64,000 bases of DNA from Tepidisphaeraceae bacterium. Lineage in GTDB: Bacteria; Planctomycetota; Phycisphaerae; Tepidisphaerales; Tepidisphaeraceae. Both the position numbers and the translations under genes were made by a program. Positions 1 to 64,000 of this stretch are shown in pieces (position 1 is the stretch's first letter; each line of letters opens with the position of its first letter). Where the stretch lies: NCBI GenBank assembly GCA_035998445.1, contig DASYHQ010000045.1, positions 62,001 through 126,000 on the forward strand, given 5' to 3'. The notes below the pieces were generated by a model. The model was not told where the DNA came from, searched no databases, and was given only the letters and a program-made list of their open reading frames with translations.

Positions 1-396
1 TCGCGGCGCGCTATCGCGGACGCTTTCAAAACCAGGAACCCGTCGCAGTCGCCCCGTCACACGAACCGGCTCCCCGACCGTCAACTTGCGGTCCGCACGT
101 GCCGATGCGAACGCGATGCGAGCGTCGCCATGTTGCAGCGTGGCCTGCTGTACCGGCCTCAGCCCTCGGCCCGGTGGCAGCGTGAGGCAGAAGTTGCCCT
201 CCCACCGCGCCTCCGGCATCACGTACGCCGAGCGGGCAACCGTCCCCTCGAGCCGCACAGCTTGGCCCACGAACGGTTCCACATCCCCACCCGCTGGCAC
301 CGAACGCGCGGCACAGCCACCCCATCCCGCAGCGGCCAGAAGCATCGTGACAACATGCATTTGTCGCATCCGTAGAAAGACACGCGAAACGGCCAT
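1..396 (-). CDS. Putative lipoprotein, 3' end outside the window
   Basis: The frame is open from ATG at 396 down to base 1, so only the first 132 codons are present. The N-terminus is basic, then hydrophobic, and ends in a lipobox-like AAAGWGGC, which suggests a lipoprotein anchored through that Cys. ATGs at 369 and 360 are alternative starts that also keep the signal. The mature part reads like a small beta-rich domain (VEPFVGQAVRLEGTV ... GEPVRVTGRLRRV), resembling an OB-fold nucleic-acid-binding-like domain of periplasmic proteins. That resemblance is weak. The gene is divergent from the MoaD-like gene at 479. Function unknown. Confidence 0.5.
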   Translation of the reverse strand, partial: MAVSRVFLRMRQMHVVTMLLAAAGWGGCAARSVPAGGDVEPFVGQAVRLEGTVARSAYVMPEARWEGNFCLTLPPGRGLRPVQQATLQHGDARIAFASARADRKLTVGEPVRVTGRLRRVPGFESVRDSAPR

Positions 397-478
397 CCGT
401 TGGACCGGATATTCGAGACGAAACGGCCGCCATGAATTAGAATCTGCCGCGGTTGCGTCCGCTTATTCCGGAAGGCTT

Positions 479-757
479 ATGCCCGCGATTCCCATCACCG
501 TTCCCGGCATGTTGCGACACGCGATCGACGACGCGGCGTTCGTCACGATCGACGCCGCCACGCTGCCCGACCTCGTCGCCCAACTCAAGCGCCGCCACCC
601 ACTGCTGGTGCCGCTCGTCTGGACCGAAACCGGCGAACTCCGCAAACACGTCCTGATCTTCCTGAACGACACCGCCAGCCGCTGGCTCCCCTCGCCCGAC
701 ATGCCCCTGAAGGACGGCGACCGAGTGACCATCGTGCAGGCCGTATCGGGCGGGTGA
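479..757 (+). CDS. MoaD/ThiS-family beta-grasp protein
   Basis: A 92-residue protein ending in VTIVQAVSGG. The terminal Gly-Gly is what MoaD/ThiS sulfur carriers use for C-terminal adenylation and thiocarboxylation, and the length and the DGDRVTIVQ stretch before it fit that family. The ATG at 479 is chosen because GGAAGG lies a few bases upstream. The longer upstream reading frame has poor coding character. No E1-like enzyme (MoeB/ThiF), MoaE or ThiG is in the window, so the partner and pathway (molybdopterin, thiamin or other sulfur transfer) cannot be told. It is divergent from the lipoprotein gene at 396. Confidence 0.75.
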   Translation: MPAIPITVPGMLRHAIDDAAFVTIDAATLPDLVAQLKRRHPLLVPLVWTETGELRKHVLIFLNDTASRWLPSPDMPLKDGDRVTIVQAVSGG

Positions 758-907
758 TGATATTTTCATCAAACCACCATCCCCACCGCTCCCGGCTTCG
801 CAGTCGGACGAACGTAGATAGCGGTTGCACAGCCTGTCCGTCCGCGAAACCGCAAACGATAACTTCACCCGTCCCACGCGCCGCGGGCGATCGCTACAGT
901 CGATCCC

Positions 908-1387
908 ATGTTCTGGCACCCCTTCGTCATCGGCGGCATCCTGCTCGGCATGGGATTGGGCGCGTTTGTCGACGGCATCGTGCTGCACCAGATTCTTCAG
1001 TGGCACCACCTCGTCTGCATCACCGACCATTGCACGCCGCTGAGCATCGAACACCTTCAACGGCAGAACCGACAGGACGGTTACTTCCACCTCGGCGCGC
1101 TCGTCCTGACCATCGTCGGCAGCTACCGCGTCTTCCGCACCGCCCAACTGCCGGACGTGCCGCGCTCGCCACTGGCGTTCGTCGGCGCCACGTTGTGCGG
1201 CTGGGGCGCATTCAACCTGATCGAAGGGCTGATCAACCACCAGTTCCTGCAGATCCACCACGTCCTGCCCGGCCGCCCGTACGAGTTCGCTGCGGACATG
1301 GCCTTTCTGGCGTCGGGGGTCTTGCTGATCGTCATCGGCTATCTGCTGCTTCGCCGGGCGTTTCGTCACCGCGACATAACGCGATGA
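908..1387 (+). CDS. DUF2243 family membrane protein
   Basis: 159 residues with about four hydrophobic segments (roughly residues 5-27, 61-78, 87-108, 128-150) separated by short polar loops. Conserved-looking histidines sit near the membrane edges (LHQILQWHH, INHQFLQIHHV). This pattern, with GMGLGAFVDGIVLHQ near the N-terminus, is typical of the DUF2243 family of predicted inner-membrane proteins of unknown function. No Shine-Dalgarno sequence is evident before the ATG at 908. It stands alone, with a long non-coding stretch downstream. Confidence 0.8.
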   Translation: MFWHPFVIGGILLGMGLGAFVDGIVLHQILQWHHLVCITDHCTPLSIEHLQRQNRQDGYFHLGALVLTIVGSYRVFRTAQLPDVPRSPLAFVGATLCGWGAFNLIEGLINHQFLQIHHVLPGRPYEFAADMAFLASGVLLIVIGYLLLRRAFRHRDITR

Positions 1388-2040
1388 TGCGTAACGTCGA
1401 GTGGGTCCATGTTCACGCGTGGCATCGATCGAACTTTTCCCCTTGTTCACCGCCACCGCTGAGGCCGTAACTTTGGCGGGTGAGCGACGGTGGGACGGCC
1501 ATTCTTCGTGTCTGTCTCTCTTCGCGTTGCGCTCCCCCGCGATTAAAAGAGACGCGAAGTCGCGAAGACGCGAAGCCGAACGCGAAGCGGGACCGAAAGA
1601 GGAAGTCGGCCTCGTGTCGCGACGGCGGTCTGGGTAAGGCAAAACGCGAGACCGTGCACCATTTTGCACCATTGTGCAACATCGGGTGATGGCGAAGGAG
1701 CCCATTACAGGAATCGCGTCGGCTATTCGGTTGTCAAAGAACACGCTATCCATCTCTACGCTCGCGCTGCGCAGAAGACGCGGCATTGGCGCAACACGCT
1801 CTGCTTTTCTTCGTGTCCTCCTTCGCGTTCTTGGCGCCTTCGTGGCTCCCTCACTTCTTGAGCGCGGCTCCGCCGCGTGGCAGACAAGAATGTCCGTCCC
1901 ACCAAAGAAGAGACACAGGCAAGAATGCCTGTGCCACAGAAGTGAGAAGAAGGAATACGGGGAGAGATGAATTCGGGGGGAGAGACAGGCAGGAACAGAA
2001 GAGGGAACCCGGGTTTGAGGTGGCGCGGGAGACCATGCAA
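1388..2040. other. Non-coding stretch with degenerate repeats
   Basis: About 650 bases with no convincing gene; the reading frames crossing it on both strands are arginine/serine-rich and repetitive. It contains tandem-like GACGCGAAG/TCGCGAAG words around 1550-1590. At 1914-1933 there is a hairpin with 8-bp arms CACAGGCA/TGCCTGTG. A truncated copy of the same word (GAGACAGGCAGGAA) follows at about 1981. These belong to the repeat family seen complete at 3949-4016 and 4259-4322. Confidence 0.6.
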
Positions 2041-2041
2041 G

Positions 2042-2085
2042 AAGGGCTGGGTCGCTTATCGCGATCCAGCCCTTTGTTCTTTTTG
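2042..2085. terminator. Hairpin between convergent genes
   Basis: Arms GGGCTGG (2044-2050) and CCAGCCC (2066-2072) form a 7-bp stem. On the plus strand it is followed by TTTGTTCTTTTT, a good intrinsic terminator. It lies just past the end of the minus-strand isomerase gene at 2127 and could stop transcription in both directions, although the T-run is weaker on the minus side. Confidence 0.55.
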
Positions 2086-2126
2086 TGATGAAGGCGACCG
2101 GCAAGCCGGTGGCTATATGGCGGTGG

Positions 2127-2885
2127 TTACACCGCGGCGCGCATGGCTTTGACGCATTCGGTCAAGGCGGGCACCGGGTTCTGGGGTTCGGCTTCGTACT
2201 CGATGACGGCCATGCCGGCGAAGTTGGTCTCTTCCAACGCCTTCACGAAGGCGGGCAGGTTGAGGTTGCCGGTGCCGACGACGACGTCGGTCCACTGTCC
2301 GCGGCGGTCGAAGGTGAAGTCCTTGTAGTGCACGCCGTACACGCGGCCCTTGAAGGTCTCCCGGGCCCACTTCACGGGGTCGCCGCTCGGGCCGGTCTGC
2401 ATGCACCAGGCGGTGTCGATGTTCACACCGATGCGCTCGCCACCGAGCTTCAGAATGTACGCGATCTCGTCGGCGCTGCCACCGAACATGTATCCGCCGT
2501 GGCAGTGCAGGCCGATGCGCATGCCGTACTCTTCAGCCAGCTTGGCGGTCGCGGGGACGGCCTTCTCGAACGAGTCGACGCGGAAGTGGGCGCTGATGTG
2601 CTTGGCGCCGGCGATCTTGGCGCACTCGAACCACTTGCGCTCCTTCTCGGCGTCACCGACGAAGGTCTGCACGCCCAGCGACACGATCTCGACGCCGCCC
2701 TGCTTGTAGATGTCGACGATCTTCTTGAAGCCTTCCGGATCTTCGAAGTTCGCGTGCACGCCGCAGATCTCAAGCTTGCTGAGGCCGATCTGCCGCACGA
2801 GCTTGGCGACCTCGGTGTTGTCTTTGAACTCGCGGAAGCAGTAGCTTTGAACGCCAAAGTCGCGGGCGGGAGAGAGAGCGGCCAT
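2127..2885 (-). CDS. Sugar phosphate isomerase/epimerase (TIM barrel)
   Basis: 252 residues that match the xylose-isomerase-like TIM-barrel family (AP endonuclease 2 fold). Features seen are an N-terminal strand FGVQSYCFREF, KLEICGVHANFEDPEGF, the metal-site-like GLHCHGGYMF, a further strand VNIDTAWCMQ, then YGVHYKDFTF and a C-terminal AVIEYEAEPQNPV. The Glu, His and Asp residues at these strand ends usually bind a divalent metal for keto-aldose isomerisation or epimerisation. The substrate is unknown. The start is set by GAGGAAGGAA about 8 bases before the ATG. A 105-bp foldback repeat lies 50 bases upstream. It appears to be transcribed alone. Confidence 0.85.
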   Translation of the reverse strand: MAALSPARDFGVQSYCFREFKDNTEVAKLVRQIGLSKLEICGVHANFEDPEGFKKIVDIYKQGGVEIVSLGVQTFVGDAEKERKWFECAKIAGAKHISAHFRVDSFEKAVPATAKLAEEYGMRIGLHCHGGYMFGGSADEIAYILKLGGERIGVNIDTAWCMQTGPSGDPVKWARETFKGRVYGVHYKDFTFDRRGQWTDVVVGTGNLNLPAFVKALEETNFAGMAVIEYEAEPQNPVPALTECVKAMRAAV

Positions 2886-2934
2886 GGGATGGTTTCCTTC
2901 CTCAAAGGGGTATCGGTTGCTGTTCTACTTCAAC

Positions 2935-3039
2935 TGTCATCCCGAAGGTAGCCTAAGGCGACCTGAGGGATCTCAAATGACGAGCGTCGCTGATACTGGG
3001 AGATCCCTCAGGTCGCCTTAGGCTCCCATCGGGATGACA
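2935..3039. repeat. Foldback repeat element (TGTCATCCCGA family)
   Basis: A 105-base inverted repeat. The outer arms are TGTCATCCC (2935-2943) and GGGATGACA (3031-3039). The inner arms at 2950-2973 and 3001-3024 are a perfect 24-bp inverted repeat. A related element with the same TGTCATCCCGA ends and the shared core GAGATCCCTCAGGTCGC lies inside the MITE at 40056-40216. No coding capacity. It may fold in RNA in the leader of the isomerase gene. Confidence 0.85.
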
Positions 3040-3076
3040 CCCTGAACGATTTGCGACGGACCACGGACCACGTACC

Positions 3077-3110
3077 AAATAAAAGAACCGGCAGATTACT
3101 CTGCCGGTTC
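3077..3110 (-). terminator. Rho-independent terminator of rpsD
   Basis: GAACCGGCAG (3085-3094) and CTGCCGGTTC (3101-3110) form a perfect 10-bp stem with a 6-base loop. On the minus strand it is followed by TTTTATTTGG. It lies 42 bases past the rpsD stop codon. Confidence 0.85.
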
Positions 3111-3151
3111 GTAAGTGCAATGCAAACGTCAAATCGCTCAGCGAACCCAAA

Positions 3152-3748
3152 TTACCGATAAAATTCGATGATCAGGTTCATGTTCACTTCGAACGGCACA
3201 TCTTCCGGCGTCGGCAGCTGGTTGATCTTGCCGGTGAGCTGGGCGGGGTTCCACTCGATCCAGTTCGGCACGTTGTGGCCGGCGTTCTGTTCCATGTTGT
3301 CGCGCAGGACCTTCTGGATGCCTTCCTTGAAGGTGATCGTCTGGCCGGGCTGCAGGCGATAGCTGGCGATATCGGTCTTCTGACCGTCAACCATCACGTG
3401 CCCGTGGGCGACGATCTGACGGGCCGCCCAGATCGTGCGGCCGACGCCGAGGCGGCGGATGACGTTGTCCAGGCGCAGCTCCAACAGCTGCATCATCGAG
3501 CTGGCGGTGTTGCCCTTGCTCTTCTTGGCATCATCCAGCGTGCGGCGGAACTGCTTCTCGAGCATGCCGTAGTGGAAGCGCAGCTTCTGCTTCTCGGTCA
3601 GACGCACACCATATTCGGTGTTACGGCGACCACGGAACCCATGCTGGCCGGGCAGCTGCAGTTCCTTGGCGGTGTGCTTGGGGATGTCGGCGATCGGTAC
3701 GCCAACGCGACGGGACAGACGAACCTTCGGACCTACGTAACGGCCCAT
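3152..3748 (-). CDS. rpsD: 30S ribosomal protein S4
   Basis: 198 residues beginning MGRYVGPKVRLSRRVG, the standard S4 N-terminus. An in-frame TTG 24 bases upstream is less likely as the start because S4 proteins begin at this MGRY. The N-terminal rRNA-binding region contains GQHGFRGRR. The S4 RNA-binding domain (about residues 90-150) contains LELRLDNVIRRLG and a QIVAHGHVMVDG stretch, and the protein ends IIEFYR. The N-terminal zinc-binding cysteines of C+ S4 are absent, so this is the zinc-free form. S4 binds 16S rRNA first in 30S assembly. The gene stands alone with its own terminator, away from the usual rpsM-rpsK-rpoA cluster. Confidence 0.97.
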   Translation of the reverse strand: MGRYVGPKVRLSRRVGVPIADIPKHTAKELQLPGQHGFRGRRNTEYGVRLTEKQKLRFHYGMLEKQFRRTLDDAKKSKGNTASSMMQLLELRLDNVIRRLGVGRTIWAARQIVAHGHVMVDGQKTDIASYRLQPGQTITFKEGIQKVLRDNMEQNAGHNVPNWIEWNPAQLTGKINQLPTPEDVPFEVNMNLIIEFYR

Positions 3749-3948
3749 GACAAACACGCTTTCTACGGGCAACTACCGGCCCGCTCAAAACTTGCGACGC
3801 GACGGAAAACGCTCCACCGACTGACTCGCGTTGCCCGGAATCATGGTTTTGAGGCATGAAACCGAGATGGCCATAACGGCCATGGGGCGAACAGTATACG
3901 AAATCGCAGGATTGGATCAAGGTCGTCCCGGCCCCGGGCCAGCTCCTC

Positions 3949-4016
3949 TTCTGTAGGACAGGCATTCCTGCCTGTCTCTCCCCCCCCGTCTGACTCTCCC
4001 CCGTATTGTCGAAAAC
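3949..4016. repeat. Dispersed repeat, inverted partner of 4259-4322
   Basis: About 65 bases (from TCTTCTGTAGGACAGGCATT to CCCCCGTATT) that recur in inverted orientation at 4259-4322. Inside is a hairpin ACAGGCA-TTCC-TGCCTGT (3958-3975) next to a run of Cs. Partial copies are at 1910-1990. Non-coding; the region 3749-4354 contains no gene. Confidence 0.8.
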
Positions 4017-4080
4017 AAAATCCCAAGCCCCAATGCCAAACAAATAACCAAGCACCAAATCCCAATCAGAGGGATTCTTT

Positions 4081-4190
4081 GGTAGTAGGTCAGTTTGAAG
4101 TGGCACGGGTTTCAAACCCGTGTTCTGGAGCGAAGACACGGGTTTGAAAACCCGTGCCACGAGGGAAGGTGTGGAAACTGACCCACTACC
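4081..4190. mobile_element. MITE-like element with 8-bp target duplication
   Basis: A 110-bp element with terminal inverted repeats GGTAGTAGGTCAGTTT (4081-4096) and AAACTGACCCACTACC (4175-4190), which match at 15 of 16 positions. It is flanked on both sides by the direct repeat GATTCTTT (4073-4080 and 4191-4198). Internally it carries a second inverted repeat, TGGCACGGGTTT (4101-4112) against AAACCCGTGCCA (4148-4159). There is no coding capacity, so a transposase would have to act in trans. The 8-bp duplication limits the candidate transposase families but does not identify one. Confidence 0.8.
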
Positions 4191-4258
4191 GATTCTTTGC
4201 TCTGTGTCTGCCTCTGTGCTCTCTGTGTCCTCTGTGGTTCAATCGCTTCTTCCCCACT

Positions 4259-4322
4259 GAATACGGGGGGGGGAAAAGCAGACGGGGGGAGAGACAGGCA
4301 GGAATGCCTGTCCTACAGAAGA
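4259..4322. repeat. Dispersed repeat, inverted partner of 3949-4016
   Basis: Inverted copy of the 3949-4016 unit, with hairpin ACAGGCA-GGAA-TGCCTGT at 4294-4311 and a G-rich stretch at 4263-4290. The two copies bracket the MITE at 4081-4190. Confidence 0.8.
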
Positions 4323-4354
4323 ACGCCGTTGCCAGCGAGGGTGCCAGCCGGCCG

Positions 4355-4720
4355 CTACCGCTTCGTCCAAACCGGCGACGGTTCGATCGCGGGACCCACC
4401 GGCTTGCCCGAATCCTTCCGGCCGGATCCTTCAAATCGGCTAATGACCTTCACCGTCATATCATGGTCGCACAGCATCTGGCAGCTCAGCCGAATGCCCG
4501 GCTGGTCCAGCAGCCCCTTGGCCGTCAGGACGGCTTTTTCCGCTTCGGTCATCGCGTCCGGTTCGCCTGCGACGAACTGCACGCGGCAACTCGTGCACTT
4601 GGCGAAGCCGCCGCAGGCGTAGAGCTGGTCGACCTTCGCGCCCTCGGTCAGCGCCAGCACCAGCCGTTTGACGGGCGATACTTCGAATTCACCCACGTTT
4701 TCGACGGTCAATTTTGGCAT
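4355..4720 (-). CDS. [2Fe-2S] ferredoxin
   Basis: 121 residues. Cluster ligands are visible as ACGGFAKCTSC (Cys-x5-Cys-x2-Cys), with the fourth Cys in RLSCQM. This spacing is that of adrenodoxin/ISC-type [2Fe-2S] ferredoxins. They carry single electrons to partner enzymes. The C-terminus has a 20-30-residue tail beyond the usual fold. The start ATG at 4720 is preceded by AAGGACGA. The gatA stop codon lies 27 bases upstream, so the two are probably co-transcribed, though no functional link is known. No reductase or oxygenase partner is adjacent. Confidence 0.88.
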   Translation of the reverse strand: MPKLTVENVGEFEVSPVKRLVLALTEGAKVDQLYACGGFAKCTSCRVQFVAGEPDAMTEAEKAVLTAKGLLDQPGIRLSCQMLCDHDMTVKVISRFEGSGRKDSGKPVGPAIEPSPVWTKR

Positions 4721-4747
4721 TAGTCGTCCTTCTTACTCGCAGAGGGT

Positions 4748-6205
4748 TTAGAACGTCGGCCGGCGCGTGTGCCAGTCGGTGGCGGCTTCGTACATACGGG
4801 CGGCGCGGAGCAGGGTTTCTTCACCGAATGTGGGGCCGAGCAGTTGCAGGCCGATGGGCAGCGGCTTGTCGCCGCTGGTGAAGCCGCAGGGGAGGCTGAT
4901 GCCGCCGATGCCGGCGATGTTGCAGGTGACGGTGAAGACGTCGCTCATGTACATGCTGAGCGGGTCGCCGGTCTTCTCGCCAGCCTTGAAGGCGGGCGTG
5001 GGGCTGGTCGGGCTGAGCACCACGTCGCACTTTTCAAAGGCCTGATCGAAGTCGCGTTTGATCAGCGACCGCATCTTCAGCGCCCGCAGGTAGTAAGCGT
5101 CGTAGTAGCCGCTGGAGAGCGCGTACGTGCCGATCATGATGCGGCGTTGCACTTCCTCGCCGAAGCCTTCGTAGCGGCTCTTGCTGAAGAGCTCGACAAT
5201 GTCCTTCACCGGATCTTTGGTGCGATGGCCGAAGTGCACACCGTCATAGCGGGCAAGGTTGCTGGATGCCTCGCACGGCGCGATGACGTAGTACGCCGCG
5301 ATGCCGTATTCGGTGTGCGGCAGGCTGATGTCGACGAACGTGGCGCCCAGTTCCTTGTACTTGGCCATCGCAGCATCGACGGCGGACTTCACCTGCGGGT
5401 CCATGCCGCTCTCAAGCTGATATTCCTTGGCAATGCCGATCCGCAGGCCCTTGATGGGCTGTTCCAGATTGGCCAGGTAATCGGGCACCGGGCGGTTGAC
5501 GCTGGTGGAGTCCTTCGGATCGTGGCCGGCCATTACGTTCATCAGCAGCGCGGCGTCGGCGACGGTCCAACCGAACGGGCCGATCTGATCGAGCGACGAC
5601 GCGAAGGCGACCAAGCCATAGCGGCTGATGGCGCCATACGTCGGCTTCAGCCCCACCACGCCGCACAGCGCCGCCGGCTGGCGAATGGAGCCACCCGTGT
5701 CGGACCCGATGGTCGCGCAGCACATGCCCGCCGCCAGGGCCGCGGCGCTGCCGCCACTGCTGCCACCGGGAATACGGCTCGTATCCCATGGGTTTTTCGT
5801 CGTGCGGAACGCGCTGTTCTCGGTGGACGAGCCCATGGCGAACTCGTCGAGGTTCGTCTTGCCGATCAGCACCGCCCCGGCCGCTTCCAGCCGTTCGACG
5901 ATCGTGGCGTTATAGGGGGCGTGGAAGTTCTCGAGCATCTTGCTGGAACAGGTGGTACGGCCCCAACTGGTGCAAAGGTTGTCCTTCAGCGCAATCGGCA
6001 CGCCGGCGAGCGGCCCTTTTCGGGTGCCGTCGTCCACTTCCTTGGCGATGGCCATCGCGCGGTCTTCGTGGACCTCGTTGAAGGCTTGGATGGTCGGATC
6101 GACCTGGCGGATGCGCGCCAGCGCCTGCCGGGTAAGCTCGGCGGCCGAGACCTTCTTGGAAGCGACCGCGTCGCGGGCAGCGATAAGGGTGTCGTGCGAA
6201 AGCAT
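4748..6205 (-). CDS. gatA: Asp-tRNA(Asn)/Glu-tRNA(Gln) amidotransferase subunit A
   Basis: 485 residues from the ATG at 6205, the usual GatA length; the frame stays open further upstream but that part has no homologous character. The amidase-signature catalytic triad is present: Lys in PIALKDNL, the cis-Ser in SDTGGSIRQPA and the nucleophile Ser in GGSSGGSAAA. The C-terminal LPIGLQLLGPTFGEETLLRAA is typical. GatA hydrolyses glutamine and channels ammonia to GatB, which amidates mischarged Glu-tRNA(Gln) or Asp-tRNA(Asn). gatB and gatC are not in the window, so the complex is encoded at separate loci. The ferredoxin gene follows after 27 bases. Confidence 0.95.
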   Translation of the reverse strand: MLSHDTLIAARDAVASKKVSAAELTRQALARIRQVDPTIQAFNEVHEDRAMAIAKEVDDGTRKGPLAGVPIALKDNLCTSWGRTTCSSKMLENFHAPYNATIVERLEAAGAVLIGKTNLDEFAMGSSTENSAFRTTKNPWDTSRIPGGSSGGSAAALAAGMCCATIGSDTGGSIRQPAALCGVVGLKPTYGAISRYGLVAFASSLDQIGPFGWTVADAALLMNVMAGHDPKDSTSVNRPVPDYLANLEQPIKGLRIGIAKEYQLESGMDPQVKSAVDAAMAKYKELGATFVDISLPHTEYGIAAYYVIAPCEASSNLARYDGVHFGHRTKDPVKDIVELFSKSRYEGFGEEVQRRIMIGTYALSSGYYDAYYLRALKMRSLIKRDFDQAFEKCDVVLSPTSPTPAFKAGEKTGDPLSMYMSDVFTVTCNIAGIGGISLPCGFTSGDKPLPIGLQLLGPTFGEETLLRAARMYEAATDWHTRRPTF

Positions 6206-6300
6206 GCGGGCGGCGAGGGTAAAGCGCGACGATGCGAAAGTAAAACCGGGGTTGCGCTTCTGTGACGCGTTTCGATACGTGAAGCACCACTCATGCGGGC

Positions 6301-6320
6301 CCGGTCGCTTTAGCGACCGG
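6301..6320. repeat. Perfect hairpin upstream of tRNA-Leu
   Basis: CCGGTCGCT-TT-AGCGACCGG, a perfect 9-bp stem. It sits between divergent gatA and tRNA-Leu. It may be a dispersed palindrome or a transcription boundary; it has no poly-T tract. Confidence 0.5.
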
Positions 6321-6333
6321 CAGATCCCCACCC

Positions 6334-6361
6334 TCGACAGACGCCGCGCACCCGATATAAT
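6334..6361 (+). promoter_or_regulatory. Sigma-70-type promoter of tRNA-Leu
   Basis: TCGACA (6334-6339, 5 of 6 to the -35 consensus), 16-bp spacer, and a perfect TATAAT (6356-6361). The mature tRNA begins 13 bases downstream. Confidence 0.7.
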
Positions 6362-6373
6362 GCCCGGTCCCAC

Positions 6374-6455
6374 GCCCAGGTGGCGGAATTGGCAGACGCA
6401 CTACTTTGAGGTGGTAGCGGGGCAACCCGTGCAGGTTCAAGTCCTGTCCTGGGCA
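6374..6455 (+). tRNA. tRNA-Leu (anticodon GAG)
   Basis: An 82-base class II tRNA. The acceptor GCCCAGG pairs with CCTGGGC, and the discriminator is A. D-arm GCG/CGC, anticodon stem CTACT/GGTAG with loop TTGAGGT (anticodon GAG, reading CUC/CUU codons), long variable arm CGGGGCAACCCG, and T-arm GCAGG-TTCAAGT-CCTGT. The terminal CCA is not encoded. Confidence 0.95.
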
Positions 6456-6486
6456 TCTTCGGACGACCGAGTCCATCCGACAACAG

Positions 6487-6532
6487 ACACCCGGAAATGC
6501 TTTGAGCAATCAAGGCGTTCCCGGGTGTTTTT
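6487..6532 (+). terminator. Rho-independent terminator after tRNA-Leu
   Basis: ACACCCGG (6487-6494) pairs with CCGGGTGT (6521-6528), with a loop that can fold further. The stem is followed by a run of Ts to 6532. Confidence 0.8.
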
Positions 6533-6598
6533 GTTCGTCCACGCCCCCGCTCGTGGCCATACCCCCACGGCAGTCGAATCGATGGCCAACATTGGTCG

Positions 6599-6627
6599 TA
6601 TTGTGCAAAGAACGGGCCGCCGAATCC
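6599..6627 (+). promoter_or_regulatory. Conserved element upstream of phyH (copy 1)
   Basis: A 29-base block starting TATTGTGCAAAG that recurs at 11516-11544 with 25 of 29 identities, there between the AraC gene and a decayed phyH copy. It lies about 77 bases before the phyH start. A binding site for the AraC regulator is a reasonable inference. Confidence 0.5.
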
Positions 6628-6704
6628 ATGGGCGGACGGGAAAAGCGTGTCATGATATGGCTCGTGATGCACAGCAACCTCACGATCCTTCAAGGAGAAC
6701 ACGC

Positions 6705-7490
6705 ATGTCCGCCACCGCCGTTACTACAGACGTCATCGCCCCGATCAACCTCACCGATCGCGAGGTCCGATTCTACAACGAGGAGGGGTACCTGCCCCTA
6801 CCCGGTCTTGTCCGTAGTGACGCCGTCGCCGCGCTGCGGCAGGAAGTGTTTGATGTGCTTGAAGCCAACGGCGTGCCCGCCGACAGCCTCAAGCGCGCCA
6901 CCAGCGCTGCCGACAAGCTGCGCCAAAACTCCCAGTACGTCGCCGGCACGCTGCTCGACGCGCTGATCAACAGCGACGCGACCCGCGCGGTCGCCTCTCG
7001 CCTGATCGGTGGAACGGCCCACCGCTACATGCCGTTCACGGCCGTGAAGGCCGGTGGGGGTGGCGGCACGTTCCACTACCATCAAGACAACAACTACACC
7101 GTCCACGAACCGGCCATCGGGTCGATCAACATCTGGGTCGCGCTCGTCGACATGACGCCCGAGAACGGCTGCCTGCAGGTCATCCCGCGCTCGCACCTGT
7201 GTGGGCAGATCAAGAGCCGCAACAGCGACGACGGTGACGGCCATCAGCAGATCGACGTCGACCTGAACGAATGCCTGCCGATCCGCATGCGCGCCGGCGA
7301 CGCAGTGGCCTTCACCCGCTGGACCGTGCACGGCTCGGGACCGAACCACACCAACGAGGCCCGCGTCGCCTACGCGCTGCAGTACCACCGCGACGACGTG
7401 AAGTGGAAGGACGGCGACCAATGGCGATCGCTCGTCGAGACCCCCCGCTTCGCCACCCCACCGGTCGCCAAGTTGGGGCCGGCCAAGTGA
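6705..7490 (+). CDS. Phytanoyl-CoA dioxygenase (PhyH) family protein
   Basis: 261 residues of the Fe(II)/2-oxoglutarate-dependent PhyH family, which hydroxylates small organic substrates. The N-terminus LTDREVRFYNEEGYLPLPGL is the usual family opening. The double-stranded beta-helix core carries the iron ligands as the His-x-Asp of FHYHQDNNY and a distal His in TRWTVHGSGPN. An Arg or Lys for 2-oxoglutarate is expected in the following strand (EARVAYALQYH). The ATG at 6705 is preceded by AAGGAG. The substrate is unknown. The same upstream element is found beside the AraC gene 4-5 kb away, next to a truncated duplicate of this gene, so AraC control is likely. Confidence 0.85.
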   Translation: MSATAVTTDVIAPINLTDREVRFYNEEGYLPLPGLVRSDAVAALRQEVFDVLEANGVPADSLKRATSAADKLRQNSQYVAGTLLDALINSDATRAVASRLIGGTAHRYMPFTAVKAGGGGGTFHYHQDNNYTVHEPAIGSINIWVALVDMTPENGCLQVIPRSHLCGQIKSRNSDDGDGHQQIDVDLNECLPIRMRAGDAVAFTRWTVHGSGPNHTNEARVAYALQYHRDDVKWKDGDQWRSLVETPRFATPPVAKLGPAK

Positions 7491-7604
7491 TCGGCACAGG
7501 TCAACCAACCGACGCGGCGACCGTGACGGCAGCGCGTGATGCCGGGTTCGACGATGGCTGGGCGGCGCTGGGCTGAACGGGCCATCCGCTCGTCACCGCA
7601 CCCG

Positions 7605-9011
7605 CTATTCTCCCACGCGCGCCTGGGCCAGCAGGCCCATGCCCATCTGCGAGATAACACGGTACGACGAGCGCTGGAGGGCTTCGCCTCCCTTGTTTTC
7701 CTGCGAGCAGCCTCGCAGGAGCCCGTCGGGCGTGAGGTGGGCGATCAGGTTCTTCACCGCAGCGTCGGCGATGGGCTGGAGGCGGTTGGGGAACAGGCCA
7801 GCCTCGACGCCCAGCGTGATCGCCGCGGCGATGGCGGCGGTGCCGCTGCTGTCGGTGGCGATCGTGGGGTCGTCGATGAAGTTCGGCCACGCCTGCCCCG
7901 GCGTCAACGGGGGCAGGCCGTCGATAACAGAAATCAGGCTGGCCAGCAGCGCGTCGTGCGTGCGGCCGGTCTCGATCAACGTGCGCACGCTGCCCAGCAG
8001 GTACCAGCCGACGCCACGGCACCAGTGCCGCAGCCGCGGTTCGCCCTGCTCGGTCACCAGTTGCCAGACGAACCCGTCGCGCACGTTGACCTCCATGCGC
8101 CGCACGCACTGCCTGATCGCCAGATCGCGCAAATCGTCGCGATCGCGCACGCGCGCGACGACGGCCATGGGCCAGGCGATCGTGTAGCAACCTTCGGTGG
8201 AGGTGTGGCTATCGCGCACCAAGTCATCGGGGTGCTTGCGCGACAGCCAGAAATCAATCGCAGCGTCGACCGCTGGGTGGCTCGGGTTCAGCCGAGCCAG
8301 TTGCGCCACGGGCAGCGTCGCCTCGATGCCGTAATACTTCCCATCGCTCGGCCGGGCGCCGGGCGATTCGTTCCAGATGCCACCGTCGCGGAAAAAGTCA
8401 TCAATGAAGATCGACTGTAGCGCCGCCTCGTAGCCGCCGTTTGGGTCGTGCCGATGCAGTTCGGCTTGGCCGTCCATCACGCAACCGGCCAGCCAGCCAA
8501 ACGGGTGCCGCACCGCGGGCGTGCGCATGCGCTGGAGGAACTGCTTCACAGGGTCGGTATCGACGCTGGGCCCCAGCAGGTGCGGTTGAAGCACCGGGCA
8601 GGCGGGTTCGGTCGATTCGATCAGGTGCAGGTGCGTGGCGTTCTCCAGGCGCAGTTCAGCGCCGTTTATCGCCAGCGCGGCGGCCATGGTGGGCGTGAGC
8701 GGCATCGACTGGATCTTGAACGCCCCGCTGTAGCGAATCTCGAACGTGCCGAGCCGGTCACCGGTACCGCCGTCATGCACGTGCAACAGCGACGTGGGAC
8801 AGGCGCGGTCATCGATGCCGATCGTCACGCGTAGCGCGCTGGCGCCGGTCGCCGCGGGCTGCGCGGTCCAGCGCAGGCGGAGCGGTTTGTCGGGCGCGAT
8901 GCCCATCAGGCGCACGCCGCTCGGCGCACGAAGGCCTGTGGTGAAGGGAACCGGTTCGAACGGCTTGATGATCTCTGTTGGCGTTAAGTGCATAGCGGCA
9001 GTTTCGAGCAT
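7605..9011 (-). CDS. GH88/GH105-like six-hairpin glycosidase
   Basis: 468 residues from ATG 9011, chosen because GGAGGG lies 8 bases upstream; ATGs at 9041 and 8993 are alternatives. The N-terminal ~150 residues form a beta-rich domain of unknown role. The remainder has the helical repeat pattern of the (alpha/alpha)6 GH88/GH105 family: WCRGVGWYLLGSV, DSSGTAAIAAA and a C-terminal SSYRVISQMGMGLLAQA. Members usually hydrolyse unsaturated uronic-acid oligosaccharides (rhamnogalacturonan or other polyanionic glycans). No signal peptide is seen, suggesting a cytoplasmic enzyme acting on imported oligosaccharides. It is convergent with phyH and divergent from the gene at 9371. Confidence 0.7.
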   Translation of the reverse strand: MLETAAMHLTPTEIIKPFEPVPFTTGLRAPSGVRLMGIAPDKPLRLRWTAQPAATGASALRVTIGIDDRACPTSLLHVHDGGTGDRLGTFEIRYSGAFKIQSMPLTPTMAAALAINGAELRLENATHLHLIESTEPACPVLQPHLLGPSVDTDPVKQFLQRMRTPAVRHPFGWLAGCVMDGQAELHRHDPNGGYEAALQSIFIDDFFRDGGIWNESPGARPSDGKYYGIEATLPVAQLARLNPSHPAVDAAIDFWLSRKHPDDLVRDSHTSTEGCYTIAWPMAVVARVRDRDDLRDLAIRQCVRRMEVNVRDGFVWQLVTEQGEPRLRHWCRGVGWYLLGSVRTLIETGRTHDALLASLISVIDGLPPLTPGQAWPNFIDDPTIATDSSGTAAIAAAITLGVEAGLFPNRLQPIADAAVKNLIAHLTPDGLLRGCSQENKGGEALQRSSYRVISQMGMGLLAQARVGE

Positions 9012-9097
9012 CCCGGCCACCCTCCACACACCGTGCATCAAGCGCTGTCACGGGGGCGAAGGACGACCAGTGTCGAAGTGGAACAAAAATTAGAGGT

Positions 9098-9118
9098 TCG
9101 TTTGACCGTAAACCAAAC
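9098..9118. promoter_or_regulatory. Candidate operator, copy 1
   Basis: TCGTTTGACCGTAAACCAAA followed by C contains the short inverted repeat GTTTG/CAAAC. A near-copy lies at 9335-9353. Both are in the divergent intergenic region 9012-9370, one near each gene start, which fits a shared repressor or activator. Inference only. Confidence 0.3.
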
Positions 9119-9334
9119 AAGTTGCAGAAACAATCAGGATCGCTCTCAGATGGTCGTCAGCGGAGGCCGGCGCGACGTCGACCATGGCATGGCCCGATGC
9201 GTCTTCCACCGAGCCCGCGGTACTGCCCCGGCGCATCGACATCGACCTGAGCGCCCCGCGCGACGCTGGCCGAAGCATCGCCGAAGTCGCCGGAGCAGAA
9301 GTGACAATTGCGACTTAATGCGGTATAGGGAATC

Positions 9335-9353
9335 TCGTTTGACGTACACCAAC
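9335..9353. promoter_or_regulatory. Candidate operator, copy 2
   Basis: TCGTTTGACGTACACCAAC, a near-copy of 9098-9118, ending 17 bases before the ATG at 9371. The rest of 9012-9370 shows no convincing gene; a short open frame ending at about 9318 has coding-like codons but no recognisable product. Confidence 0.3.
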
Positions 9354-9370
9354 TGAGGAAGCACCCGACC

Positions 9371-10291
9371 ATGTCCGACCATATCGCTCACATCGGCATT
9401 TGCGACGACACGTTCCGCCTGGCGGCCGTTCACCCGGCGATTCACCCGAACTTCAAGCGGCTAATGGTCGAACATCGCGAGGCGGCCCACATGGGCAGCA
9501 TCACGCGGTCGGCCGACAAGTGGTCGGTGGACCTCGTCGGCTGGGCGCGCGACGAGTTCGCCAAGCCAGGTGGTGAACGTGCTCAGAACGCCGATGCGAA
9601 ACTGGCGTTCACGCTCGGCTCGCTCACGCACCGCTCGGCCGACCGGTTGACCAAGCCGATCACGCGATGCTGGTCCGGCAACGACGACTCCGGTCGACGC
9701 GGCAGCGAGGCGAACGAATCGAAGATCTACCAGGACGTCTTCGTCTACAAGGAAGTCTACGCCTCCGGCCACGCGCCCGATGCGGCCGGCCTGTTCGCGC
9801 CGAACTTCTTCGACATCGTGCCCGACAGTGCGCTGGCCGGTCCCGAGGCGCTCTACCGCCTGCTGTTGCGGCGAGCGCTGATCGCGATGCACACGCTGAA
9901 CCCCGATGCCAACCACATCCACGACTGGCTCGACCGCTTCTTCGCCGGCATGCAGACCTACCCCAAGTCGTTGGCGCAGTACGCCGAGATCAACGCGACG
10001 TGGCCGAAGGACAAGGTCGACAAGTACCTAACCAGCAAGCGGTTTTACGACCGTTCCGATGCGCTGATCCAACTGGCCCGCGCCGCGCAGACGGGCAAGG
10101 CGATCGACGGCGGCGCGGTCGTTGATGCGCAGCAGGCCACGACCGAGCGCAACAGCCGCTATGGCCGCGCGCTGGCCAAGGCGTTGGACTACCTGATTGC
10201 GGCCACGGAATACTTCGAGGGCCGAACCGACGCCGTCACGACCGCCAAGCGGTTCGACATCGGCGTGCCCGAGCTGTCGCTGCAGGACTGA
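9371..10291 (+). CDS. Zinc-dependent phospholipase C-like protein (tentative)
   Basis: 306 residues without a signal peptide. The first third resembles the helical zinc-dependent phospholipase C/S1-P1 nuclease fold: an N-terminal HIGICDD, EHREAAHMGSI, and FTLGSLTHRSADRLTKPI. Regularly spaced His and Asp could bind metals. The middle part (VYASGHAPDAAGLFAPNFFDIVP) and C-terminal helices are not recognised. The start ATG is preceded by AGGAAG. It is divergent from the GH88-like gene and may share regulation through the repeated site at 9098 and 9335. The biochemical role is not established. Confidence 0.5.
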   Translation: MSDHIAHIGICDDTFRLAAVHPAIHPNFKRLMVEHREAAHMGSITRSADKWSVDLVGWARDEFAKPGGERAQNADAKLAFTLGSLTHRSADRLTKPITRCWSGNDDSGRRGSEANESKIYQDVFVYKEVYASGHAPDAAGLFAPNFFDIVPDSALAGPEALYRLLLRRALIAMHTLNPDANHIHDWLDRFFAGMQTYPKSLAQYAEINATWPKDKVDKYLTSKRFYDRSDALIQLARAAQTGKAIDGGAVVDAQQATTERNSRYGRALAKALDYLIAATEYFEGRTDAVTTAKRFDIGVPELSLQD

Positions 10292-10392
10292 TCGCTGCCG
10301 ATCCTCGCCATTAACAGTGCGATGTTCCCGAACTTACCCGCTCGCGTCGCCCGGACGGCAGCGTCGGGGCGATAGTTGATCTCGCGCGCCAT
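10290..10392 (-). pseudogene. Remnant of a LacI-family DNA-binding domain
   Basis: Minus-strand codons read AREINYRPDAAVRATRAG followed by KFGNIALLMARIGSD. This is the segment joining the LacI headpiece (hinge) to the sugar-binding domain. The helix-turn-helix before it and the ligand domain after it are missing, and upstream frames contain stops. It is therefore a gene fragment, not a functional regulator. Confidence 0.55.
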
Positions 10393-10711
10393 GGCTCAAC
10401 TGGTTCCGCGGTCGCGGTGAAGGCCTACTACAGCGCAGTGCGGGGCGATTGGACGAAGCGGAAATGGATCGAGGCCCCCGCGACCCCCAGTGCCCCGCGA
10501 TGACCACCCTTACATGGTCTCGACCGCGCTGCAGCACGTGGAATCGAACGCGTCCAACGCATTCGTTCCCCCCCACCGGCCGCGCTGACGCCACCGCGCC
10601 CACCACTGCGGCGACCCAAAGCCGCGGCTGAACGTGCGGTGGCACAGCCGCTGAGGGCGCCTTGAGGTGTACGCGAGCATTGTACAGCATGATTTGCCCC
10701 CCCTTATCGCG
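10393..10711. other. Gene-free stretch, possible degraded coding sequence
   Basis: No intact gene. Plus-strand frames contain coding-like pieces (AVKAYYSAVRGDWTKRKW, and in another frame HPYMVSTALQHVESNA) interrupted by stops and frame changes. This suggests a decayed gene of unknown identity next to the LacI remnant. Confidence 0.35.
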
Positions 10712-11506
10712 TCACGTCTGTCGCGACCTGCGGTACTCGGCCGGTGAGACGCCGGCGCGTTGGCGGAACTGGCGGCTGAAATAGAAGACGTCGCCGTAGC
10801 CCAGTTCGGCGGCGACGCGTTTGATCGGCACCGTTCCCTCGCCCAACGCCCGCTTGGCAAGGTTGATGCGGCAGTGCAGCCGATAGTCGTGCAGCGACGA
10901 TCCGACGTACTCGCGGAACCGCCGCCGCAGCGTCGTCAGTGCCATGCCGTGCTGCTCGGCCAACGCGGTGTAGTCCGGCTCATCGTCACCGCCACCGTCG
11001 AACTGCGCCAGCCGCTGCATGACGGCGTCCAGCCACTCGGGCCGGCGCGGTTCACCACCACTTCGGCGATTCGCCGCCAGATCCAACAGCACGCGCTCGA
11101 GCAGGTTCACCGCCGTGCGCTGCGCCCACTTGCCCGGCTCTTCCTTCACCGCCAGCAGCTCGTCAAACCACGCCGTCAGCCGAGCCGCCCGCTCGGGGTC
11201 GGTCACCTCCTGTGGCGACGACAGCCACAGCCCTTCAGCCTCCCATGCGGTGGCCTGCGGTCCGGTAAAGGCCACGTACCGATGCTCCCAATTCCCCGTG
11301 CGCGGCCACGCGTGAAAGCGCACGTACGGCCCCGGGTGGCACGGCCACGCCCAGACGCCGGTCATCTCGTGGCGGACATCGTCGTAGAACAACTCGACCC
11401 CGCCGCGCGTCATCAGTTGCACCGTGTGATAGGCAAAACGCTTGTCGACCGTGGCCGCACACTCGGGCGTGCGATAGCCGTGCAGGAAGGTGACGTCACG
11501 TGTCAT
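10712..11506 (-). CDS. AraC-family transcriptional regulator
   Basis: 264 residues. The N-terminal half (about 1-150) looks like the cupin-type AraC ligand-binding domain (AYHTVQLMTRGGVELFYDD, PGPYVRFHAW). The C-terminal ~100 residues hold two helix-turn-helix motifs, the first in YTALAEQHGMALTTLRRRF and the second in RVAAELGYGDVFYFSRQF, ending AGVSPAEYRRS. It probably senses a sugar or related small molecule and activates nearby genes. The ATG at 11506 faces a decayed phyH copy whose upstream block matches that of the intact phyH at 6705, making phyH the most likely remaining target. Confidence 0.9.
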   Translation of the reverse strand: MTRDVTFLHGYRTPECAATVDKRFAYHTVQLMTRGGVELFYDDVRHEMTGVWAWPCHPGPYVRFHAWPRTGNWEHRYVAFTGPQATAWEAEGLWLSSPQEVTDPERAARLTAWFDELLAVKEEPGKWAQRTAVNLLERVLLDLAANRRSGGEPRRPEWLDAVMQRLAQFDGGGDDEPDYTALAEQHGMALTTLRRRFREYVGSSLHDYRLHCRINLAKRALGEGTVPIKRVAAELGYGDVFYFSRQFRQRAGVSPAEYRRSRQT

Positions 11507-11515
11507 GGTTGATCA

Positions 11516-11544
11516 TATTGTGCAAAGATCGAGCTGCCGAATCT
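11516..11544 (+). promoter_or_regulatory. Conserved element upstream of decayed phyH (copy 2)
   Basis: 25 of 29 bases match 6599-6627, starting TATTGTGCAAAG. It lies 10 bases upstream of the araC-like start and 54 before the GTG of the phyH remnant, so it could also serve autoregulation. Confidence 0.5.
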
Positions 11545-11598
11545 ACGGGCAAGTAGGAAACGCGAATCACGATGCACGGCCCACCGCGAAATACGAAC

Positions 11599-11724
11599 GT
11601 GTCACTCAAGTCTGCCACCGCCACTGCCGACGCCTTTGCCTTGGTCGACCTTACCAATCATGAGGTTGGATTCTGCAACAACGCGGCTACCTGCCGCTGC
11701 CCGGCATTGTTCGTAGTGACGCCG
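11599..11724 (+). pseudogene. Truncated, frameshifted phyH duplicate
   Basis: Codons from the GTG at 11599 read SATATADAFALVDLTNHEVG. After a deletion the sequence continues in another frame as GYLPLPGIVRSDA. This parallels residues 2-43 of the intact PhyH at 6705 (LTDREVRFYNEEGYLPLPGLVRSDA). Homology stops at about 11724 and the catalytic domain is absent. The upstream block is also conserved, so promoter and 5' end were duplicated together. No ribosome-binding site remains. The rest, to 11865, holds no recognisable gene. Confidence 0.75.
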
Positions 11725-11865
11725 GCTATAGTCGATGCCGATCAACACCAATGGACGCAGATACGCCGCCTCGGCGACCGCCTAAAAGCCGCGCTGCGGT
11801 CGGCGTGGCAAGCGGTGATGATGCGGCGCAAGGAATGAATGTGACTCGGTAACGAAAGGGCTCCA

Positions 11866-12360
11866 ATGCGTTACGTAATGCGACAGAAGCTGATCTCGCT
11901 CGGCGACGATTTCACGATCCGCGACGCCGACGGGCGCGACGCCTACTTCGTCGACGGCAAGGCGCTGACGCTGCGCGACCGCCTGACCTTTCAGGACATG
12001 GATGGCCGTGAGCTTCTGTCGATCCAACGGCGCCTGCTGGCCTGGGGCCCAACCTACGAGATCCACCAGGGCGACCAGTTGAAGGCGGTCGTCAAGCAGA
12101 AGCTGTTCACGCTGTTCAACCAACGGTTCAGCGTCGACGAAATCGACCGCGAAGACGACCTGACGGCCAAGGGCAACTTCACGGACCACCACTACACCTT
12201 CAGCCGCGGTGGACGCGAGGTCGCCTGGGTGTCGGAGAAGTGGTTCTCGCTGGCCGACACGTACGGCGTCGAGGTGGGCGCCGGTGAGGATCCCGTGCTG
12301 ATCCTCGCCTGCGCTGTCGTCATCGATCGCTGCCAGGAAGCCGCCGAACGGCGGGATTGA
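11866..12360 (+). CDS. LURP-one-related (LOR) family protein
   Basis: 164 residues of beta-rich sequence typical of the LOR family (tubby-like fold). It starts MRYVMRQKLISLGDDFTIRD and continues with repeated short strands (YFVDGKALTLRDRLTFQD, LLSIQRRLLAWGPTYEI, GREVAWVSEKWFSLADTYGV). Bacterial members are cytoplasmic, of unknown function, and the fold is related to phospholipid scramblases. AAAGGG lies upstream of the ATG. It is followed after 89 bases by a small membrane protein gene in the same direction. Confidence 0.85.
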   Translation: MRYVMRQKLISLGDDFTIRDADGRDAYFVDGKALTLRDRLTFQDMDGRELLSIQRRLLAWGPTYEIHQGDQLKAVVKQKLFTLFNQRFSVDEIDREDDLTAKGNFTDHHYTFSRGGREVAWVSEKWFSLADTYGVEVGAGEDPVLILACAVVIDRCQEAAERRD

Positions 12361-12449
12361 GCCTTGCGCTTCTAACGATTACCGTCACCCACGGGCGCAG
12401 TCACAGCGATCGTTAACGACGTCGTGCAAACCGTAGAGGGCACAGGGAA

Positions 12450-12716
12450 ATGAGTCGCAAATCGACCGGGATCGTACTGCTGTTGGTCGCGTTGCTCGCG
12501 TTCCTCGCATTGGCGTGGCGAAGCCTGATCGACATGTCGCACCTGGCGCGCAATGCCTTGGGCGGCGACGGCACGGCCCGGGAGGCGATCAGCGTGCTGC
12601 TGGAGATCAACGGACTGCCGATCATCATGCTTGGCGGGCTGATGCTCGTGCTGCTGGCGATCTACTGGAAGCTGTTCGTCCGTCGAGACGAGGACGACGA
12701 CGCCGCCGGGTACTAG
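12450..12716 (+). CDS. Small two-helix membrane protein
   Basis: 88 residues with two hydrophobic segments (about residues 7-23 and 54-76) and an acidic C-terminus (RRDEDDDAAGY). Not a recognised family. Codon usage and a purine-rich stretch (GAGGGCACAGGGAA) before the ATG support it as a real gene. It follows the LOR gene in the same orientation and may be co-transcribed. Confidence 0.6.
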   Translation: MSRKSTGIVLLLVALLAFLALAWRSLIDMSHLARNALGGDGTAREAISVLLEINGLPIIMLGGLMLVLLAIYWKLFVRRDEDDDAAGY

Positions 12717-12818
12717 CGGTGACCGAGATTGCCGTCAGCATCTCCTTTAACGCATCCTTATTGTATTCGTTCGGCGTTAAGCATTGGCAATTGCTGCCCA
12801 ATTCGTCGGACCAGCCCG

Positions 12819-14036
12819 TCACTTGGCGTATGACGACTGGCGAACCACTAACTTACCTGCCACCTGGATGCGGCGCGCAGCCCAGGCGGGTTGGGCAATC
12901 CGGCTTTCCATCAGCATCAAGGCGGCCTCGGCGATGTCGGCGATCGGTTGGCGGACCGTGGTGAGCGTAACGGGTAGGAGCGACGCGATCGGGCGGTCGT
13001 CGAAGCCCACCAGCTTCAGGTCCTGCGGGATGCGAATGCCCAAAGCAGGCAGGTGGCGCATCGTCAACGCCGCGAACTCGTCGGACTTGAAGACGATGCC
13101 TTCCGGCCGACAGCGTTCCAGCAGGCCGGCAACGAAGCGCTCGTCGATGTCGTTCGACGCGACGTGGCAAATCCAGTCCGATGGCACATCGATGCCGCGC
13201 GCCGTCATCGCATCCATGTACCCCAACTGCCGCTCCACGGCCGTCGGCACCGGTGGGTTGGATCCGACGAACAGCACGCGACGCAAGCCCATCGCCAGCA
13301 GGTGCTCGGCCTGCAGATACCCGCAATGGCGGTTCTCGATCCCCACCACGTCCAGACTGCTGCGGTCGGGGAACGTCGCGTAGTCGCCATCGAGCAGCAC
13401 CAACGGCAGATTCGCTTTCGCGAACAGGGCGGCCACCTGCGCGTTCACGTCACCGCCTGCGTGCGACGAGGGAATGGGCACCATGAAGATGCCGCCGACG
13501 CGCTGATCGATGAGCGCCCTCGCGACCGCAAGCGGGCTTTCGTCGCGCTCAATCGAATGGGCGATCAGGGCCGACCCGCGCCGCTGGAGGAGCGCGTTCA
13601 ACTGGCTCTGGATCTGGTCCGAGACGCTATCGGCGAACCGACCCGACTGCGCCATCTGCAATAGTCCGATCGACGCGCAAGGGACCGCCTCACGCTCGCG
13701 CGCCTTCGGCGTGACGAAGGAGCCCGATCCCTGCCGGCGCTCGATCAAACCCTGCTCTTCCACCTCGCGCAGCGCTCGGATGATCGTCGAGCGCGATGCA
13801 TCGAACGTGGCGGCGAGGTCGCTCTCGCTCGGCAACTTGTCTCCAACTCGATACTCGCCCGAGCGAATGATCGAAACAAGTTTAGACCGAATGTGCTGAT
13901 ATTTCAAAGGTGCCGCTGGGACGTTCACGCCGTCAATTGTGCCAACCTCGCGTATGAAAGGCAATATCTGCGTAGGTTTCACTGTTTTGCCATCGCCCTT
14001 CAGAAGATCTACCTCATGTTGCCAGCGCGAATGCAT
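12819..14036 (-). CDS. GntR-type regulator with LacI-like sugar-binding domain
   Basis: 405 residues. After an unusual ~45-residue N-terminal segment there is a winged helix-turn-helix of the GntR family (about residues 46-110; IRSGEYRVGDKLPSESDLAA and RSTIIRALREVEEQGLIERR). A periplasmic-binding-protein-like effector domain follows (about 120-400), with HLLAMGLRRVLFVGS and a C-terminal PVTLTTVRQPIADIAEAAL. This is the AraR-like architecture of sugar-responsive repressors. The exact start is uncertain; a GTG nearer the GntR domain is possible. It is divergent, 41 bases apart, from the pseudopilin at 14078 and probably controls that cassette. Confidence 0.9.
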   Translation of the reverse strand: MHSRWQHEVDLLKGDGKTVKPTQILPFIREVGTIDGVNVPAAPLKYQHIRSKLVSIIRSGEYRVGDKLPSESDLAATFDASRSTIIRALREVEEQGLIERRQGSGSFVTPKAREREAVPCASIGLLQMAQSGRFADSVSDQIQSQLNALLQRRGSALIAHSIERDESPLAVARALIDQRVGGIFMVPIPSSHAGGDVNAQVAALFAKANLPLVLLDGDYATFPDRSSLDVVGIENRHCGYLQAEHLLAMGLRRVLFVGSNPPVPTAVERQLGYMDAMTARGIDVPSDWICHVASNDIDERFVAGLLERCRPEGIVFKSDEFAALTMRHLPALGIRIPQDLKLVGFDDRPIASLLPVTLTTVRQPIADIAEAALMLMESRIAQPAWAARRIQVAGKLVVRQSSYAK

Positions 14037-14077
14037 CGCACATCAATTGCAAATAATTCAGTGTTAAGTTCCGCCGC

Positions 14078-14866
14078 ATGTCGGTTCAAGAACATACAAG
14101 TGCGAAGGCGAAGCGCGGTTTCACCCTGATCGAGTTGCTGGTGGTGATTGGCATCATCGCGGTTCTGATCAGCCTGTTGCTTCCGTCCGTCCGCCGGGCG
14201 CGTGAGCAGGCGCAGGCGGTCACATGTTCGAGCAACCTGCGACAGTTGGCGCTGATCAGCCAGATGTATGCGAACGACCATCGCGGCTTCGTGCCGATTG
14301 GCCGCGCGTCAAACTTCAAGTGGGTCAACTACTGGTTCGTCGATAACTCGGATACGCCGAAGCCGGCGTTGTACATGTTCGGCTCACTGTACGGCGCGGG
14401 CCTGATGAACGACGGGCGGGTCGCGTACTGCCCTTCGCAAGGCGCTACGCGTTTCCTTTACAACAACATTGATCCCAACCCAATGGAGTCGAACGAGTGG
14501 CCGCCCAAGGTCTTCCCGGTCGGCACTTCCGAGTACCGGACCAAAGCGTCTTACTCGATGCGTCCCGATTACTTCGTTGGCTTTGACACCGGCGTCGCCC
14601 GGCTGCCCAAGATTACCCACTTCAAAGGCCTGACGGTCTTCACCGATCTGGTGACGCACGACACCTCCATCCGTACCGGTCACCGCAACGGCCTGAATCG
14701 GGCGAGGATCGACGGTTCTGTGGTGTGGGTGCCGTTCACCGCCCCCGATTCAGCGGCCGTCCCAAGGTCGATCCGTGAGCACCTGGTTCTGCTGAAACCC
14801 GCGAACGCATGGACGGTTAAGAACGCTGCGGTCGACGGCATCTTCAGCGCGCTCGACAGGTACTAA
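14078..14866 (+). CDS. Pseudopilin with H-X9-DG motif
   Basis: 262 residues. A class III prepilin signal is present: [19 protein letters not shown] with cleavage after Gly14 and Glu at mature position 5, followed by a hydrophobic helix. The C-terminal part contains [12 protein letters not shown], the H-X9-DG signature of planctomycete/verrucomicrobial pseudopilin-like proteins. Such proteins are thought to be processed by a PilD-type peptidase and exported through type II secretion-like machinery. Their role is unknown. It heads a plus-strand cassette behind a divergent sugar-type repressor. A paralogue lies at 26966-27781. Confidence 0.9.
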
Positions 14867-14903
14867 ACAGGCGTTCCGACCTTCAGACCTCGGCCAATAC
14901 GAC

Positions 14904-16061
14904 ATGAACCAGCCCACCACCCATCCTGACCGTCTCCGCGTACGCTTGGGCTGCGTCGCGTTGGTGACGCTGCTCGGCCTGAACGCCGCGCTGCCCGCGC
15001 AATCGCTGGAGTCGCCGGCCGTCGCGCCGCTGGCCGAGTTGCTGACGCCTGCGACCCGGCCGGCCAACGCCTACGTGCTGAGCGACGCGGAACTGAAACA
15101 TCTGGAACGGCAAACCCAGGTGTCGCTCGAACAGGTCGCGGCGGCGCTGGAGGCCCATCCACCGGCCGTCGACGCGATCCCCCGCGAGCGTGCGATGGCG
15201 TTGACGCTGTTCGATACCATCCTGCACGACCCCGCCGCCCCGCAACGGGCCTCGGTCGGGCAGTTCCGCCAGGCGCGCACGAAGCAGGCCATCGACGACA
15301 TGCTCCGGACGACGGTGACCGAAGGGGCGGTCGTCTGGCAGATCTACAACATGGGATTCGTCGTGCGGACGCGGTCGGTCACGATCGGCTTCGACCTCGT
15401 GAAGCTCGTGCACGTGCCGGTGATCTCGCTGGACGACGAGACGATGCGGGCGTTGATCGACCAGTGCGACGTCCTGTTCGTCAGCCACGAGCACCTGGAC
15501 CACGCCGACCGCGAGGTGAGCCAGTGGTTCTTGGACGCCGGCAAACCCGTCGTCGCCCCACCGGCGATGTGGCTCGGCGAACCGTCGCACGCCCGCCTGA
15601 CCCACCTGCCGCGCGACGGCCGCCCCCAGGGGCACTCGCTGTCGATTCGAGACGGTAAGGCGACGTTACAGGTCGCGGTCTACCCCGGCGCCCAGCGCAC
15701 GAAAGAGCCGGCCGACATCGAGAACAACGTGTACGTCATCACCACGCCCGAGGGCATCCGCATCGCCCACACCGGCGACAACAACGTGACCGCAGGGCTG
15801 CCCAAAGCTGGATCGCTGAACGGGCCAATCGACCTTCTGTTGATGAAGCTCGAACCCGGCAACGGCCTGCGGTCGAAGCGCATCGTGAACGCGTTCGACC
15901 CGCGCCTGACGCTGCCCTCGCACTTCGAGGAACTGGGACACGCGAACGTCAACGGCCGCGAGCCCTTCTGGCGCGGCATGGAACGCGTGCCGAAGCTGAA
16001 GGTGCCGACGCTCATGATGATGTGGGGCGAGCGATACCACTACAGGCCACTGGCAAACTAA
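14904..16061 (+). CDS. Exported metallo-beta-lactamase-fold hydrolase
   Basis: 385 residues with a signal peptide (about residues 12-33). The MBL metal motif appears as SHEHLDHAD (HxHxDH), with further metal-site candidates in HTGDNN and near the C-terminus (LPSHFEELGH). An inserted N-terminal region (about 60-150) precedes the catalytic fold. The fold resembles UlaG-like or other L-ascorbate-lactonase/MBL hydrolases, but the substrate is unknown. It lies 37 bases downstream of the pseudopilin gene and is probably co-transcribed. Because it appears exported, it may act on an extracellular lactone or ester. Confidence 0.8.
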   Translation: MNQPTTHPDRLRVRLGCVALVTLLGLNAALPAQSLESPAVAPLAELLTPATRPANAYVLSDAELKHLERQTQVSLEQVAAALEAHPPAVDAIPRERAMALTLFDTILHDPAAPQRASVGQFRQARTKQAIDDMLRTTVTEGAVVWQIYNMGFVVRTRSVTIGFDLVKLVHVPVISLDDETMRALIDQCDVLFVSHEHLDHADREVSQWFLDAGKPVVAPPAMWLGEPSHARLTHLPRDGRPQGHSLSIRDGKATLQVAVYPGAQRTKEPADIENNVYVITTPEGIRIAHTGDNNVTAGLPKAGSLNGPIDLLLMKLEPGNGLRSKRIVNAFDPRLTLPSHFEELGHANVNGREPFWRGMERVPKLKVPTLMMMWGERYHYRPLAN

Positions 16062-16149
16062 CGACTGAAGACCGATGGCGGCGTCTCGACGGAGTTTTCG
16101 TCGTCCGCCAGCGTCCGAACCGTGAATGCGTGTAGGAATAGGGAAGATT

Positions 16150-16884
16150 ATGCGAAAATTGAACCGATCTGCGTTATCTATCGTGACGGCTGCCATCATC
16201 GGCGCGACGGCGATCGAATCGTCCGCCGCGACAATTGCGTTCCAAGGCTTTGAAGCCAATGCCACGGACACGTGGGCATACGCGACGTCCGGCACGGGTG
16301 GTGCGGTCGGTGGAGCTGGGGCAGCCGTAGAATATCCGGCCGGCGCATCGCGCGTGAACAGTGGTAGCGCGTCGTATCAGACCAGCGACGGGACCAGCAC
16401 GGTGTCGTTCAACGCGCTGGACGTGTCTTCGTTCACCGACAAAATCGTCGGGCTTCGCTTGGCGGCCATCAGCACGGGCCCCAGCAACGGGCTCGACGCT
16501 GGCGACCGCGTCAAGGTGTACGTCGCATTGAACGGGGCCGACTTCTCGCCCACGCCAGACCTGACGATCGGTGGCTTCAGCAACGCGCGGTGGCTGTACT
16601 CGGCCTCGGGCGAGGCCAGCACAAGCGCCGGCACCGCCGCGACGTTTGCGCCCAGCGCGGGCGGCGTTCGCACGACCGATGGCTACAGCACGCTCTTGGT
16701 AAGCCTGCCGGATTCCGTCCAGTCGCTGTCGATGAAGATCGTGAGCAACAACGACAACGTCGGCGAAATATGGTCCGTCGATGACGTCACCGTCACCGGC
16801 ACCGCCGTCCCGGAACCCGCATCGCTCGGCCTGCTTGCCGGTGGCGCGGCCATGCTGCTGCGCCGCCGTGGGCGTCAGGGCTAA
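16150..16884 (+). CDS. PEP-CTERM sorting domain protein
   Basis: 244 residues from ATG 16150, preferred over 16126 because AGGAATAGGGAAG lies just before it. An N-terminal signal peptide ends near SSAATIAFQ. The body is a beta-rich domain with no cysteine, likely a jelly-roll type exoprotein (FEANATDTWAYATSG ... GEIWSVDDVTVTG). It ends in a PEP-CTERM tail, VPEPASLGLLAGGAAMLL followed by RRRGRQG: motif, hydrophobic helix and basic end. Exosortase recognises and cleaves such tails during export to the surface or matrix; no exosortase gene is in the window. It is followed by a strong hairpin. Confidence 0.88.
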   Translation: MRKLNRSALSIVTAAIIGATAIESSAATIAFQGFEANATDTWAYATSGTGGAVGGAGAAVEYPAGASRVNSGSASYQTSDGTSTVSFNALDVSSFTDKIVGLRLAAISTGPSNGLDAGDRVKVYVALNGADFSPTPDLTIGGFSNARWLYSASGEASTSAGTAATFAPSAGGVRTTDGYSTLLVSLPDSVQSLSMKIVSNNDNVGEIWSVDDVTVTGTAVPEPASLGLLAGGAAMLLRRRGRQG

Positions 16885-16919
16885 GTCACCGCGGCACACC
16901 CTTTGGAAGTTGAACCGAC

Positions 16920-16959
16920 CTCGCCGCGAGCAGGACGCCATCGTGCTGCTCGCGGCGAG
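16920..16959 (+). terminator. Strong hairpin after PEP-CTERM gene
   Basis: CTCGCCGCGAGCAG (16920-16933) and CTGCTCGCGGCGAG (16946-16959) form a perfect 14-bp stem with a 12-base loop, followed by TCTCTTGT. The U-tract is weak, so it may attenuate rather than fully stop transcription before the esterase gene at 16981. Confidence 0.6.
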
Positions 16960-16980
16960 TCTCTTGTGAGTTGGAAGCGC

Positions 16981-18567
16981 ATGATGAACTCAATCCTGCT
17001 TCGCATCACGGTCGCCCTCGTGGCGGCCACGTCGACCGTCGCCACCGCGGCCGTGCGTTTGCCGGCGATGTTCTCCGATCACGCCGTGCTTCAGGCTGAC
17101 AAGGCGGTGAACATGTGGGGCTGGGCCAGCGAAGGGGAGACGGTGACGGTGACCATCGCCGGCGCGACCGCGACCACCGTCGCCAAGGCGGACGGCACGT
17201 GGTCGGTCGCGCTGGCGCCACTGCCGGTGGGTGGGCCGTTCGTGATGGAGGTGGCGGGATCGAACGCGCTGACCGTGAACGACGTGCTGATCGGCGAGGT
17301 CTGGCTGTGCGCGGGTCAATCGAACATGGCCATGCAGTTGAAGGGGCTGCACGGCGAGGTGGACGACGCTGACGCCGTCATCGCCAAGGCCGATCATCCG
17401 ACGCTTCGCATGTTCGTGCACGACGATCCGGTTAGCCTGCGCGACACCGCCGTGCCGCCCGCGCAGCCGCTGGCGGATCGGCCCGGCAGGTGGATCGTCT
17501 GCACGCCCGCCACCGCCGCGAAGTTCACGGCCATGGGTTACTTCTTCGCGCGGCACTTGCAGGACGAGTTGAACGCCCCGGTGGGACTGATCAACACGGC
17601 CGTCGGTGGCACCACGATCGAGGCGTGGACGAGTCTGTCGGCCCAGCGGGACGTGCCGGTGCTGCAGCCGATGCTGGTCGACTGGCGCCAGCGCCTCGAG
17701 TCGTACGACCCCGTTGCCGAGCAGCGCGATGCCGTTGCCGCCAAGGCGGCTTGGTACACCGCGCGGGCCGAAGCGGTGAAGGCCAACCGGCGCGAACCCA
17801 AGGCCCCGCGGAAGGCCGACTACAAGAATCTGACCGCCAACGGGCCGGGTGGGCTGTTCAACGCGATGATCGCGCCGGTCATCCCCTACACGCTGCGCGG
17901 TGCGCTGTGGTACCAGGGCGAGCGCAACGCGTCCGGCCCGTTCACGACCGTGTACGGCCAACAACTGGAGACGCTGATTACCGATTGGCGCTCGCGCTGG
18001 GCCGATTCGTTCCACGTCGTGTGCGTGCAACTGCCCAGCTACGGTAAAGCACAGGAGTCGCCGGCCGACGACGTCGGCTGGGGCGTCTGGGTGCGCGAGG
18101 GGCAACGCCGTGTGTCGGCGGCGCTACCGGCGATGTCGATGCCCGTCACGATCGATCTCGGTGGCTCGTCGCGGGCGGCGCTTCATCCGACCAACAAAGA
18201 CGAGTTCGCCCGCCGCGCCGCGCTGCTGGTGCTGCACGACGTGTATGGCAAGTCCAACCCCGCTCGCCAAGGCCCGACCTACCGCAGCCACCGGCGCGAG
18301 GGCAGCCGATTGATCCTCTCGTTCGACTTCGCCGAGGGCTTGGCCGGCAATACCGACGCGAGCGCCCCAAACGGATTCGCGATCGCCGGTTCCGATCAGA
18401 ACTTCGTGTGGGCCAATGTGGTGATCCGCGATAGCCAGGTCATCGTCTGGCATGACGACGTGCCCGAGCCCCAGGCCGTTCGCTACAACTGGGCCGGCAA
18501 CCCGATCGGCGACCTGATCAACGCTGCCGTGCTGCCCGCTGGCCCCTTCCGAACCGATGATTGGTAA
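16981..18567 (+). CDS. Sialate O-acetylesterase-type carbohydrate esterase
   Basis: 528 residues. A signal peptide covers about residues 1-22 (VALVAATSTVATAAV). An N-terminal beta-domain (RLPAMFSDHAVLQ ... GWASEGETVTVTI) is followed by an SGNH-hydrolase core with nucleophile Ser114 in LCAGQSNM, an internal WYQGERNA block and a catalytic His in LHPTNKDEFARR. This is the layout of sialate 9-O-acetylesterase family proteins, which in planctomycetes usually deacetylate plant or algal polysaccharides (CE20-like). The protein is periplasmic or exported. It is the last gene of the cassette under the GntR-LacI regulator. Confidence 0.9.
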   Translation: MMNSILLRITVALVAATSTVATAAVRLPAMFSDHAVLQADKAVNMWGWASEGETVTVTIAGATATTVAKADGTWSVALAPLPVGGPFVMEVAGSNALTVNDVLIGEVWLCAGQSNMAMQLKGLHGEVDDADAVIAKADHPTLRMFVHDDPVSLRDTAVPPAQPLADRPGRWIVCTPATAAKFTAMGYFFARHLQDELNAPVGLINTAVGGTTIEAWTSLSAQRDVPVLQPMLVDWRQRLESYDPVAEQRDAVAAKAAWYTARAEAVKANRREPKAPRKADYKNLTANGPGGLFNAMIAPVIPYTLRGALWYQGERNASGPFTTVYGQQLETLITDWRSRWADSFHVVCVQLPSYGKAQESPADDVGWGVWVREGQRRVSAALPAMSMPVTIDLGGSSRAALHPTNKDEFARRAALLVLHDVYGKSNPARQGPTYRSHRREGSRLILSFDFAEGLAGNTDASAPNGFAIAGSDQNFVWANVVIRDSQVIVWHDDVPEPQAVRYNWAGNPIGDLINAAVLPAGPFRTDDW

Positions 18568-18659
18568 ACGGCGGCGCCGTCGCGTCAGCAACCGTCGTCG
18601 GACGGAAACGCGCGATCGCCCGTGCCCGGCACAGTCGATCGCTGTTGGCCGACGCTGGT

Positions 18660-19403
18660 TCAGACGGTTGCCGTTGCAGCGCCGGCCTCGACGAACTTGC
18701 CCTTATCAAGATGAATAAGCCGCCCCGCCGCAGCGGCGGAATGGGGGTCGTGCGTGACCATCACGATGGTCTTGCCGAACTCGCGATTCAGCCGCTGCAT
18801 CAGCGCCAGCACGTCGGCTGCGCTGGCGGCGTCGAGGTTACCGGTCGGCTCGTCGGCTAAAATGATGTCCGGGTCGGTCACGATCGCCCGCGCGATCGCC
18901 ACGCGCTGTTCCTGTCCACCGGAGAGCTGCCGCGGGAAATGGTCGAGGCGATCACCCAGGCCGACGAGGTTGAGCGCCGTGGTCGCGTTCTCTCGCCGGC
19001 GGCTGCGCGAGAGCGAGGTTAATTTCAGCGGAAGCTCGACATTTTCCAGTGCGGTAAGCACCGGGATCAGATTGAACGCCTGAAAAATGAAACCCAGGTG
19101 GTTGTTACGCCAGCGGGCGATGTTGCGCTCCGAGAGCGTCGCGGGTTCCTCGTCCAGCACGACGAGGCGCCCGTTGGTGGGCTTATCCATGCCGGCGATC
19201 AGGTGGAGCAGCGTGCTCTTGCCAGAGCCCGACGGGCCCATAAGGGCAACGAACTCGCCGCGGCGAACGGTCACGTCGACGTTGTCCAAGGCGGTGACGG
19301 TCGATTGGCCGCGCACGAATTCCTTGGTCAGACCAATGCCTTGAACGATGGGCTCGCTTGGGGCCATGGGGGTCACGTTAGTTGCCGTTGTTAACTCGGA
19401 CAT
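18660..19403 (-). CDS. ABC transporter ATP-binding protein (MacB/LolD type)
   Basis: 247 residues. Walker [11 protein letters not shown]-loop in [11 protein letters not shown], signature LSGGQEQR (the usual second Gln is Glu), Walker B IILADEP and switch His in VTHDP are all intact. This is the LolD/MacB group that energises FtsX-type permeases (mechanotransmission: lipoprotein release or efflux from the periplasm). Its start overlaps the end of the membrane-fusion gene by 26 bases, indicating translational coupling. It is the last gene of the four-gene minus-strand operon 23178-18660. Confidence 0.93.
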
Positions 19404-20736
19404 CGTCGCCCTCCTTCAGCGTATCGGGCGGGCGAACGACCACGTCTTCACCGCCGATGAGGCCCTTGCGAATCTCGACTTCACCGCTGGCCGACGTGTT
19501 GCCGACCGTGACCGTGCGGCGCACGGCTTTGCCGCCCTCGATCAAGAACACGGCGTTATCACGAACCGCGTCCTTCGGCACGCGAATCGCCGGCCGTTCG
19601 CCCGCGGGCTGCGTTGCAACGGCGCGCGTCGCCGCGAGCGTGCGCGGCGACAGGAACGACACGGTCGCGTTCATGTCCGGCTTCAGCAGTTCGTCCGGGT
19701 TTAACACCTTCACGCGAACCTGCACCGTCGCCTTCTGACGGTTCGCCTCCGGCGAGATGAGGTCCACGACGCCCTCGTACCGGCGGTCCGGGTAGGCGTC
19801 GGTGACGATCCAGCAGGGTTGCGCGGGCAACACCTTCGCAAAGTCGTTCTGGCTGACGTCCAGTTCCACCCGCAGGTTGTTCAGGTCGGCCAGCGAGACC
19901 ACGAAGCCCTTCGCGCCATTGTCGCCAACGAAGCCGGTCGTCACGAACTCGCCCACCTCGACGTTGCGCCCCAAGATCGTCGCGTCGATCTGCGAGCGGA
20001 TGACGGTGTTGTTCAACTCGACCATCGCCAGCGCGAGGCCGCCTTCCAGTTGCCGCACGATGGCCGCCTGCGCATCGATCCGTTCCTGTCGCGGGCCCGC
20101 CTTTACCAATCCGTACGCCTGCTGCACGGATTCGACGCGCGCCGTCCGCGAGCGGACGAGCGCCTCGGCGTCGTCGATCTGCTGCTGCGATACCGACCGC
20201 CCGCCCTCGAGTTCCTTCAATCGCCGGAAGTTGACCTGCGCGTTAGTCAGTTCGGCCTTCGCTTCGTTCACCTGGGCCTCGGCCTGCAGGACCTCTTCCG
20301 GCCGCGAACCGTTCTTCAGTTCGGCCAGCTTGGCACGCTCGCTATCAAGTTGCCCCTGCGCCTGCGCAACGCGCGCTTTATATTCGTCGTCCTCCAGGCG
20401 AACGAGGACCTGGTCCTTCTTGACCTTGTCGCCCATCTCCACACCCACCCACGCCACGCGGCCGACGACCTTGCTGGCCAGTTCGATCTTGTGGGCCGCC
20501 GTCACGTAACCGGTGGCGTTCAGCTGGACCAGGTCGGCCTCGGTCACCAGGCCTTCGGGCACCCGAACGCGGATCGTGTCGACCCTGTGTGCCGTCCCGC
20601 CGACCCCGTACATGAACGCGGCTAAGCCGATCAGCAGAGCGACCAAGCCGACGACCACCCACGGCCACAAAAGCCGCTCATCGCGGCGGGCCTTGTCGGA
20701 CTTGTCGATCCGGAGCTTGTGCAGTTCGCTTTCCAT
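19378..20736 (-). CDS. Membrane-fusion (HlyD-like) efflux subunit
   Basis: 452 residues from ATG 20736, preceded by AGGCGA. One N-terminal membrane anchor (about residues 23-46) is followed by a biotinyl-lipoyl-like domain ([20 protein letters not shown]), a long helical hairpin rich in Glu/Gln/Ala (about 110-240; [17 protein letters not shown] ... [18 protein letters not shown]), a beta-barrel ([18 protein letters not shown]) and a membrane-proximal domain ([19 protein letters not shown]). It would bridge the inner-membrane permeases to an outer-membrane partner. No TolC-like gene is nearby. Confidence 0.92.
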
Positions 20737-20808
20737 GTCGCCTGTTGGGACCAATGTCGGTTCGGGAAGGAGTTTTGCAAGCAAACGGTTGGACGCGAAA
20801 CGCACGAG

Positions 20809-21972
20809 TCACGGTTCGCGCATGGCCGCGATCACGTTCTTCCGCGACGCCGCCCACGCCGGCAGGAAACCACCCAACGCGCCGATAAGGGCCGCGAACA
20901 CCATGCCCCACAGGATGGCCGACGGCCCCACTTCGAACTTGAACGCGACCTCGCTGAACGTCTGGAAGTTACCGATGCCCGTCGTGAAGCCGTTCACCGG
21001 CAATGCCATCAGCACGCCCAGCGCGCCGCCGACCAACGACAGGCAGATCGACTCGAGCATGAACGATCGCAAAATCGCCCAGCGGCCAAAGCCGAGCGCG
21101 CGCAACGTGCCGATCTCGCGCGATCGCCGTGCGACGGCTGCGTACATGGTGTTGGTGGCGGCAAAGGCGCTGCCGATGGCCATGATGACGGCCACCGAGA
21201 ACCCCAGGGCCTGCAGGGGCATGCCCGACTGCGTCATCCGCTGGTAGTACTCCTTCTCCGGCATCAGTTGGACGCGCAAGCGCTGGTCGTCGTCGATGAT
21301 CGGCTTGAGCGTGGCAATGGCTGCGGCGCTGTCGACGCGCACGAGCAACGAGCTGCTGCCGCCCTGCTGCTCGAAGTCGCCGCGCAGCTGGTTGAGGTCC
21401 GTCCAGATTTCACTGTTGGCCGCCGACCCACCGGCGCTGAAGACGCCGACCACTTCCCACGTGCCGCGGCCAAACCGAACCTGCTTGCCCAGCCGTGCGT
21501 CCGGATACCGGCTGGCGATCGATTCGCCGACCACCACCTGCCGCAGGCCAGGCTCGAACATCTTGCCCTCGACGATGTTAACCGTGCGCATCGCCAGTCC
21601 GATTGGCAGCAGCCCCCGCACGCTGACGTTCATGCCTGCCGGCGAGTCAACGCTCGGCAGGTTCACGACGGCAAGACCCTCGGGCGACACCATCGGTTCG
21701 CCGTTGGCGTCGGTCGCGATGCCGGGCAGTCTGCGGATGATCTGATACGCCTCGCCGGACACGGTCGAGCTCAGCTCCGCGTCGACCCCCTTGCGCAGCA
21801 CGAGGGCCTGGCGCTCGTCCCCACTGGCCGCGAAGACGTTGTTCAGGCCAGCCGTGAGCGCGATCGCGGTAACCAGCACGGCGACGGTCAGCGCAATGCC
21901 CAGCGCGGTCATCAGCGTCGTGCCCTTGCGCTCGACGAGGTTCCGGAGGTTGTAGGTGACGGGTACGCCCAT
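20809..21972 (-). CDS. FtsX/MacB-type ABC permease
   Basis: 387 residues. One membrane helix near the N-terminus (about 20-40) is followed by a ~200-residue periplasmic MacB_PCD-like domain and three C-terminal helices of an FtsX domain, with a cytoplasmic coupling stretch SREIGTLRALGFGRWAI. The layout is that of MacB-like permeases, but without a fused ATPase, which is separate at 18660. It differs in sequence from the neighbouring permease at 22027, so the two probably form a heterodimer. Confidence 0.92.
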   Translation of the reverse strand: MGVPVTYNLRNLVERKGTTLMTALGIALTVAVLVTAIALTAGLNNVFAASGDERQALVLRKGVDAELSSTVSGEAYQIIRRLPGIATDANGEPMVSPEGLAVVNLPSVDSPAGMNVSVRGLLPIGLAMRTVNIVEGKMFEPGLRQVVVGESIASRYPDARLGKQVRFGRGTWEVVGVFSAGGSAANSEIWTDLNQLRGDFEQQGGSSSLLVRVDSAAAIATLKPIIDDDQRLRVQLMPEKEYYQRMTQSGMPLQALGFSVAVIMAIGSAFAATNTMYAAVARRSREIGTLRALGFGRWAILRSFMLESICLSLVGGALGVLMALPVNGFTTGIGNFQTFSEVAFKFEVGPSAILWGMVFAALIGALGGFLPAWAASRKNVIAAMREP

Positions 21973-22026
21973 GTGTTCCAGTGCTCGATCAACGGTGCCA
22001 TCGCAGGGGTGAAGGTATTGCGTTCG

Positions 22027-23178
22027 CTAGCCAGAGAACCGCAACGATTCCACGATGTTTTTCCGCGACGCCAGAACTGCCGGCACCAGGGCGGCCAGCA
22101 CGCCGATGATCGCGGCCAGCGTGATCACGACCGTTGCCGCCTGCCACTTTACCCCCGGCAGCGGAAACCCGCCCGAGCCGCTGGCGATGAGCGCTGCCAA
22201 TCCCGCGCCCAGCGCCACGCCCAAAGCGCCGCCGACGATGCTGATCAGCATCGCCTCGCCCAGCACAAGCAACAGGATCTCGCCAGGCGTGTATCCCAAT
22301 GTCCGCAGCACTGCCATCTCGCGCGTGCGCTCGCGCACGGCCATCGCGACGGTGTTGGCCGAGACGAGCAGGATCGTGAAGGTCAGCGCGCCGCAGATGG
22401 CGGCCAGAAATAGCTTAATGTTCCCTAAAAAGGCCAAAAACGACCGGCCGAACTCCTTTTCCGACTCCGTGCGCGTGGGATACGGCGAGTTGTCGAACAT
22501 GGTGTCGATCGCCCGCGCGACCCGCGGCACGGCCGCGGGCGAGTCGGCCAGAATCAGGTACGTTCCCACCTCGTCGCGCGACGCCGCGGCCTGAGGCAGC
22601 AGTTCCGTCAGGTACTCGCGATGGAACACCAACGATTCGGTATTCGGCGGATGCCTGAAGATGGCAGCGACCGTCAATTCAAGCGTGACGTCGTAGATGT
22701 CGCCGACGATCGTCATCCGGTCGCCCAGCTCGATGTCGTACTTCTCCGCAATCGCCTCACCGATCGCGCACGCCGTCCGCTCGCGCTGGAATGCCGTCCG
22801 CTGTTCGTCGGAGATGATCCAGTCCTGTCGAATGTTGAACACGCGATCGGGATCAACCGCGAACCGGGCGAAGAAGTTCTGCGGCTCAATATAGGTCCCC
22901 TGAAACCACGACCATGCCGTGGCGTCGGCGACCCCCTCGATCGCGAGGATGCGCTGCTGATAGCTGGCCGGCAGCGTCTGCGTCAGCGACACGCGATGCC
23001 GGCAGACGAGCCGCAACGCCTCGGAAGGTGACGAGTCTTCCGCGTGGAAGAACCCCTGGTAGATCGCCAGCATCAACGCGAGCAACCCGAGCGAGATGGC
23101 CGTGCTGGCCAACGTCAACAGGCTTCGCCGGCGGCTACGAAGCACATTGCGGAAGATCAGTGGGACAAGCTTGAACAT
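22027..23178 (-). CDS. FtsX/MacB-type ABC permease
   Basis: 383 residues from ATG 23178 (MFKLVPLIFRNVLRSRRRSL); the frame also has an upstream ATG at 23211 that adds a non-typical segment. One N-terminal helix, a periplasmic domain and three C-terminal helices are present, with coupling stretch REMAVLRTLGYTPGEIL. It is the first gene of the exporter operon, followed by a second permease, the fusion protein and the ATPase. Substrate unknown; a lipoprotein, peptide or small-molecule exporter would fit. Confidence 0.92.
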   Translation of the reverse strand: MFKLVPLIFRNVLRSRRRSLLTLASTAISLGLLALMLAIYQGFFHAEDSSPSEALRLVCRHRVSLTQTLPASYQQRILAIEGVADATAWSWFQGTYIEPQNFFARFAVDPDRVFNIRQDWIISDEQRTAFQRERTACAIGEAIAEKYDIELGDRMTIVGDIYDVTLELTVAAIFRHPPNTESLVFHREYLTELLPQAAASRDEVGTYLILADSPAAVPRVARAIDTMFDNSPYPTRTESEKEFGRSFLAFLGNIKLFLAAICGALTFTILLVSANTVAMAVRERTREMAVLRTLGYTPGEILLLVLGEAMLISIVGGALGVALGAGLAALIASGSGGFPLPGVKWQAATVVITLAAIIGVLAALVPAVLASRKNIVESLRFSG

Positions 23179-23377
23179 AGCCACGTTCTTGCAACTGACA
23201 GATTCGGCCACCTACGCGGAACCATCCTATGGCGGCCACTGAAACACCTCAACAGCGGACACGAGCTTACAGCTGGATGCGGACAAGAACTTCCCTCCCC
23301 CGTACTGGGTGAACTGCGCCGCAGGCACAACTTTATCTCATCATAGCCAATGCACGTCGGCGAATCCGGAGATCCGG

Positions 23378-24934
23378 TCAGCGAGCTGCGTTGAACAATT
23401 CGTTCTGCTCAAGCCAGCGGGTGATGACGCGCTGTCGGTCGGTTGGCCCAGCGGCCTTGCGAGGCGCGTTAAGCGGGCCCTCATGCTCGAGCGACCAGCC
23501 GTGCCATTCCCGGTAGGCGTGGTACGTCCAGTCGTAACCCAGTTCCTCCAGCAGCGCCGTCACGTCGGCCAGGTAGCGGGCGGCCGAGCCGTCGGGCGCG
23601 GTGCGAATCGCGGAGAACTCGCCGACGAACATGTGCACGCGGTAGCGATTGGCGAACTCGATGGCAGGCGCGAGGTGGGCGCGGAGCGCGGCTTTGTCCC
23701 ACCGCTGGCCGTTGATTGTGCCAGGATACTCGATCGCCGCCGGGTGGCCTTGGATGCCCTGGTGCGTGAACTCGTGCGGCCGATAGACGTGGAAGCTGTA
23801 GACGCATCGCGGCAGGTCGAGCGGCTGAAACTGCGCGAACTCGGCCGGGCCGCCACCGGGGCTGGGCTCGATGACGAGCGTTCTCGCGGGGTCCACCTCC
23901 CGAATCGCTCGCCCGGCGCGCTCGGCCAGTTGTTGCCAATCGAGACACCCCTCGGCGAGCATCGTGTCGTCCGGCTCGTTCATGAGATCGAAGCCCCAGA
24001 TCACGTCGTTGCCCTTGTAGCGCTCCGCGATGCGCCGCCAGACCTCGACGAACTTCGCCTGCGCCTCGGGCTTGCGGAAGATGTCGCCGCGGCCGGTGAT
24101 GTAGCCGGCCTCAAACGCCTCGCCGCCCGGTGGCGAGTGCAGGTCGAGCGCGATCAGGACCCCATGCTTTCGGCACCAGTTCAGCACTTGGTCGAAGTAC
24201 GCCAGTTCCGTCTCCAGCCACGCGTCGTACTGGTCCAGCGGCCGGTCCCCCTTACCGGCCTCGAACAACTGCCAGCGGAGCAGGTTGCCGTTCCACTCAC
24301 GCGCGAAGTGCGCGATGTCCGCCTCGGTCAGGCGGTTGCCGGCCATGGCGCCGCGCAGGCGCGGCAGGTCGTGGCCGCGAAAGATCGGTTGGTTTTGATC
24401 GCCGGCAGGCGCGCGTGTCAGGTCCTTGCGGTGCGTCACGTAGACGTTGTCGAACCAGACGTCACCCGTGACCGCTTCCAGCCCGAGAACCAGCGTCACC
24501 GCCGTCGCCTCGTGTGGCACGTTGGTGACGCTGGAGTAGCGCGCCCATTCCAACGAACCCGTCGGCACCTCCGGCTGTGGATAGTTCTTGCCATGCGGCG
24601 TCTCGATCACCAGCATCACCTTAACGCCGTTCCAAGGCTGAGGTTTCTCAGCGACGCCCTCGATGCGAACGTCGGCACCGAACCAGACGCTCTTGCCGGC
24701 CAGCCGTTCGATCGGAAGCGGAATCAGCACCGTGCGGCCGAGCGGCTCGCTCGCCCGCACGCGCGCATGCAGCACCCGACCCCGCTGCGGCGAGTCCGTG
24801 AGTTCGGCCCCGTTCAGGTTGGTGGCTGTCGGCAGTTCTCCCTCAAAATTCAACCGCAGATAATCCTCCGCCGCCCCGGCCATCCTCGGCATCACAAGGA
24901 CGGCCAGCAGAATGATGAGGAAATCCAATCGCAT
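23378..24934 (-). CDS. Glycoside hydrolase family 5 enzyme with N-terminal beta domain
   Basis: 518 residues from ATG 24934 (MRLDFLIILLAVLVMPRMAG), a clear signal peptide that argues against the longer frame. Residues ~22-175 form a beta-sandwich like carbohydrate-binding modules (GKSVWFGADVRIEG ... DVWFDNVYVTHRK). The catalytic TIM barrel follows with GVLIALDLHSPPGG, the acid/base Glu in GFDLMNEPDD, YSFHVYRPHEFTHQG and the nucleophile Glu in MFVGEFSAIR. GH5 enzymes cleave beta-1,4 or related glucans and mannans; the exact specificity cannot be told. It is the last gene of the minus-strand cassette that starts with a LacI-type regulator. Confidence 0.92.
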   Translation of the reverse strand: MRLDFLIILLAVLVMPRMAGAAEDYLRLNFEGELPTATNLNGAELTDSPQRGRVLHARVRASEPLGRTVLIPLPIERLAGKSVWFGADVRIEGVAEKPQPWNGVKVMLVIETPHGKNYPQPEVPTGSLEWARYSSVTNVPHEATAVTLVLGLEAVTGDVWFDNVYVTHRKDLTRAPAGDQNQPIFRGHDLPRLRGAMAGNRLTEADIAHFAREWNGNLLRWQLFEAGKGDRPLDQYDAWLETELAYFDQVLNWCRKHGVLIALDLHSPPGGEAFEAGYITGRGDIFRKPEAQAKFVEVWRRIAERYKGNDVIWGFDLMNEPDDTMLAEGCLDWQQLAERAGRAIREVDPARTLVIEPSPGGGPAEFAQFQPLDLPRCVYSFHVYRPHEFTHQGIQGHPAAIEYPGTINGQRWDKAALRAHLAPAIEFANRYRVHMFVGEFSAIRTAPDGSAARYLADVTALLEELGYDWTYHAYREWHGWSLEHEGPLNAPRKAAGPTDRQRVITRWLEQNELFNAAR

Positions 24935-25212
24935 GACGTTGAGGGAACACTCATTGTCCAAGTGTCGAGTCCTTTGAATGAGAAATGAAACATTGCCTGA
25001 GAATGCGATTGACGGCAAGTCGCTGGTGATGAGGTTTTGGCCGTCTCCCCGTCACCCGCTGACTATGGCGGTGAGGTAATGGAATGGCCCCCGTGACGCT
25101 GCCTACGCATCCCCGCCCGTCGCCAGGCGGACCGGATCCGAGCATCTACCGCGACTGGCTGACACGGACCTGAGGCCCCTGCCGCATCGCTGTGCTGGTT
25201 CGCGTCGGCTTG

Positions 25213-26934
25213 CTACGCCGTGACTCGGAACAGCGTGACGCCGCGGTCGGATTGCCCGAACATGTCGGTCGATTCGACCTCCAGCGTGTGCGTGCCCACC
25301 GCGATCTCCGTGGGCAGCGGCGCCTGCCAGATGTGGTACGACAACGGCAGGTCGTTCGCTTCCAGCCGGTACTTGCTGCGGAGCCACGATTCGGGTTTGA
25401 CCTGCGACTCCAGCACCCATTTCATCGAGGGGTCCTGCTCGGGCGTCAGGTCCATCGGCAGCCAAGAACCACCGTTGACGCGCATCCGCACCGTGGACCG
25501 TTCCGAGCCCGCGAAGACGTTGGCGCGCACGAGCTGGCGCCCCAGGTCCTTCGTGCGAATGCGCGGCGAGACGAAGATGTTCATCTGATAGTCGGCCCGC
25601 TCGCGCGAGCCTTTGTAACGAATCGAATAGCCGTCCTTGTTGATGAATAGGAACGAGTATCCGTTCGGCGTGCCGCAGACCGACTGGCACGTCGGGATGC
25701 GCAGTTCGTCGAACATCCCGCGGTACCCTTCGCCGCGCACGCAGATGCTGTTGAAGTGATGGTGCTGCCCGGGCCCGCTGAAGCCCGATTCTTCGCCATG
25801 AAACGTGTGCCGCTGGCGGTGCGTGTGCCCAGACATCGACAGGGTACATCTGCGGCCGCTCAGCAACCCCATCAACCGCTTGCAAAACGCCTTTTCGTCG
25901 TCGTTCTCGCCCGTGATCGGAATGTGCATGGCGATAAACAGCGGTCGGTCTAACGGCACAGCTGCAAGGTACGACTCGACGAACGCCCACTGGTCGTCCG
26001 TCAGCCCGCAACCGTAGTTGTCACCCATCGGGGTCGACGTCTGGCCATCCTCGCTGGTGTTGTACCCCTGCACGGGGCGGCGCATGATGTTCTCGAGCAT
26101 CAGGAAGCTCGCCGGGCCGTAGTCGAACGCGTAGGTGGTCGGGCCGTACGTGGTGCGGAACTGCTCATCGGCCAGCGAGTCGTCGGGCACCATGATGTTC
26201 TGGTCGTGGTTGCCCGGGATGACGTACCAGGGGAACCCCGTCTTGGCCTGCATCTCGTTCAGCGGCTGGTACATGTGCAGCAGCCCCACGTTCACGAGAT
26301 CGCCGAGTGAGATGCCGAACGCCACGCCATTTGTGCCGACCAGCTCCGCGATCGTGTCGCGCGACATCCATTCGACTTGCCTGTCGTGCGACACCTGCGT
26401 GTCACCAAACACGACCACCTTGAACTCGTCGGGCTCTGCGTGCTTGCGCAACGGGAAGTCGATCGACGCCGGCAACGGGCCCGTGGCGTCGGTTCCCGCG
26501 TAGTAGTAGGTCGGATCGAGCGTCGCCGGCGCGTCGGGGGCGCGCCACTGCGGCGAGCCGGTGGGTCGGTGGAAGTAATAGAACTTCGGCAGGTTGTACT
26601 CGGAGAGCGGCGTCGCCCAGTGCGCCGGCTTGACGACGAACAGCACGTCACCGTCACGCACGCCAATGCGGTACCTGCCATCGCGATCTGTCCGGACGAC
26701 CGAGCGGCCGTTCGATACCAGCACGCCCTCGATGCCCGGGCTGCCGTCGCTGCGCACCCCGGTCGACCCGCGGTCGTCGAAGACGTAGCCAGTGGCGACC
26801 TCCTCGGCGGCCGGCGCGCCGGTCATCGATTCGGCTGCCTGGGCCAGCGCGCCCAGCGCGGGCAGGAACAGGACGCCCGCACCGGCGCCGAGCGACCGGC
26901 CGAGCAACTGACGGCGGGAAAGGGGAGCGTTCAT
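25213..26934 (-). CDS. Tat-exported calcineurin-like phosphoesterase
   Basis: 573 residues from ATG 26934, set by GGAG 6 bases upstream. The N-terminus has a twin-arginine signal (SRRQLLGRSLGAGAGVLF). It is followed by a small beta domain (about 45-110, MetallophosN-like), a metallophosphatase core with VVFGDTQ, SLGDLVN, GNHDQN, AMHIPI and SGHTHRQ as metal-binding blocks, and a C-terminal beta domain (MetallophosC-like). The first block has Asp-x-Gln instead of Asp-x-His, as in several members of this subgroup. It presumably cleaves a phosphoester in the periplasm. It lies 31 bases after the pseudopilin gene. Confidence 0.92.
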   Translation of the reverse strand: MNAPLSRRQLLGRSLGAGAGVLFLPALGALAQAAESMTGAPAAEEVATGYVFDDRGSTGVRSDGSPGIEGVLVSNGRSVVRTDRDGRYRIGVRDGDVLFVVKPAHWATPLSEYNLPKFYYFHRPTGSPQWRAPDAPATLDPTYYYAGTDATGPLPASIDFPLRKHAEPDEFKVVVFGDTQVSHDRQVEWMSRDTIAELVGTNGVAFGISLGDLVNVGLLHMYQPLNEMQAKTGFPWYVIPGNHDQNIMVPDDSLADEQFRTTYGPTTYAFDYGPASFLMLENIMRRPVQGYNTSEDGQTSTPMGDNYGCGLTDDQWAFVESYLAAVPLDRPLFIAMHIPITGENDDEKAFCKRLMGLLSGRRCTLSMSGHTHRQRHTFHGEESGFSGPGQHHHFNSICVRGEGYRGMFDELRIPTCQSVCGTPNGYSFLFINKDGYSIRYKGSRERADYQMNIFVSPRIRTKDLGRQLVRANVFAGSERSTVRMRVNGGSWLPMDLTPEQDPSMKWVLESQVKPESWLRSKYRLEANDLPLSYHIWQAPLPTEIAVGTHTLEVESTDMFGQSDRGVTLFRVTA

Positions 26935-26965
26935 GGGCATCTCCGGTCGGCTTGCGTCACGTGAA

Positions 26966-27781
26966 TCAGTCGCGGTCGAACGCGGCCCAGACCTGGTCGA
27001 TCGCAACGTTGTTCATGGTCACGAACTCATCATCCGTGGCCGACAGCAGGTTAAGCGGTGCGGTGATCTTCTCCTTGCGGATGAAGTGGACCGAACCGTC
27101 GTCGCGCATGTAGTTGTAGCCCGTCCCGTGGCCGTGATACTTCAGGTGGGCCGCGGTGCGGATCAGGTCGGACATGATCGCCTTGCCGCGGAAGTCGCGC
27201 ATCTTCGGCATGCCGGCGACGGGTTCGAACGTTGCCGGGAACGACGCGGTGAACCGGTGCACCTGCAGCCTGTACGCTGGGAAGCCGCTCGGCAGGAACC
27301 CGTTGGGCACCCACTGAATGCGGAAGTCGGCCCGCATCGAGTACCCCGCCCGCTCGCGCGACGCGTTCGTCGTCCGCGGTGGCCACGAGTTGCTGGGCGT
27401 GTTGAACGCGTGCAGCGGGTCCGACTGCGTCGGGCAAAAGGCCGTCGGTGGCGTGCCCTTCAGCAGCCCGGCCTGATAGTAGAACCCGAAGTGATTCAGT
27501 TCGCCTTCACCGGCGTCGAACCAGTAGTTCGACTGTTTGTTCTGCGAGCGCGATCCGATCGGGACGTACCCCTTGTGCATGTCGGCGTACATCTGGTTGA
27601 CCATGCCAACCTGCCGAAGGTTTGACGCGCAGTGGACCTGGTTGGCCTGCCGCCGCGCCGACGACAAGGCGGGCATCAGCAGCGAGATCAGGGCGGCGAT
27701 GATCCCGATGACGACGAGCAGCTCGACGAGCGTGAAGCCGTTCGATGAGCGACGGCTGAAGAAGACGTTGGGTGAATACAT
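26966..27781 (-). CDS. Pseudopilin with H-X9-DG motif
   Basis: 271 residues. Prepilin signal [20 protein letters not shown] (cleavage after Gly15, Glu at mature position 5), hydrophobic helix, then a globular domain with [26 protein letters not shown]. The H-X9-DG signature is [12 protein letters not shown] near the C-terminus. Paralogous to the 14078 protein: [19 protein letters not shown] and [10 protein letters not shown] there align with this one. It stands between a PEP-CTERM gene and the phosphoesterase gene in the same operon. Confidence 0.9.
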
Positions 27782-27826
27782 TCTATTTTTCTCTGTTCGA
27801 ACGAAGTTGGATCTATTGGCTCCTAA

Positions 27827-27961
27827 TCACCGGTCCGCCTGACGCCGACGACGGCCCAGCAGGCCCAGCGCCGCTAGCGACGCCAGTCCGACCGTGGCCG
27901 GCTCGGGCACGGTCGCCACATCGACGACGGTTAGCGTGACGTCGCCACCGCCGTAGCCGAT
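27827..27961 (-). pseudogene. PEP-CTERM tail cut off by an in-frame TAG
   Basis: Directly after the amber codon at 27962-27964 the same frame continues for 44 codons: IGYGGGDVTLTVVDV, then VPEPATVGLASLAALGLL and GRRRRQADR before a TGA. This is a complete PEP-CTERM sorting signal. The natural sequence was probably NTYQIGYGGGD, so one C-to-T change (CAG to TAG) would account for the stop. Confidence 0.8.
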
Positions 27962-29449
27962 CTAGTAGGTGTTGAGGCCCGACGTGAACGTCGCCCCGTC
28001 GGCCAATCCGGCGAACGTGCCCGTGAGCAGGTTGGGCGTGTCGATGATCGTGAACGCGTCGCCGACCAGCAGCGACCCGGCGCTGGCGATCACGAGCGAT
28101 GCCGTCTCGCCGAGCGCTACCGAACCGGTGCTATGGAGTTGGCCGAACGTGAAGGAGGACAGCAGGTCGACCTTGAAGACGCCGTCCAAGAGAACGGACG
28201 CCACGTCGAGCGTGCCACCACCGTCACCGGGGCGCAGGTTGGCGCCGGCGGCAATCGTGATCGGCGCCGCGATCGCGCCGGTGCCACCGAGCGTGCCGCC
28301 GGTCTCCACGGTGTAGCCCGTGGGGTTCGGGATGGGATGGTTCGCGTTGACGAGCAGCGTGCCTGCGGTGACGGTCGTCGAACCGCGCCAGATGCTGTTG
28401 GTGTTGATCCGGACGGCGCCGTCGCCAACCTTGACGAGGTTGATCCCACCGTAGATGCCGCCGACGTTGACGCCCGCGTAGAACGCTGCGTTCGGGTCGT
28501 TGGCATCGACGTTGATGTTGCCGCTGCCGCCGATCTCCAGGTCCATGTTGTGCGTGGGCTGACCGCCCTCGTTGGCGACGATGCCGCCGGTCAGCGTCAG
28601 CGTGCTGGTGGCGTTGTCGTTGCGCAGGCGGGCCCGGTCCGACTCACCGGGCGTCTCGCGGACGTCGCGGCCGAGGATGATGCGCTGGTCGGTCGTGGTG
28701 GTGCCACCGGTGTAGACCAGCGCGCCGTTCAGGTGCGATGCGCTGGTCGTGCGGCTGACCTGAATCTGGCCAAAACGTGCGCCCGTGCCAGCCGCGCTGG
28801 CCAGACCGATGTTGCGCAGCGACGCCAGCTCGATCGTACCGTCGGCGGCCACGAGCTGGCCGCTGAACGTGTTGTCGGCGAGCAGCCGCAGCGTGCCACC
28901 ACCACGCTTAGTGATGGCCCTGCGTACACCGCTGCCCTGGATCGGCGCTTCGACCGCCAGCACGCCCGACCCGCTGATGCGCCAGGTGTGCTCATCGTTG
29001 GCCTGCAGCTCGATCGCCCCGCCGTTGATCGCGCTGATCGTGTGGCTGCCCGACGACATCGACAGCGTCTCAGCACCGTTGGTGACCGCGTTGAAGTCCA
29101 GGCGACCCCCGCTCGTGCCATCGATCACGATGTTCAGCGGGCCGGCGATGTTGCCGTTCAAGTTGAGGTTGGACGCGTTGGGGTTGTGACCATTCTTGAT
29201 CGCTATGGTCGAGATGGCCGCGTCGTACCCGGGATCGACGAGGTTGAACTGGTGCGCCCCGCCGTTGCCCGGCGTGTAAACGCCCCCGGCCCAGTTCGCC
29301 TGGCTGGCGCCGGTGCTCCAGACTCCGTCGCCGGCGGCGCCGGTCCAGGTGAAGGTGTCGGCGGAGGCTTGCGAGCCCAGGCCGAGCACGACGATGGCGG
29401 CGGCGGTGGCGCGGCGAACGATGGCTGAACGGTGGTGATGATCGAGCAT
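27962..29449 (-). CDS. Autotransporter-like beta-helix exoprotein, truncated before PEP-CTERM
   Basis: 495 residues from ATG 29449, preceded by GGAGAGAAG. A signal peptide covers about residues 1-30 (AAAIVVLGLGSQASA). The body is a Gly/Asn/Thr-rich right-handed beta-helix of the autotransporter-associated repeat type: TFTWTGAAGDGVWSTGASQA at the start, GGGTLRLLADNTFSG and VKVGDGAVRINTNSIW mid-way, and GGTLGGTGAIAAPITIAAG near the end. The reading frame stops at TAG just before the PEP-CTERM tail, so as written the product lacks its sorting anchor and might be released. It lies between a broken LacI gene and a pseudopilin gene. Confidence 0.85.
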   Translation of the reverse strand: MLDHHHRSAIVRRATAAAIVVLGLGSQASADTFTWTGAAGDGVWSTGASQANWAGGVYTPGNGGAHQFNLVDPGYDAAISTIAIKNGHNPNASNLNLNGNIAGPLNIVIDGTSGGRLDFNAVTNGAETLSMSSGSHTISAINGGAIELQANDEHTWRISGSGVLAVEAPIQGSGVRRAITKRGGGTLRLLADNTFSGQLVAADGTIELASLRNIGLASAAGTGARFGQIQVSRTTSASHLNGALVYTGGTTTTDQRIILGRDVRETPGESDRARLRNDNATSTLTLTGGIVANEGGQPTHNMDLEIGGSGNINVDANDPNAAFYAGVNVGGIYGGINLVKVGDGAVRINTNSIWRGSTTVTAGTLLVNANHPIPNPTGYTVETGGTLGGTGAIAAPITIAAGANLRPGDGGGTLDVASVLLDGVFKVDLLSSFTFGQLHSTGSVALGETASLVIASAGSLLVGDAFTIIDTPNLLTGTFAGLADGATFTSGLNTY

Positions 29450-29597
29450 GGTCTTCTCTCCGGTGTTAACGGGCGCGCGGCGCCGATGCGCTGCTGCCCT
29501 GAACAAAGATGCTGGGTAGTTCCTGATACAGGCCGTTGCCGGACCGCCCCGCGCGACGCGAGCGGGCCGCGTCGAGCGCGGCGGCGGCGATGGAGGG

Positions 29598-30538
29598 TTA
29601 GTCACAGCGGAAGGTCGTGAGGTGCGGTTGACCCTCGGCGCGGGGGATGCCGCCGATGCCGATCAGCGACACGTCCTGCGGTACGCGCAGCCCGTGCCGG
29701 GCCGGCAGGTCGTTCCAGAGCAGGTAACCGTGCCGGTCGATCGACGTGATGACCGCCGTCACCCCGTCGGCAACCAGCGCGGCGACCGCCGCCGGTAGAT
29801 CGTTCTTTTCGACCGTTCGACCGTCGCCAACGTTGACACGTCGGTCGCGACGCGGTACGGCATGCCCAGGCGCGCCAGCCCGCTCACGTACCCCGCGTGC
29901 CGCAGGCCCTGCGTGACCCTGTGGCCGGTCGCAAGTTCATCGCCGACGTACGCAATGCGGCGGTGGCCCAGGCGGTGCAGGTGGTCGACCGCGCGCATGG
30001 CGTCCAGCGCGTGCGTCGGGCCGATCACGTCCACCTCGGGCGAGTTCGGGTAGAGAACCTCGAGCGAAACCACAGGCATCACCGACGCAAGCCGTTCCAC
30101 GATTGCATCAGGGAAGGGGTAAACGAGGATCGCCGCATCGTTATCGCGCGTGCGAAGCACGCGCAGGTGGTCGAGACGCAACGCCGGTGATGACGCATCG
30201 ACGAACGACACCATCAGCCCCACGCCGGCATCGTTGGCGACGCGCTCGAGGTTCGTAAGGACGTGAAAGCCGACGTAGCTGGGATCCGGCACGCCGTTGA
30301 GGTCCACGCACGGGTTGCCGAGCACCAGTCCAACGCGGTCAAGCGACACCGTTGAGGCTGCACCACCGCGCGAGCGCCGACGTCGGGGTGCGTAGTTGAG
30401 CGAGCCCGCAACTTCCAGCACGCGCGAACGCGTTTGTTGCGCAATATCACCACGGCCACTCAGGGCGCGGGAGACGGTGCCCTTGGACAGGTTCAATGCC
30501 GCCGCGATGTCTTGGAATCGTCCCGCTGTCGATCGCAT
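29598..30538 (-). pseudogene. LacI-family regulator disrupted by a frameshift
   Basis: The N-terminal helix-turn-helix is clear (FQDIAAALNLSKGTVSRALS from residue 8), with hinge SLNYAPRRRR and a sugar-binding domain through GHRRIAYVGDELATGHRVTQ. At about 29832-29850 the homologous reading passes to the -1 frame, which continues NVGDGRTVEKNDLPAAVAAL and then VPQDVSLIGIGGIPRAEG to a TAA at 29598. The original frame ends at 29759 in unrelated sequence. A 1-base deletion explains this. Even when corrected, the C-terminus is about 50 residues shorter than usual. A palindromic operator lies upstream at 30619. Confidence 0.8.
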
Positions 30539-30618
30539 GGGCGGGAAATTACGTTTGAAATGTCAGGCACCGATGGCGAGTCTGCTAATCTCGCGCGCCG
30601 TTCATGTTTGCGTCGAAT

Positions 30619-30632
30619 AAGTTGCGCAACTT
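30619..30632. promoter_or_regulatory. LacI-type operator upstream of the broken regulator
   Basis: AAGTTGCGCAACTT is a perfect 14-bp palindrome with a central CG, the shape bound by LacI/GalR proteins. It is 81 bases upstream of the regulator start at 30538, suggesting autoregulation. Confidence 0.55.
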
Positions 30633-31016
30633 TGGCACCCAATTTAAGCATGTTGCTGGATAAATGTTGCGACTTTAGGTGTATCCGCCACAGACCACTG
30701 GTGGTGGCAAGCACCAAAGCACGTCCGAACTTCACGACTGAACTGGAAGCGAACCGCAACTCTCTATTTTGGTGGCAATCTCTGATCCATTGCCTCGGTT
30801 CTTATCAGACGCAGCTTTGTCGAAGACAAAAATGGGGTGGCGGTGATTTTCGAACTAGCGCTTGCCGATATGTAACGGCCCAGACGTCGCCAACGGCATT
30901 GTCGGCTCAGTCGTCAAAAGAGGATGCAGCGCACTGGCATTCACGTCACGCCGGGCGCGCCGCCTCAGTCCACTAGCGGTGGATGGTGCCACCTTGGGGC
31001 GGGCAGGGATATGTAA
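30633..31016. other. Lower-GC non-coding stretch
   Basis: About 380 bases with no gene or clear RNA. It is noticeably more AT-rich than the rest (for example 30640-30850). It probably holds the promoter of the signalling cassette starting at 31017. Confidence 0.4.
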
Positions 31017-31558
31017 ATGAATCGGAAGCGGTTGTTCACCTTTCTGCTGGCCATGCTGACGGTCGCGTTGCGCCCGGGCGTGCTGGAGGCAGGAGAGGCA
31101 AACCGGGAATACGCGTTGAAGGCCGCATTTCTCTACAACTTCGCGCAATTCGTTGAATGGCCCGCCGGTGCCTTTGAGTCCGACACGGCACCGTTCGTCA
31201 TTGGCGTCTACGGCGACAACCCGTTCCAGGACGCGCTGGACCGCGCCGTTCAGGGGAAGACGGCCAGCGGACACCCGATGGTGGTCCATCAGTTCAGCAC
31301 GACGGCGGAGGTCGCCAGCGCCCACATGCTGTTCGTATCCGCGGCACAGGGCGGCGCACTCGACGAATTATTTGCCGCAATCGGGGACCGGCCGATCCTG
31401 ACGGTGGGCGAGAGCAATTCCTTCCCGTGGAAGGGTGGCGTCATCCGCTTCTACATGGAGGACGGAAAGGTGCGTTTCGAGATCAACCCCGAGGCCGCGC
31501 AACGCGCCCGCCTGCGGATCAGTTCGAAGCTGATGAAGCTGGCCAGGATATTCAAACG

Positions 31559-31562
<4 letters not shown>
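31017..31562 (+). CDS. YfiR-family periplasmic protein
   Basis: 181 residues. A signal peptide covers residues 1-25. The mature part matches the YfiR (DUF4154) family: [54 protein letters not shown], and a C-terminal [16 protein letters not shown]. In Pseudomonas YfiR is a periplasmic repressor of the cyclase YfiN. Here the stop overlaps the kinase start (ATGA), so YfiR probably signals to the sensor kinase or the downstream GGDEF/EAL protein. The two cysteine pairs of Pseudomonas YfiR are not seen, so redox control of that kind is unlikely. Confidence 0.9.
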
Positions 31563-33980
<2,418 letters not shown>

Positions 33981-33988
<8 letters not shown>

Positions 33989-36602
33989 TCAGAAGCTACT
34001 GGTCATCGACGACTCGTCGGACGTGCATGAGCTCGTCGGCGTCTGGCTGATAGACGAACCGATCGAACTGCTGGCCGCGTACGATGCAACATCCGGCCAG
34101 GCGATTGCGCGCGAGCACAAGCCGGACCTGATCCTGCTTGACGTCGACATGCCCGGCACGAATGGGTTCGAGTTGTGCGCGCAGCTGAAGGCAAACCCGT
34201 TGACGCAGCAGGTCCCCGTCGTCTTCCTCACCGGCGCGTCCACCAGCGAGGAGAAGCTGCGCGGCCTGGATCTTGGGGCGGCCGACTACATCGTTAAACC
34301 GTTCGAGCCCGCTGAGCTGCGCGCCCGGGTGCGCGTGCTGCTGCGAACGCAACAGCTGCTGGCGCTGCTGGCACAAAAGGCGACCGTACTGGAGGAGAGC
34401 GAGGCGCGGTTCCGCGTGCTGGCGGAGAACTCGTCGGACGTGATCTCTCGCCACGACGCGGACGGCACGTATCTGTACGTATCGCCCGCGTGCGAGGCCG
34501 TGTTGGGCTACGCGCCGGACGAGATGATCGGCCGGCGCGTGTACGAGTACGTGCATGTGGATGACGTCTACGCCGTTGCGACCTGCCACACGGATCCGCC
34601 TTCGAGCGCGAACGGTACCCGCCGCCCCACCGCGACGTTTCGCTTCCGCCGGAAGGACGGGGCGTTCGTCTGGCTCGAATCGACGTTCCGCCCGCACCTG
34701 CGCGCCGAGGACGGCACGTTCGAGGTGCATGGCTCGGCCCGGGATATCACGGCGCGCAAGCACCAGGAGCGCATCGAGCAGTGTCGCATTGAGGTGCTAG
34801 AACGGGTCGCGCAGAACTGCTCGTTCGAGGACGTGATGGGCTGCCTGCTCAGCGCAGCAGAGCAGGTCAAGCACAACGCGGTAGCCGGTTCGATCGCGCT
34901 GTTCGACGGGCAGCTGCACTATGCGACCGAGCACCTGCCCCCCAGCGTCCAGAAGATGTTCGTCGCCCAGCCCTACGCATTTGCCGCCCGCATCTGCAGC
35001 GCGGTGGCCAACGCGTCTGGCGACGTGTTCGTCAGCGACATCGCGACCGACCCGATGTGGGACGGCGCGCGCGACGCACTGCTGGCCGAGGGATTCGAGA
35101 CCTGCTGGGCGTCGCTGATCGATACGGGGCGCGAGGTGCTCGGGGCGTTCTGCCTCTATCACCGGGACCCCGCGCAACCCGACGCGGTGCAGGCGTCGTT
35201 CCTGCGCATGGCCGGCAAGTTGGCCGCGCTGACGATCGAACACCACCAGTTGACCGAGCAGCTCGCCCATCGCGCGCAACACGACGCGTTGACCGGGCTG
35301 CCCAACCGCGTCCTCTTCGAGGAACGGCTACAGCGCGCGCTGGTCGAGGCGGCGCGCGTCGGCCGCTCAGTTACGGTCGCGTTCATCGACGTCGATCGGT
35401 TCAAACAGATCAACGACACGCTCGGCCACCACGTCGGCGACCAAGTGCTGTGCCAGGTGGCGACGCGGGTCCAAGCGATGGTCGGGCCGAACGACACGCT
35501 AGCCCGCATGGGCGGCGACGAGTTCGCGATGATCCTGACCGACAGCGGGGGCCCTGAGGCCGCCGAGCGGTTGTGCAGGCAGATCATCGCGCGATTCAAG
35601 ACCGCGTTGGACGTGCTGGGCCAGGAGTTGATCGTGACGCTCAGCATTGGCCTTGCGACCGCGCCGACCGACGCGTCCGACTCGACGACGTTGAAGAAGA
35701 GCGCCGACGCCGCACTGTACGCCGTGAAGCGTGCGGGCCGCGACGGGGTGCAATGCTTCGTCCCCAGCATGATGGCCGGCGGCATCGATCGTTGGGATAT
35801 GGAGGTCGGGCTGACCCGCGCGATCGACGCGGGCGAACTGGTGCTCCACTACCAACCGCAGGTGAACCATCAGGGGAACATCGTTGGGCTGGAGGCGCTC
35901 GTGCGTTGGATGCACCCGCGGCTCGGCATGGTGCCGCCGAACCGGTTCATCCCGATCGCCGAGGAAACCGGCCTGATCATCCCGATCGGCAATTGGGTAC
36001 TACGCGAGGCATTGGAACAGTGCCGTCGTTGGACCCAGGCCGGCGTGCCGTGCGTACCGGTCGCCGTGAACGTTTCGGCGTTGCAGTTCGCGCAGCCATT
36101 GTTCCCGTCTCAAGTCGACGCGGCACTGCGCGACTTCGGGATCGACGCAGGCTTGCTGAAGATCGAGGTGACCGAATCGTCGCTGATGCGGAGCATGCAG
36201 GACGCTGCTGCCAAGCTGACCGAGCTGCGTGCGATCGGCATCGGCCTCGCGATCGACGACTTCGGCACCGGGTATTCGTCGCTCGCCTATCTGCATCGCC
36301 TGCCGATCGACGTGCTGAAGATCGATCGCACGTTCGTCTCCGCGATCGGCACGTCGCGCTCGGCTGACGCGGACTGTAAAGACACGACGATCACTCGGGC
36401 GATCATCGAACTGGCGCGGAGCCTGGGCCTGTCGACGGTCGCCGAAGGAGTAGAAACCGAATTGCAGCGCGCGACGCTAAAGTCGCTCGGCTGCGACGTG
36501 ATGCAGGGGTACCTCTTCAGCAAACCAATTCCAGTAGAACCATTGAGGGACCTGCTTTGCCGCGGCCGCGTCAGCCGCGTGCAGGACGCCGCCGTGGCTT
36601 AA
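33981..36602 (+). CDS. Response regulator REC-PAS-GAF-GGDEF-EAL
   Basis: 873 residues; AGGGAGG precedes the ATG. REC (1-120; acceptor Asp54 in [10 protein letters not shown]), PAS (about 135-260; [17 protein letters not shown]), GAF (about 270-425), GGDEF (about 440-600; intact GGDEF at 511-515) and EAL (about 610-860; EAL at 638, [23 protein letters not shown]). Both c-di-GMP synthesis and hydrolysis motifs look catalytically complete. The RxxD inhibitory site before GGDEF is degenerate (GPND), so product inhibition is probably absent. The protein likely adjusts c-di-GMP in response to the upstream kinase. Confidence 0.95.
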
Positions 36603-36692
36603 AGAGAGTTGAGGCGAGGCCCGTTCGGGCCGGCGAAACGAATGTCTGTATATCCCGGCGAACCGGCATAAATCACACATCCGTTCCGACCG

Positions 36693-38813
36693 ATGAATCT
36701 ATTAGAAGCACTCCGGTTTTCGAACAGGCGGCGAATGATGACGGTAACCAAATCTGCCAACCGCAGCCGAACGCAGCACCGAATTATCGCGAGGTTCCTT
36801 GCGGTCGCCGTGCTCGTTGGGCTTGGGCATCGTTCGCCGGCGTTCGCACAGTCCGATGCGGACATGCCCGACGCGACGCAATCGCCAGACGACTTGACCT
36901 CGATGAGCATCGAAGAACTGATGGAACTGCCCGTCGTGGTCGCCGCGGGCAAACGGGCGCAGTCGCAGCGGGAAGCCGCGGCATCGGTGAGCGTGGTGAC
37001 GGCCGACGAGATCAACCTGATGGGCTACCGCAACCTCGCCGAGGTCTTGCGGAACCAGCGCAGCTTCTACCTGCACACCGATGGCCTCAACTGGTTCGCC
37101 GGCGTGCGCGGCCTGCTTCGGCCGGCCGAGTGGAACGCGCGATTGCTCGTGCTGGTCGACGGCCGCCCGACCCGCGAGAACATCTACGGTCAAACGCACC
37201 TCGACCAGGACTTCCTCCTGCCCATCGAGGCGTACAAACGCGTCGAAATCGTCCGCGGTCCCGGATCGGCACTGTACGGCAGCAACGCCGTGTTCAGCGT
37301 CGTCAACATCGTCACCAAGGACGGCGCCGACCTGAACGGCGGCCTGATCCGCGTCCAGGGTGGCACCGAGAACACGGCCCGCGTGTCGGCGTTGTACGGC
37401 CTGAAGACCGACGGTGGATGGGACATCAGCGGCGGCATCGCCGGCTACACGAGTGACGGGGACGAGGACGTCCACTTCGACGGCATCAGCGACCCGCTGC
37501 TGAACTTCGGCCACGTTGAAGGCTGGGACGACGAGCGCTCGGTCACCGGATATCTGAAGATCAAGCGTGGCGAGTTCACGGCCATGGTGGATCACGCCGA
37601 TCGCGAGCGCGACAGCCGGTCGGCGACGTACGCCACGTCGTTCTTCGAGCCCGGCACGATGGACGAGTCGCGCACGAACGTCACGCTGCGCGTCGACCAC
37701 GAGATCGCGCCCGGGCGAAGCATTCACGGGATGGCGTATTACGGCCGGTCGCAGTACCGCCAGACGCTTGGCTTCACGCTCGATCCGGCGGTGTCGCCGG
37801 CCATCGATTACAATTACTTGACGAAGGCGCACAACGACTGGCTGGGGTTGGAGTCGCACTACGACTGGCAGATCAACCCGAAGTTTCACCTGCTGGCTGG
37901 CGGCGAGGTGACGCACTCGCTGGAGACGTCACAGCAGGACCGTGACGATGCTGGATTCTCGATCGACATCGATAAGCCGTTCTCGTCGGTCGCGTTGTTC
38001 GCCGAGGGAAATTGGCACCTGACCGAGCGGGTGACGCTCGTCGCCGGCGCCCGCGTCGACCACGTGCGGCACGTCGGCACGATGTTCAGCCCGCGGGCCG
38101 CCGCGATCGTGTCGGCGACGAAGAACGACACGATCAAGCTGATGTACGGCCGCGCGTTTCGCTCGCCCAACCTGTACGAGATGTTCTACAGTTCGGCCGA
38201 CGCATACCTGGCCAACCCTGACCTTGATCCGGAACTCGTCGACACCTACGAACTCGCTTGGGAACGGCAGTTAAAGAGCGGGTGGCGCACGTCGCTGGGT
38301 GGCTTCTTCTGGCACATGTCCGACGCGATGGACAGCGTGATCTTCCCCGACGGCACCTCGCAGGTGCAGAACGTGCGCGACGTGAGCGCCCGAGGCGTGG
38401 AGGCCGAGTTGCAACGCCAATGGCAATCCGGCGGCAGCTTCCGCGCCCACGCCAGCCTGACCAATGCCACCGATGACGACGGTGACCGCCTCGCCGTCTC
38501 GCCGCGGTACATCGTGGGCACGGCGATCATCGTCCCGCTGATCGGCAAGAAGACGTTCCTGTCGGTGGACGCGCAACTGGTCGGCCCGATGGAGTCCGAC
38601 CTCGGCGAATCGACCGACCCCAGCTACGTCACCAACGTGGTGCTCACCTCACGCGACTTCCTCGGCACCCGCGGGCTGGAGCTGCAAGCCGGCGTCTACA
38701 ACCTGTTCGCCGACGACGCTCGACTGCCCCACGGCGACAGTTTCCAACACACCCAGCCCACCCTGAACTGGCCCGGCACTCGCGCCATGGTCGGCCTGAC
38801 GTACGCGTTCTAA
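36693..38813 (+). CDS. TonB-dependent outer-membrane receptor
   Basis: 706 residues (an ATG at 36735 is an alternative start). Signal peptide about residues 31-53. An N-terminal SMSIEELMELPVVVAAGKRA precedes the plug (about 90-205; VSVVTADEINLMGYRNLAEV, RVEIVRGPGSALYGSNAVFS, VVNIVTKDG). The 22-strand barrel follows (AFRSPNLYEMFYSS is the conserved barrel motif) and ends in GLTYAF with the terminal Phe expected for BamA insertion. The ligand is unknown. It follows the YfiR-kinase-c-di-GMP genes by 90 bases, with a short hairpin GGCCC-GTTC-GGGCC at 36618-36631 in between. It probably delivers the cue or is controlled by the module. Confidence 0.93.
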   Translation: MNLLEALRFSNRRRMMTVTKSANRSRTQHRIIARFLAVAVLVGLGHRSPAFAQSDADMPDATQSPDDLTSMSIEELMELPVVVAAGKRAQSQREAAASVSVVTADEINLMGYRNLAEVLRNQRSFYLHTDGLNWFAGVRGLLRPAEWNARLLVLVDGRPTRENIYGQTHLDQDFLLPIEAYKRVEIVRGPGSALYGSNAVFSVVNIVTKDGADLNGGLIRVQGGTENTARVSALYGLKTDGGWDISGGIAGYTSDGDEDVHFDGISDPLLNFGHVEGWDDERSVTGYLKIKRGEFTAMVDHADRERDSRSATYATSFFEPGTMDESRTNVTLRVDHEIAPGRSIHGMAYYGRSQYRQTLGFTLDPAVSPAIDYNYLTKAHNDWLGLESHYDWQINPKFHLLAGGEVTHSLETSQQDRDDAGFSIDIDKPFSSVALFAEGNWHLTERVTLVAGARVDHVRHVGTMFSPRAAAIVSATKNDTIKLMYGRAFRSPNLYEMFYSSADAYLANPDLDPELVDTYELAWERQLKSGWRTSLGGFFWHMSDAMDSVIFPDGTSQVQNVRDVSARGVEAELQRQWQSGGSFRAHASLTNATDDDGDRLAVSPRYIVGTAIIVPLIGKKTFLSVDAQLVGPMESDLGESTDPSYVTNVVLTSRDFLGTRGLELQAGVYNLFADDARLPHGDSFQHTQPTLNWPGTRAMVGLTYAF

Positions 38814-38929
38814 TCCGCGGATACACGAGCGCCAGAAGTCGGCCCGTGCGCCAACGCGAGACATTACGCGCTGAGCGGAAGAGCCGACAATCAGGAGACA
38901 ATCGAACAGGCGGATCGGCGCGGTCGCTC

Positions 38930-39243
38930 AGCGGGGATTGCCTCTCGCTGGCATAGAGGGCACCGGTGTTCGGCGACACCTGCATGGCGTAGAAACCGTT
39001 GGCCCAGGACGCCTGAAGGCCATTCTACGCGTGCCCGTCGCGCACGATGTTCCGGTCGGGCAGGGTCGCGTCGGATGACGACCAATTTCCGTTTGTCGAC
39101 CCCTGTTGCCAGGCCACCTCCGATAGGCGGCGGCGCGATTCGAGTGGTTCGAATGTGAAGACCCAATGCCGACGCGGACCCCGTGCGGACCGCCGCTGGG
39201 CGGGATCCGACTTGAAGATGATGTGTTTCTCCCCCCGCTTCCT
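38930..39243 (-). pseudogene. Remnant of a LEPR-XLL-type exported protein
   Basis: A minus-strand frame with no start codon reads a basic stretch followed by HWVFTFEPLESRRRLSEVAW, the N-terminal motif of large planctomycete exported proteins. It runs into a TAG at 39025-39027 and continues coding-like in the same frame (NGLQASWANGFYAMQVSPNT). The rest of 38814-39365 holds no gene. Confidence 0.45.
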
Positions 39244-39365
39244 CGGTCAAAACGCACCGTCAAACTGCCCAAATCGTGGACACCGGCTTTCTGCGGTACC
39301 GCGCGCCGCTCGTAGCCGTCGCGGGCTGTCGCCGACCACGCGATCCGGTAGACTGCGTGGTCAAT

Positions 39366-40055
39366 ATGGTCGAGCTATCCCCTGACGAGGCCCGGATCCT
39401 GGGCGTGCTGATCGAGAAGGCGTTCACGACGCCCGAGCTTTACCCGCTGACGCTGAACGCGATCGTCAACGGGTGCAACCAGCGGAATAACCGCGATCCG
39501 GTCACGGCCATCACCGAGGACGCGGCTCGCGCGGCCCTGGAGGACCTCAAGGGGATCGGGCTCGTGGCGCAGGTCGACCAGATGGGCGCCCGCGTCCCCA
39601 AGTACCGGCACCGCGGCCCGGAGGCGCTGCACGTCGGGCCAGCGTTCCAAGCGGTGCTGGCCGAGCTCCTGCTGCGCGGCCCGCAGACGCTCGGCGAGAT
39701 CCGCACGCGCGCGTCGCGCATGGTGCCGATCGACTCGCTGGAGGCGACCGGTGAAATCGTCCGGACCCTGTGCGAGCGCGACGAGCCGTACGCGGGCCGG
39801 TTGCCCCCGATCGCCGGCTCGCGGGCCGAGCGGTACGTCCAGCTCCTCTGTCCCGACCTGCACGGTGCCGCAGTGGCGAGCGGCGAGGCTGCGGCGGGAT
39901 CCGACACGATCACCGAGGTTACGACCGACGATGCGCCGATGACCCGATCGGCTCTGGCCCAGCGTGTGACGGCGTTGGAGGCAGAAGTGCGTGCGCTGCG
40001 CGTGGCTCTGGCAACGCTGGCGGCCGCCGTGGGCGAACCCGACCCGATGGCCTAA
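39366..40055 (+). CDS. YceH family protein (UPF0502/DUF480)
   Basis: 229 residues from ATG 39366. It begins MVELSPDEARILGVLIEKAF and TTPELYPLTLNAIVNGCNQR, the diagnostic YceH opening, and forms two winged-helix domains (about 1-85 and 90-175). A C-terminal coiled coil follows (ALAQRVTALEAEVRALRVAL). Function unknown; winged helices suggest nucleic-acid or protein binding. The stop codon TAA (40053-40055) is also the left target-site copy of the MITE that starts at 40056, so the insertion lies exactly at the gene end. Confidence 0.93.
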   Translation: MVELSPDEARILGVLIEKAFTTPELYPLTLNAIVNGCNQRNNRDPVTAITEDAARAALEDLKGIGLVAQVDQMGARVPKYRHRGPEALHVGPAFQAVLAELLLRGPQTLGEIRTRASRMVPIDSLEATGEIVRTLCERDEPYAGRLPPIAGSRAERYVQLLCPDLHGAAVASGEAAAGSDTITEVTTDDAPMTRSALAQRVTALEAEVRALRVALATLAAAVGEPDPMA

Positions 40056-40216
40056 AGGCTAGCGGACAAAACCTCAGCCCAATGTGCTATTTGTCATCCC
40101 GACCCTAGCGGTAGCGACCCGACCCATCTCCCATGGCCACGAACCGTCAGCCGGTCGAGATCCCTCAGGTCGCTACCGCTCCTTTCGGGATGACATGAGG
40201 TTTTGTCCGCTAGCCT
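40056..40216. mobile_element. MITE-like foldback element with TAA target duplication
   Basis: 161 bp with perfect 21-bp terminal inverted repeats at 40056-40076 and 40196-40216 (starting AGGCTAGCGG), flanked by TAA at 40053-40055 and 40217-40219. Inside are further inverted pairs: TGTCATCCCGA (40092-40102) with TCGGGATGACA (40185-40195), and AGCGGTAGCGACC (40107-40119) with GGTCGCTACCGCT (40168-40180). The inner part is related to the foldback at 2935-3039. No coding capacity. A 3-bp TNA duplication is known for some IS5-related elements, a possible source of transposase. 40220-40409 holds nothing recognised. Confidence 0.8.
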
Positions 40217-40409
40217 TAAGCGTGGCGCACGCGGCTCAACGTAACGGCCAGTTCACTACGTCGTCCGACCATCCGAGGATTCGGCTACGTCTCCAACAGC
40301 GTCCTCCGCAAGTGCGCGCTGTGTGAATCGCGCATTGCTTTTCGTTTTTCGCACCCTAATATCATCTCCTTGCGTTGCCTGAGTTAGAATCGGTCAATGG
40401 GAGGCAAGA

Positions 40410-43079
40410 ATGAACCAGAGACAAATCGGAACGGGTGTTCACCGTGCGCCAGTCGCGGAGGCGGTCGAGCGGCGGGTGATGTTCGCGGTATCGTTCGGCA
40501 CGAGCGCGACCCTGGCACCGATCGGCACCAACACGCAGGACGTCGCCGTCGCAGACCTCAATGCCGACGGCAAGCTCGACGTGGCCGCCGTAACCCTTAG
40601 TGGTGGCGTGAGCGTGTTCGCTGGCAATGGCGATGGCACGTTCGGCGCACGTGGCGATGTCGACCTTTCCGCGACCGTCCCCGACCTGACCGTCATCAGG
40701 GCGGCGGACCTCAACGGTGACGCGCTGCCCGACCTGGTCGTCACCGGCGCGACGCGCGGCGACGTCGCGGTGCTCATCAACCTCGGAGACCTTTCGTTTG
40801 CAACCCCGGTGACCTACGCGACCGCTGGCGCCACGTACGACGTCGACTTGGCCGACTTCGATAAGGATGGGGACCTCGACCTCGTCTACTGCAGCGGGAC
40901 GACCGCGATCATCGGCATCCTGCTCAACGACGGCGCCGGCACGTTCATCGCCGGCGCCACCCGCACAACGGCCGCCCCCTCGCGAGCCATCGCCGCGACC
41001 GACTGGGAGCTGGACGGCGACGTCGACGTGGTCGTCGCCACCCGCGACGGCGAGAACGCCATCGCCGTCCTGCTCAACGCCGGTGACGGCACGCTGCCCA
41101 CCATCCGCAAGGCGCAACGGATGGGCTCCGCCAAGGCGATCGCCCTGGCCGACTTCAACGGCGACGCCAAGCCGGACGTGTTGTCGTTCAACGAGATCGG
41201 GCGCCGCTTTGCCTCGTATGGTCTCGAAACCAACTTTCAGGACGCCATCCGCCGCTCACGCATCTATGCTGAGATGCGGGGCGACCCCGTCGGCGGCGAC
41301 TACGTCGATTACGATCAGGACGGCGATCGCGACATCGTTGTGCTCTACGCCAACGGTCGCCTCGTCGAGGTGGGTCAGCCCCGGCCATACACCTATTTCG
41401 ATACCGAGCTATTCGATGGTTCTCCCGCCAACCGCTTCGCGACCGCCGACTTCAACGCAGACGGTAAGCCCGACTTCGTCCTCGCTACGGCAGACGGGCT
41501 AATCGTGCTGCAGAATGGTTCGTCCGGAGGTGGTGGTGGCGGCGGTGGCGGCGGTGGCGATGGCGTTACGCCCGGAGATACCGACCGCGATGGTGTGGCT
41601 GGCGAGCCGGCAGCGCTGGACCTGGCCATCACGAAGCTCACGTTGCCACCTGTTTTCGTCCCGGGCGACAAGGGTAGCGTCACGGTCGGCCTCACCAATG
41701 CCGGCGACGCCACGGCCAGCGGGCGCGTGACGGTCGAGCTGTTCGCGTCGGCCGACGACACGATTGACGACGGCGACGCGCCGCTCGACACCGGCACCGC
41801 GCTGGCCAACCGGCCCGTGCGCGTCGCCGCCGGCCGTACCGCGTCGTTAACCGGTCGGTTCGTCGTCCCCGCAGCGCTGGCCAACGGTTCGTACTCGGTG
41901 CTGGCCAAGGTCACCCCGCTCGATGTGGTCGGCCTGAGCGAACCGGCGACCAGCGCATCTACCCAGACGGTCCAGAAGGTCACAAGCTTCGGCCAGGTCG
42001 GGGACCGCCGGAACGTCCGGTACACTTTCACGGATGCCGACGGCACGCTCGTCACCTACGCGCTGAGCGGCGCCGGCACGGGCGTCGTCAGCGACGACGG
42101 CACGTCGGTCACCCTGGATGGCACCACCGCCGCGAGCCGGTTCACCGCCACCACCCGTGCTATGCGCGCCACGTCGGGCAGCGATGCCCTGACGTCGATC
42201 GCAAACCTCACCGTCAACGGTCCGATCGCGGGCATCACGGGTAAGGGGCTGCAACTGAGCGGCTCGTTGAGCGTTGGCGACGTGCGGACAGTCGTGCTGG
42301 CGGACCTGATCGGCGCGACCGACGACGTCGCAGTGACGCTGAGCGGCACGACGCCCGTGTCGATCACGCTCGGCAACGTCCGGAACGCGGTCGTGATCTC
42401 GACGGCGGGCATCCGGTCGCTAAGGGCCGGCAGTTGGGCCGCCGGTGCGTTCGCCACTGATCGGATCACCGCGCCGTGGATCTCCGCTCTGACCGTCAAG
42501 CAAGGCTGGGCTGCGGACGTCGTACTGAGCGGAATTGGGGCAGCCGGGGGGAACGCGCTTGGCAGCGCGCGGATCGGCCAAGGGCTTAACGCGGCCCTCT
42601 GGTCGGTCGCTGGCAACGTTGGCGCGGTCACGGTGGGTGGCGACGTGGCCAACGGGTGGGTCGCGAACATCGCGGGCAACCTCCGGTCGATCACGACGAA
42701 GGGCAACTTCACCGGCGGCAGCCTCGCCGCCGCCAACGTTGGCACGTTCGCGGTCACGGGAGACGTGTCGGGCTCGACCGTTCGAGCCGGCTGGTACTTT
42801 GGTGCCGATAACCTCGCCGACACGCCCGACGATACCGGCGTCGTCGGCAGCATCGCCCAGGTGGCGATCCGAAACAGCCTGGCATCGTCAAGCTTCTGGG
42901 CGGGCGTCGACACCATCGGCGAGCCAATGGCGGGCGGGCAGATCAGGCGCATCGGCGCAATCGAGACGGTCGCGCCGACGGGCGTGGAGTTCCGTGCCGC
43001 CACGCTCCCGCGAACCGTCCGCTTCGACGGCGTGACCCTCGCGACGGACGAGGACCCGCGATTCGTGACGATGGCGTAA
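40410..43079 (+). CDS. FG-GAP/VCBS-repeat and CARDB exoprotein
   Basis: 889 residues. The N-terminus carries AEAVERRVMFAV, a variant of the planctomycete LEPR-XLL export motif. Residues ~35-370 are FG-GAP/VCBS repeats forming a likely beta-propeller, each with a DLNADGKLDV-like calcium loop (e.g. DFDKDGDLDLV, DFNADGKPDFV). An 11-12-Gly linker follows (nt 41527-41563). Residues ~400-510 are a CARDB-type Ig domain (VTVGLTNAGDATASGRVTV). The C-terminal ~350 residues form a Gly/Ala/Val beta-repeat region (VAGNVGAVTVGGDVANGWV). Likely a surface or secreted binding protein. It stands alone. Confidence 0.88.
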   Translation: MNQRQIGTGVHRAPVAEAVERRVMFAVSFGTSATLAPIGTNTQDVAVADLNADGKLDVAAVTLSGGVSVFAGNGDGTFGARGDVDLSATVPDLTVIRAADLNGDALPDLVVTGATRGDVAVLINLGDLSFATPVTYATAGATYDVDLADFDKDGDLDLVYCSGTTAIIGILLNDGAGTFIAGATRTTAAPSRAIAATDWELDGDVDVVVATRDGENAIAVLLNAGDGTLPTIRKAQRMGSAKAIALADFNGDAKPDVLSFNEIGRRFASYGLETNFQDAIRRSRIYAEMRGDPVGGDYVDYDQDGDRDIVVLYANGRLVEVGQPRPYTYFDTELFDGSPANRFATADFNADGKPDFVLATADGLIVLQNGSSGGGGGGGGGGGDGVTPGDTDRDGVAGEPAALDLAITKLTLPPVFVPGDKGSVTVGLTNAGDATASGRVTVELFASADDTIDDGDAPLDTGTALANRPVRVAAGRTASLTGRFVVPAALANGSYSVLAKVTPLDVVGLSEPATSASTQTVQKVTSFGQVGDRRNVRYTFTDADGTLVTYALSGAGTGVVSDDGTSVTLDGTTAASRFTATTRAMRATSGSDALTSIANLTVNGPIAGITGKGLQLSGSLSVGDVRTVVLADLIGATDDVAVTLSGTTPVSITLGNVRNAVVISTAGIRSLRAGSWAAGAFATDRITAPWISALTVKQGWAADVVLSGIGAAGGNALGSARIGQGLNAALWSVAGNVGAVTVGGDVANGWVANIAGNLRSITTKGNFTGGSLAAANVGTFAVTGDVSGSTVRAGWYFGADNLADTPDDTGVVGSIAQVAIRNSLASSSFWAGVDTIGEPMAGGQIRRIGAIETVAPTGVEFRAATLPRTVRFDGVTLATDEDPRFVTMA

Positions 43080-43231
43080 GGGGTGATCATCCGGCATCGT
43101 CAGACGAGCCAGTTTCGAAACCGCAACTGTCGGAAGGTGTCATCCCGGAACACGAAACTTAAGGCATGTTCGGCGAGGGGCCGCCCGGCGGAGCTCGGTT
43201 CTGCAGACCAGCAATTGGTAGTTAGGACAGA

Positions 43232-43426
43232 ATGAAATGCACAGTGTGTCGAGGCGAGGCTGAAGCGATATGCAAGTTTTGCGGTCGCGCCGTGTGCTTG
43301 CAATGCGCCGCCGCGCGCGAGTACCGCAGCGGGGCGGTACCGAAGTACTTCACGCAGACCGCCAAGAGCGCGATCACGGTCAAAGACGCCGTTTGGTGCA
43401 GACGCTGCGAGGTCGAGTCGGCCTAG
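43232..43426 (+). CDS. Small B-box-like zinc-binding protein
   Basis: 64 residues. Cys pairs MKCTVC, CKFC, CLQC and a terminal CRRC, with an acidic/basic linker, read as a B-box or zinc-ribbon type metal site (possibly two zinc ions). No membrane segment. Function unknown. A distantly similar Cys-rich N-terminus occurs in the membrane protein at 63124. It is followed 75 bases later by the ATP-grasp gene on the same strand. Confidence 0.7.
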   Translation: MKCTVCRGEAEAICKFCGRAVCLQCAAAREYRSGAVPKYFTQTAKSAITVKDAVWCRRCEVESA

Positions 43427-43501
43427 CGGTCGCACATCTACGGCGTGGCGCGTCAACCGTGGTGCCGCGCCGGCCAACGTACGCGTACACTCTGCGATAC
43501 C

Positions 43502-44299
43502 ATGCCCACGCACTTCCTATTCTCGGCCCACCCGTTGCGCGCTTCGCTCGTGGAGGAAATGTTCGGCGACCAGTACGGAGCCGTGCAGGCCGCCGGGTTC
43601 ACCGCCTCCGTCTGTCCCGACGCCGCCCTACGTGCGGCCCGCCCGCTGCGCGATATCCCCGCCGGGGCGACCATCGTGTATCGCGGCTGGATGCTCAACG
43701 CTGGCGACTACGCCCGCCTAGCCGGTGCGGTCGGCGACGCGGGCGCAGGCCTCCTGACCTCCCCCGCTGCGTACCTGGCCGCCCATCACCTGCCGAACTG
43801 GTACCCGCTGATTGAAGCGTTCACGCCAGAGACGCGCGTGCTGACGATGGGCGACGACCTGGAAGTTCAGCTTCGGTCGCTCGGCTGGGACGCGTTCTTC
43901 ATTAAGGACTACGTCAAGTCGATCAAGACGTCCGACGGCTCGATCATCCGCGACCCATCGCAGATCGGGCACGTCGTTTCCGAGATGGAGCGATTGCGCG
44001 GCGAGGTCGAGGGCGGACTGTGCGTCCGTCGGGTCGAGCCGTTCGTCGCCAAGACGGAGCGGCGATACTTCGTATTACAGGGCAAAGCGTTCGGGCCGGA
44101 CGACGAGCCGGTGCCCGAGTTGGTCGCGCAGGTCGCTGAACGAATCCCGTCGCCGTTCTTCTCGGTCGACGTGGTCGTTCGAACGGACGGAGCCCTGCGG
44201 ATCGTGGAGGTCGGCGACGGACAGGTGTCCGACCTCGTAGGCTGGAGCGCCGAACGCTTCGCGGCCATTTGGCCGCGAACTTCCGAAGCGGCGGGTTAG
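43502..44299 (+). CDS. ATP-grasp (R2K-type) domain protein
   Basis: 265 residues from ATG 43502; the longer frame upstream is not conserved-looking. A short N-terminal Rossmann-like part (MPTHFLFSAHPLRASLVEEM) is followed by an ATP-grasp-like region with AFFIKDYVKSIKT (nucleotide-binding Lys), RRVEPFVAK and the metal-binding end FSVDVVVRTDGALRIVEVGDG. This is the compact R2K-type ATP-grasp, whose members are thought to ligate carboxylates to amines on peptides or proteins. Substrate unknown. The only neighbour in the same direction is the zinc protein at 43232. Confidence 0.75.
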   Translation: MPTHFLFSAHPLRASLVEEMFGDQYGAVQAAGFTASVCPDAALRAARPLRDIPAGATIVYRGWMLNAGDYARLAGAVGDAGAGLLTSPAAYLAAHHLPNWYPLIEAFTPETRVLTMGDDLEVQLRSLGWDAFFIKDYVKSIKTSDGSIIRDPSQIGHVVSEMERLRGEVEGGLCVRRVEPFVAKTERRYFVLQGKAFGPDDEPVPELVAQVAERIPSPFFSVDVVVRTDGALRIVEVGDGQVSDLVGWSAERFAAIWPRTSEAAG

Positions 44300-44390
44300 A
44301 CCGCCCCGCCGTTCTGCGACGGTTTCACTACCGCTCCCGATCGTGGCGGATCTGACGGGCGCCATAAGTCCCAAGGCTTCGCCTTATGAA

Positions 44391-47300
44391 CTAAACGATG
44401 CTCCCCACAGGCGGGCTGAGGACCAGCCGGGTGATGCGGTCGTCCTCCGGGTTGCCGCGGGTGTCGCGGGCGAAGTTGCTGTTGCCCGGTTGTGGGTCGC
44501 GCGGGGCGCCGGTGTTCTGACGCCACTGCGGGTCCTTCTGGGTGTACAAACCCAGTTCGCCGGTCGGCTCGGCCAGCGTTTGGTCGGCACCGGCCTCCTT
44601 GCCCAGCGCCAGCAGGAACGCCTGCACCTGCGGCGAGGGCGAGCGGGAGACCGTCGGCTCGCCAAAGGCGCTGAAGGGGACGAGGTAGCTGTTGAACTCG
44701 CCGGACCAGTCGTACAAACGGTCGGCCCCGGTGTTGGCGATCAGCACGTCCAGCCCGTCGCCGCCGTAGACGAAGTCGGCATCGGCGAACGCCGGCGCGT
44801 CGGGACGATTGTTCAATCCACCGGCGGTGTCGTGGTTGTCGTCGGCGTTCATCACGTCGTCGCCCTGGCCACCGAAGAGGCGGTCGTTGCCCGTGCCGCC
44901 GACGAGCCAGTCGTGGCCCCAATCGCCGAAGATGCGGTCCTTGCCGTCATTCACCTTGACGCCCTGCGCGTCGATCGCGTCGAAGTTCAGCAGGAAGCCG
45001 TCGATCCGCCGCATCGGGTTGTTCGCGTCGTACGCCGCCAGCTTGCGGGTCGACGCGTTGTAGCCCAGCACGTTGAAGTTGCTGACGGGCAGCGTGTTGT
45101 AGAACGCCGCCGTCGCCTCGGCGCCGCTGACGGCGTCGTCGCCAAAGCCGGCGTGGAGGAAGTCGTCGCCAAGGCCGCCGTAGATCACGTCGTTGCCGCC
45201 CTTGGTCACGGCCAGCAGCTTCACGGTCTTCTGCAGTCGGCCATTGATGTAGCCCCAGAACCCGGTCGCTGGGCCGGCTTCGGAGTAGTAGGTCTCCTTG
45301 GTCGCCGTGGTGACGCCGCTGAGCGTCTCGGTGAGCCCGTTGCGGCTGGTGAGGACGATGCCGTCGTCACCGATCACACCGTCCTCGCCGTTGCCACCGT
45401 AGATGCGGTCGTGGCCGGCGCCACCGATCAGGTCATCGTCCTGACCGCCGCCGAACAGCACGTCGTTGCCGGCTTGACCGAGGATCGTGTCGTCGCCCGC
45501 CTCGCCGTGCAGCAGGTCGTTGCCACCGATGTCGCTTGCCGCCCCACCGGCGGTGTAATCGACGCTCTGCACGCCGCGGACGACGATGCCGAGCGACGCG
45601 TAACGGTCGTAGTTGAAGTGGAGGAAGCGCCCGTCGTTGCCGATCAGGCGGAAGATGTTGCCGTTGTCGCCAAGGATGACGTCGGCGTCATCGGCGTGAC
45701 CATTGGCGGAGGTGTCGCCGGCATTGTAACGGTCGAGTTGCGTGCCCGAGCCACCGTAGATCGTGTCGTTGCCGTCGGGCCGCTGGGCGGCGATCGTCAG
45801 GCCGTACAGCGACGAGCTGCCACCGATCAGGTCGTCCTGGCCGCCATTGCCGTAGATCACGTCGGCGCCGCCGTTGCCCTCGATGTAGTCGTGCCCGTCG
45901 GTCGCCGCGCTGGCCGGTGCCACGCCGAGCACGCCGTCGCCTTGAAGGACGTCATTGCCCATTTGGCCGAAGATCTTGTCGTCACCCGCGCCGCCAGCGA
46001 TGGAATCGTTGCCGCTCGTGCCGGAGGCCACGGTCGTTGAATGGTCGAACAGCGTGAACGTGCGTTCCAGCGCGGCGCGTGGGTCGAGCTGGGGCGCGGT
46101 CGTGACGTTCGGAGCGCCAGTGGCGTTGTAGAGCGTCGCGCTGCTGAGCTTGCGGATGCGGGTGCTGAGGGCGCTGGCGTTGCGGACGATCTGCGCGTTG
46201 TCGCCGGCGATCGCATCATTGCCGGCGCCGCCGTCGATGGAGTCGCCCGCGTCGCTGCCACCGGCCACGTTGTGACCGCCGATGATGTCGTCGTCGCCCG
46301 CGCCACCGCGGATCGTGTCGGCGCCCTGTTGGCCGAGCAGGATGTCGGCACCGTCGTTGCCGTCGATCACGTCATCGTTGCCCAGCGCAGCAGCGGTGTC
46401 GGTCGACGTTAGCGTGAACGACATGTTGCCGGTGCTGACGGGCAGCGTCGCCGCGTCGATGGCGCCGGTGAGCATGCCGTGGTCGCCGAACACCAGGTCG
46501 TTGTCGGCCCCACCGGCGATGGTATCCCGGCCGTTGCCACCGAGGACGATATCGTTGCCTGCGCCGGCCACGACCGTGTCATTGCCGCCGAGCGTGGGGT
46601 CGATCGTGTATATCTTCGACGCGAGGCGCTCGACGCCGTCGGTACGGTCTGCCGGGACGTTCGGCGTGACGGCGGGCGCGTCGCCCGCACCACCGATGAT
46701 GGTGCCAGCGCCGAACTCAGTGCGGCCGGTATCGGCGATGATGACGTCGGCAGCAGCGCCGCCGGTGATCGTATCGCTACCCAGGCCACCGAACAGGTAC
46801 AGAGACCGCGTGGAAGCGGCGCCGTTCAGCACATCGTCGCCCGATTGGCCGTTGGCGACGAAGAAGCCGTCGGTCGCGCCAAGGTTAATCGTGGCCGTGT
46901 CGTTGCCGGCCCCCGTGTTCAGCGTGGTAATCGTGCGCCCGCCGGCGGTGTTTAGCGTACTGCTGACGGTGGCGTTGTCGGCACCTTGGCCCGCCCACAC
47001 GGTAATGCCACCGAAGAAGTTGCCGGCGGCGACGTAGGTGATGTCGCTAGGTGCCAGACCGGTAATCGACGAACGCGTCAGGACGACGCTGGCGTCTCCC
47101 GCGGTGGCCGTCGAGTCGCTGACCATCAGCGTCTGGGTACCTGCCCCGCCATTGATGTTCAAGTTGGCCGCAAGGTCGTTCAAGTTGCCGAACAGGTAAG
47201 CCGGAGTCTCGCCAGCCTGCACGTTGGCCGAGTTGGCGACGTAGATGCGGTCATTGCCGCCATTCGTATTCAGGTTGGTAACGGCCGACGTGCCGCGCAC

Positions 47301-50300
47301 GTTGAACACGTCGCCGGCCGATCCGGCGTCAATGTTCAGCGTCTCCAGGGCCGCGTAACTGATGACGGCCGGGCTTAGGCCCGACAGCGTCGTCTGCGTC
47401 AGTACGCCCACGGTGATGGCAGTCTCGGCGCGGTCGTCGACGTTCATCATGTCGGCGCCGCCTTGCCCATCCACCAACAGCGTTGCGGCGATCGCGTTCA
47501 CCGTGCCACCCACGGCCGGGGCGAGGCTACCGACGTTGATCACGTCGTCGCCGGCGCCACCGAGTACCACGGTCGGCGTCTTCGCATGAATGCTACGAAT
47601 GTTGAGCGTGTCGTTGCCGCTGCCGAGGCGGACGTCGAGCGATTCGAACGTGGCATAGGCGATGCCGGATGCTCCCATGCCCAGACCCGTGACGGCCGTG
47701 GCGGTGACCATGCCCGTGTTCGCGGCGGTGTCGCCGGTGTCGTCGATCAGCAGCGAGTCACTGTCGGCCGTCGCATCCTGGTTCGATCCACCCGCCAGCG
47801 ACACGACGCCCTGGATCTTGTTCACCGTGCCGCCGAGGACGGGGGCCAGGCTGCCGACGATGAACGTGTCGTTGCCTTCGTTGCCGGTTGCGCTAAGCGC
47901 CATCGTGCCAAGCACGCCGCGGATGTTGAACGCGTCGGCACCGAAGTTGCCTTCCAGGTCAATCTTCTGCACTTCGCTGGTGGTGACAGCGTTACCGAGG
48001 CGGTCGACGGTCATGTCGACGTCGAACGTGTCGTTACCGCGCTTGCCGCGCCCAAGGATCGCCTCGACGCCGGTGAAGCTCGCCTCGCGGCTGCCGACGA
48101 CTGTGATGGAATCGGCCGTGACGACGAGGTGATCGTCCAGCAGCGAGCCGTTGACGATCAGCGTGTCGAAGCCTTCCCCGCCGTTGATGATGACCGGCGC
48201 GTTGGCCAAATACTGAATGAGATCCGCGCCGACGCCACCGGTGACGGTGGAGGTGCCGACGTTGTCGACGGCGGTGTTCAGTTCGAACGTATCATCGCCG
48301 TTGTCACCGTTGAGGGTGAGTTCGGCCTTGTTGCGGTTGACGAGGAAGTAGTCGTTGCCCTCACCGCCGTTGAGAGTGGTGGCGAGGCTGACGCCCGCGA
48401 TGTCGGCACCCTTGGTGGGCACGCCATCAATAACGTCATCCTGCACGAAGCCGTCTTCATCCAGCACCGGCCCGATGCGGAAGCGATCGGCACCGTTGCC
48501 GGCGTCGACGTTGACCTTCGCGCCGGTGTCGACGAGCACCATGCTGTCGTCACCCGCACCCAGCATGATGTTCAGCTGTTCGGCGGTGCCGTAGGTCAGC
48601 AGACCGCCGGTGCCGAAGAGGCCGCTCAGCGTGACCTTGGTCAGCAGCGCGGTGTCGCCGGTGGTGTCGGCGCGGTCGTCGACGTTGATGGTGTCGTTCC
48701 CGTCCTCGCCGTTGATCGTCAGCCCGGCGGTGATGGTATCGACGGTGCCGAACGCGGTCGTGCCGGCGTAGGAGCCGACGTTGATCGTGTCGGCATCGCT
48801 GCCGGCATTGATCGTGGTCTGTGCGGCTAAGCCGCGGAAATTAATCGTGTCGTTGCCGGCGAGCGTGCGCACGACCGTCTGGTTGCCGGCGGCCACGTTG
48901 GCCACGGTCACCGTATCGGCGTCAGCGTTGGTCTCGATCAGCGTGCTGGCTGCGTTGACCGCGCCCAGCACGTTTATCTTGGCACCCACACCTGCATCGG
49001 CGTTTCCATAGTCGGCCAGCAGCGTGACGGTGGTCGCCGCCTGAACCGTAGCCCCGGCGGTGATCGTGAGGTCGTCGCCGCTGCGTAGCGTGACGGCCGC
49101 ACCTGTCGAGCGAACGGTCGCGCCGGACGTGATCGTCAGGTCGTCGCCGGCCGTGGCGGCGTCGGTCGTCGTCAGCGTGATGTCGCCGGTAGCGTTCACG
49201 TTCTCGTTGACCGTCAAGGGGCTCTTGGTCGTGATCTGAGCCACGCCGGCCGACGTGACGCCAACCATGCTGCTCGCGCCACCGATCGCCAATGCGCCAG
49301 TGTTGACGACGAACAGCCCGCCCGAGCCAACGTTGGCCTCCAGCTTGGCAACGCTCGTCTCGATCGCGTCAGCGGCGGTGCCAAGGGACGGAGCGTCGGT
49401 GACAACCAGCGCCGCGGCGGTGATGTCGACCGCGTTCGCGTCGGCATCGTCAAGTATGCCCGCGGCGCCCTTCAGTGTGACCGTGCCGCCCGTGGTGATG
49501 GCATCGATCGTGAGATCGCCGGCGGCTTCGCTTACCAAGATGTTGCCCGTGGCTGTCACCTTCAGCTTGCCGGCGGCCGCATTGGCGGTGTTGATGCCCA
49601 GCGGCTGGGTGGCCGTGCCAACGGTGGCCGCGTTCAGCGTGACGCTGTTACCCGTCACGTCGGCCGCGAGGTCGGCGCTGGCTTCAACGATGCCCGCCGT
49701 GCTGGTCAACGTGACGTTGCCTGCGGTGCTGGTGATGTTCCCTGCGCGTAGGTCGCCGGTCGTCTCGCTGAGGTAGATGTCGGCCGGTGTCGACGCGTCG
49801 ATCGCTCCGTTGCCGACGTTCGTGCGAACGGCCTGCGTGGTGCTGCCGATCGCGCCGGTCGCGACGAGGTTGATGTTCTGCCCAGCGACGACGTGTGTGT
49901 TGTTCCCGCCGACGATTGCGCCGGCGTTGTTGCGAAGCGTGGTCGTGCCGTTCGTGCTGCTGATCGATTCGGCCAACGTCAGCGCCGAGGTGCTGGTGTT
50001 GGTTACGTTGACGTTCCCATTGGCCGTGATCGTACGCAGGTCCCAAGCCGCCGACGCGCTGTGCTCGGTGGCGGCCAGGATCGTGTAGGAAATTGAGATG
50101 TTGCCGTACGTGAACGTCTTGGCAACGGGCGCGATGACGATGCCCGTGCCACCGCCGAGCGTGAGGTCGACGTTCCCGCCCGCCGAGATGCTCTTGATGA
50201 TCGACTTGTCGTCGAACGAGTACGCGCCACCGGCCAGCGTGACGTTCTCGCTGCCCTGCCGCGTAAGGGACAGCGCGACGTTTCCACCGGCCGTGGCAGT

Positions 50301-53300
50301 GATGGAACCGTCCTCAGTGCGGAGGTTGATCGGCAGCGCGGTCGTGCCAATATTGCCGGCGTCAGCGGTGAGGATGAAGTCGTCGCTGCCGACGAACTTG
50401 CCGTTCGACTGGCTGATGTTGCCACCCTTGTTGCGAATGGTGCTGACGCCGGTCGGGTTGGAGATGTCGCCGGTCAAACGGACGTCGGTCGCCTTGTCGT
50501 TGTAGATGTTCAGCGCGGCCGGCGCCGTGCTGCCGAGGTCGGTGTTGTAGGTGTGGTCGTTGCTGGCCGTGAAGGTGAGGGCGGGCTCGGGCGCGCCGCT
50601 GCCCTGGAAGTCGATGTCGCCGATGACGAAGTTCTTGTTCGAGTAGTTCTTCAGGTCGACCAGATCGAGCGAGCGGTCGAGGTAGATCGTCCCCGCACCG
50701 CTGAGCGTGCCGCCGCCGGCGTTGGTGCTGGCGACGAAGCTGGCGGTGCCGCCGTTGTCGTTGAAGATGTCATCGACGATGACGTCGCTGCCGCCCACGG
50801 TCGCGCCCACGTTGCTGTCGGCGGCGATGGTGCCGTCGGCGTTCACCGTCAGCTTCTTCTCCGATTCGCTGGTGACGTACAGCCCGCCGTCGAAGGCGAT
50901 GTTGGCCAAGTCGGTGATGACGCCGGGGCTCTGCTCGTTGGTGCTTTCGACCTTCAGGGCCTTGGTGACGGCCGAGACGATCCAGCCGATGATCGGGATG
51001 CTTTCGACGACGTTCTGGACCGTGTAGGCCGTGGCGTCGGAATCCTTAACGTACGTGTTGGCGGCGTAGCTGGTGAGCGCGGCGGCCTTGGTGTACAGCT
51101 TCGCGCCGCTCTTGACGTTCACGTCGGTGTGGGCGTTGATCGTGTTGTCCGCTGTGGTGCGGGCGCGGCCCGAGAAGCCGACGACCTGCGACTTCGCCTG
51201 CGTGTTGGCGTCGGAATTGTTCTGCCGGGCTTCGATCGTCAGCGTAGCCTTACCGGTGACGGTGGCGCCGCTGTTGATCTCGACCAGTGCATCGGTGTTC
51301 AGGCTGATCTTGCTGTTCGAACCGGCCGACGAGTCGGCCGCGTAGGTGTTGGTGTCGGTGATCGCGTCGGCTTCCATGTGCGGCGCGACGGCCTGCAGGT
51401 AGACGTTCTGGCCGCTGATCTTGGCGTCGGCGCCAACGCGCACGACGGCGTCGGAGTTGATGTAGATATCGGCCGTGCTGTCGGCATAGCTGGCGAGGCC
51501 GCCGGCGTCCATGTCGGTTTCGGCCCGGGTGTGGGCTTCAGTGATGGCCTTGATCGTCACCGTCGTACCGGCGGTGACCACGGCGCGGGCACCCACGGCC
51601 GCCAGCACATCGTTGTTCAGATCGAGGTCGGCCGTCGTGTTGGAGCCGCTGACGACTCCACCGGCGCCGGAGTCGACGAAGATGTTCCCCTTGTTCCAGG
51701 TGTCGGCCAGCACGGTGACCGCGCCATTGGCCTTCAACGATGCGTCGGCGGCGATGGTGGCATGTGCGTGGGCGGTGATGCGAACGTAGGCGGCATTGAT
51801 GCCCGCGGCGAGGGCGCCGTAGGTGTCGCCGTCGGACGTGGCGTTGGCGTACGTATCGGACTCGGCCTTAACTGTCGCGCTGCCACCGACGGTGAGCGTG
51901 GCGTCTCCAATGGTGGCGTCGAGCGTCGGGTTGCTGGTGGCCGTGGCCGTTGCGCCGTTGCCGCCGACGAGCCCACCGACCGCGCTGGTGGCGTCGGACG
52001 TGGCGTTGGCGATCTGTTGGCTCGACGCATTGTTGACCGGCTTATTGATGGCCTGAACGGTCAGGTTGCCGCCGGTGCTCATCGTGACGTTGTTGCCGAT
52101 GGCTGCCTGTAAGGTCGGGCTGGCATTGGCGCTGCCGATGCTGACGCCAACGCTGATGCCACCGATGTTGATGCCGTAGGCGTCGCCGCGTGCGTAAGCT
52201 GCGGCCTCGGATTGGACGGTTGCGCCGCCAGTGGTATGAACGATGGCACTATTGCCGATCGTTGCGCGCGACTGTGGCGTCGAACTGGCGCTGCTGTCGG
52301 CACCGCTGCCCGACACGATGCCACCGACCGCGGCCGTCGCGTCCGACTGAACGAGCGCGGTGGCGTTCGACTTCACCTCGACGCTGCCGACGGTGCTTGT
52401 CGTGCTCTGGGTGCTGTTGACGCGGGCGTTGCCGCCGAGCGTTGCGACGGCCGAGCCGTTCTCGATCGCATTGCTGATGACGACGCCGACCGCGCCTGCA
52501 CCCACTGCCGCGCCGGTGGCGCTGGCGTGGTTGTCGGATGACGTGGTCGCATTGACCGCGAGCGAACTGGCGCGGGTGACCGCACCATCCAGCGAAGCGG
52601 TAGCGTTGGTGGTGCTGTTGAGCTTCGACACCGCCGCGCCCAAGCCTACAACGCCGGCCGCGCCGGCGAGAGACCTGGCGTCGGAATCGTTGAGCTTGCC
52701 GGTGGCCAGGACGTTGACCGCTCCGCCAGCGTCGATCGATGAACCCGTGGCGACCGTCGCAGTGGCCGACGGCTTCACCGAGCCGATTGCGACCGACCCG
52801 CCAATGCCGAGCAGACCGCCCGCGGCAGCGCCGGCGAGCTGCTTGAGTTGCACCGTATCGTCGGCGGTGACGTTGACCGCCCCACCGGCGACGATCGTCG
52901 CGCTGGTGCCGATGCTCGCGGTCACGCTGCCGGTGGCCGGCGTCGTGCTGAGCGGGGTTGCGACGCTGACCTTCGACGTCTCGCCGCTCGCCTTGGCCTT
53001 GGCCACTGCGACGAACGACTCGCTGCCGTAATCGCCGCCAAGTTGGTTCGTGCTGCTTTGGCTGTTCAGTTCGCTCGTGGCATTGCTGCCACCCTTGCCG
53101 TTGACGGCCGACAACGCCTCGCCGCTGAGCGTACCGCCGATGTATACCACGCTGACCGCGCCCTGCACGCCCACGAGTCCGCCGCCGGCGGCGACGGTGA
53201 TGATGTTCACGCTCTTCGTGCCGTCCGCGTCGACGGTGACGTTCCCACCCGCGCTAACGGCGGTACCACCACCGATGACGGCCGCGGTGGAATTCTTGAT

Positions 53301-56300
53301 CGTCGTCACGTCGACCGACGCGCCAGCGCCCAGTACGCCGCTGCCGGAGATCGCGCCAATCTTCGACTCGATGGTCGTGTTATCGACGGCCTGCACGTTC
53401 ACGTGCTGGCTGGCAGCCTTGTACGAGGGCGTCTGATTGACGGCAGTGGTGCCGGTGAGCTCTTCAATCTTGGCGGTCGTCGTGTTCGACACCGAGTTCA
53501 CGCTGGTCGTGCCGGCAATGCCCACGTAAAGGCCGCCCGCCGCGGCGGCGCCGTAGCTGACGACGTCGGTGAACTGGTCGGCCTTCACGGTGGTGGTGCC
53601 GCTGGCGTCGGTGCTGCTGTCGGTAATGCGGGCAATCGTGGTATTGTCGATAAGGTTAACGAGGACGGTACCGCCCACGCCGCCGCCGACTTTACCGATG
53701 CCGATCGAGCCGGCCAGGATGCCGGTGACCGTGCCATCGGCCTGCTTACCGAAGACGACCTCGTCGTCGGCCATCACGGTGAGGTTCCCGCCAGCCTTAA
53801 CCGTCGACCTGTCGATGGCCGCTTCGTTGGTGGTGTCGACCTTCACGACCGACACGCTGCCGGCCAAGCCGACGGTGAGCGAGCCACCGCCGCTGACGAC
53901 GATGTTGTTCAGGCGTTCGCGGGTGTTGCTGATTGCCTCGACCGTGCCGAAGGCGGTGACGGTGCTGCTGGTGATCTTGGCCGCGGTGTCGCTGGTGTCG
54001 ATCACGGTGCCGGCGGTCGCGCCGATGCCCGCAATGCCACCCAAAGCCAAGCCACCGGCCTTGGAATCGAGATCGGCCTTGCTGAGGGCGCGAACGCGGG
54101 TGCCCGTGGCGGCGTTACCACCGTCGCGATTGGCGTTGACGGTCGAGCCGCTGATCTCGGCCAGGGTCGTATCATCCCGCAGCGTGACGGCCGCGGTGCC
54201 GGCGATGCCGACCTTGATGCCGCCCGAGACGTTGCCGAGCCAGACGTCCACCTCGGCGGTGTCGGTGGCGACCACGCTCAGGCCGCGCACGTTATCCGTC
54301 AGGCCGCTGCCGTCGGCACGAGGGATGGCGGTTTCGGCCAGGCCCTTGCTGTTGATGGTGCTGTCCTGAACGAGCGCCTTGGTGGTGTTGCCGATCGTGT
54401 TGATCGCCGCCGTCGCGCCGACGCCAGCCACGCCGCCACCGGCGAGCACGCCACCGTAGAAGGTGATGTCGCTGTCGGTGTTGGCCAGTACGTTGACGTT
54501 GTCCTGGGCGGTGACGGTGGTGTTCTTAATCGTCGCTTGTGTGTCGTTGGCGATCAGGTTGACCGCGACCGAGCCGGCGACGCCGACCGTACCGAAGGAG
54601 ACCGAGCCGCTGACGGCGATGGTCTTGATTTCGCCGGTGGTGCCCGCCGAGACGGTGACGGAACTCGTATCGCTGGTGACGGTGCCACCATCGATGGTGG
54701 CGTAGGCCTTATCGGCGATGTCGTTGTACGCCGCTGCCGCGCCGACGGCGACGGTGCCGGCGCTGAACGCGACCTGGCCGGCGAGGGATTCGATCGTCGA
54801 ATCGTCCGTGGCGGTGACGCTGATCGCGTTGCCGGCGACCAGCTTGGAACCGCCATTGACGTGGGCGTCGGCCGTCGTGCGAATCCTGTTCAGCGAGAGC
54901 GAACCGCCGTACGCCGAATTGGCGGCGGCGCTGACGCCGGCCGAGATGGACTGGATCGTCGCGTCGTTCTTCGCGGTGATGCTCGTCGCGCCCGTTGCGT
55001 TGACGTCGGCGGCCGACTCGAGGCCGGCGGTGGTCGCGCCGCTGATATCGTTCCACGCGCCCGAACCACCGACGCCGGCGTTGCCAAAGTTGACGGCAAG
55101 GTTGCCGGCGAGGCTCTTGATGACGCCGGTGTTGGTGGCGTTCAACGTCACGTCACCCGTCGCATCGACGCCGGCGGCGGTTTTCTTGCCGCTGATGACG
55201 GCGACGGTCCCCTGGCGGATTTCGTTCAGGGTAAGGGCGGCCGCGCCGGCCATGTTGCCAAGGCTGGCACCGATGGCGGCGGCGATGGCCTGGATCTCGC
55301 TATCGCTTGTCGACGTCACGTCGAGCTTGCCGGCAGAGTTCAGATCGCTGCCCTCGATCGACGCCTTCGTGTCGGTGCCGATCTCGTTATATGCGATCGA
55401 CGCGCCGATGCCCGCCATGCCGCCGAACGCGATCGCGCCGGCGACGGCGACGATCTGCGAATCGTCCTTGGCGGTGATGACCGTCGCGCCGCTGGCGGTC
55501 GTGGAGACCGACGAGCTGCCGCTCACGCTGGCGGTGGTGTCGTTGTCGATCAGGTTGACCGACACCGAGCCCGCAAGCCCGACGCCGTTGCCGGCGACCG
55601 AGCCACCGACGCCGGCGCTGATGGCGAGGATATCGCTCAACTGTTCCGCGTTGACCGTCAGCGCACCGGCCGCCGATAGCCCGGAATTGTTGATGGCTGC
55701 GGTGGTGACGGAGGTCACGTCGTTCATCGAGTACGCGCCGGCGATGCCCGCCGAGTTCGCGCCCGAGGCCGCGATGGCGACGCCACCGGTGACGGTCCGC
55801 ATCGTGACGTTGTCACGGGCGATGATGCGCGTTGCGCCACCGGCGGTGACTGCGGCGTCCTGAACCAGGGCCTTGGTGGTGTCGTCGATCAGGTTAACCG
55901 CAGCGGCGCCGGAGACGCCGATGCCGTACTTGCCGCCGCCCTTCTTGCCTTCCTTCTTCTCGGACTCGGTGGCGTCTTTGTTCACGAACGTGGCGGCAAT
56001 CGCATGCGTATCGAACGTGCCGGTGTTGGCCGCCAGCACGCCCAGACGGCCACCGGTGGTGAGCGAGCCGGTCGCCTCGTTCGTTTCGCCGATGTTGTTG
56101 CCAACGATGGCCTTGGTCTGGCGGTCCACATCGGTGATGACGGCGGTGAAGCCGACGCCGACGCTTTCACCCTTGGCGATGCCGCCGCCAATGTTGAAGA
56201 CGCTCGACGCATCCTCGGCCGCCACGATCACGTTCAAGTCCGTCTCGTATTCGGTCGCGGTGACGGCCGTAATCGACTCGTCGGCCGTGGTAACCTGCCC

Positions 56301-58940
56301 GTCGCCGTTGGAATCGAACGAGAGCGGGACGCGGTCTCCGTCGCGGTGCAGCTTGAGGAGCGTCGTGCCCGTGGTGACGACCGCGCCGTCGTCGATCTTT
56401 GCGATCGATTCGTTATTGATATCGACGAGCCCGAACGACCCGTAGACGGCGTAATCGCCACCTTTACCGCCGCTCTCGGCGATCGAGATATTCCGCGAGG
56501 TGGAGTACGACCGCACCAACAGTCCGCTGGCGTACAAGGTTGCGCCCGACTTAATGACGGCGGCGGCGTGGTTGTCCTGCGTCACCTGAAGGTACGACCC
56601 GCCGACGCCCGCTTTACTGCCACCGGCGTTCAAAATCTTCACGCCGAACACGCCCGACAGGTTCAGGTCCTGAATGTCATTCTTGGCCGTCACGGCAACG
56701 ACCTGCGTTGGTCCGCGGTAGGCGGCCTTCTGGTTCACCTGCGCGCCGGTGTCGATGTAGGCGTCGGCGTCGTTCGTGTACTTCACGAAGTTGATCGAGC
56801 CGGCGATGCCGGTCTTATCGCCCTCGGCGTTCGACTGGGCCCACGAGGTGAAGAACCCGTTCTGCAGGCCAAGGTTCGAGTTCAGCTTGTCGAGAACATC
56901 GCCGACGCCCTTAATCTGGGCCCACTGAATCTCGTACGGCTGGACGATGCTGGCGTTCACCGCCACCCGGCCCTTGGCGTCCACAACGGCGTTGGAGCCG
57001 ATGTACGCCTCGGAGTCGTTCTTGAAGATCGCGATGTTGATGGCGGCGCTGACCGAGTTTTCCTTCGTGTTGCCACTGGTGGGCTGCTTTGCCACGATGG
57101 CGGCGGAATCGACGGTGCTGGTGGCGCTGGTCTCGGGGACGAACACGAGCGTGCTGTCGACGACCACGTCGCCGTTCTTGGCAAGCACGGTGGCACCGGT
57201 GCCGACGCGGGCGACGGAGGTGTTCGTGTCTCCCGCGTACGTGAACGCGGCCGACACGGCCAGTTTCTTGGCGCCGCCAGCTTGGGGCTTCTGGTCAGGC
57301 TGCTTTTTGCTGATGAACGACGTCACGCCGGAGGAGGCGCCCTTCACGCCCAGGACGATGCGCGCGCCCAGGCCCGAGCCGGCGCCGCTGACCGAGCTAG
57401 TGTCGTTCCGCACGGTCTGGCTTTCGGCCAGCACATGAACGTTCTGCCCCGCCGTGGCGGCGCCGTCCATCTTGGCGGCGTTCTCACTCGTCGACAGGCT
57501 GACGGCCACCGCGACGCCGAACGTACCGTCCTCGTATGCGCCGGCGCTGGCGCCCGTGTTGTGATCCTTCCGGACCTTCGCCTTCACCGTGACGCTGCCG
57601 TTGTCCGAGTTCAATGATGCACCGGCGGCGACCGTCGCGGTCGACTTGATATCGGCGTCGCTGACGGCAATCGTGATGCTCTGCTCGGCGCTGCTCTTTG
57701 CCGCGCCGAGCAAGCCGCGCTTTGCGCTGACGGAGACGGTGCTGTCGGCAATCGTGTTCAGCGACAGGTTGCCGCTGGCCGTCAGCGTGGCGCCGTTCTG
57801 CACGTCGATGCGGGCGGTCGGCTTCGACTGCCCGAACGCGAACGCGAGCTGTTTCTCGCGGGCGGTCGTAAGGATGCGGGCTTCGGTCTGGGCGCCCGAC
57901 TGCACGTCTATGACCGAGCCGACGATGTTCGAACCCGTCCCGATGGTGATGAGCGACGTCGACCTCGCGATCGATAGTCCGATGAACGCGCTGATGCCTT
58001 CAAGCACCTCCGGCGTTGCGAAATCGCCCGAGGGGTTCTCGGCATCAAGGTTGTACTCGTCGCTGGTGTCGTTGAAGTCGGCGTCGGTGGTCGCGGTGCT
58101 GTAGACCTTCACGACGCCGCCCTTCACGGTGGCGTTGGTGATCGTGATGCCGCTGTCGGCGACCTTGATCCACTGGCGCGCCGAGAAGTATCCATTGTCG
58201 ACCGAGTCGTCGCCGACGATGTCAATCGAGCCTGCGGTGAACGTGCCGGTCGATTGCGCGAAGACGGCGCTGCCACTGGTGAGCGTGAGGTATTGGCCGC
58301 GCAGGTTGACGTTGCCGCTGTTTCCCACCGACGCACCGTTGGCGTGATCGGATCCATTGCCAATGTTTCGGGTAGAGATGAAGTGCGTGCCGGCGAGGCC
58401 GAAGTTGCCCTCTGTCGTCAGGCTGACGTTGCCGCCGTTGGATACGACGTTGCCATCGACGCTGACGTCGCCCTCGGCCTTCACGGTGAAGTTGCCCCCG
58501 CCCGTGGCGAGCGACTGGATGCGCAGCATGCCGTCGAACTTGCCGTCGATGGTTACGCCACCGGCGAGGCTGAGCGAGTTGATGCCCCCTGCTGACGCGT
58601 CCAGGTCCGCCGACCAGCTGGCGCCGTCCGTGCTGTACTCCAGCAGCCCACCGGCCGACCGCAGGTAGATGTCCGACGAAGCGCCGGAGTTGTCGAATGT
58701 GACGGTCGTGCCGCTTAACGCGGGCACCACGGACAGCAGCCGCCGCTCCTCGAGCGTCTCGAACGGGTCGCTATGGCGCGCAACGGCCAGGGCGGGGCCA
58801 TGGCCCATCAGCATGCGGCACAGAGCGTCGTGCGCCCGTGCACGATCACGGCAGATGCGAAGGATGGCCTGGTGACGGAGAAACTTCCACGCAGAGGACG
58901 CGTATTCGCGCACAGATATCCTTCGCCGGCCTTGGCCCAC
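44391..58940 (-). CDS. Giant LEPR-XLL exoprotein, adhesin-like with RTX-type repeats
   Basis: 4,849 codons in one uninterrupted frame. The start is taken as the GTG at 58940 (AGAGG 5 bases upstream); ATGs at 58814 and 58808 are alternatives. LEERRLLS at residues ~63-70 is the planctomycete export motif. Residues ~230-2680 are long repeats of the LktA/filamentous-adhesin kind (SITAKNDATIQSISAGVS, GIAGSVSVNLI-like), with an EF-hand-like DSNGDGQVTTADE at ~875-890. Residues ~2680-4080 are beta-solenoid (AGNVTLTSTAGI; DADTINVGSYAG). Residues ~4110-4715 are RTX-type nonapeptides (GGAGNDRIYGGNG-like; GGTGNDRLFGGQGDD), expected to fold with calcium. No cysteine was seen after the first ~42 residues. 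No secretion partner is adjacent. Confidence 0.9.
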   Translation of the reverse strand: MGQGRRRISVREYASSAWKFLRHQAILRICRDRARAHDALCRMLMGHGPALAVARHSDPFETLEERRLLSVVPALSGTTVTFDNSGASSDIYLRSAGGLLEYSTDGASWSADLDASAGGINSLSLAGGVTIDGKFDGMLRIQSLATGGGNFTVKAEGDVSVDGNVVSNGGNVSLTTEGNFGLAGTHFISTRNIGNGSDHANGASVGNSGNVNLRGQYLTLTSGSAVFAQSTGTFTAGSIDIVGDDSVDNGYFSARQWIKVADSGITITNATVKGGVVKVYSTATTDADFNDTSDEYNLDAENPSGDFATPEVLEGISAFIGLSIARSTSLITIGTGSNIVGSVIDVQSGAQTEARILTTAREKQLAFAFGQSKPTARIDVQNGATLTASGNLSLNTIADSTVSVSAKRGLLGAAKSSAEQSITIAVSDADIKSTATVAAGASLNSDNGSVTVKAKVRKDHNTGASAGAYEDGTFGVAVAVSLSTSENAAKMDGAATAGQNVHVLAESQTVRNDTSSVSGAGSGLGARIVLGVKGASSGVTSFISKKQPDQKPQAGGAKKLAVSAAFTYAGDTNTSVARVGTGATVLAKNGDVVVDSTLVFVPETSATSTVDSAAIVAKQPTSGNTKENSVSAAINIAIFKNDSEAYIGSNAVVDAKGRVAVNASIVQPYEIQWAQIKGVGDVLDKLNSNLGLQNGFFTSWAQSNAEGDKTGIAGSINFVKYTNDADAYIDTGAQVNQKAAYRGPTQVVAVTAKNDIQDLNLSGVFGVKILNAGGSKAGVGGSYLQVTQDNHAAAVIKSGATLYASGLLVRSYSTSRNISIAESGGKGGDYAVYGSFGLVDINNESIAKIDDGAVVTTGTTLLKLHRDGDRVPLSFDSNGDGQVTTADESITAVTATEYETDLNVIVAAEDASSVFNIGGGIAKGESVGVGFTAVITDVDRQTKAIVGNNIGETNEATGSLTTGGRLGVLAANTGTFDTHAIAATFVNKDATESEKKEGKKGGGKYGIGVSGAAAVNLIDDTTKALVQDAAVTAGGATRIIARDNVTMRTVTGGVAIAASGANSAGIAGAYSMNDVTSVTTAAINNSGLSAAGALTVNAEQLSDILAISAGVGGSVAGNGVGLAGSVSVNLIDNDTTASVSGSSSVSTTASGATVITAKDDSQIVAVAGAIAFGGMAGIGASIAYNEIGTDTKASIEGSDLNSAGKLDVTSTSDSEIQAIAAAIGASLGNMAGAAALTLNEIRQGTVAVISGKKTAAGVDATGDVTLNATNTGVIKSLAGNLAVNFGNAGVGGSGAWNDISGATTAGLESAADVNATGATSITAKNDATIQSISAGVSAAANSAYGGSLSLNRIRTTADAHVNGGSKLVAGNAISVTATDDSTIESLAGQVAFSAGTVAVGAAAAYNDIADKAYATIDGGTVTSDTSSVTVSAGTTGEIKTIAVSGSVSFGTVGVAGSVAVNLIANDTQATIKNTTVTAQDNVNVLANTDSDITFYGGVLAGGGVAGVGATAAINTIGNTTKALVQDSTINSKGLAETAIPRADGSGLTDNVRGLSVVATDTAEVDVWLGNVSGGIKVGIAGTAAVTLRDDTTLAEISGSTVNANRDGGNAATGTRVRALSKADLDSKAGGLALGGIAGIGATAGTVIDTSDTAAKITSSTVTAFGTVEAISNTRERLNNIVVSGGGSLTVGLAGSVSVVKVDTTNEAAIDRSTVKAGGNLTVMADDEVVFGKQADGTVTGILAGSIGIGKVGGGVGGTVLVNLIDNTTIARITDSSTDASGTTTVKADQFTDVVSYGAAAAGGLYVGIAGTTSVNSVSNTTTAKIEELTGTTAVNQTPSYKAASQHVNVQAVDNTTIESKIGAISGSGVLGAGASVDVTTIKNSTAAVIGGGTAVSAGGNVTVDADGTKSVNIITVAAGGGLVGVQGAVSVVYIGGTLSGEALSAVNGKGGSNATSELNSQSSTNQLGGDYGSESFVAVAKAKASGETSKVSVATPLSTTPATGSVTASIGTSATIVAGGAVNVTADDTVQLKQLAGAAAGGLLGIGGSVAIGSVKPSATATVATGSSIDAGGAVNVLATGKLNDSDARSLAGAAGVVGLGAAVSKLNSTTNATASLDGAVTRASSLAVNATTSSDNHASATGAAVGAGAVGVVISNAIENGSAVATLGGNARVNSTQSTTSTVGSVEVKSNATALVQSDATAAVGGIVSGSGADSSASSTPQSRATIGNSAIVHTTGGATVQSEAAAYARGDAYGINIGGISVGVSIGSANASPTLQAAIGNNVTMSTGGNLTVQAINKPVNNASSQQIANATSDATSAVGGLVGGNGATATATSNPTLDATIGDATLTVGGSATVKAESDTYANATSDGDTYGALAAGINAAYVRITAHAHATIAADASLKANGAVTVLADTWNKGNIFVDSGAGGVVSGSNTTADLDLNNDVLAAVGARAVVTAGTTVTIKAITEAHTRAETDMDAGGLASYADSTADIYINSDAVVRVGADAKISGQNVYLQAVAPHMEADAITDTNTYAADSSAGSNSKISLNTDALVEINSGATVTGKATLTIEARQNNSDANTQAKSQVVGFSGRARTTADNTINAHTDVNVKSGAKLYTKAAALTSYAANTYVKDSDATAYTVQNVVESIPIIGWIVSAVTKALKVESTNEQSPGVITDLANIAFDGGLYVTSESEKKLTVNADGTIAADSNVGATVGGSDVIVDDIFNDNGGTASFVASTNAGGGTLSGAGTIYLDRSLDLVDLKNYSNKNFVIGDIDFQGSGAPEPALTFTASNDHTYNTDLGSTAPAALNIYNDKATDVRLTGDISNPTGVSTIRNKGGNISQSNGKFVGSDDFILTADAGNIGTTALPINLRTEDGSITATAGGNVALSLTRQGSENVTLAGGAYSFDDKSIIKSISAGGNVDLTLGGGTGIVIAPVAKTFTYGNISISYTILAATEHSASAAWDLRTITANGNVNVTNTSTSALTLAESISSTNGTTTLRNNAGAIVGGNNTHVVAGQNINLVATGAIGSTTQAVRTNVGNGAIDASTPADIYLSETTGDLRAGNITSTAGNVTLTSTAGIVEASADLAADVTGNSVTLNAATVGTATQPLGINTANAAAGKLKVTATGNILVSEAAGDLTIDAITTGGTVTLKGAAGILDDADANAVDITAAALVVTDAPSLGTAADAIETSVAKLEANVGSGGLFVVNTGALAIGGASSMVGVTSAGVAQITTKSPLTVNENVNATGDITLTTTDAATAGDDLTITSGATVRSTGAAVTLRSGDDLTITAGATVQAATTVTLLADYGNADAGVGAKINVLGAVNAASTLIETNADADTVTVANVAAGNQTVVRTLAGNDTINFRGLAAQTTINAGSDADTINVGSYAGTTAFGTVDTITAGLTINGEDGNDTINVDDRADTTGDTALLTKVTLSGLFGTGGLLTYGTAEQLNIMLGAGDDSMVLVDTGAKVNVDAGNGADRFRIGPVLDEDGFVQDDVIDGVPTKGADIAGVSLATTLNGGEGNDYFLVNRNKAELTLNGDNGDDTFELNTAVDNVGTSTVTGGVGADLIQYLANAPVIINGGEGFDTLIVNGSLLDDHLVVTADSITVVGSREASFTGVEAILGRGKRGNDTFDVDMTVDRLGNAVTTSEVQKIDLEGNFGADAFNIRGVLGTMALSATGNEGNDTFIVGSLAPVLGGTVNKIQGVVSLAGGSNQDATADSDSLLIDDTGDTAANTGMVTATAVTGLGMGASGIAYATFESLDVRLGSGNDTLNIRSIHAKTPTVVLGGAGDDVINVGSLAPAVGGTVNAIAATLLVDGQGGADMMNVDDRAETAITVGVLTQTTLSGLSPAVISYAALETLNIDAGSAGDVFNVRGTSAVTNLNTNGGNDRIYVANSANVQAGETPAYLFGNLNDLAANLNINGGAGTQTLMVSDSTATAGDASVVLTRSSITGLAPSDITYVAAGNFFGGITVWAGQGADNATVSSTLNTAGGRTITTLNTGAGNDTATINLGATDGFFVANGQSGDDVLNGAASTRSLYLFGGLGSDTITGGAAADVIIADTGRTEFGAGTIIGGAGDAPAVTPNVPADRTDGVERLASKIYTIDPTLGGNDTVVAGAGNDIVLGGNGRDTIAGGADNDLVFGDHGMLTGAIDAATLPVSTGNMSFTLTSTDTAAALGNDDVIDGNDGADILLGQQGADTIRGGAGDDDIIGGHNVAGGSDAGDSIDGGAGNDAIAGDNAQIVRNASALSTRIRKLSSATLYNATGAPNVTTAPQLDPRAALERTFTLFDHSTTVASGTSGNDSIAGGAGDDKIFGQMGNDVLQGDGVLGVAPASAATDGHDYIEGNGGADVIYGNGGQDDLIGGSSSLYGLTIAAQRPDGNDTIYGGSGTQLDRYNAGDTSANGHADDADVILGDNGNIFRLIGNDGRFLHFNYDRYASLGIVVRGVQSVDYTAGGAASDIGGNDLLHGEAGDDTILGQAGNDVLFGGGQDDDLIGGAGHDRIYGGNGEDGVIGDDGIVLTSRNGLTETLSGVTTATKETYYSEAGPATGFWGYINGRLQKTVKLLAVTKGGNDVIYGGLGDDFLHAGFGDDAVSGAEATAAFYNTLPVSNFNVLGYNASTRKLAAYDANNPMRRIDGFLLNFDAIDAQGVKVNDGKDRIFGDWGHDWLVGGTGNDRLFGGQGDDVMNADDNHDTAGGLNNRPDAPAFADADFVYGGDGLDVLIANTGADRLYDWSGEFNSYLVPFSAFGEPTVSRSPSPQVQAFLLALGKEAGADQTLAEPTGELGLYTQKDPQWRQNTGAPRDPQPGNSNFARDTRGNPEDDRITRLVLSPPVGSIV

Positions 58941-59550
58941 AGTTGCCTCTGTACGGCATCACCGCAGCCATGCTGGTCGCGCTTATTTAATAGAATCAAA
59001 ACGAGAACGGTTCGCCCATCCGCCGCCCGGTTAGCCCACTCCGGCACGACGCGATCACAGCACCCAGGAACAGAAAGGATGGTGGTAGTGTGAGGAACAA
59101 TACAGGGTGCCAGCCCCAAAGCAAACCGACAACAGGACGCAAGGCCGCCATCGGTCCGCTCCTGTGTTAAATTCGGTAGCAGTTTTCGGAATGGGAGGCG
59201 CCTGAGGGGAGCCAACCGCTTTCGGTGCCGACGCGCCACCTTCAGACGAGTCGAGTGGGGCCCGGGTGCGACCACCCTACGGCTTAAATAAGCGGACATA
59301 GCCGACGCTCCGCATGGCGGACGGTGGTCAAGTTGCTCGATAGGCGATCCTGGTCGGTCAGCGTCAGCCGGTCGCTGCCGCAGGATTGGTTGCGGTGTCG
59401 CCGGCGTTGTTTCGCATTCCTGATGATCGGGCGTGCATCGGGACGACGACGCTGCCTTTGACTCGGTAACCTGGGCACGTTACATGGGGGCAGCCGGCCG
59501 GTGACGGTTCATTGGTGGGCGAGACATTCTTAATGGAAGCGAGGACTGAG
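58941..59550. other. Divergent intergenic region
   Basis: About 600 bases between the giant exoprotein gene and the GlcG-like gene. No gene, RNA or strong repeat was recognised; short frames on both strands are arginine-rich and non-conserved in character. It should contain the promoters of both flanking genes. An AT-rich patch is at 58983-59000. Confidence 0.5.
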
Positions 59551-60129
59551 ATGGTCAAGAAGAACGTGTTAGCCCTGTGTGCCGCGGCAGCGATTGGGTT
59601 CGCCGGGGCGATCATGATGGGCACGGGCAGCGACCGCAATGTCGCGCTCGCGCAGGACGCGGGTGGGACGGCGGCCGGTTCGAACGCGATGTCGGCCCCG
59701 GCCGGCAACAATGCGCCGCTGACGACGAAGGACATCAGCCTGGAACAGGCAAACCAAATCGTGTCGGCGGCGATTCAGAAAGCGCGGGACACGAACACGA
59801 AGATGGACATCGCGGTAGTCGACGCCGGCGGTAACCTCAAGAGCTTCGCGCGGATGGACGGCGCGTGGATCGGGAGCATCGACATCGCGATCCGCAAGGC
59901 AAAGACGGCGCGGTTCTTCGACATGCCCACCGGCGAGATCGGCAAGCTGAGCCAGCCCGGTGGCCCGCTGTACAACATCGAGATCTCCAACGGCGGGCTG
60001 ATCTCGTTCCCCGGCGGCATCCCGCTGAAGGACGCCGACGGCACCGTCATCGGCGCGATCGGCGTCAGTGGCTCGACCGTCGAGAACGACCACACGGTCG
60101 CCGAGGCGGGCGCCGGGGCCGTCAAGTAA
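59551..60129 (+). CDS. GlcG/HbpS-family secreted protein
   Basis: 192 residues from ATG 59551 (AGGA upstream; an ATG at 59533 is an alternative). Signal peptide about residues 1-34 ([18 protein letters not shown]). The mature part matches GlcG/Hbp[55 protein letters not shown], and [20 protein letters not shown]. The fold forms oligomers. HbpS of Streptomyces binds haem outside the cell, while many homologues have no assigned ligand. It is divergent from the giant exoprotein gene and convergent with the sugar transferase gene. Confidence 0.88.
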
Positions 60130-60240
60130 CCCGAACTGCGCTATCAAGGAACTGACGTGGCCGGCGGGTGGCACGGGTTGGCAATGCAACCTCTGACATC
60201 CGCCGGCTGCGGATTGGAAACGGGGAACCAGCGATTGCAA

Positions 60241-60885
60241 TCAATCTGATGGTCTCGATCCGTGCATAGCGCATGGCGGGCGCGGCTTGAGGTACGCGTT
60301 CTTCCCCAAGAGCACCACCGGCACGGTCCAGAACAGGATCCACAGGTCCAGCCCGATCGACGCACGATCGATATACGCCAGATCCCACTCAATTCGGTCG
60401 TTCCACGGGATGGCGTTCCGCCCCATCACCTGCGCCAGCCCAGTCAACCCCGGCTTCACCAACAGCCGTTGCGCTTGCCTTGGACTACATTGTTGGATCT
60501 CCCACGCCAGCAGGGGCCGCGGGCCAACCAACGACATCTGCCCGACCAACACGTTGAAGAGTTGCGGTAATTCATCGAGGCCCGCGGCCCGCAACACACG
60601 GCCGACGCGCGTGATTCGCGGATCGTCACTGGTGGTCTCCTCGTGCAGATTCACTTCGGCTGCTATGTCGGTCATCGTGCGAAACTTGATGATCCGAAAC
60701 TGCCGACCTCGCAACCCCGTGCGCGCTTGCAGAAAAAGAGCCGGACCGCCGGAATCGGCCCGCACGGACAAGGCAATCAACACCATCAACGGCGAGAGCA
60801 CCACCAGAGCCAGGGCGGACACAGCTACATCCAGCGTGCGCTTGGCAATCGCGTGCGTCGTCGTTAGCCCTACGCTCCCTATCAT
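60241..60885 (-). CDS. Sugar-phosphate (polyprenyl) transferase
   Basis: 214 residues. One N-terminal membrane segment (about residues 20-43: VAVSALALVVLSPLMVLIAL) and the bacterial sugar transferase domain follow: FRIIKFRTM, DPRITRVGRVLRAAGLDELP, QLFNVLVGQMSLVGPRP and a C-terminal KPGLTGLAQVMGR. This is the short, single-domain form (PglC/WcaJ-core like). It transfers a sugar-1-phosphate to undecaprenyl phosphate to start exopolysaccharide or glycan synthesis. It is divergent, 64 bases apart, from a GT4 glycosyltransferase that probably adds the next sugar. Confidence 0.93.
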   Translation of the reverse strand: MIGSVGLTTTHAIAKRTLDVAVSALALVVLSPLMVLIALSVRADSGGPALFLQARTGLRGRQFRIIKFRTMTDIAAEVNLHEETTSDDPRITRVGRVLRAAGLDELPQLFNVLVGQMSLVGPRPLLAWEIQQCSPRQAQRLLVKPGLTGLAQVMGRNAIPWNDRIEWDLAYIDRASIGLDLWILFWTVPVVLLGKNAYLKPRPPCAMHGSRPSD

Positions 60886-60949
60886 GGCGAGGATGATAGA
60901 CTGGCAAGCGGCGAAGCAGACTGCACACGCGTCCCCTTTTCAAACTTAA

Positions 60950-62290
60950 ATGAACTTCCCGCTGCGGATACTCTTCGTCAACCAGTACTACTGGCCCGAC
61001 CGTGCACCCACCGCGCAATCTCTTGCCGATTTGGCAGAGTTCCTCGCCAATCGAGGGCATGAAGTTCACATTGTTTGCTCCGCTGGCCAATACGACTCGA
61101 CTTCCAGTCATGGCGAGGCGCTTTCGTCGTTCGAAGTGCATAAGGGCGTTCTCGTTCGACGCATCGGCGCGACCTCCTTCGGACGCGACGGAAAACTTGG
61201 CAATTTATCGCAACTAGTCGACTTCGCCTCGTTCCACGCGTTGTGCGCGGTTCACGTGCTGTCGTCCGCCCGGAAGTTCGACGTGGTCGTCACGCTCACT
61301 ACGCCACCGCTGATCGCCATCTACGCGTCGGTTGCCGCCCGCCTGTTTCGTACGGTGCGGCACGTTCACTGGACGATGAACCTTCACCCGGACATCGGGA
61401 TCGAGATGGGTCTGCTTCGTCGCACTGGCCTATTGGCCCGCGTCCTATCCGGCCTGACGGATTGGCAATTGCGTACAAGCGCCGCCTGCGTCTCGCTCGG
61501 TGACTGCATGACCAACCGGCTTCGCGCCAAGAGGGTCAGTGCGTCGCGAATATCGCGCATTCCCATGTGGGGACTTGATCTTCCGGATGGCGACGAGGAA
61601 GACGACTTCAGGACCGAATGGGATCTGGAAGGAAGGTTCGTCGTGATGCACGCCGGCAATGCGGGTGCGATTTGTACGTTCGACGTCGTCCGCGAGGCAG
61701 CGGTTCGCATGCGCAGCGATGACCGGTTCGTCTTCATGTTTGTCGGCGCGGGACGCCAGATCCGCGAGCTGAGAGCATTCGCCGAAAGTCACGATCTCAC
61801 CAATGTGCGGTTCCGCCCGTACGTCCCGCGCGAGCAGCTCGCCCGCGTGCTTCGCACGGGCGACGTGCACCTCGTCAGCCTACGCGCCGAACTCACTGGC
61901 ACCTCGGTGCCCTCCAAGCTCTACGGCATCATGGCTGCCCGACGACCAGCTATCTTCATCGGAGCACCGGATTCAGAATCGGCCGCCGCGATCCGCCGCT
62001 ATAGCTGTGGCAAGGTTGTCTCCCCGACTGATCCCGACGCCTTCGAAGCAGCGGTTCGACAATTTGCGATGGATCCTGTGCTGCGCGCAAGTGCCGGCAG
62101 CCGTGGGCGCGAGGGCTACGAGCGCGAATTTAACCCCACCATCTGTTGTACAAGTTGGGCGACCCTCATTGAGAGCATCGGTACGCCGCCGGATAAGGGG
62201 CGTCGTTCAACTCGAGCAAAGTGCCGTGCTGGTCGCGCTTCATCAGGCTCGCAATGGCTGGCCATTTCAGCACAACAACGAGCATTCTAG
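60950..62290 (+). CDS. Glycosyltransferase family 4 (WbuB-like)
   Basis: 446 residues. The N-terminal GT-B domain starts RILFVNQYYWPDRAPTAQSL with the glycine-rich acceptor loop region. The C-terminal domain has RFVVMHAGNAGAICTFDVV, FVGAGRQIRELRAFA and the donor-site ELTGTSVPSKLYGIMAARRP (Glu/Pro-Ser-Lys of GT4). Retaining transfer from a nucleotide sugar is expected. The last ~35 residues after SWATLIESIG are basic and unlike the family, perhaps a rearranged end. It is divergent from the sugar transferase, fitting an exopolysaccharide role. Confidence 0.88.
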   Translation: MNFPLRILFVNQYYWPDRAPTAQSLADLAEFLANRGHEVHIVCSAGQYDSTSSHGEALSSFEVHKGVLVRRIGATSFGRDGKLGNLSQLVDFASFHALCAVHVLSSARKFDVVVTLTTPPLIAIYASVAARLFRTVRHVHWTMNLHPDIGIEMGLLRRTGLLARVLSGLTDWQLRTSAACVSLGDCMTNRLRAKRVSASRISRIPMWGLDLPDGDEEDDFRTEWDLEGRFVVMHAGNAGAICTFDVVREAAVRMRSDDRFVFMFVGAGRQIRELRAFAESHDLTNVRFRPYVPREQLARVLRTGDVHLVSLRAELTGTSVPSKLYGIMAARRPAIFIGAPDSESAAAIRRYSCGKVVSPTDPDAFEAAVRQFAMDPVLRASAGSRGREGYEREFNPTICCTSWATLIESIGTPPDKGRRSTRAKCRAGRASSGSQWLAISAQQRAF

Positions 62291-62321
62291 TTGATTCCCG
62301 TTCGACGGTTTCCCACAAGAG

Positions 62322-62402
62322 CTACTTGGCCTTGTTCAATTCCTCGGCCATATTGTTGAACATGTCACCGGCGCGCGCCTCGGCGGGGTCGCCGGGCCGC
62401 GA
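62322..62402 (-). pseudogene. C-terminal gene fragment, 26 codons
   Basis: A minus-strand frame between two stops reads PGDPAEARAGDMFNNMAEEL and then NKAK before TAG. The composition is protein-like but no start is present. It may be the remnant 3' end of an unknown gene. Confidence 0.25.
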
Positions 62403-62506
62403 TTAGCTAATGTTGTCCGCCGGTCTGCGGCTCTGCATATAATCCATCCGTCGTGCGTTGAGCATGAAACACCGAAGTCGCGTCGAGATCGAACGAGGAG
62501 GCTGCC

Positions 62507-63001
62507 GTGGCGGATGAGACGATGCTAATGCTGGCGAGCGAGGTGCGAGGCAAGACGCTGCGGATCCTGGAGACGGTTAGCGACGACGAAGCCCGCTTTA
62601 CCGGCCCGGGGCTGAACAACTCGATCCTGTGGCACGCGGGACACGCGGTGGTGGTCGTCGAGCACCTGAGCATCATGCCCGCAACCGGGCGGGAGCCGGC
62701 CTATCCGCAGGGATGGCACGAGAAGTTCGCCTGGAAGAGCGAGCCAGCAAAGGTGACGCAATGGCCGGCGCTGGCGGAGGTGCAAGAGGTGCTGCGGTCG
62801 CAGCTCGCGCGACTTCAGGAGACGATTGGCGGCCTCGCGCCCCAGCAGCTAGACCGGGTGATCGACCAACGCCGCAACCGCACTTTGCGCTATTCGATCC
62901 TGCACGGCTTGCATGACGAGTCGGGGCACCAAGGAGAGATGTACCTGCTGCGCAAGCTCTACGCGCGCCAGTCCGCCCCGCAGGCAAACGCCGCGCTCTG
63001 A
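62507..63001 (+). CDS. DinB-family four-helix protein
   Basis: 164 residues from GTG 62507, set by GAGGAGG upstream. The DinB/YfiT-like four-helix bundle is indicated by the metal-site histidines in ILWHAGHAVVVVEHL and LHDESGHQGEM. Such proteins bind a divalent metal, and several act in mycothiol/bacillithiol-type thiol transfer; the role of most is unknown. It stands alone between the glycosyltransferase and a zinc-finger membrane protein. Confidence 0.85.
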   Translation: MADETMLMLASEVRGKTLRILETVSDDEARFTGPGLNNSILWHAGHAVVVVEHLSIMPATGREPAYPQGWHEKFAWKSEPAKVTQWPALAEVQEVLRSQLARLQETIGGLAPQQLDRVIDQRRNRTLRYSILHGLHDESGHQGEMYLLRKLYARQSAPQANAAL

Positions 63002-63123
63002 CGAATAGGTGAGCTCTCGTGGGGGCGACGCAACGCTCGCCGAAATTGCAGAGTAAGGGGATGCGGCTACACTGCCATCGCAGAGTTCCTCCGGCGTTCG
63101 CGTGGTGGCGGCAAGGACAGCGC

Positions 63124-63444
63124 ATGGAAATGGGGTCGACATCGTTGCCGCAGCGGTTCTGCTCCAACCACCCGCAGCGCGCGGCGATCGGGGTTTGCGT
63201 CGTTACGTCGACGCCCATCTGCAGCGAGTGCTCCACACGATACGAAGGGGTCAATTACAGCAAAGAGGGCCTGCGGCTGCTCCGGGAGCGTCGCGCCGCC
63301 GCTGCGAAGGGGACCCGATCGGGGGCCACGACGCTGCTGATCATCGTGGCTTGGTGCACGGCGCCGCTCCAGCTGTACCTCGTCTACCAATCTTACGCGA
63401 TGTCGGCCGAGCTGCTCGCGCAGCTCTTACATTGGAAGCCCTAA
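63124..63444 (+). CDS. B-box-like zinc-finger membrane protein
   Basis: 106 residues. The N-terminal Cys/His site, FCSNHPQRAAIGVCVV followed by ICSEC, resembles the B-box zinc finger. A basic linker (LLRERRAAAAKGTRSG) and one hydrophobic segment (about residues 68-88) follow. Such B-box-plus-membrane proteins occur in planctomycetes next to other membrane proteins, with unknown function. The next gene starts 4 bases after its stop, so the two are coupled. Confidence 0.75.
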   Translation: MEMGSTSLPQRFCSNHPQRAAIGVCVVTSTPICSECSTRYEGVNYSKEGLRLLRERRAAAAKGTRSGATTLLIIVAWCTAPLQLYLVYQSYAMSAELLAQLLHWKP

Positions 63445-63448
63445 ACGC

Positions 63449-64000
63449 ATGATCGTGGCACGGACGACTGACGATGGGTTCATCGCGCGGCTGATCAACG
63501 TGCAGGGCCCCTGCACGACACCGCTCGACGCCGCCATCGAGTACATGCGGGCGCGCATCGAGCGTATTGCGCCGTGGTATGTACTTGCGATGGCACCGCA
63601 CGCGATCGTCACGGTGCTGCTGATCGACGTGATCATCGCAGGGCAACGCTCGCGGATCGCCCCGCTGTGCCTTTGGCTGCTCGCAGCGACCCTGTGGCGA
63701 TGGGCATGTCTCGCGCGGCTGCAGCAGGACGTGCTGCGCGACCTCGGGCAGGCGGGCGACGTACGGTTGTGGTCTCGGTTGCCGGCGATCATTTGCGTAC
63801 GGATGGCCTCGAACGTTGGCATAACCTGGGGCAGCATCGCGCTGGGCGTGCCGGCGTTTTACGGACTGTTCATGGGCGGGTTCGTTGCGCCCCTGCTGTT
63901 GGAGAGCCGCGATCCGGCCGTGCCGCGCGTGCGCGCCTGCATGTCGTGGATCACGCATGCCGGCAGGCGGCTGCTGCGCGTGACGCTGGTGATGACGCTG
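63449..64000 (+). CDS. Multi-pass membrane protein, 3' end outside the window
   Basis: 184 codons are present and the frame is still open at the window edge. After ~45 polar residues there are hydrophobic segments at about 46-64, 72-88 and 124-150 (YVLAMAPHAIVTVLLIDVII; GSIALGVPAFYGLFMGGFV), consistent with an integral membrane protein. No family is recognised from this part. It is translationally coupled to the zinc-finger protein at 63124. Confidence 0.7.
   Translation, partial: MIVARTTDDGFIARLINVQGPCTTPLDAAIEYMRARIERIAPWYVLAMAPHAIVTVLLIDVIIAGQRSRIAPLCLWLLAATLWRWACLARLQQDVLRDLGQAGDVRLWSRLPAIICVRMASNVGITWGSIALGVPAFYGLFMGGFVAPLLLESRDPAVPRVRACMSWITHAGRRLLRVTLVMTL

Follow-up and report, generated by a model that had tools for sequence, protein, structure and literature searches.

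A probable miniature transposable element built around a REP-like dimer, inserted at the stop codon of yceH in a Tepidisphaeraceae bacterium

Introduction

How did a palindromic element come to lie exactly at the end of a gene, and does that gene make use of it? The question is raised by the 3' end of yceH in a Tepidisphaeraceae bacterium (genome of 5.84 Mb in 64 contigs). The locus lies in a 64-kb window, the whole stretch of DNA that was analysed, for which a first-pass annotation had proposed a MITE inserted at the yceH stop codon with duplication of the TAA target, the hairpin perhaps serving as a terminator of the gene.

Results

Anatomy of the element at yceH

Features are given in window coordinates; the two REP dimers are listed without strand.

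39366–40055, plus strand: yceH (DUF480); stop TAA at 40053–40055, ORF open from 39276
40053–40055, plus strand: left TAA, stop codon of yceH and left copy of the target duplication
40056–40076, plus strand: left 21-bp terminal inverted repeat, AGGCTAGCGGACAAAACCTCA
40077–40091, plus strand: left spacer, subfamily c, GCCCAATGTGCTATT
40092–40195, no strand: internal REP-dimer hairpin core, TGTCATCCCGA...TCGGGATGACA; the unit is also free-standing at many other places
40196–40216, minus strand: right 21-bp terminal inverted repeat, abutting the core directly
40217–40219, plus strand: right TAA, second copy of the target duplication
2935–3039, no strand: free-standing REP dimer without outer repeats; unoccupied target GCCTWAGGC in both arms

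The element proper spans 161 bp (40056–40216) and, with one TAA on each side, occupies 40053–40219, exactly the interval first annotated. Complementarity between 40056–40076 and 40196–40216 is perfect over the 21 bp that had been claimed, and the junctions read GATGGCC-TAA, followed by the element (AGGCTAGCGGACAAAACCTCA ... TGAGGTTTTGTCCGCTAGCCT), followed by TAA-GCGTGG. The left TAA is indeed the stop codon of yceH, being the in-frame stop of an ORF with a Pfam DUF480 match (E 1.4e-49); the element sits exactly on this codon and leaves the YceH protein unchanged, as the annotation had it. The outer arms surround a 104-bp REP-dimer hairpin core, itself made of two inverted arms of ~40 nt flanking a variable loop, and the composite folds as a single strand at -99.6 kcal/mol (z = -14), far beyond chance. 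Short (161 bp), non-coding and bounded by 21-bp terminal inverted repeats (TIRs), it has the form of a MITE.

Family size and distribution

A DNA search of the genome gave 101 matches at about 40 distinct places; the 18-bp end occurred 107 times at three mismatches or fewer, against 3 times for the reversed control. Counted at six mismatches or fewer, 141 end candidates had the core inside, and the 132 retained at five or fewer fall in 82 loci. Many dispersed copies, here at about 82 loci, are a further mark of a MITE. The nearest siblings of the window copy are only 84–90% identical, so that no sign of a recent burst is seen.

At two mismatches the end was found 71 times in the host genome and as single stray matches in 3 of 60 relatives. 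Across 84,980 species genomes the 18-bp end had 11 matches, one per contig and in unrelated phyla, which look like chance, about this number being expected for 18 bases. The near-absence from relatives, together with the chance level elsewhere, indicates a family confined to the host lineage within the collections searched. The element is missing at the yceH 3' ends of the nine relatives compared; their YceH proteins are 40–57% identical, and an empty yceH site is not available from any close genome. A match of the element to Rfam MIR918 was sub-threshold (29 bits; cut-off 268) and was set aside as a palindrome artefact.

REP-like core and spacers

The genome contains ~460–470 close variants of the core end, and most of 20 sampled core sites lacked the outer repeat; the core is therefore a REP-like dimer family in its own right. 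Related hairpins (TGTCATCCCGAGCGCAGCCGAGGGATCT...) are present in three relatives (G012, G017, G021). CGTC-tagged REPs are defined by a terminal CGTC or TGTC tag followed by AT and by a stem of 8–9 bp with a loop of 4–5 nt (PMC3733652). The core starts with TGTCAT and thus carries the tag; its arm TGTCATCCCGATGGGAGCC forms a stem, as judged by eye, of only ~4–5 bp (TCCC-GAT-GGGA), too short for that class, and the core is therefore named REP-like here.

The spacers between end and core are of few types, most copies pairing a with b, c with d (the window copy) or c with e after misread spacers had been re-sorted by eye. Some mixed pairs look like products of recombination through the core. Free mixing of arm subfamilies was considered and dropped, as the corrected spacers are mostly a/b, c/d and c/e with few recombinants.

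Other repeats were seen. A further palindromic unit containing GTGCATAACACGCTCTAG lies at L125 601-769 and G000:C13:106607-106981, and apparently also inside one element copy. The window holds a perfect 39-bp inverted repeat of a different family (3947-3985 and 4284-4322, 298 nt apart; partial copies at 1959-1995 and 4268-4304) and, on the minus strand, a 4849-aa ORF rich in internal direct repeats (44391-58940).

Target site, duplication and nesting

The consensus of the flanks, read towards the element, is GCC-T-W-A (C at -4 in 109, T at -3 in 95 and A at -1 in 113 of the 141 ends); it persists when ends inside REPs are excluded, and the insertion preference is GCC-TWA-GGC. The duplication of TAA stands for the yceH copy. 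Family-wide, an exact 3-bp TWA duplication was kept in only 9 of 39 paired copies (shuffle mean 5.6, p = 0.065), a count in which the outermost left end was picked by hand for five pairs (two left ends and one right at a locus); without these choices it was 7 of 39 (shuffle mean 6.0, p = 0.37). The next triplet outward, taken as control, matched in 2 of 39 pairs. Where TWA was present on both sides (n = 11), nine pairs were direct and two inverted. The low rate of exact duplications probably means that most copies are old and degraded.

What appears to be stronger evidence for target duplication than these pair counts comes from copies nested in REPs, where in several cases an intact arm reappears once the flanks are joined through a single TWA. 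The TAA/TAA flanks tgtcatcccgaacggagccTAA and TAAggcgacgagagggatctcg at C61:37787-37945 and the TTA/TTA flanks at C59:24466-24644 each join to a REP arm with 2–3 mismatches in 36. Copies lacking a TAA duplication, which the annotation had named as evidence against its reading, are thus numerous as far as exact triplets go, while the restored arms support duplication; with the dispersed copies, the TIRs and the TWA target, they bear out the MITE identity.

Ends located in REP arms number 45 of 132. Perfect GCCTWAGGC occurs at only 67 sites genome-wide, and the REP-arm motif GGAGCCTWAGGCGAC (43 sites) accounts for most of them among the matches listed; since the remaining targets are mostly in REP arms, the element often nests in the REP family that it carries. 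Neither the REP-like dimer within the element nor this nesting had been noted in the annotation. At G000:C50:29303-29499 two element copies stand back to back, the second beginning inside the TTA at the end of the first.

Landing at stop codons

Nine element ends lie directly after the stop of a coding-like ORF (6 TAA, 3 TGA). Pfam matches back eight of these genes: yceH; a sodium:sulfate symporter; a short-chain dehydrogenase; a ThiF-rhodanese protein; a LacI-type periplasmic-binding-domain protein; a class III aminotransferase; a zinc alcohol dehydrogenase; and an ABC ATPase that resembles PstB in its C-terminus, TEDYITGRFG. The ninth ORF (on C55) is without a Pfam match.

Within the 64-kb window, 13 of 117 non-coding TWA sites are TAA stops (11%); for the 28 non-nested loci with TWA, ~3 TAA stops are predicted and 6 were seen (p = 0.08). 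When TGA/TCA sites are included, target availability gives ~3.3 expected stop-abutting loci against the nine seen, a figure obtained by hand arithmetic, its null resting on a single 64-kb window in which genes were called with a home-made tool. Landing at stop codons recurs, yet it is a minority outcome with at most a 2–3 fold excess, which could result from the target sequence together with selection against insertions that hit promoters and genes. Most copies lie away from stops, so the position is no rule of the family. The annotation was right about yceH, and eight further copies share its situation; the genes ending at the element, which it had suggested be listed, have TGA as well as TAA stops, and copies not at stop codons, which it would have taken as contrary evidence, are the majority.

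Search for the mover

An autonomous partner was sought in four transposase families (PF01609, Y1_Tnp, PF13359, PF13586). None of the transposases at the PF01609 and Y1_Tnp loci of the genome has the ends of the element; PF13359 is absent from the genome, and the PF13586 matches add no new locus. The partner may have been lost or may be missing from the assembly; a lost or unassembled IS5/IS1031-like transposase is presumably the best fit to the 3-bp TWA duplication. An IS5-type insertion sequence of ~0.9 kb, TA-flanked and with ends (A)GAGCCTGTTTCACAACC, is present at L126 1087-1997; its ends are unrelated to those of the element.

Discussion

We consider it probable that the element is a non-autonomous DNA transposon (MITE) with 18–21-bp ends, AGGCTAGCGGACAAAACC, around a REP-dimer hairpin, a reading that brings together the ends, the family, the target consensus, the nesting and the stop-codon position. 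The ends would have been recognised in trans by a DDE-type transposase, itself no longer present or not recognised as such, which would have cut a palindromic target resembling GCC-TWA-GGC with a 3-bp stagger, so that TWA was duplicated. At yceH the target would have been the stop codon in GGCC-TAA-GCG, and the stop was kept and the protein left unchanged because target duplication would have restored TAA; the TWA target and selection would together account for this position. Insertion into other REPs and element copies would produce nested, recombined arrays, and would be frequent because the arms of the carried REP family contain GCCTAAGGC. More doubtful, though possible, is the broader proposal that the composite, in mobilising REP dimers, carries its own preferred landing site, such that insertions seed new GCC-TWA-GGC targets and drive self-nesting, and TWA/TNA specificity gives harmless stop-codon landing above chance.

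The outer arms might instead be a pre-existing dispersed palindrome that served as target for REP-dimer insertion, and not transposon ends, an origin that has been proposed for the REP dimers found within palindromes of Anabaena variabilis and Halothiobacillus neapolitanus. Nearly all outer ends have a REP core attached, REP cores are far more numerous than outer ends, and the architecture is like that of those cases (Di Nocera 2013, PMC3733652), all of which would suit such an origin. No outer palindrome lacking a core was seen, however, and TWA sites and REP arms harbour the whole composite; it thus appears to have moved as a unit, which makes the origin by REP insertion quite improbable. 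That the mover was a RAYT (Y1 transposase), carrying a REPIN-like element, and not a DDE enzyme, seems to us very unlikely: the genome has eight Y1_Tnp matches, and one Y1 (RAYT-like) gene lies ~1 kb from a perfect-ended element copy (G000:C56:27353-27592 and 28572-28753), but seven of the eight loci have neither core nor outer end nearby, and Y1 enzymes do not, to our knowledge, normally make target duplications.

Whether mobile by a DDE enzyme or otherwise, the insertion might have been retained at yceH for an effect on the mRNA, its hairpin acting as a terminator, as the first-pass annotation proposed, or as a 3'-end stabiliser. The hairpin is very stable and immediately 3' of the stop, and the excess of stop-abutting copies would fit such a role. 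An intrinsic terminator is a GC-rich hairpin followed by a U-tract, yet no U-tract follows the element hairpin, and no terminator-like site was called within the element, the one weak site lying downstream at 40320-40334; the sequence thus lends the proposed terminator little support. TIR mismatches average the same within a copy as between copies (4.31 vs 4.31), no compensatory change was found between the two ends of each copy, and with complementarity no higher within copies there is no sign of selection on end pairing. As the majority of copies are not at stops either, we judge retention for such a function unlikely; the hairpin could conceivably protect the 3' end.

One mobile unit here joins two classes of small bacterial repeats, MITEs and REP dimers, and provides a concrete, countable case of a target built into the repeat family that an element carries. 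It also illustrates how stop codons can serve a TWA-specific element as safe sites when the genome is GC-rich and TAA is rare inside genes.

Insertion sequences (ISs) of the IS1031 type in the IS5 family make a 3-bp TNA-type duplication, which the element appears to share; no matching transposase or end sequence was found here. Among the well-known bacterial MITEs are RUP, Correia/NEMIS and similar families (PMC2229807), and the present element resembles them in being <200 bp and non-coding, with perfect TIRs, an A/T target with an apparent short duplication and many dispersed copies; like RUP, it also inserts in other mobile elements (PMC2229807). It differs in apparently duplicating 3-bp TWA and not TA, in being GC-rich, in carrying a REP dimer and in that no parental IS was found. 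REP dimers within longer palindromes are known from A. variabilis (GTAG-15) and H. neapolitanus (CGTC-1) (PMC3733652), likewise within conserved outer palindromic arms; the present composite differs in its defined target (GCC-TWA-GGC) and in inserting into the REP family to which its core belongs. The ISs ISPpu9, ISPa11 and ISPsy8 likewise insert specifically into REPs (PMC1525189), whereas the element described here is non-coding and itself carries the REP family containing the target. No earlier description of its sequence was found in the literature searched, and one may exist elsewhere. MITEs and REP dimers are each already known; their composite structure together with self-targeting is an unusual combination.
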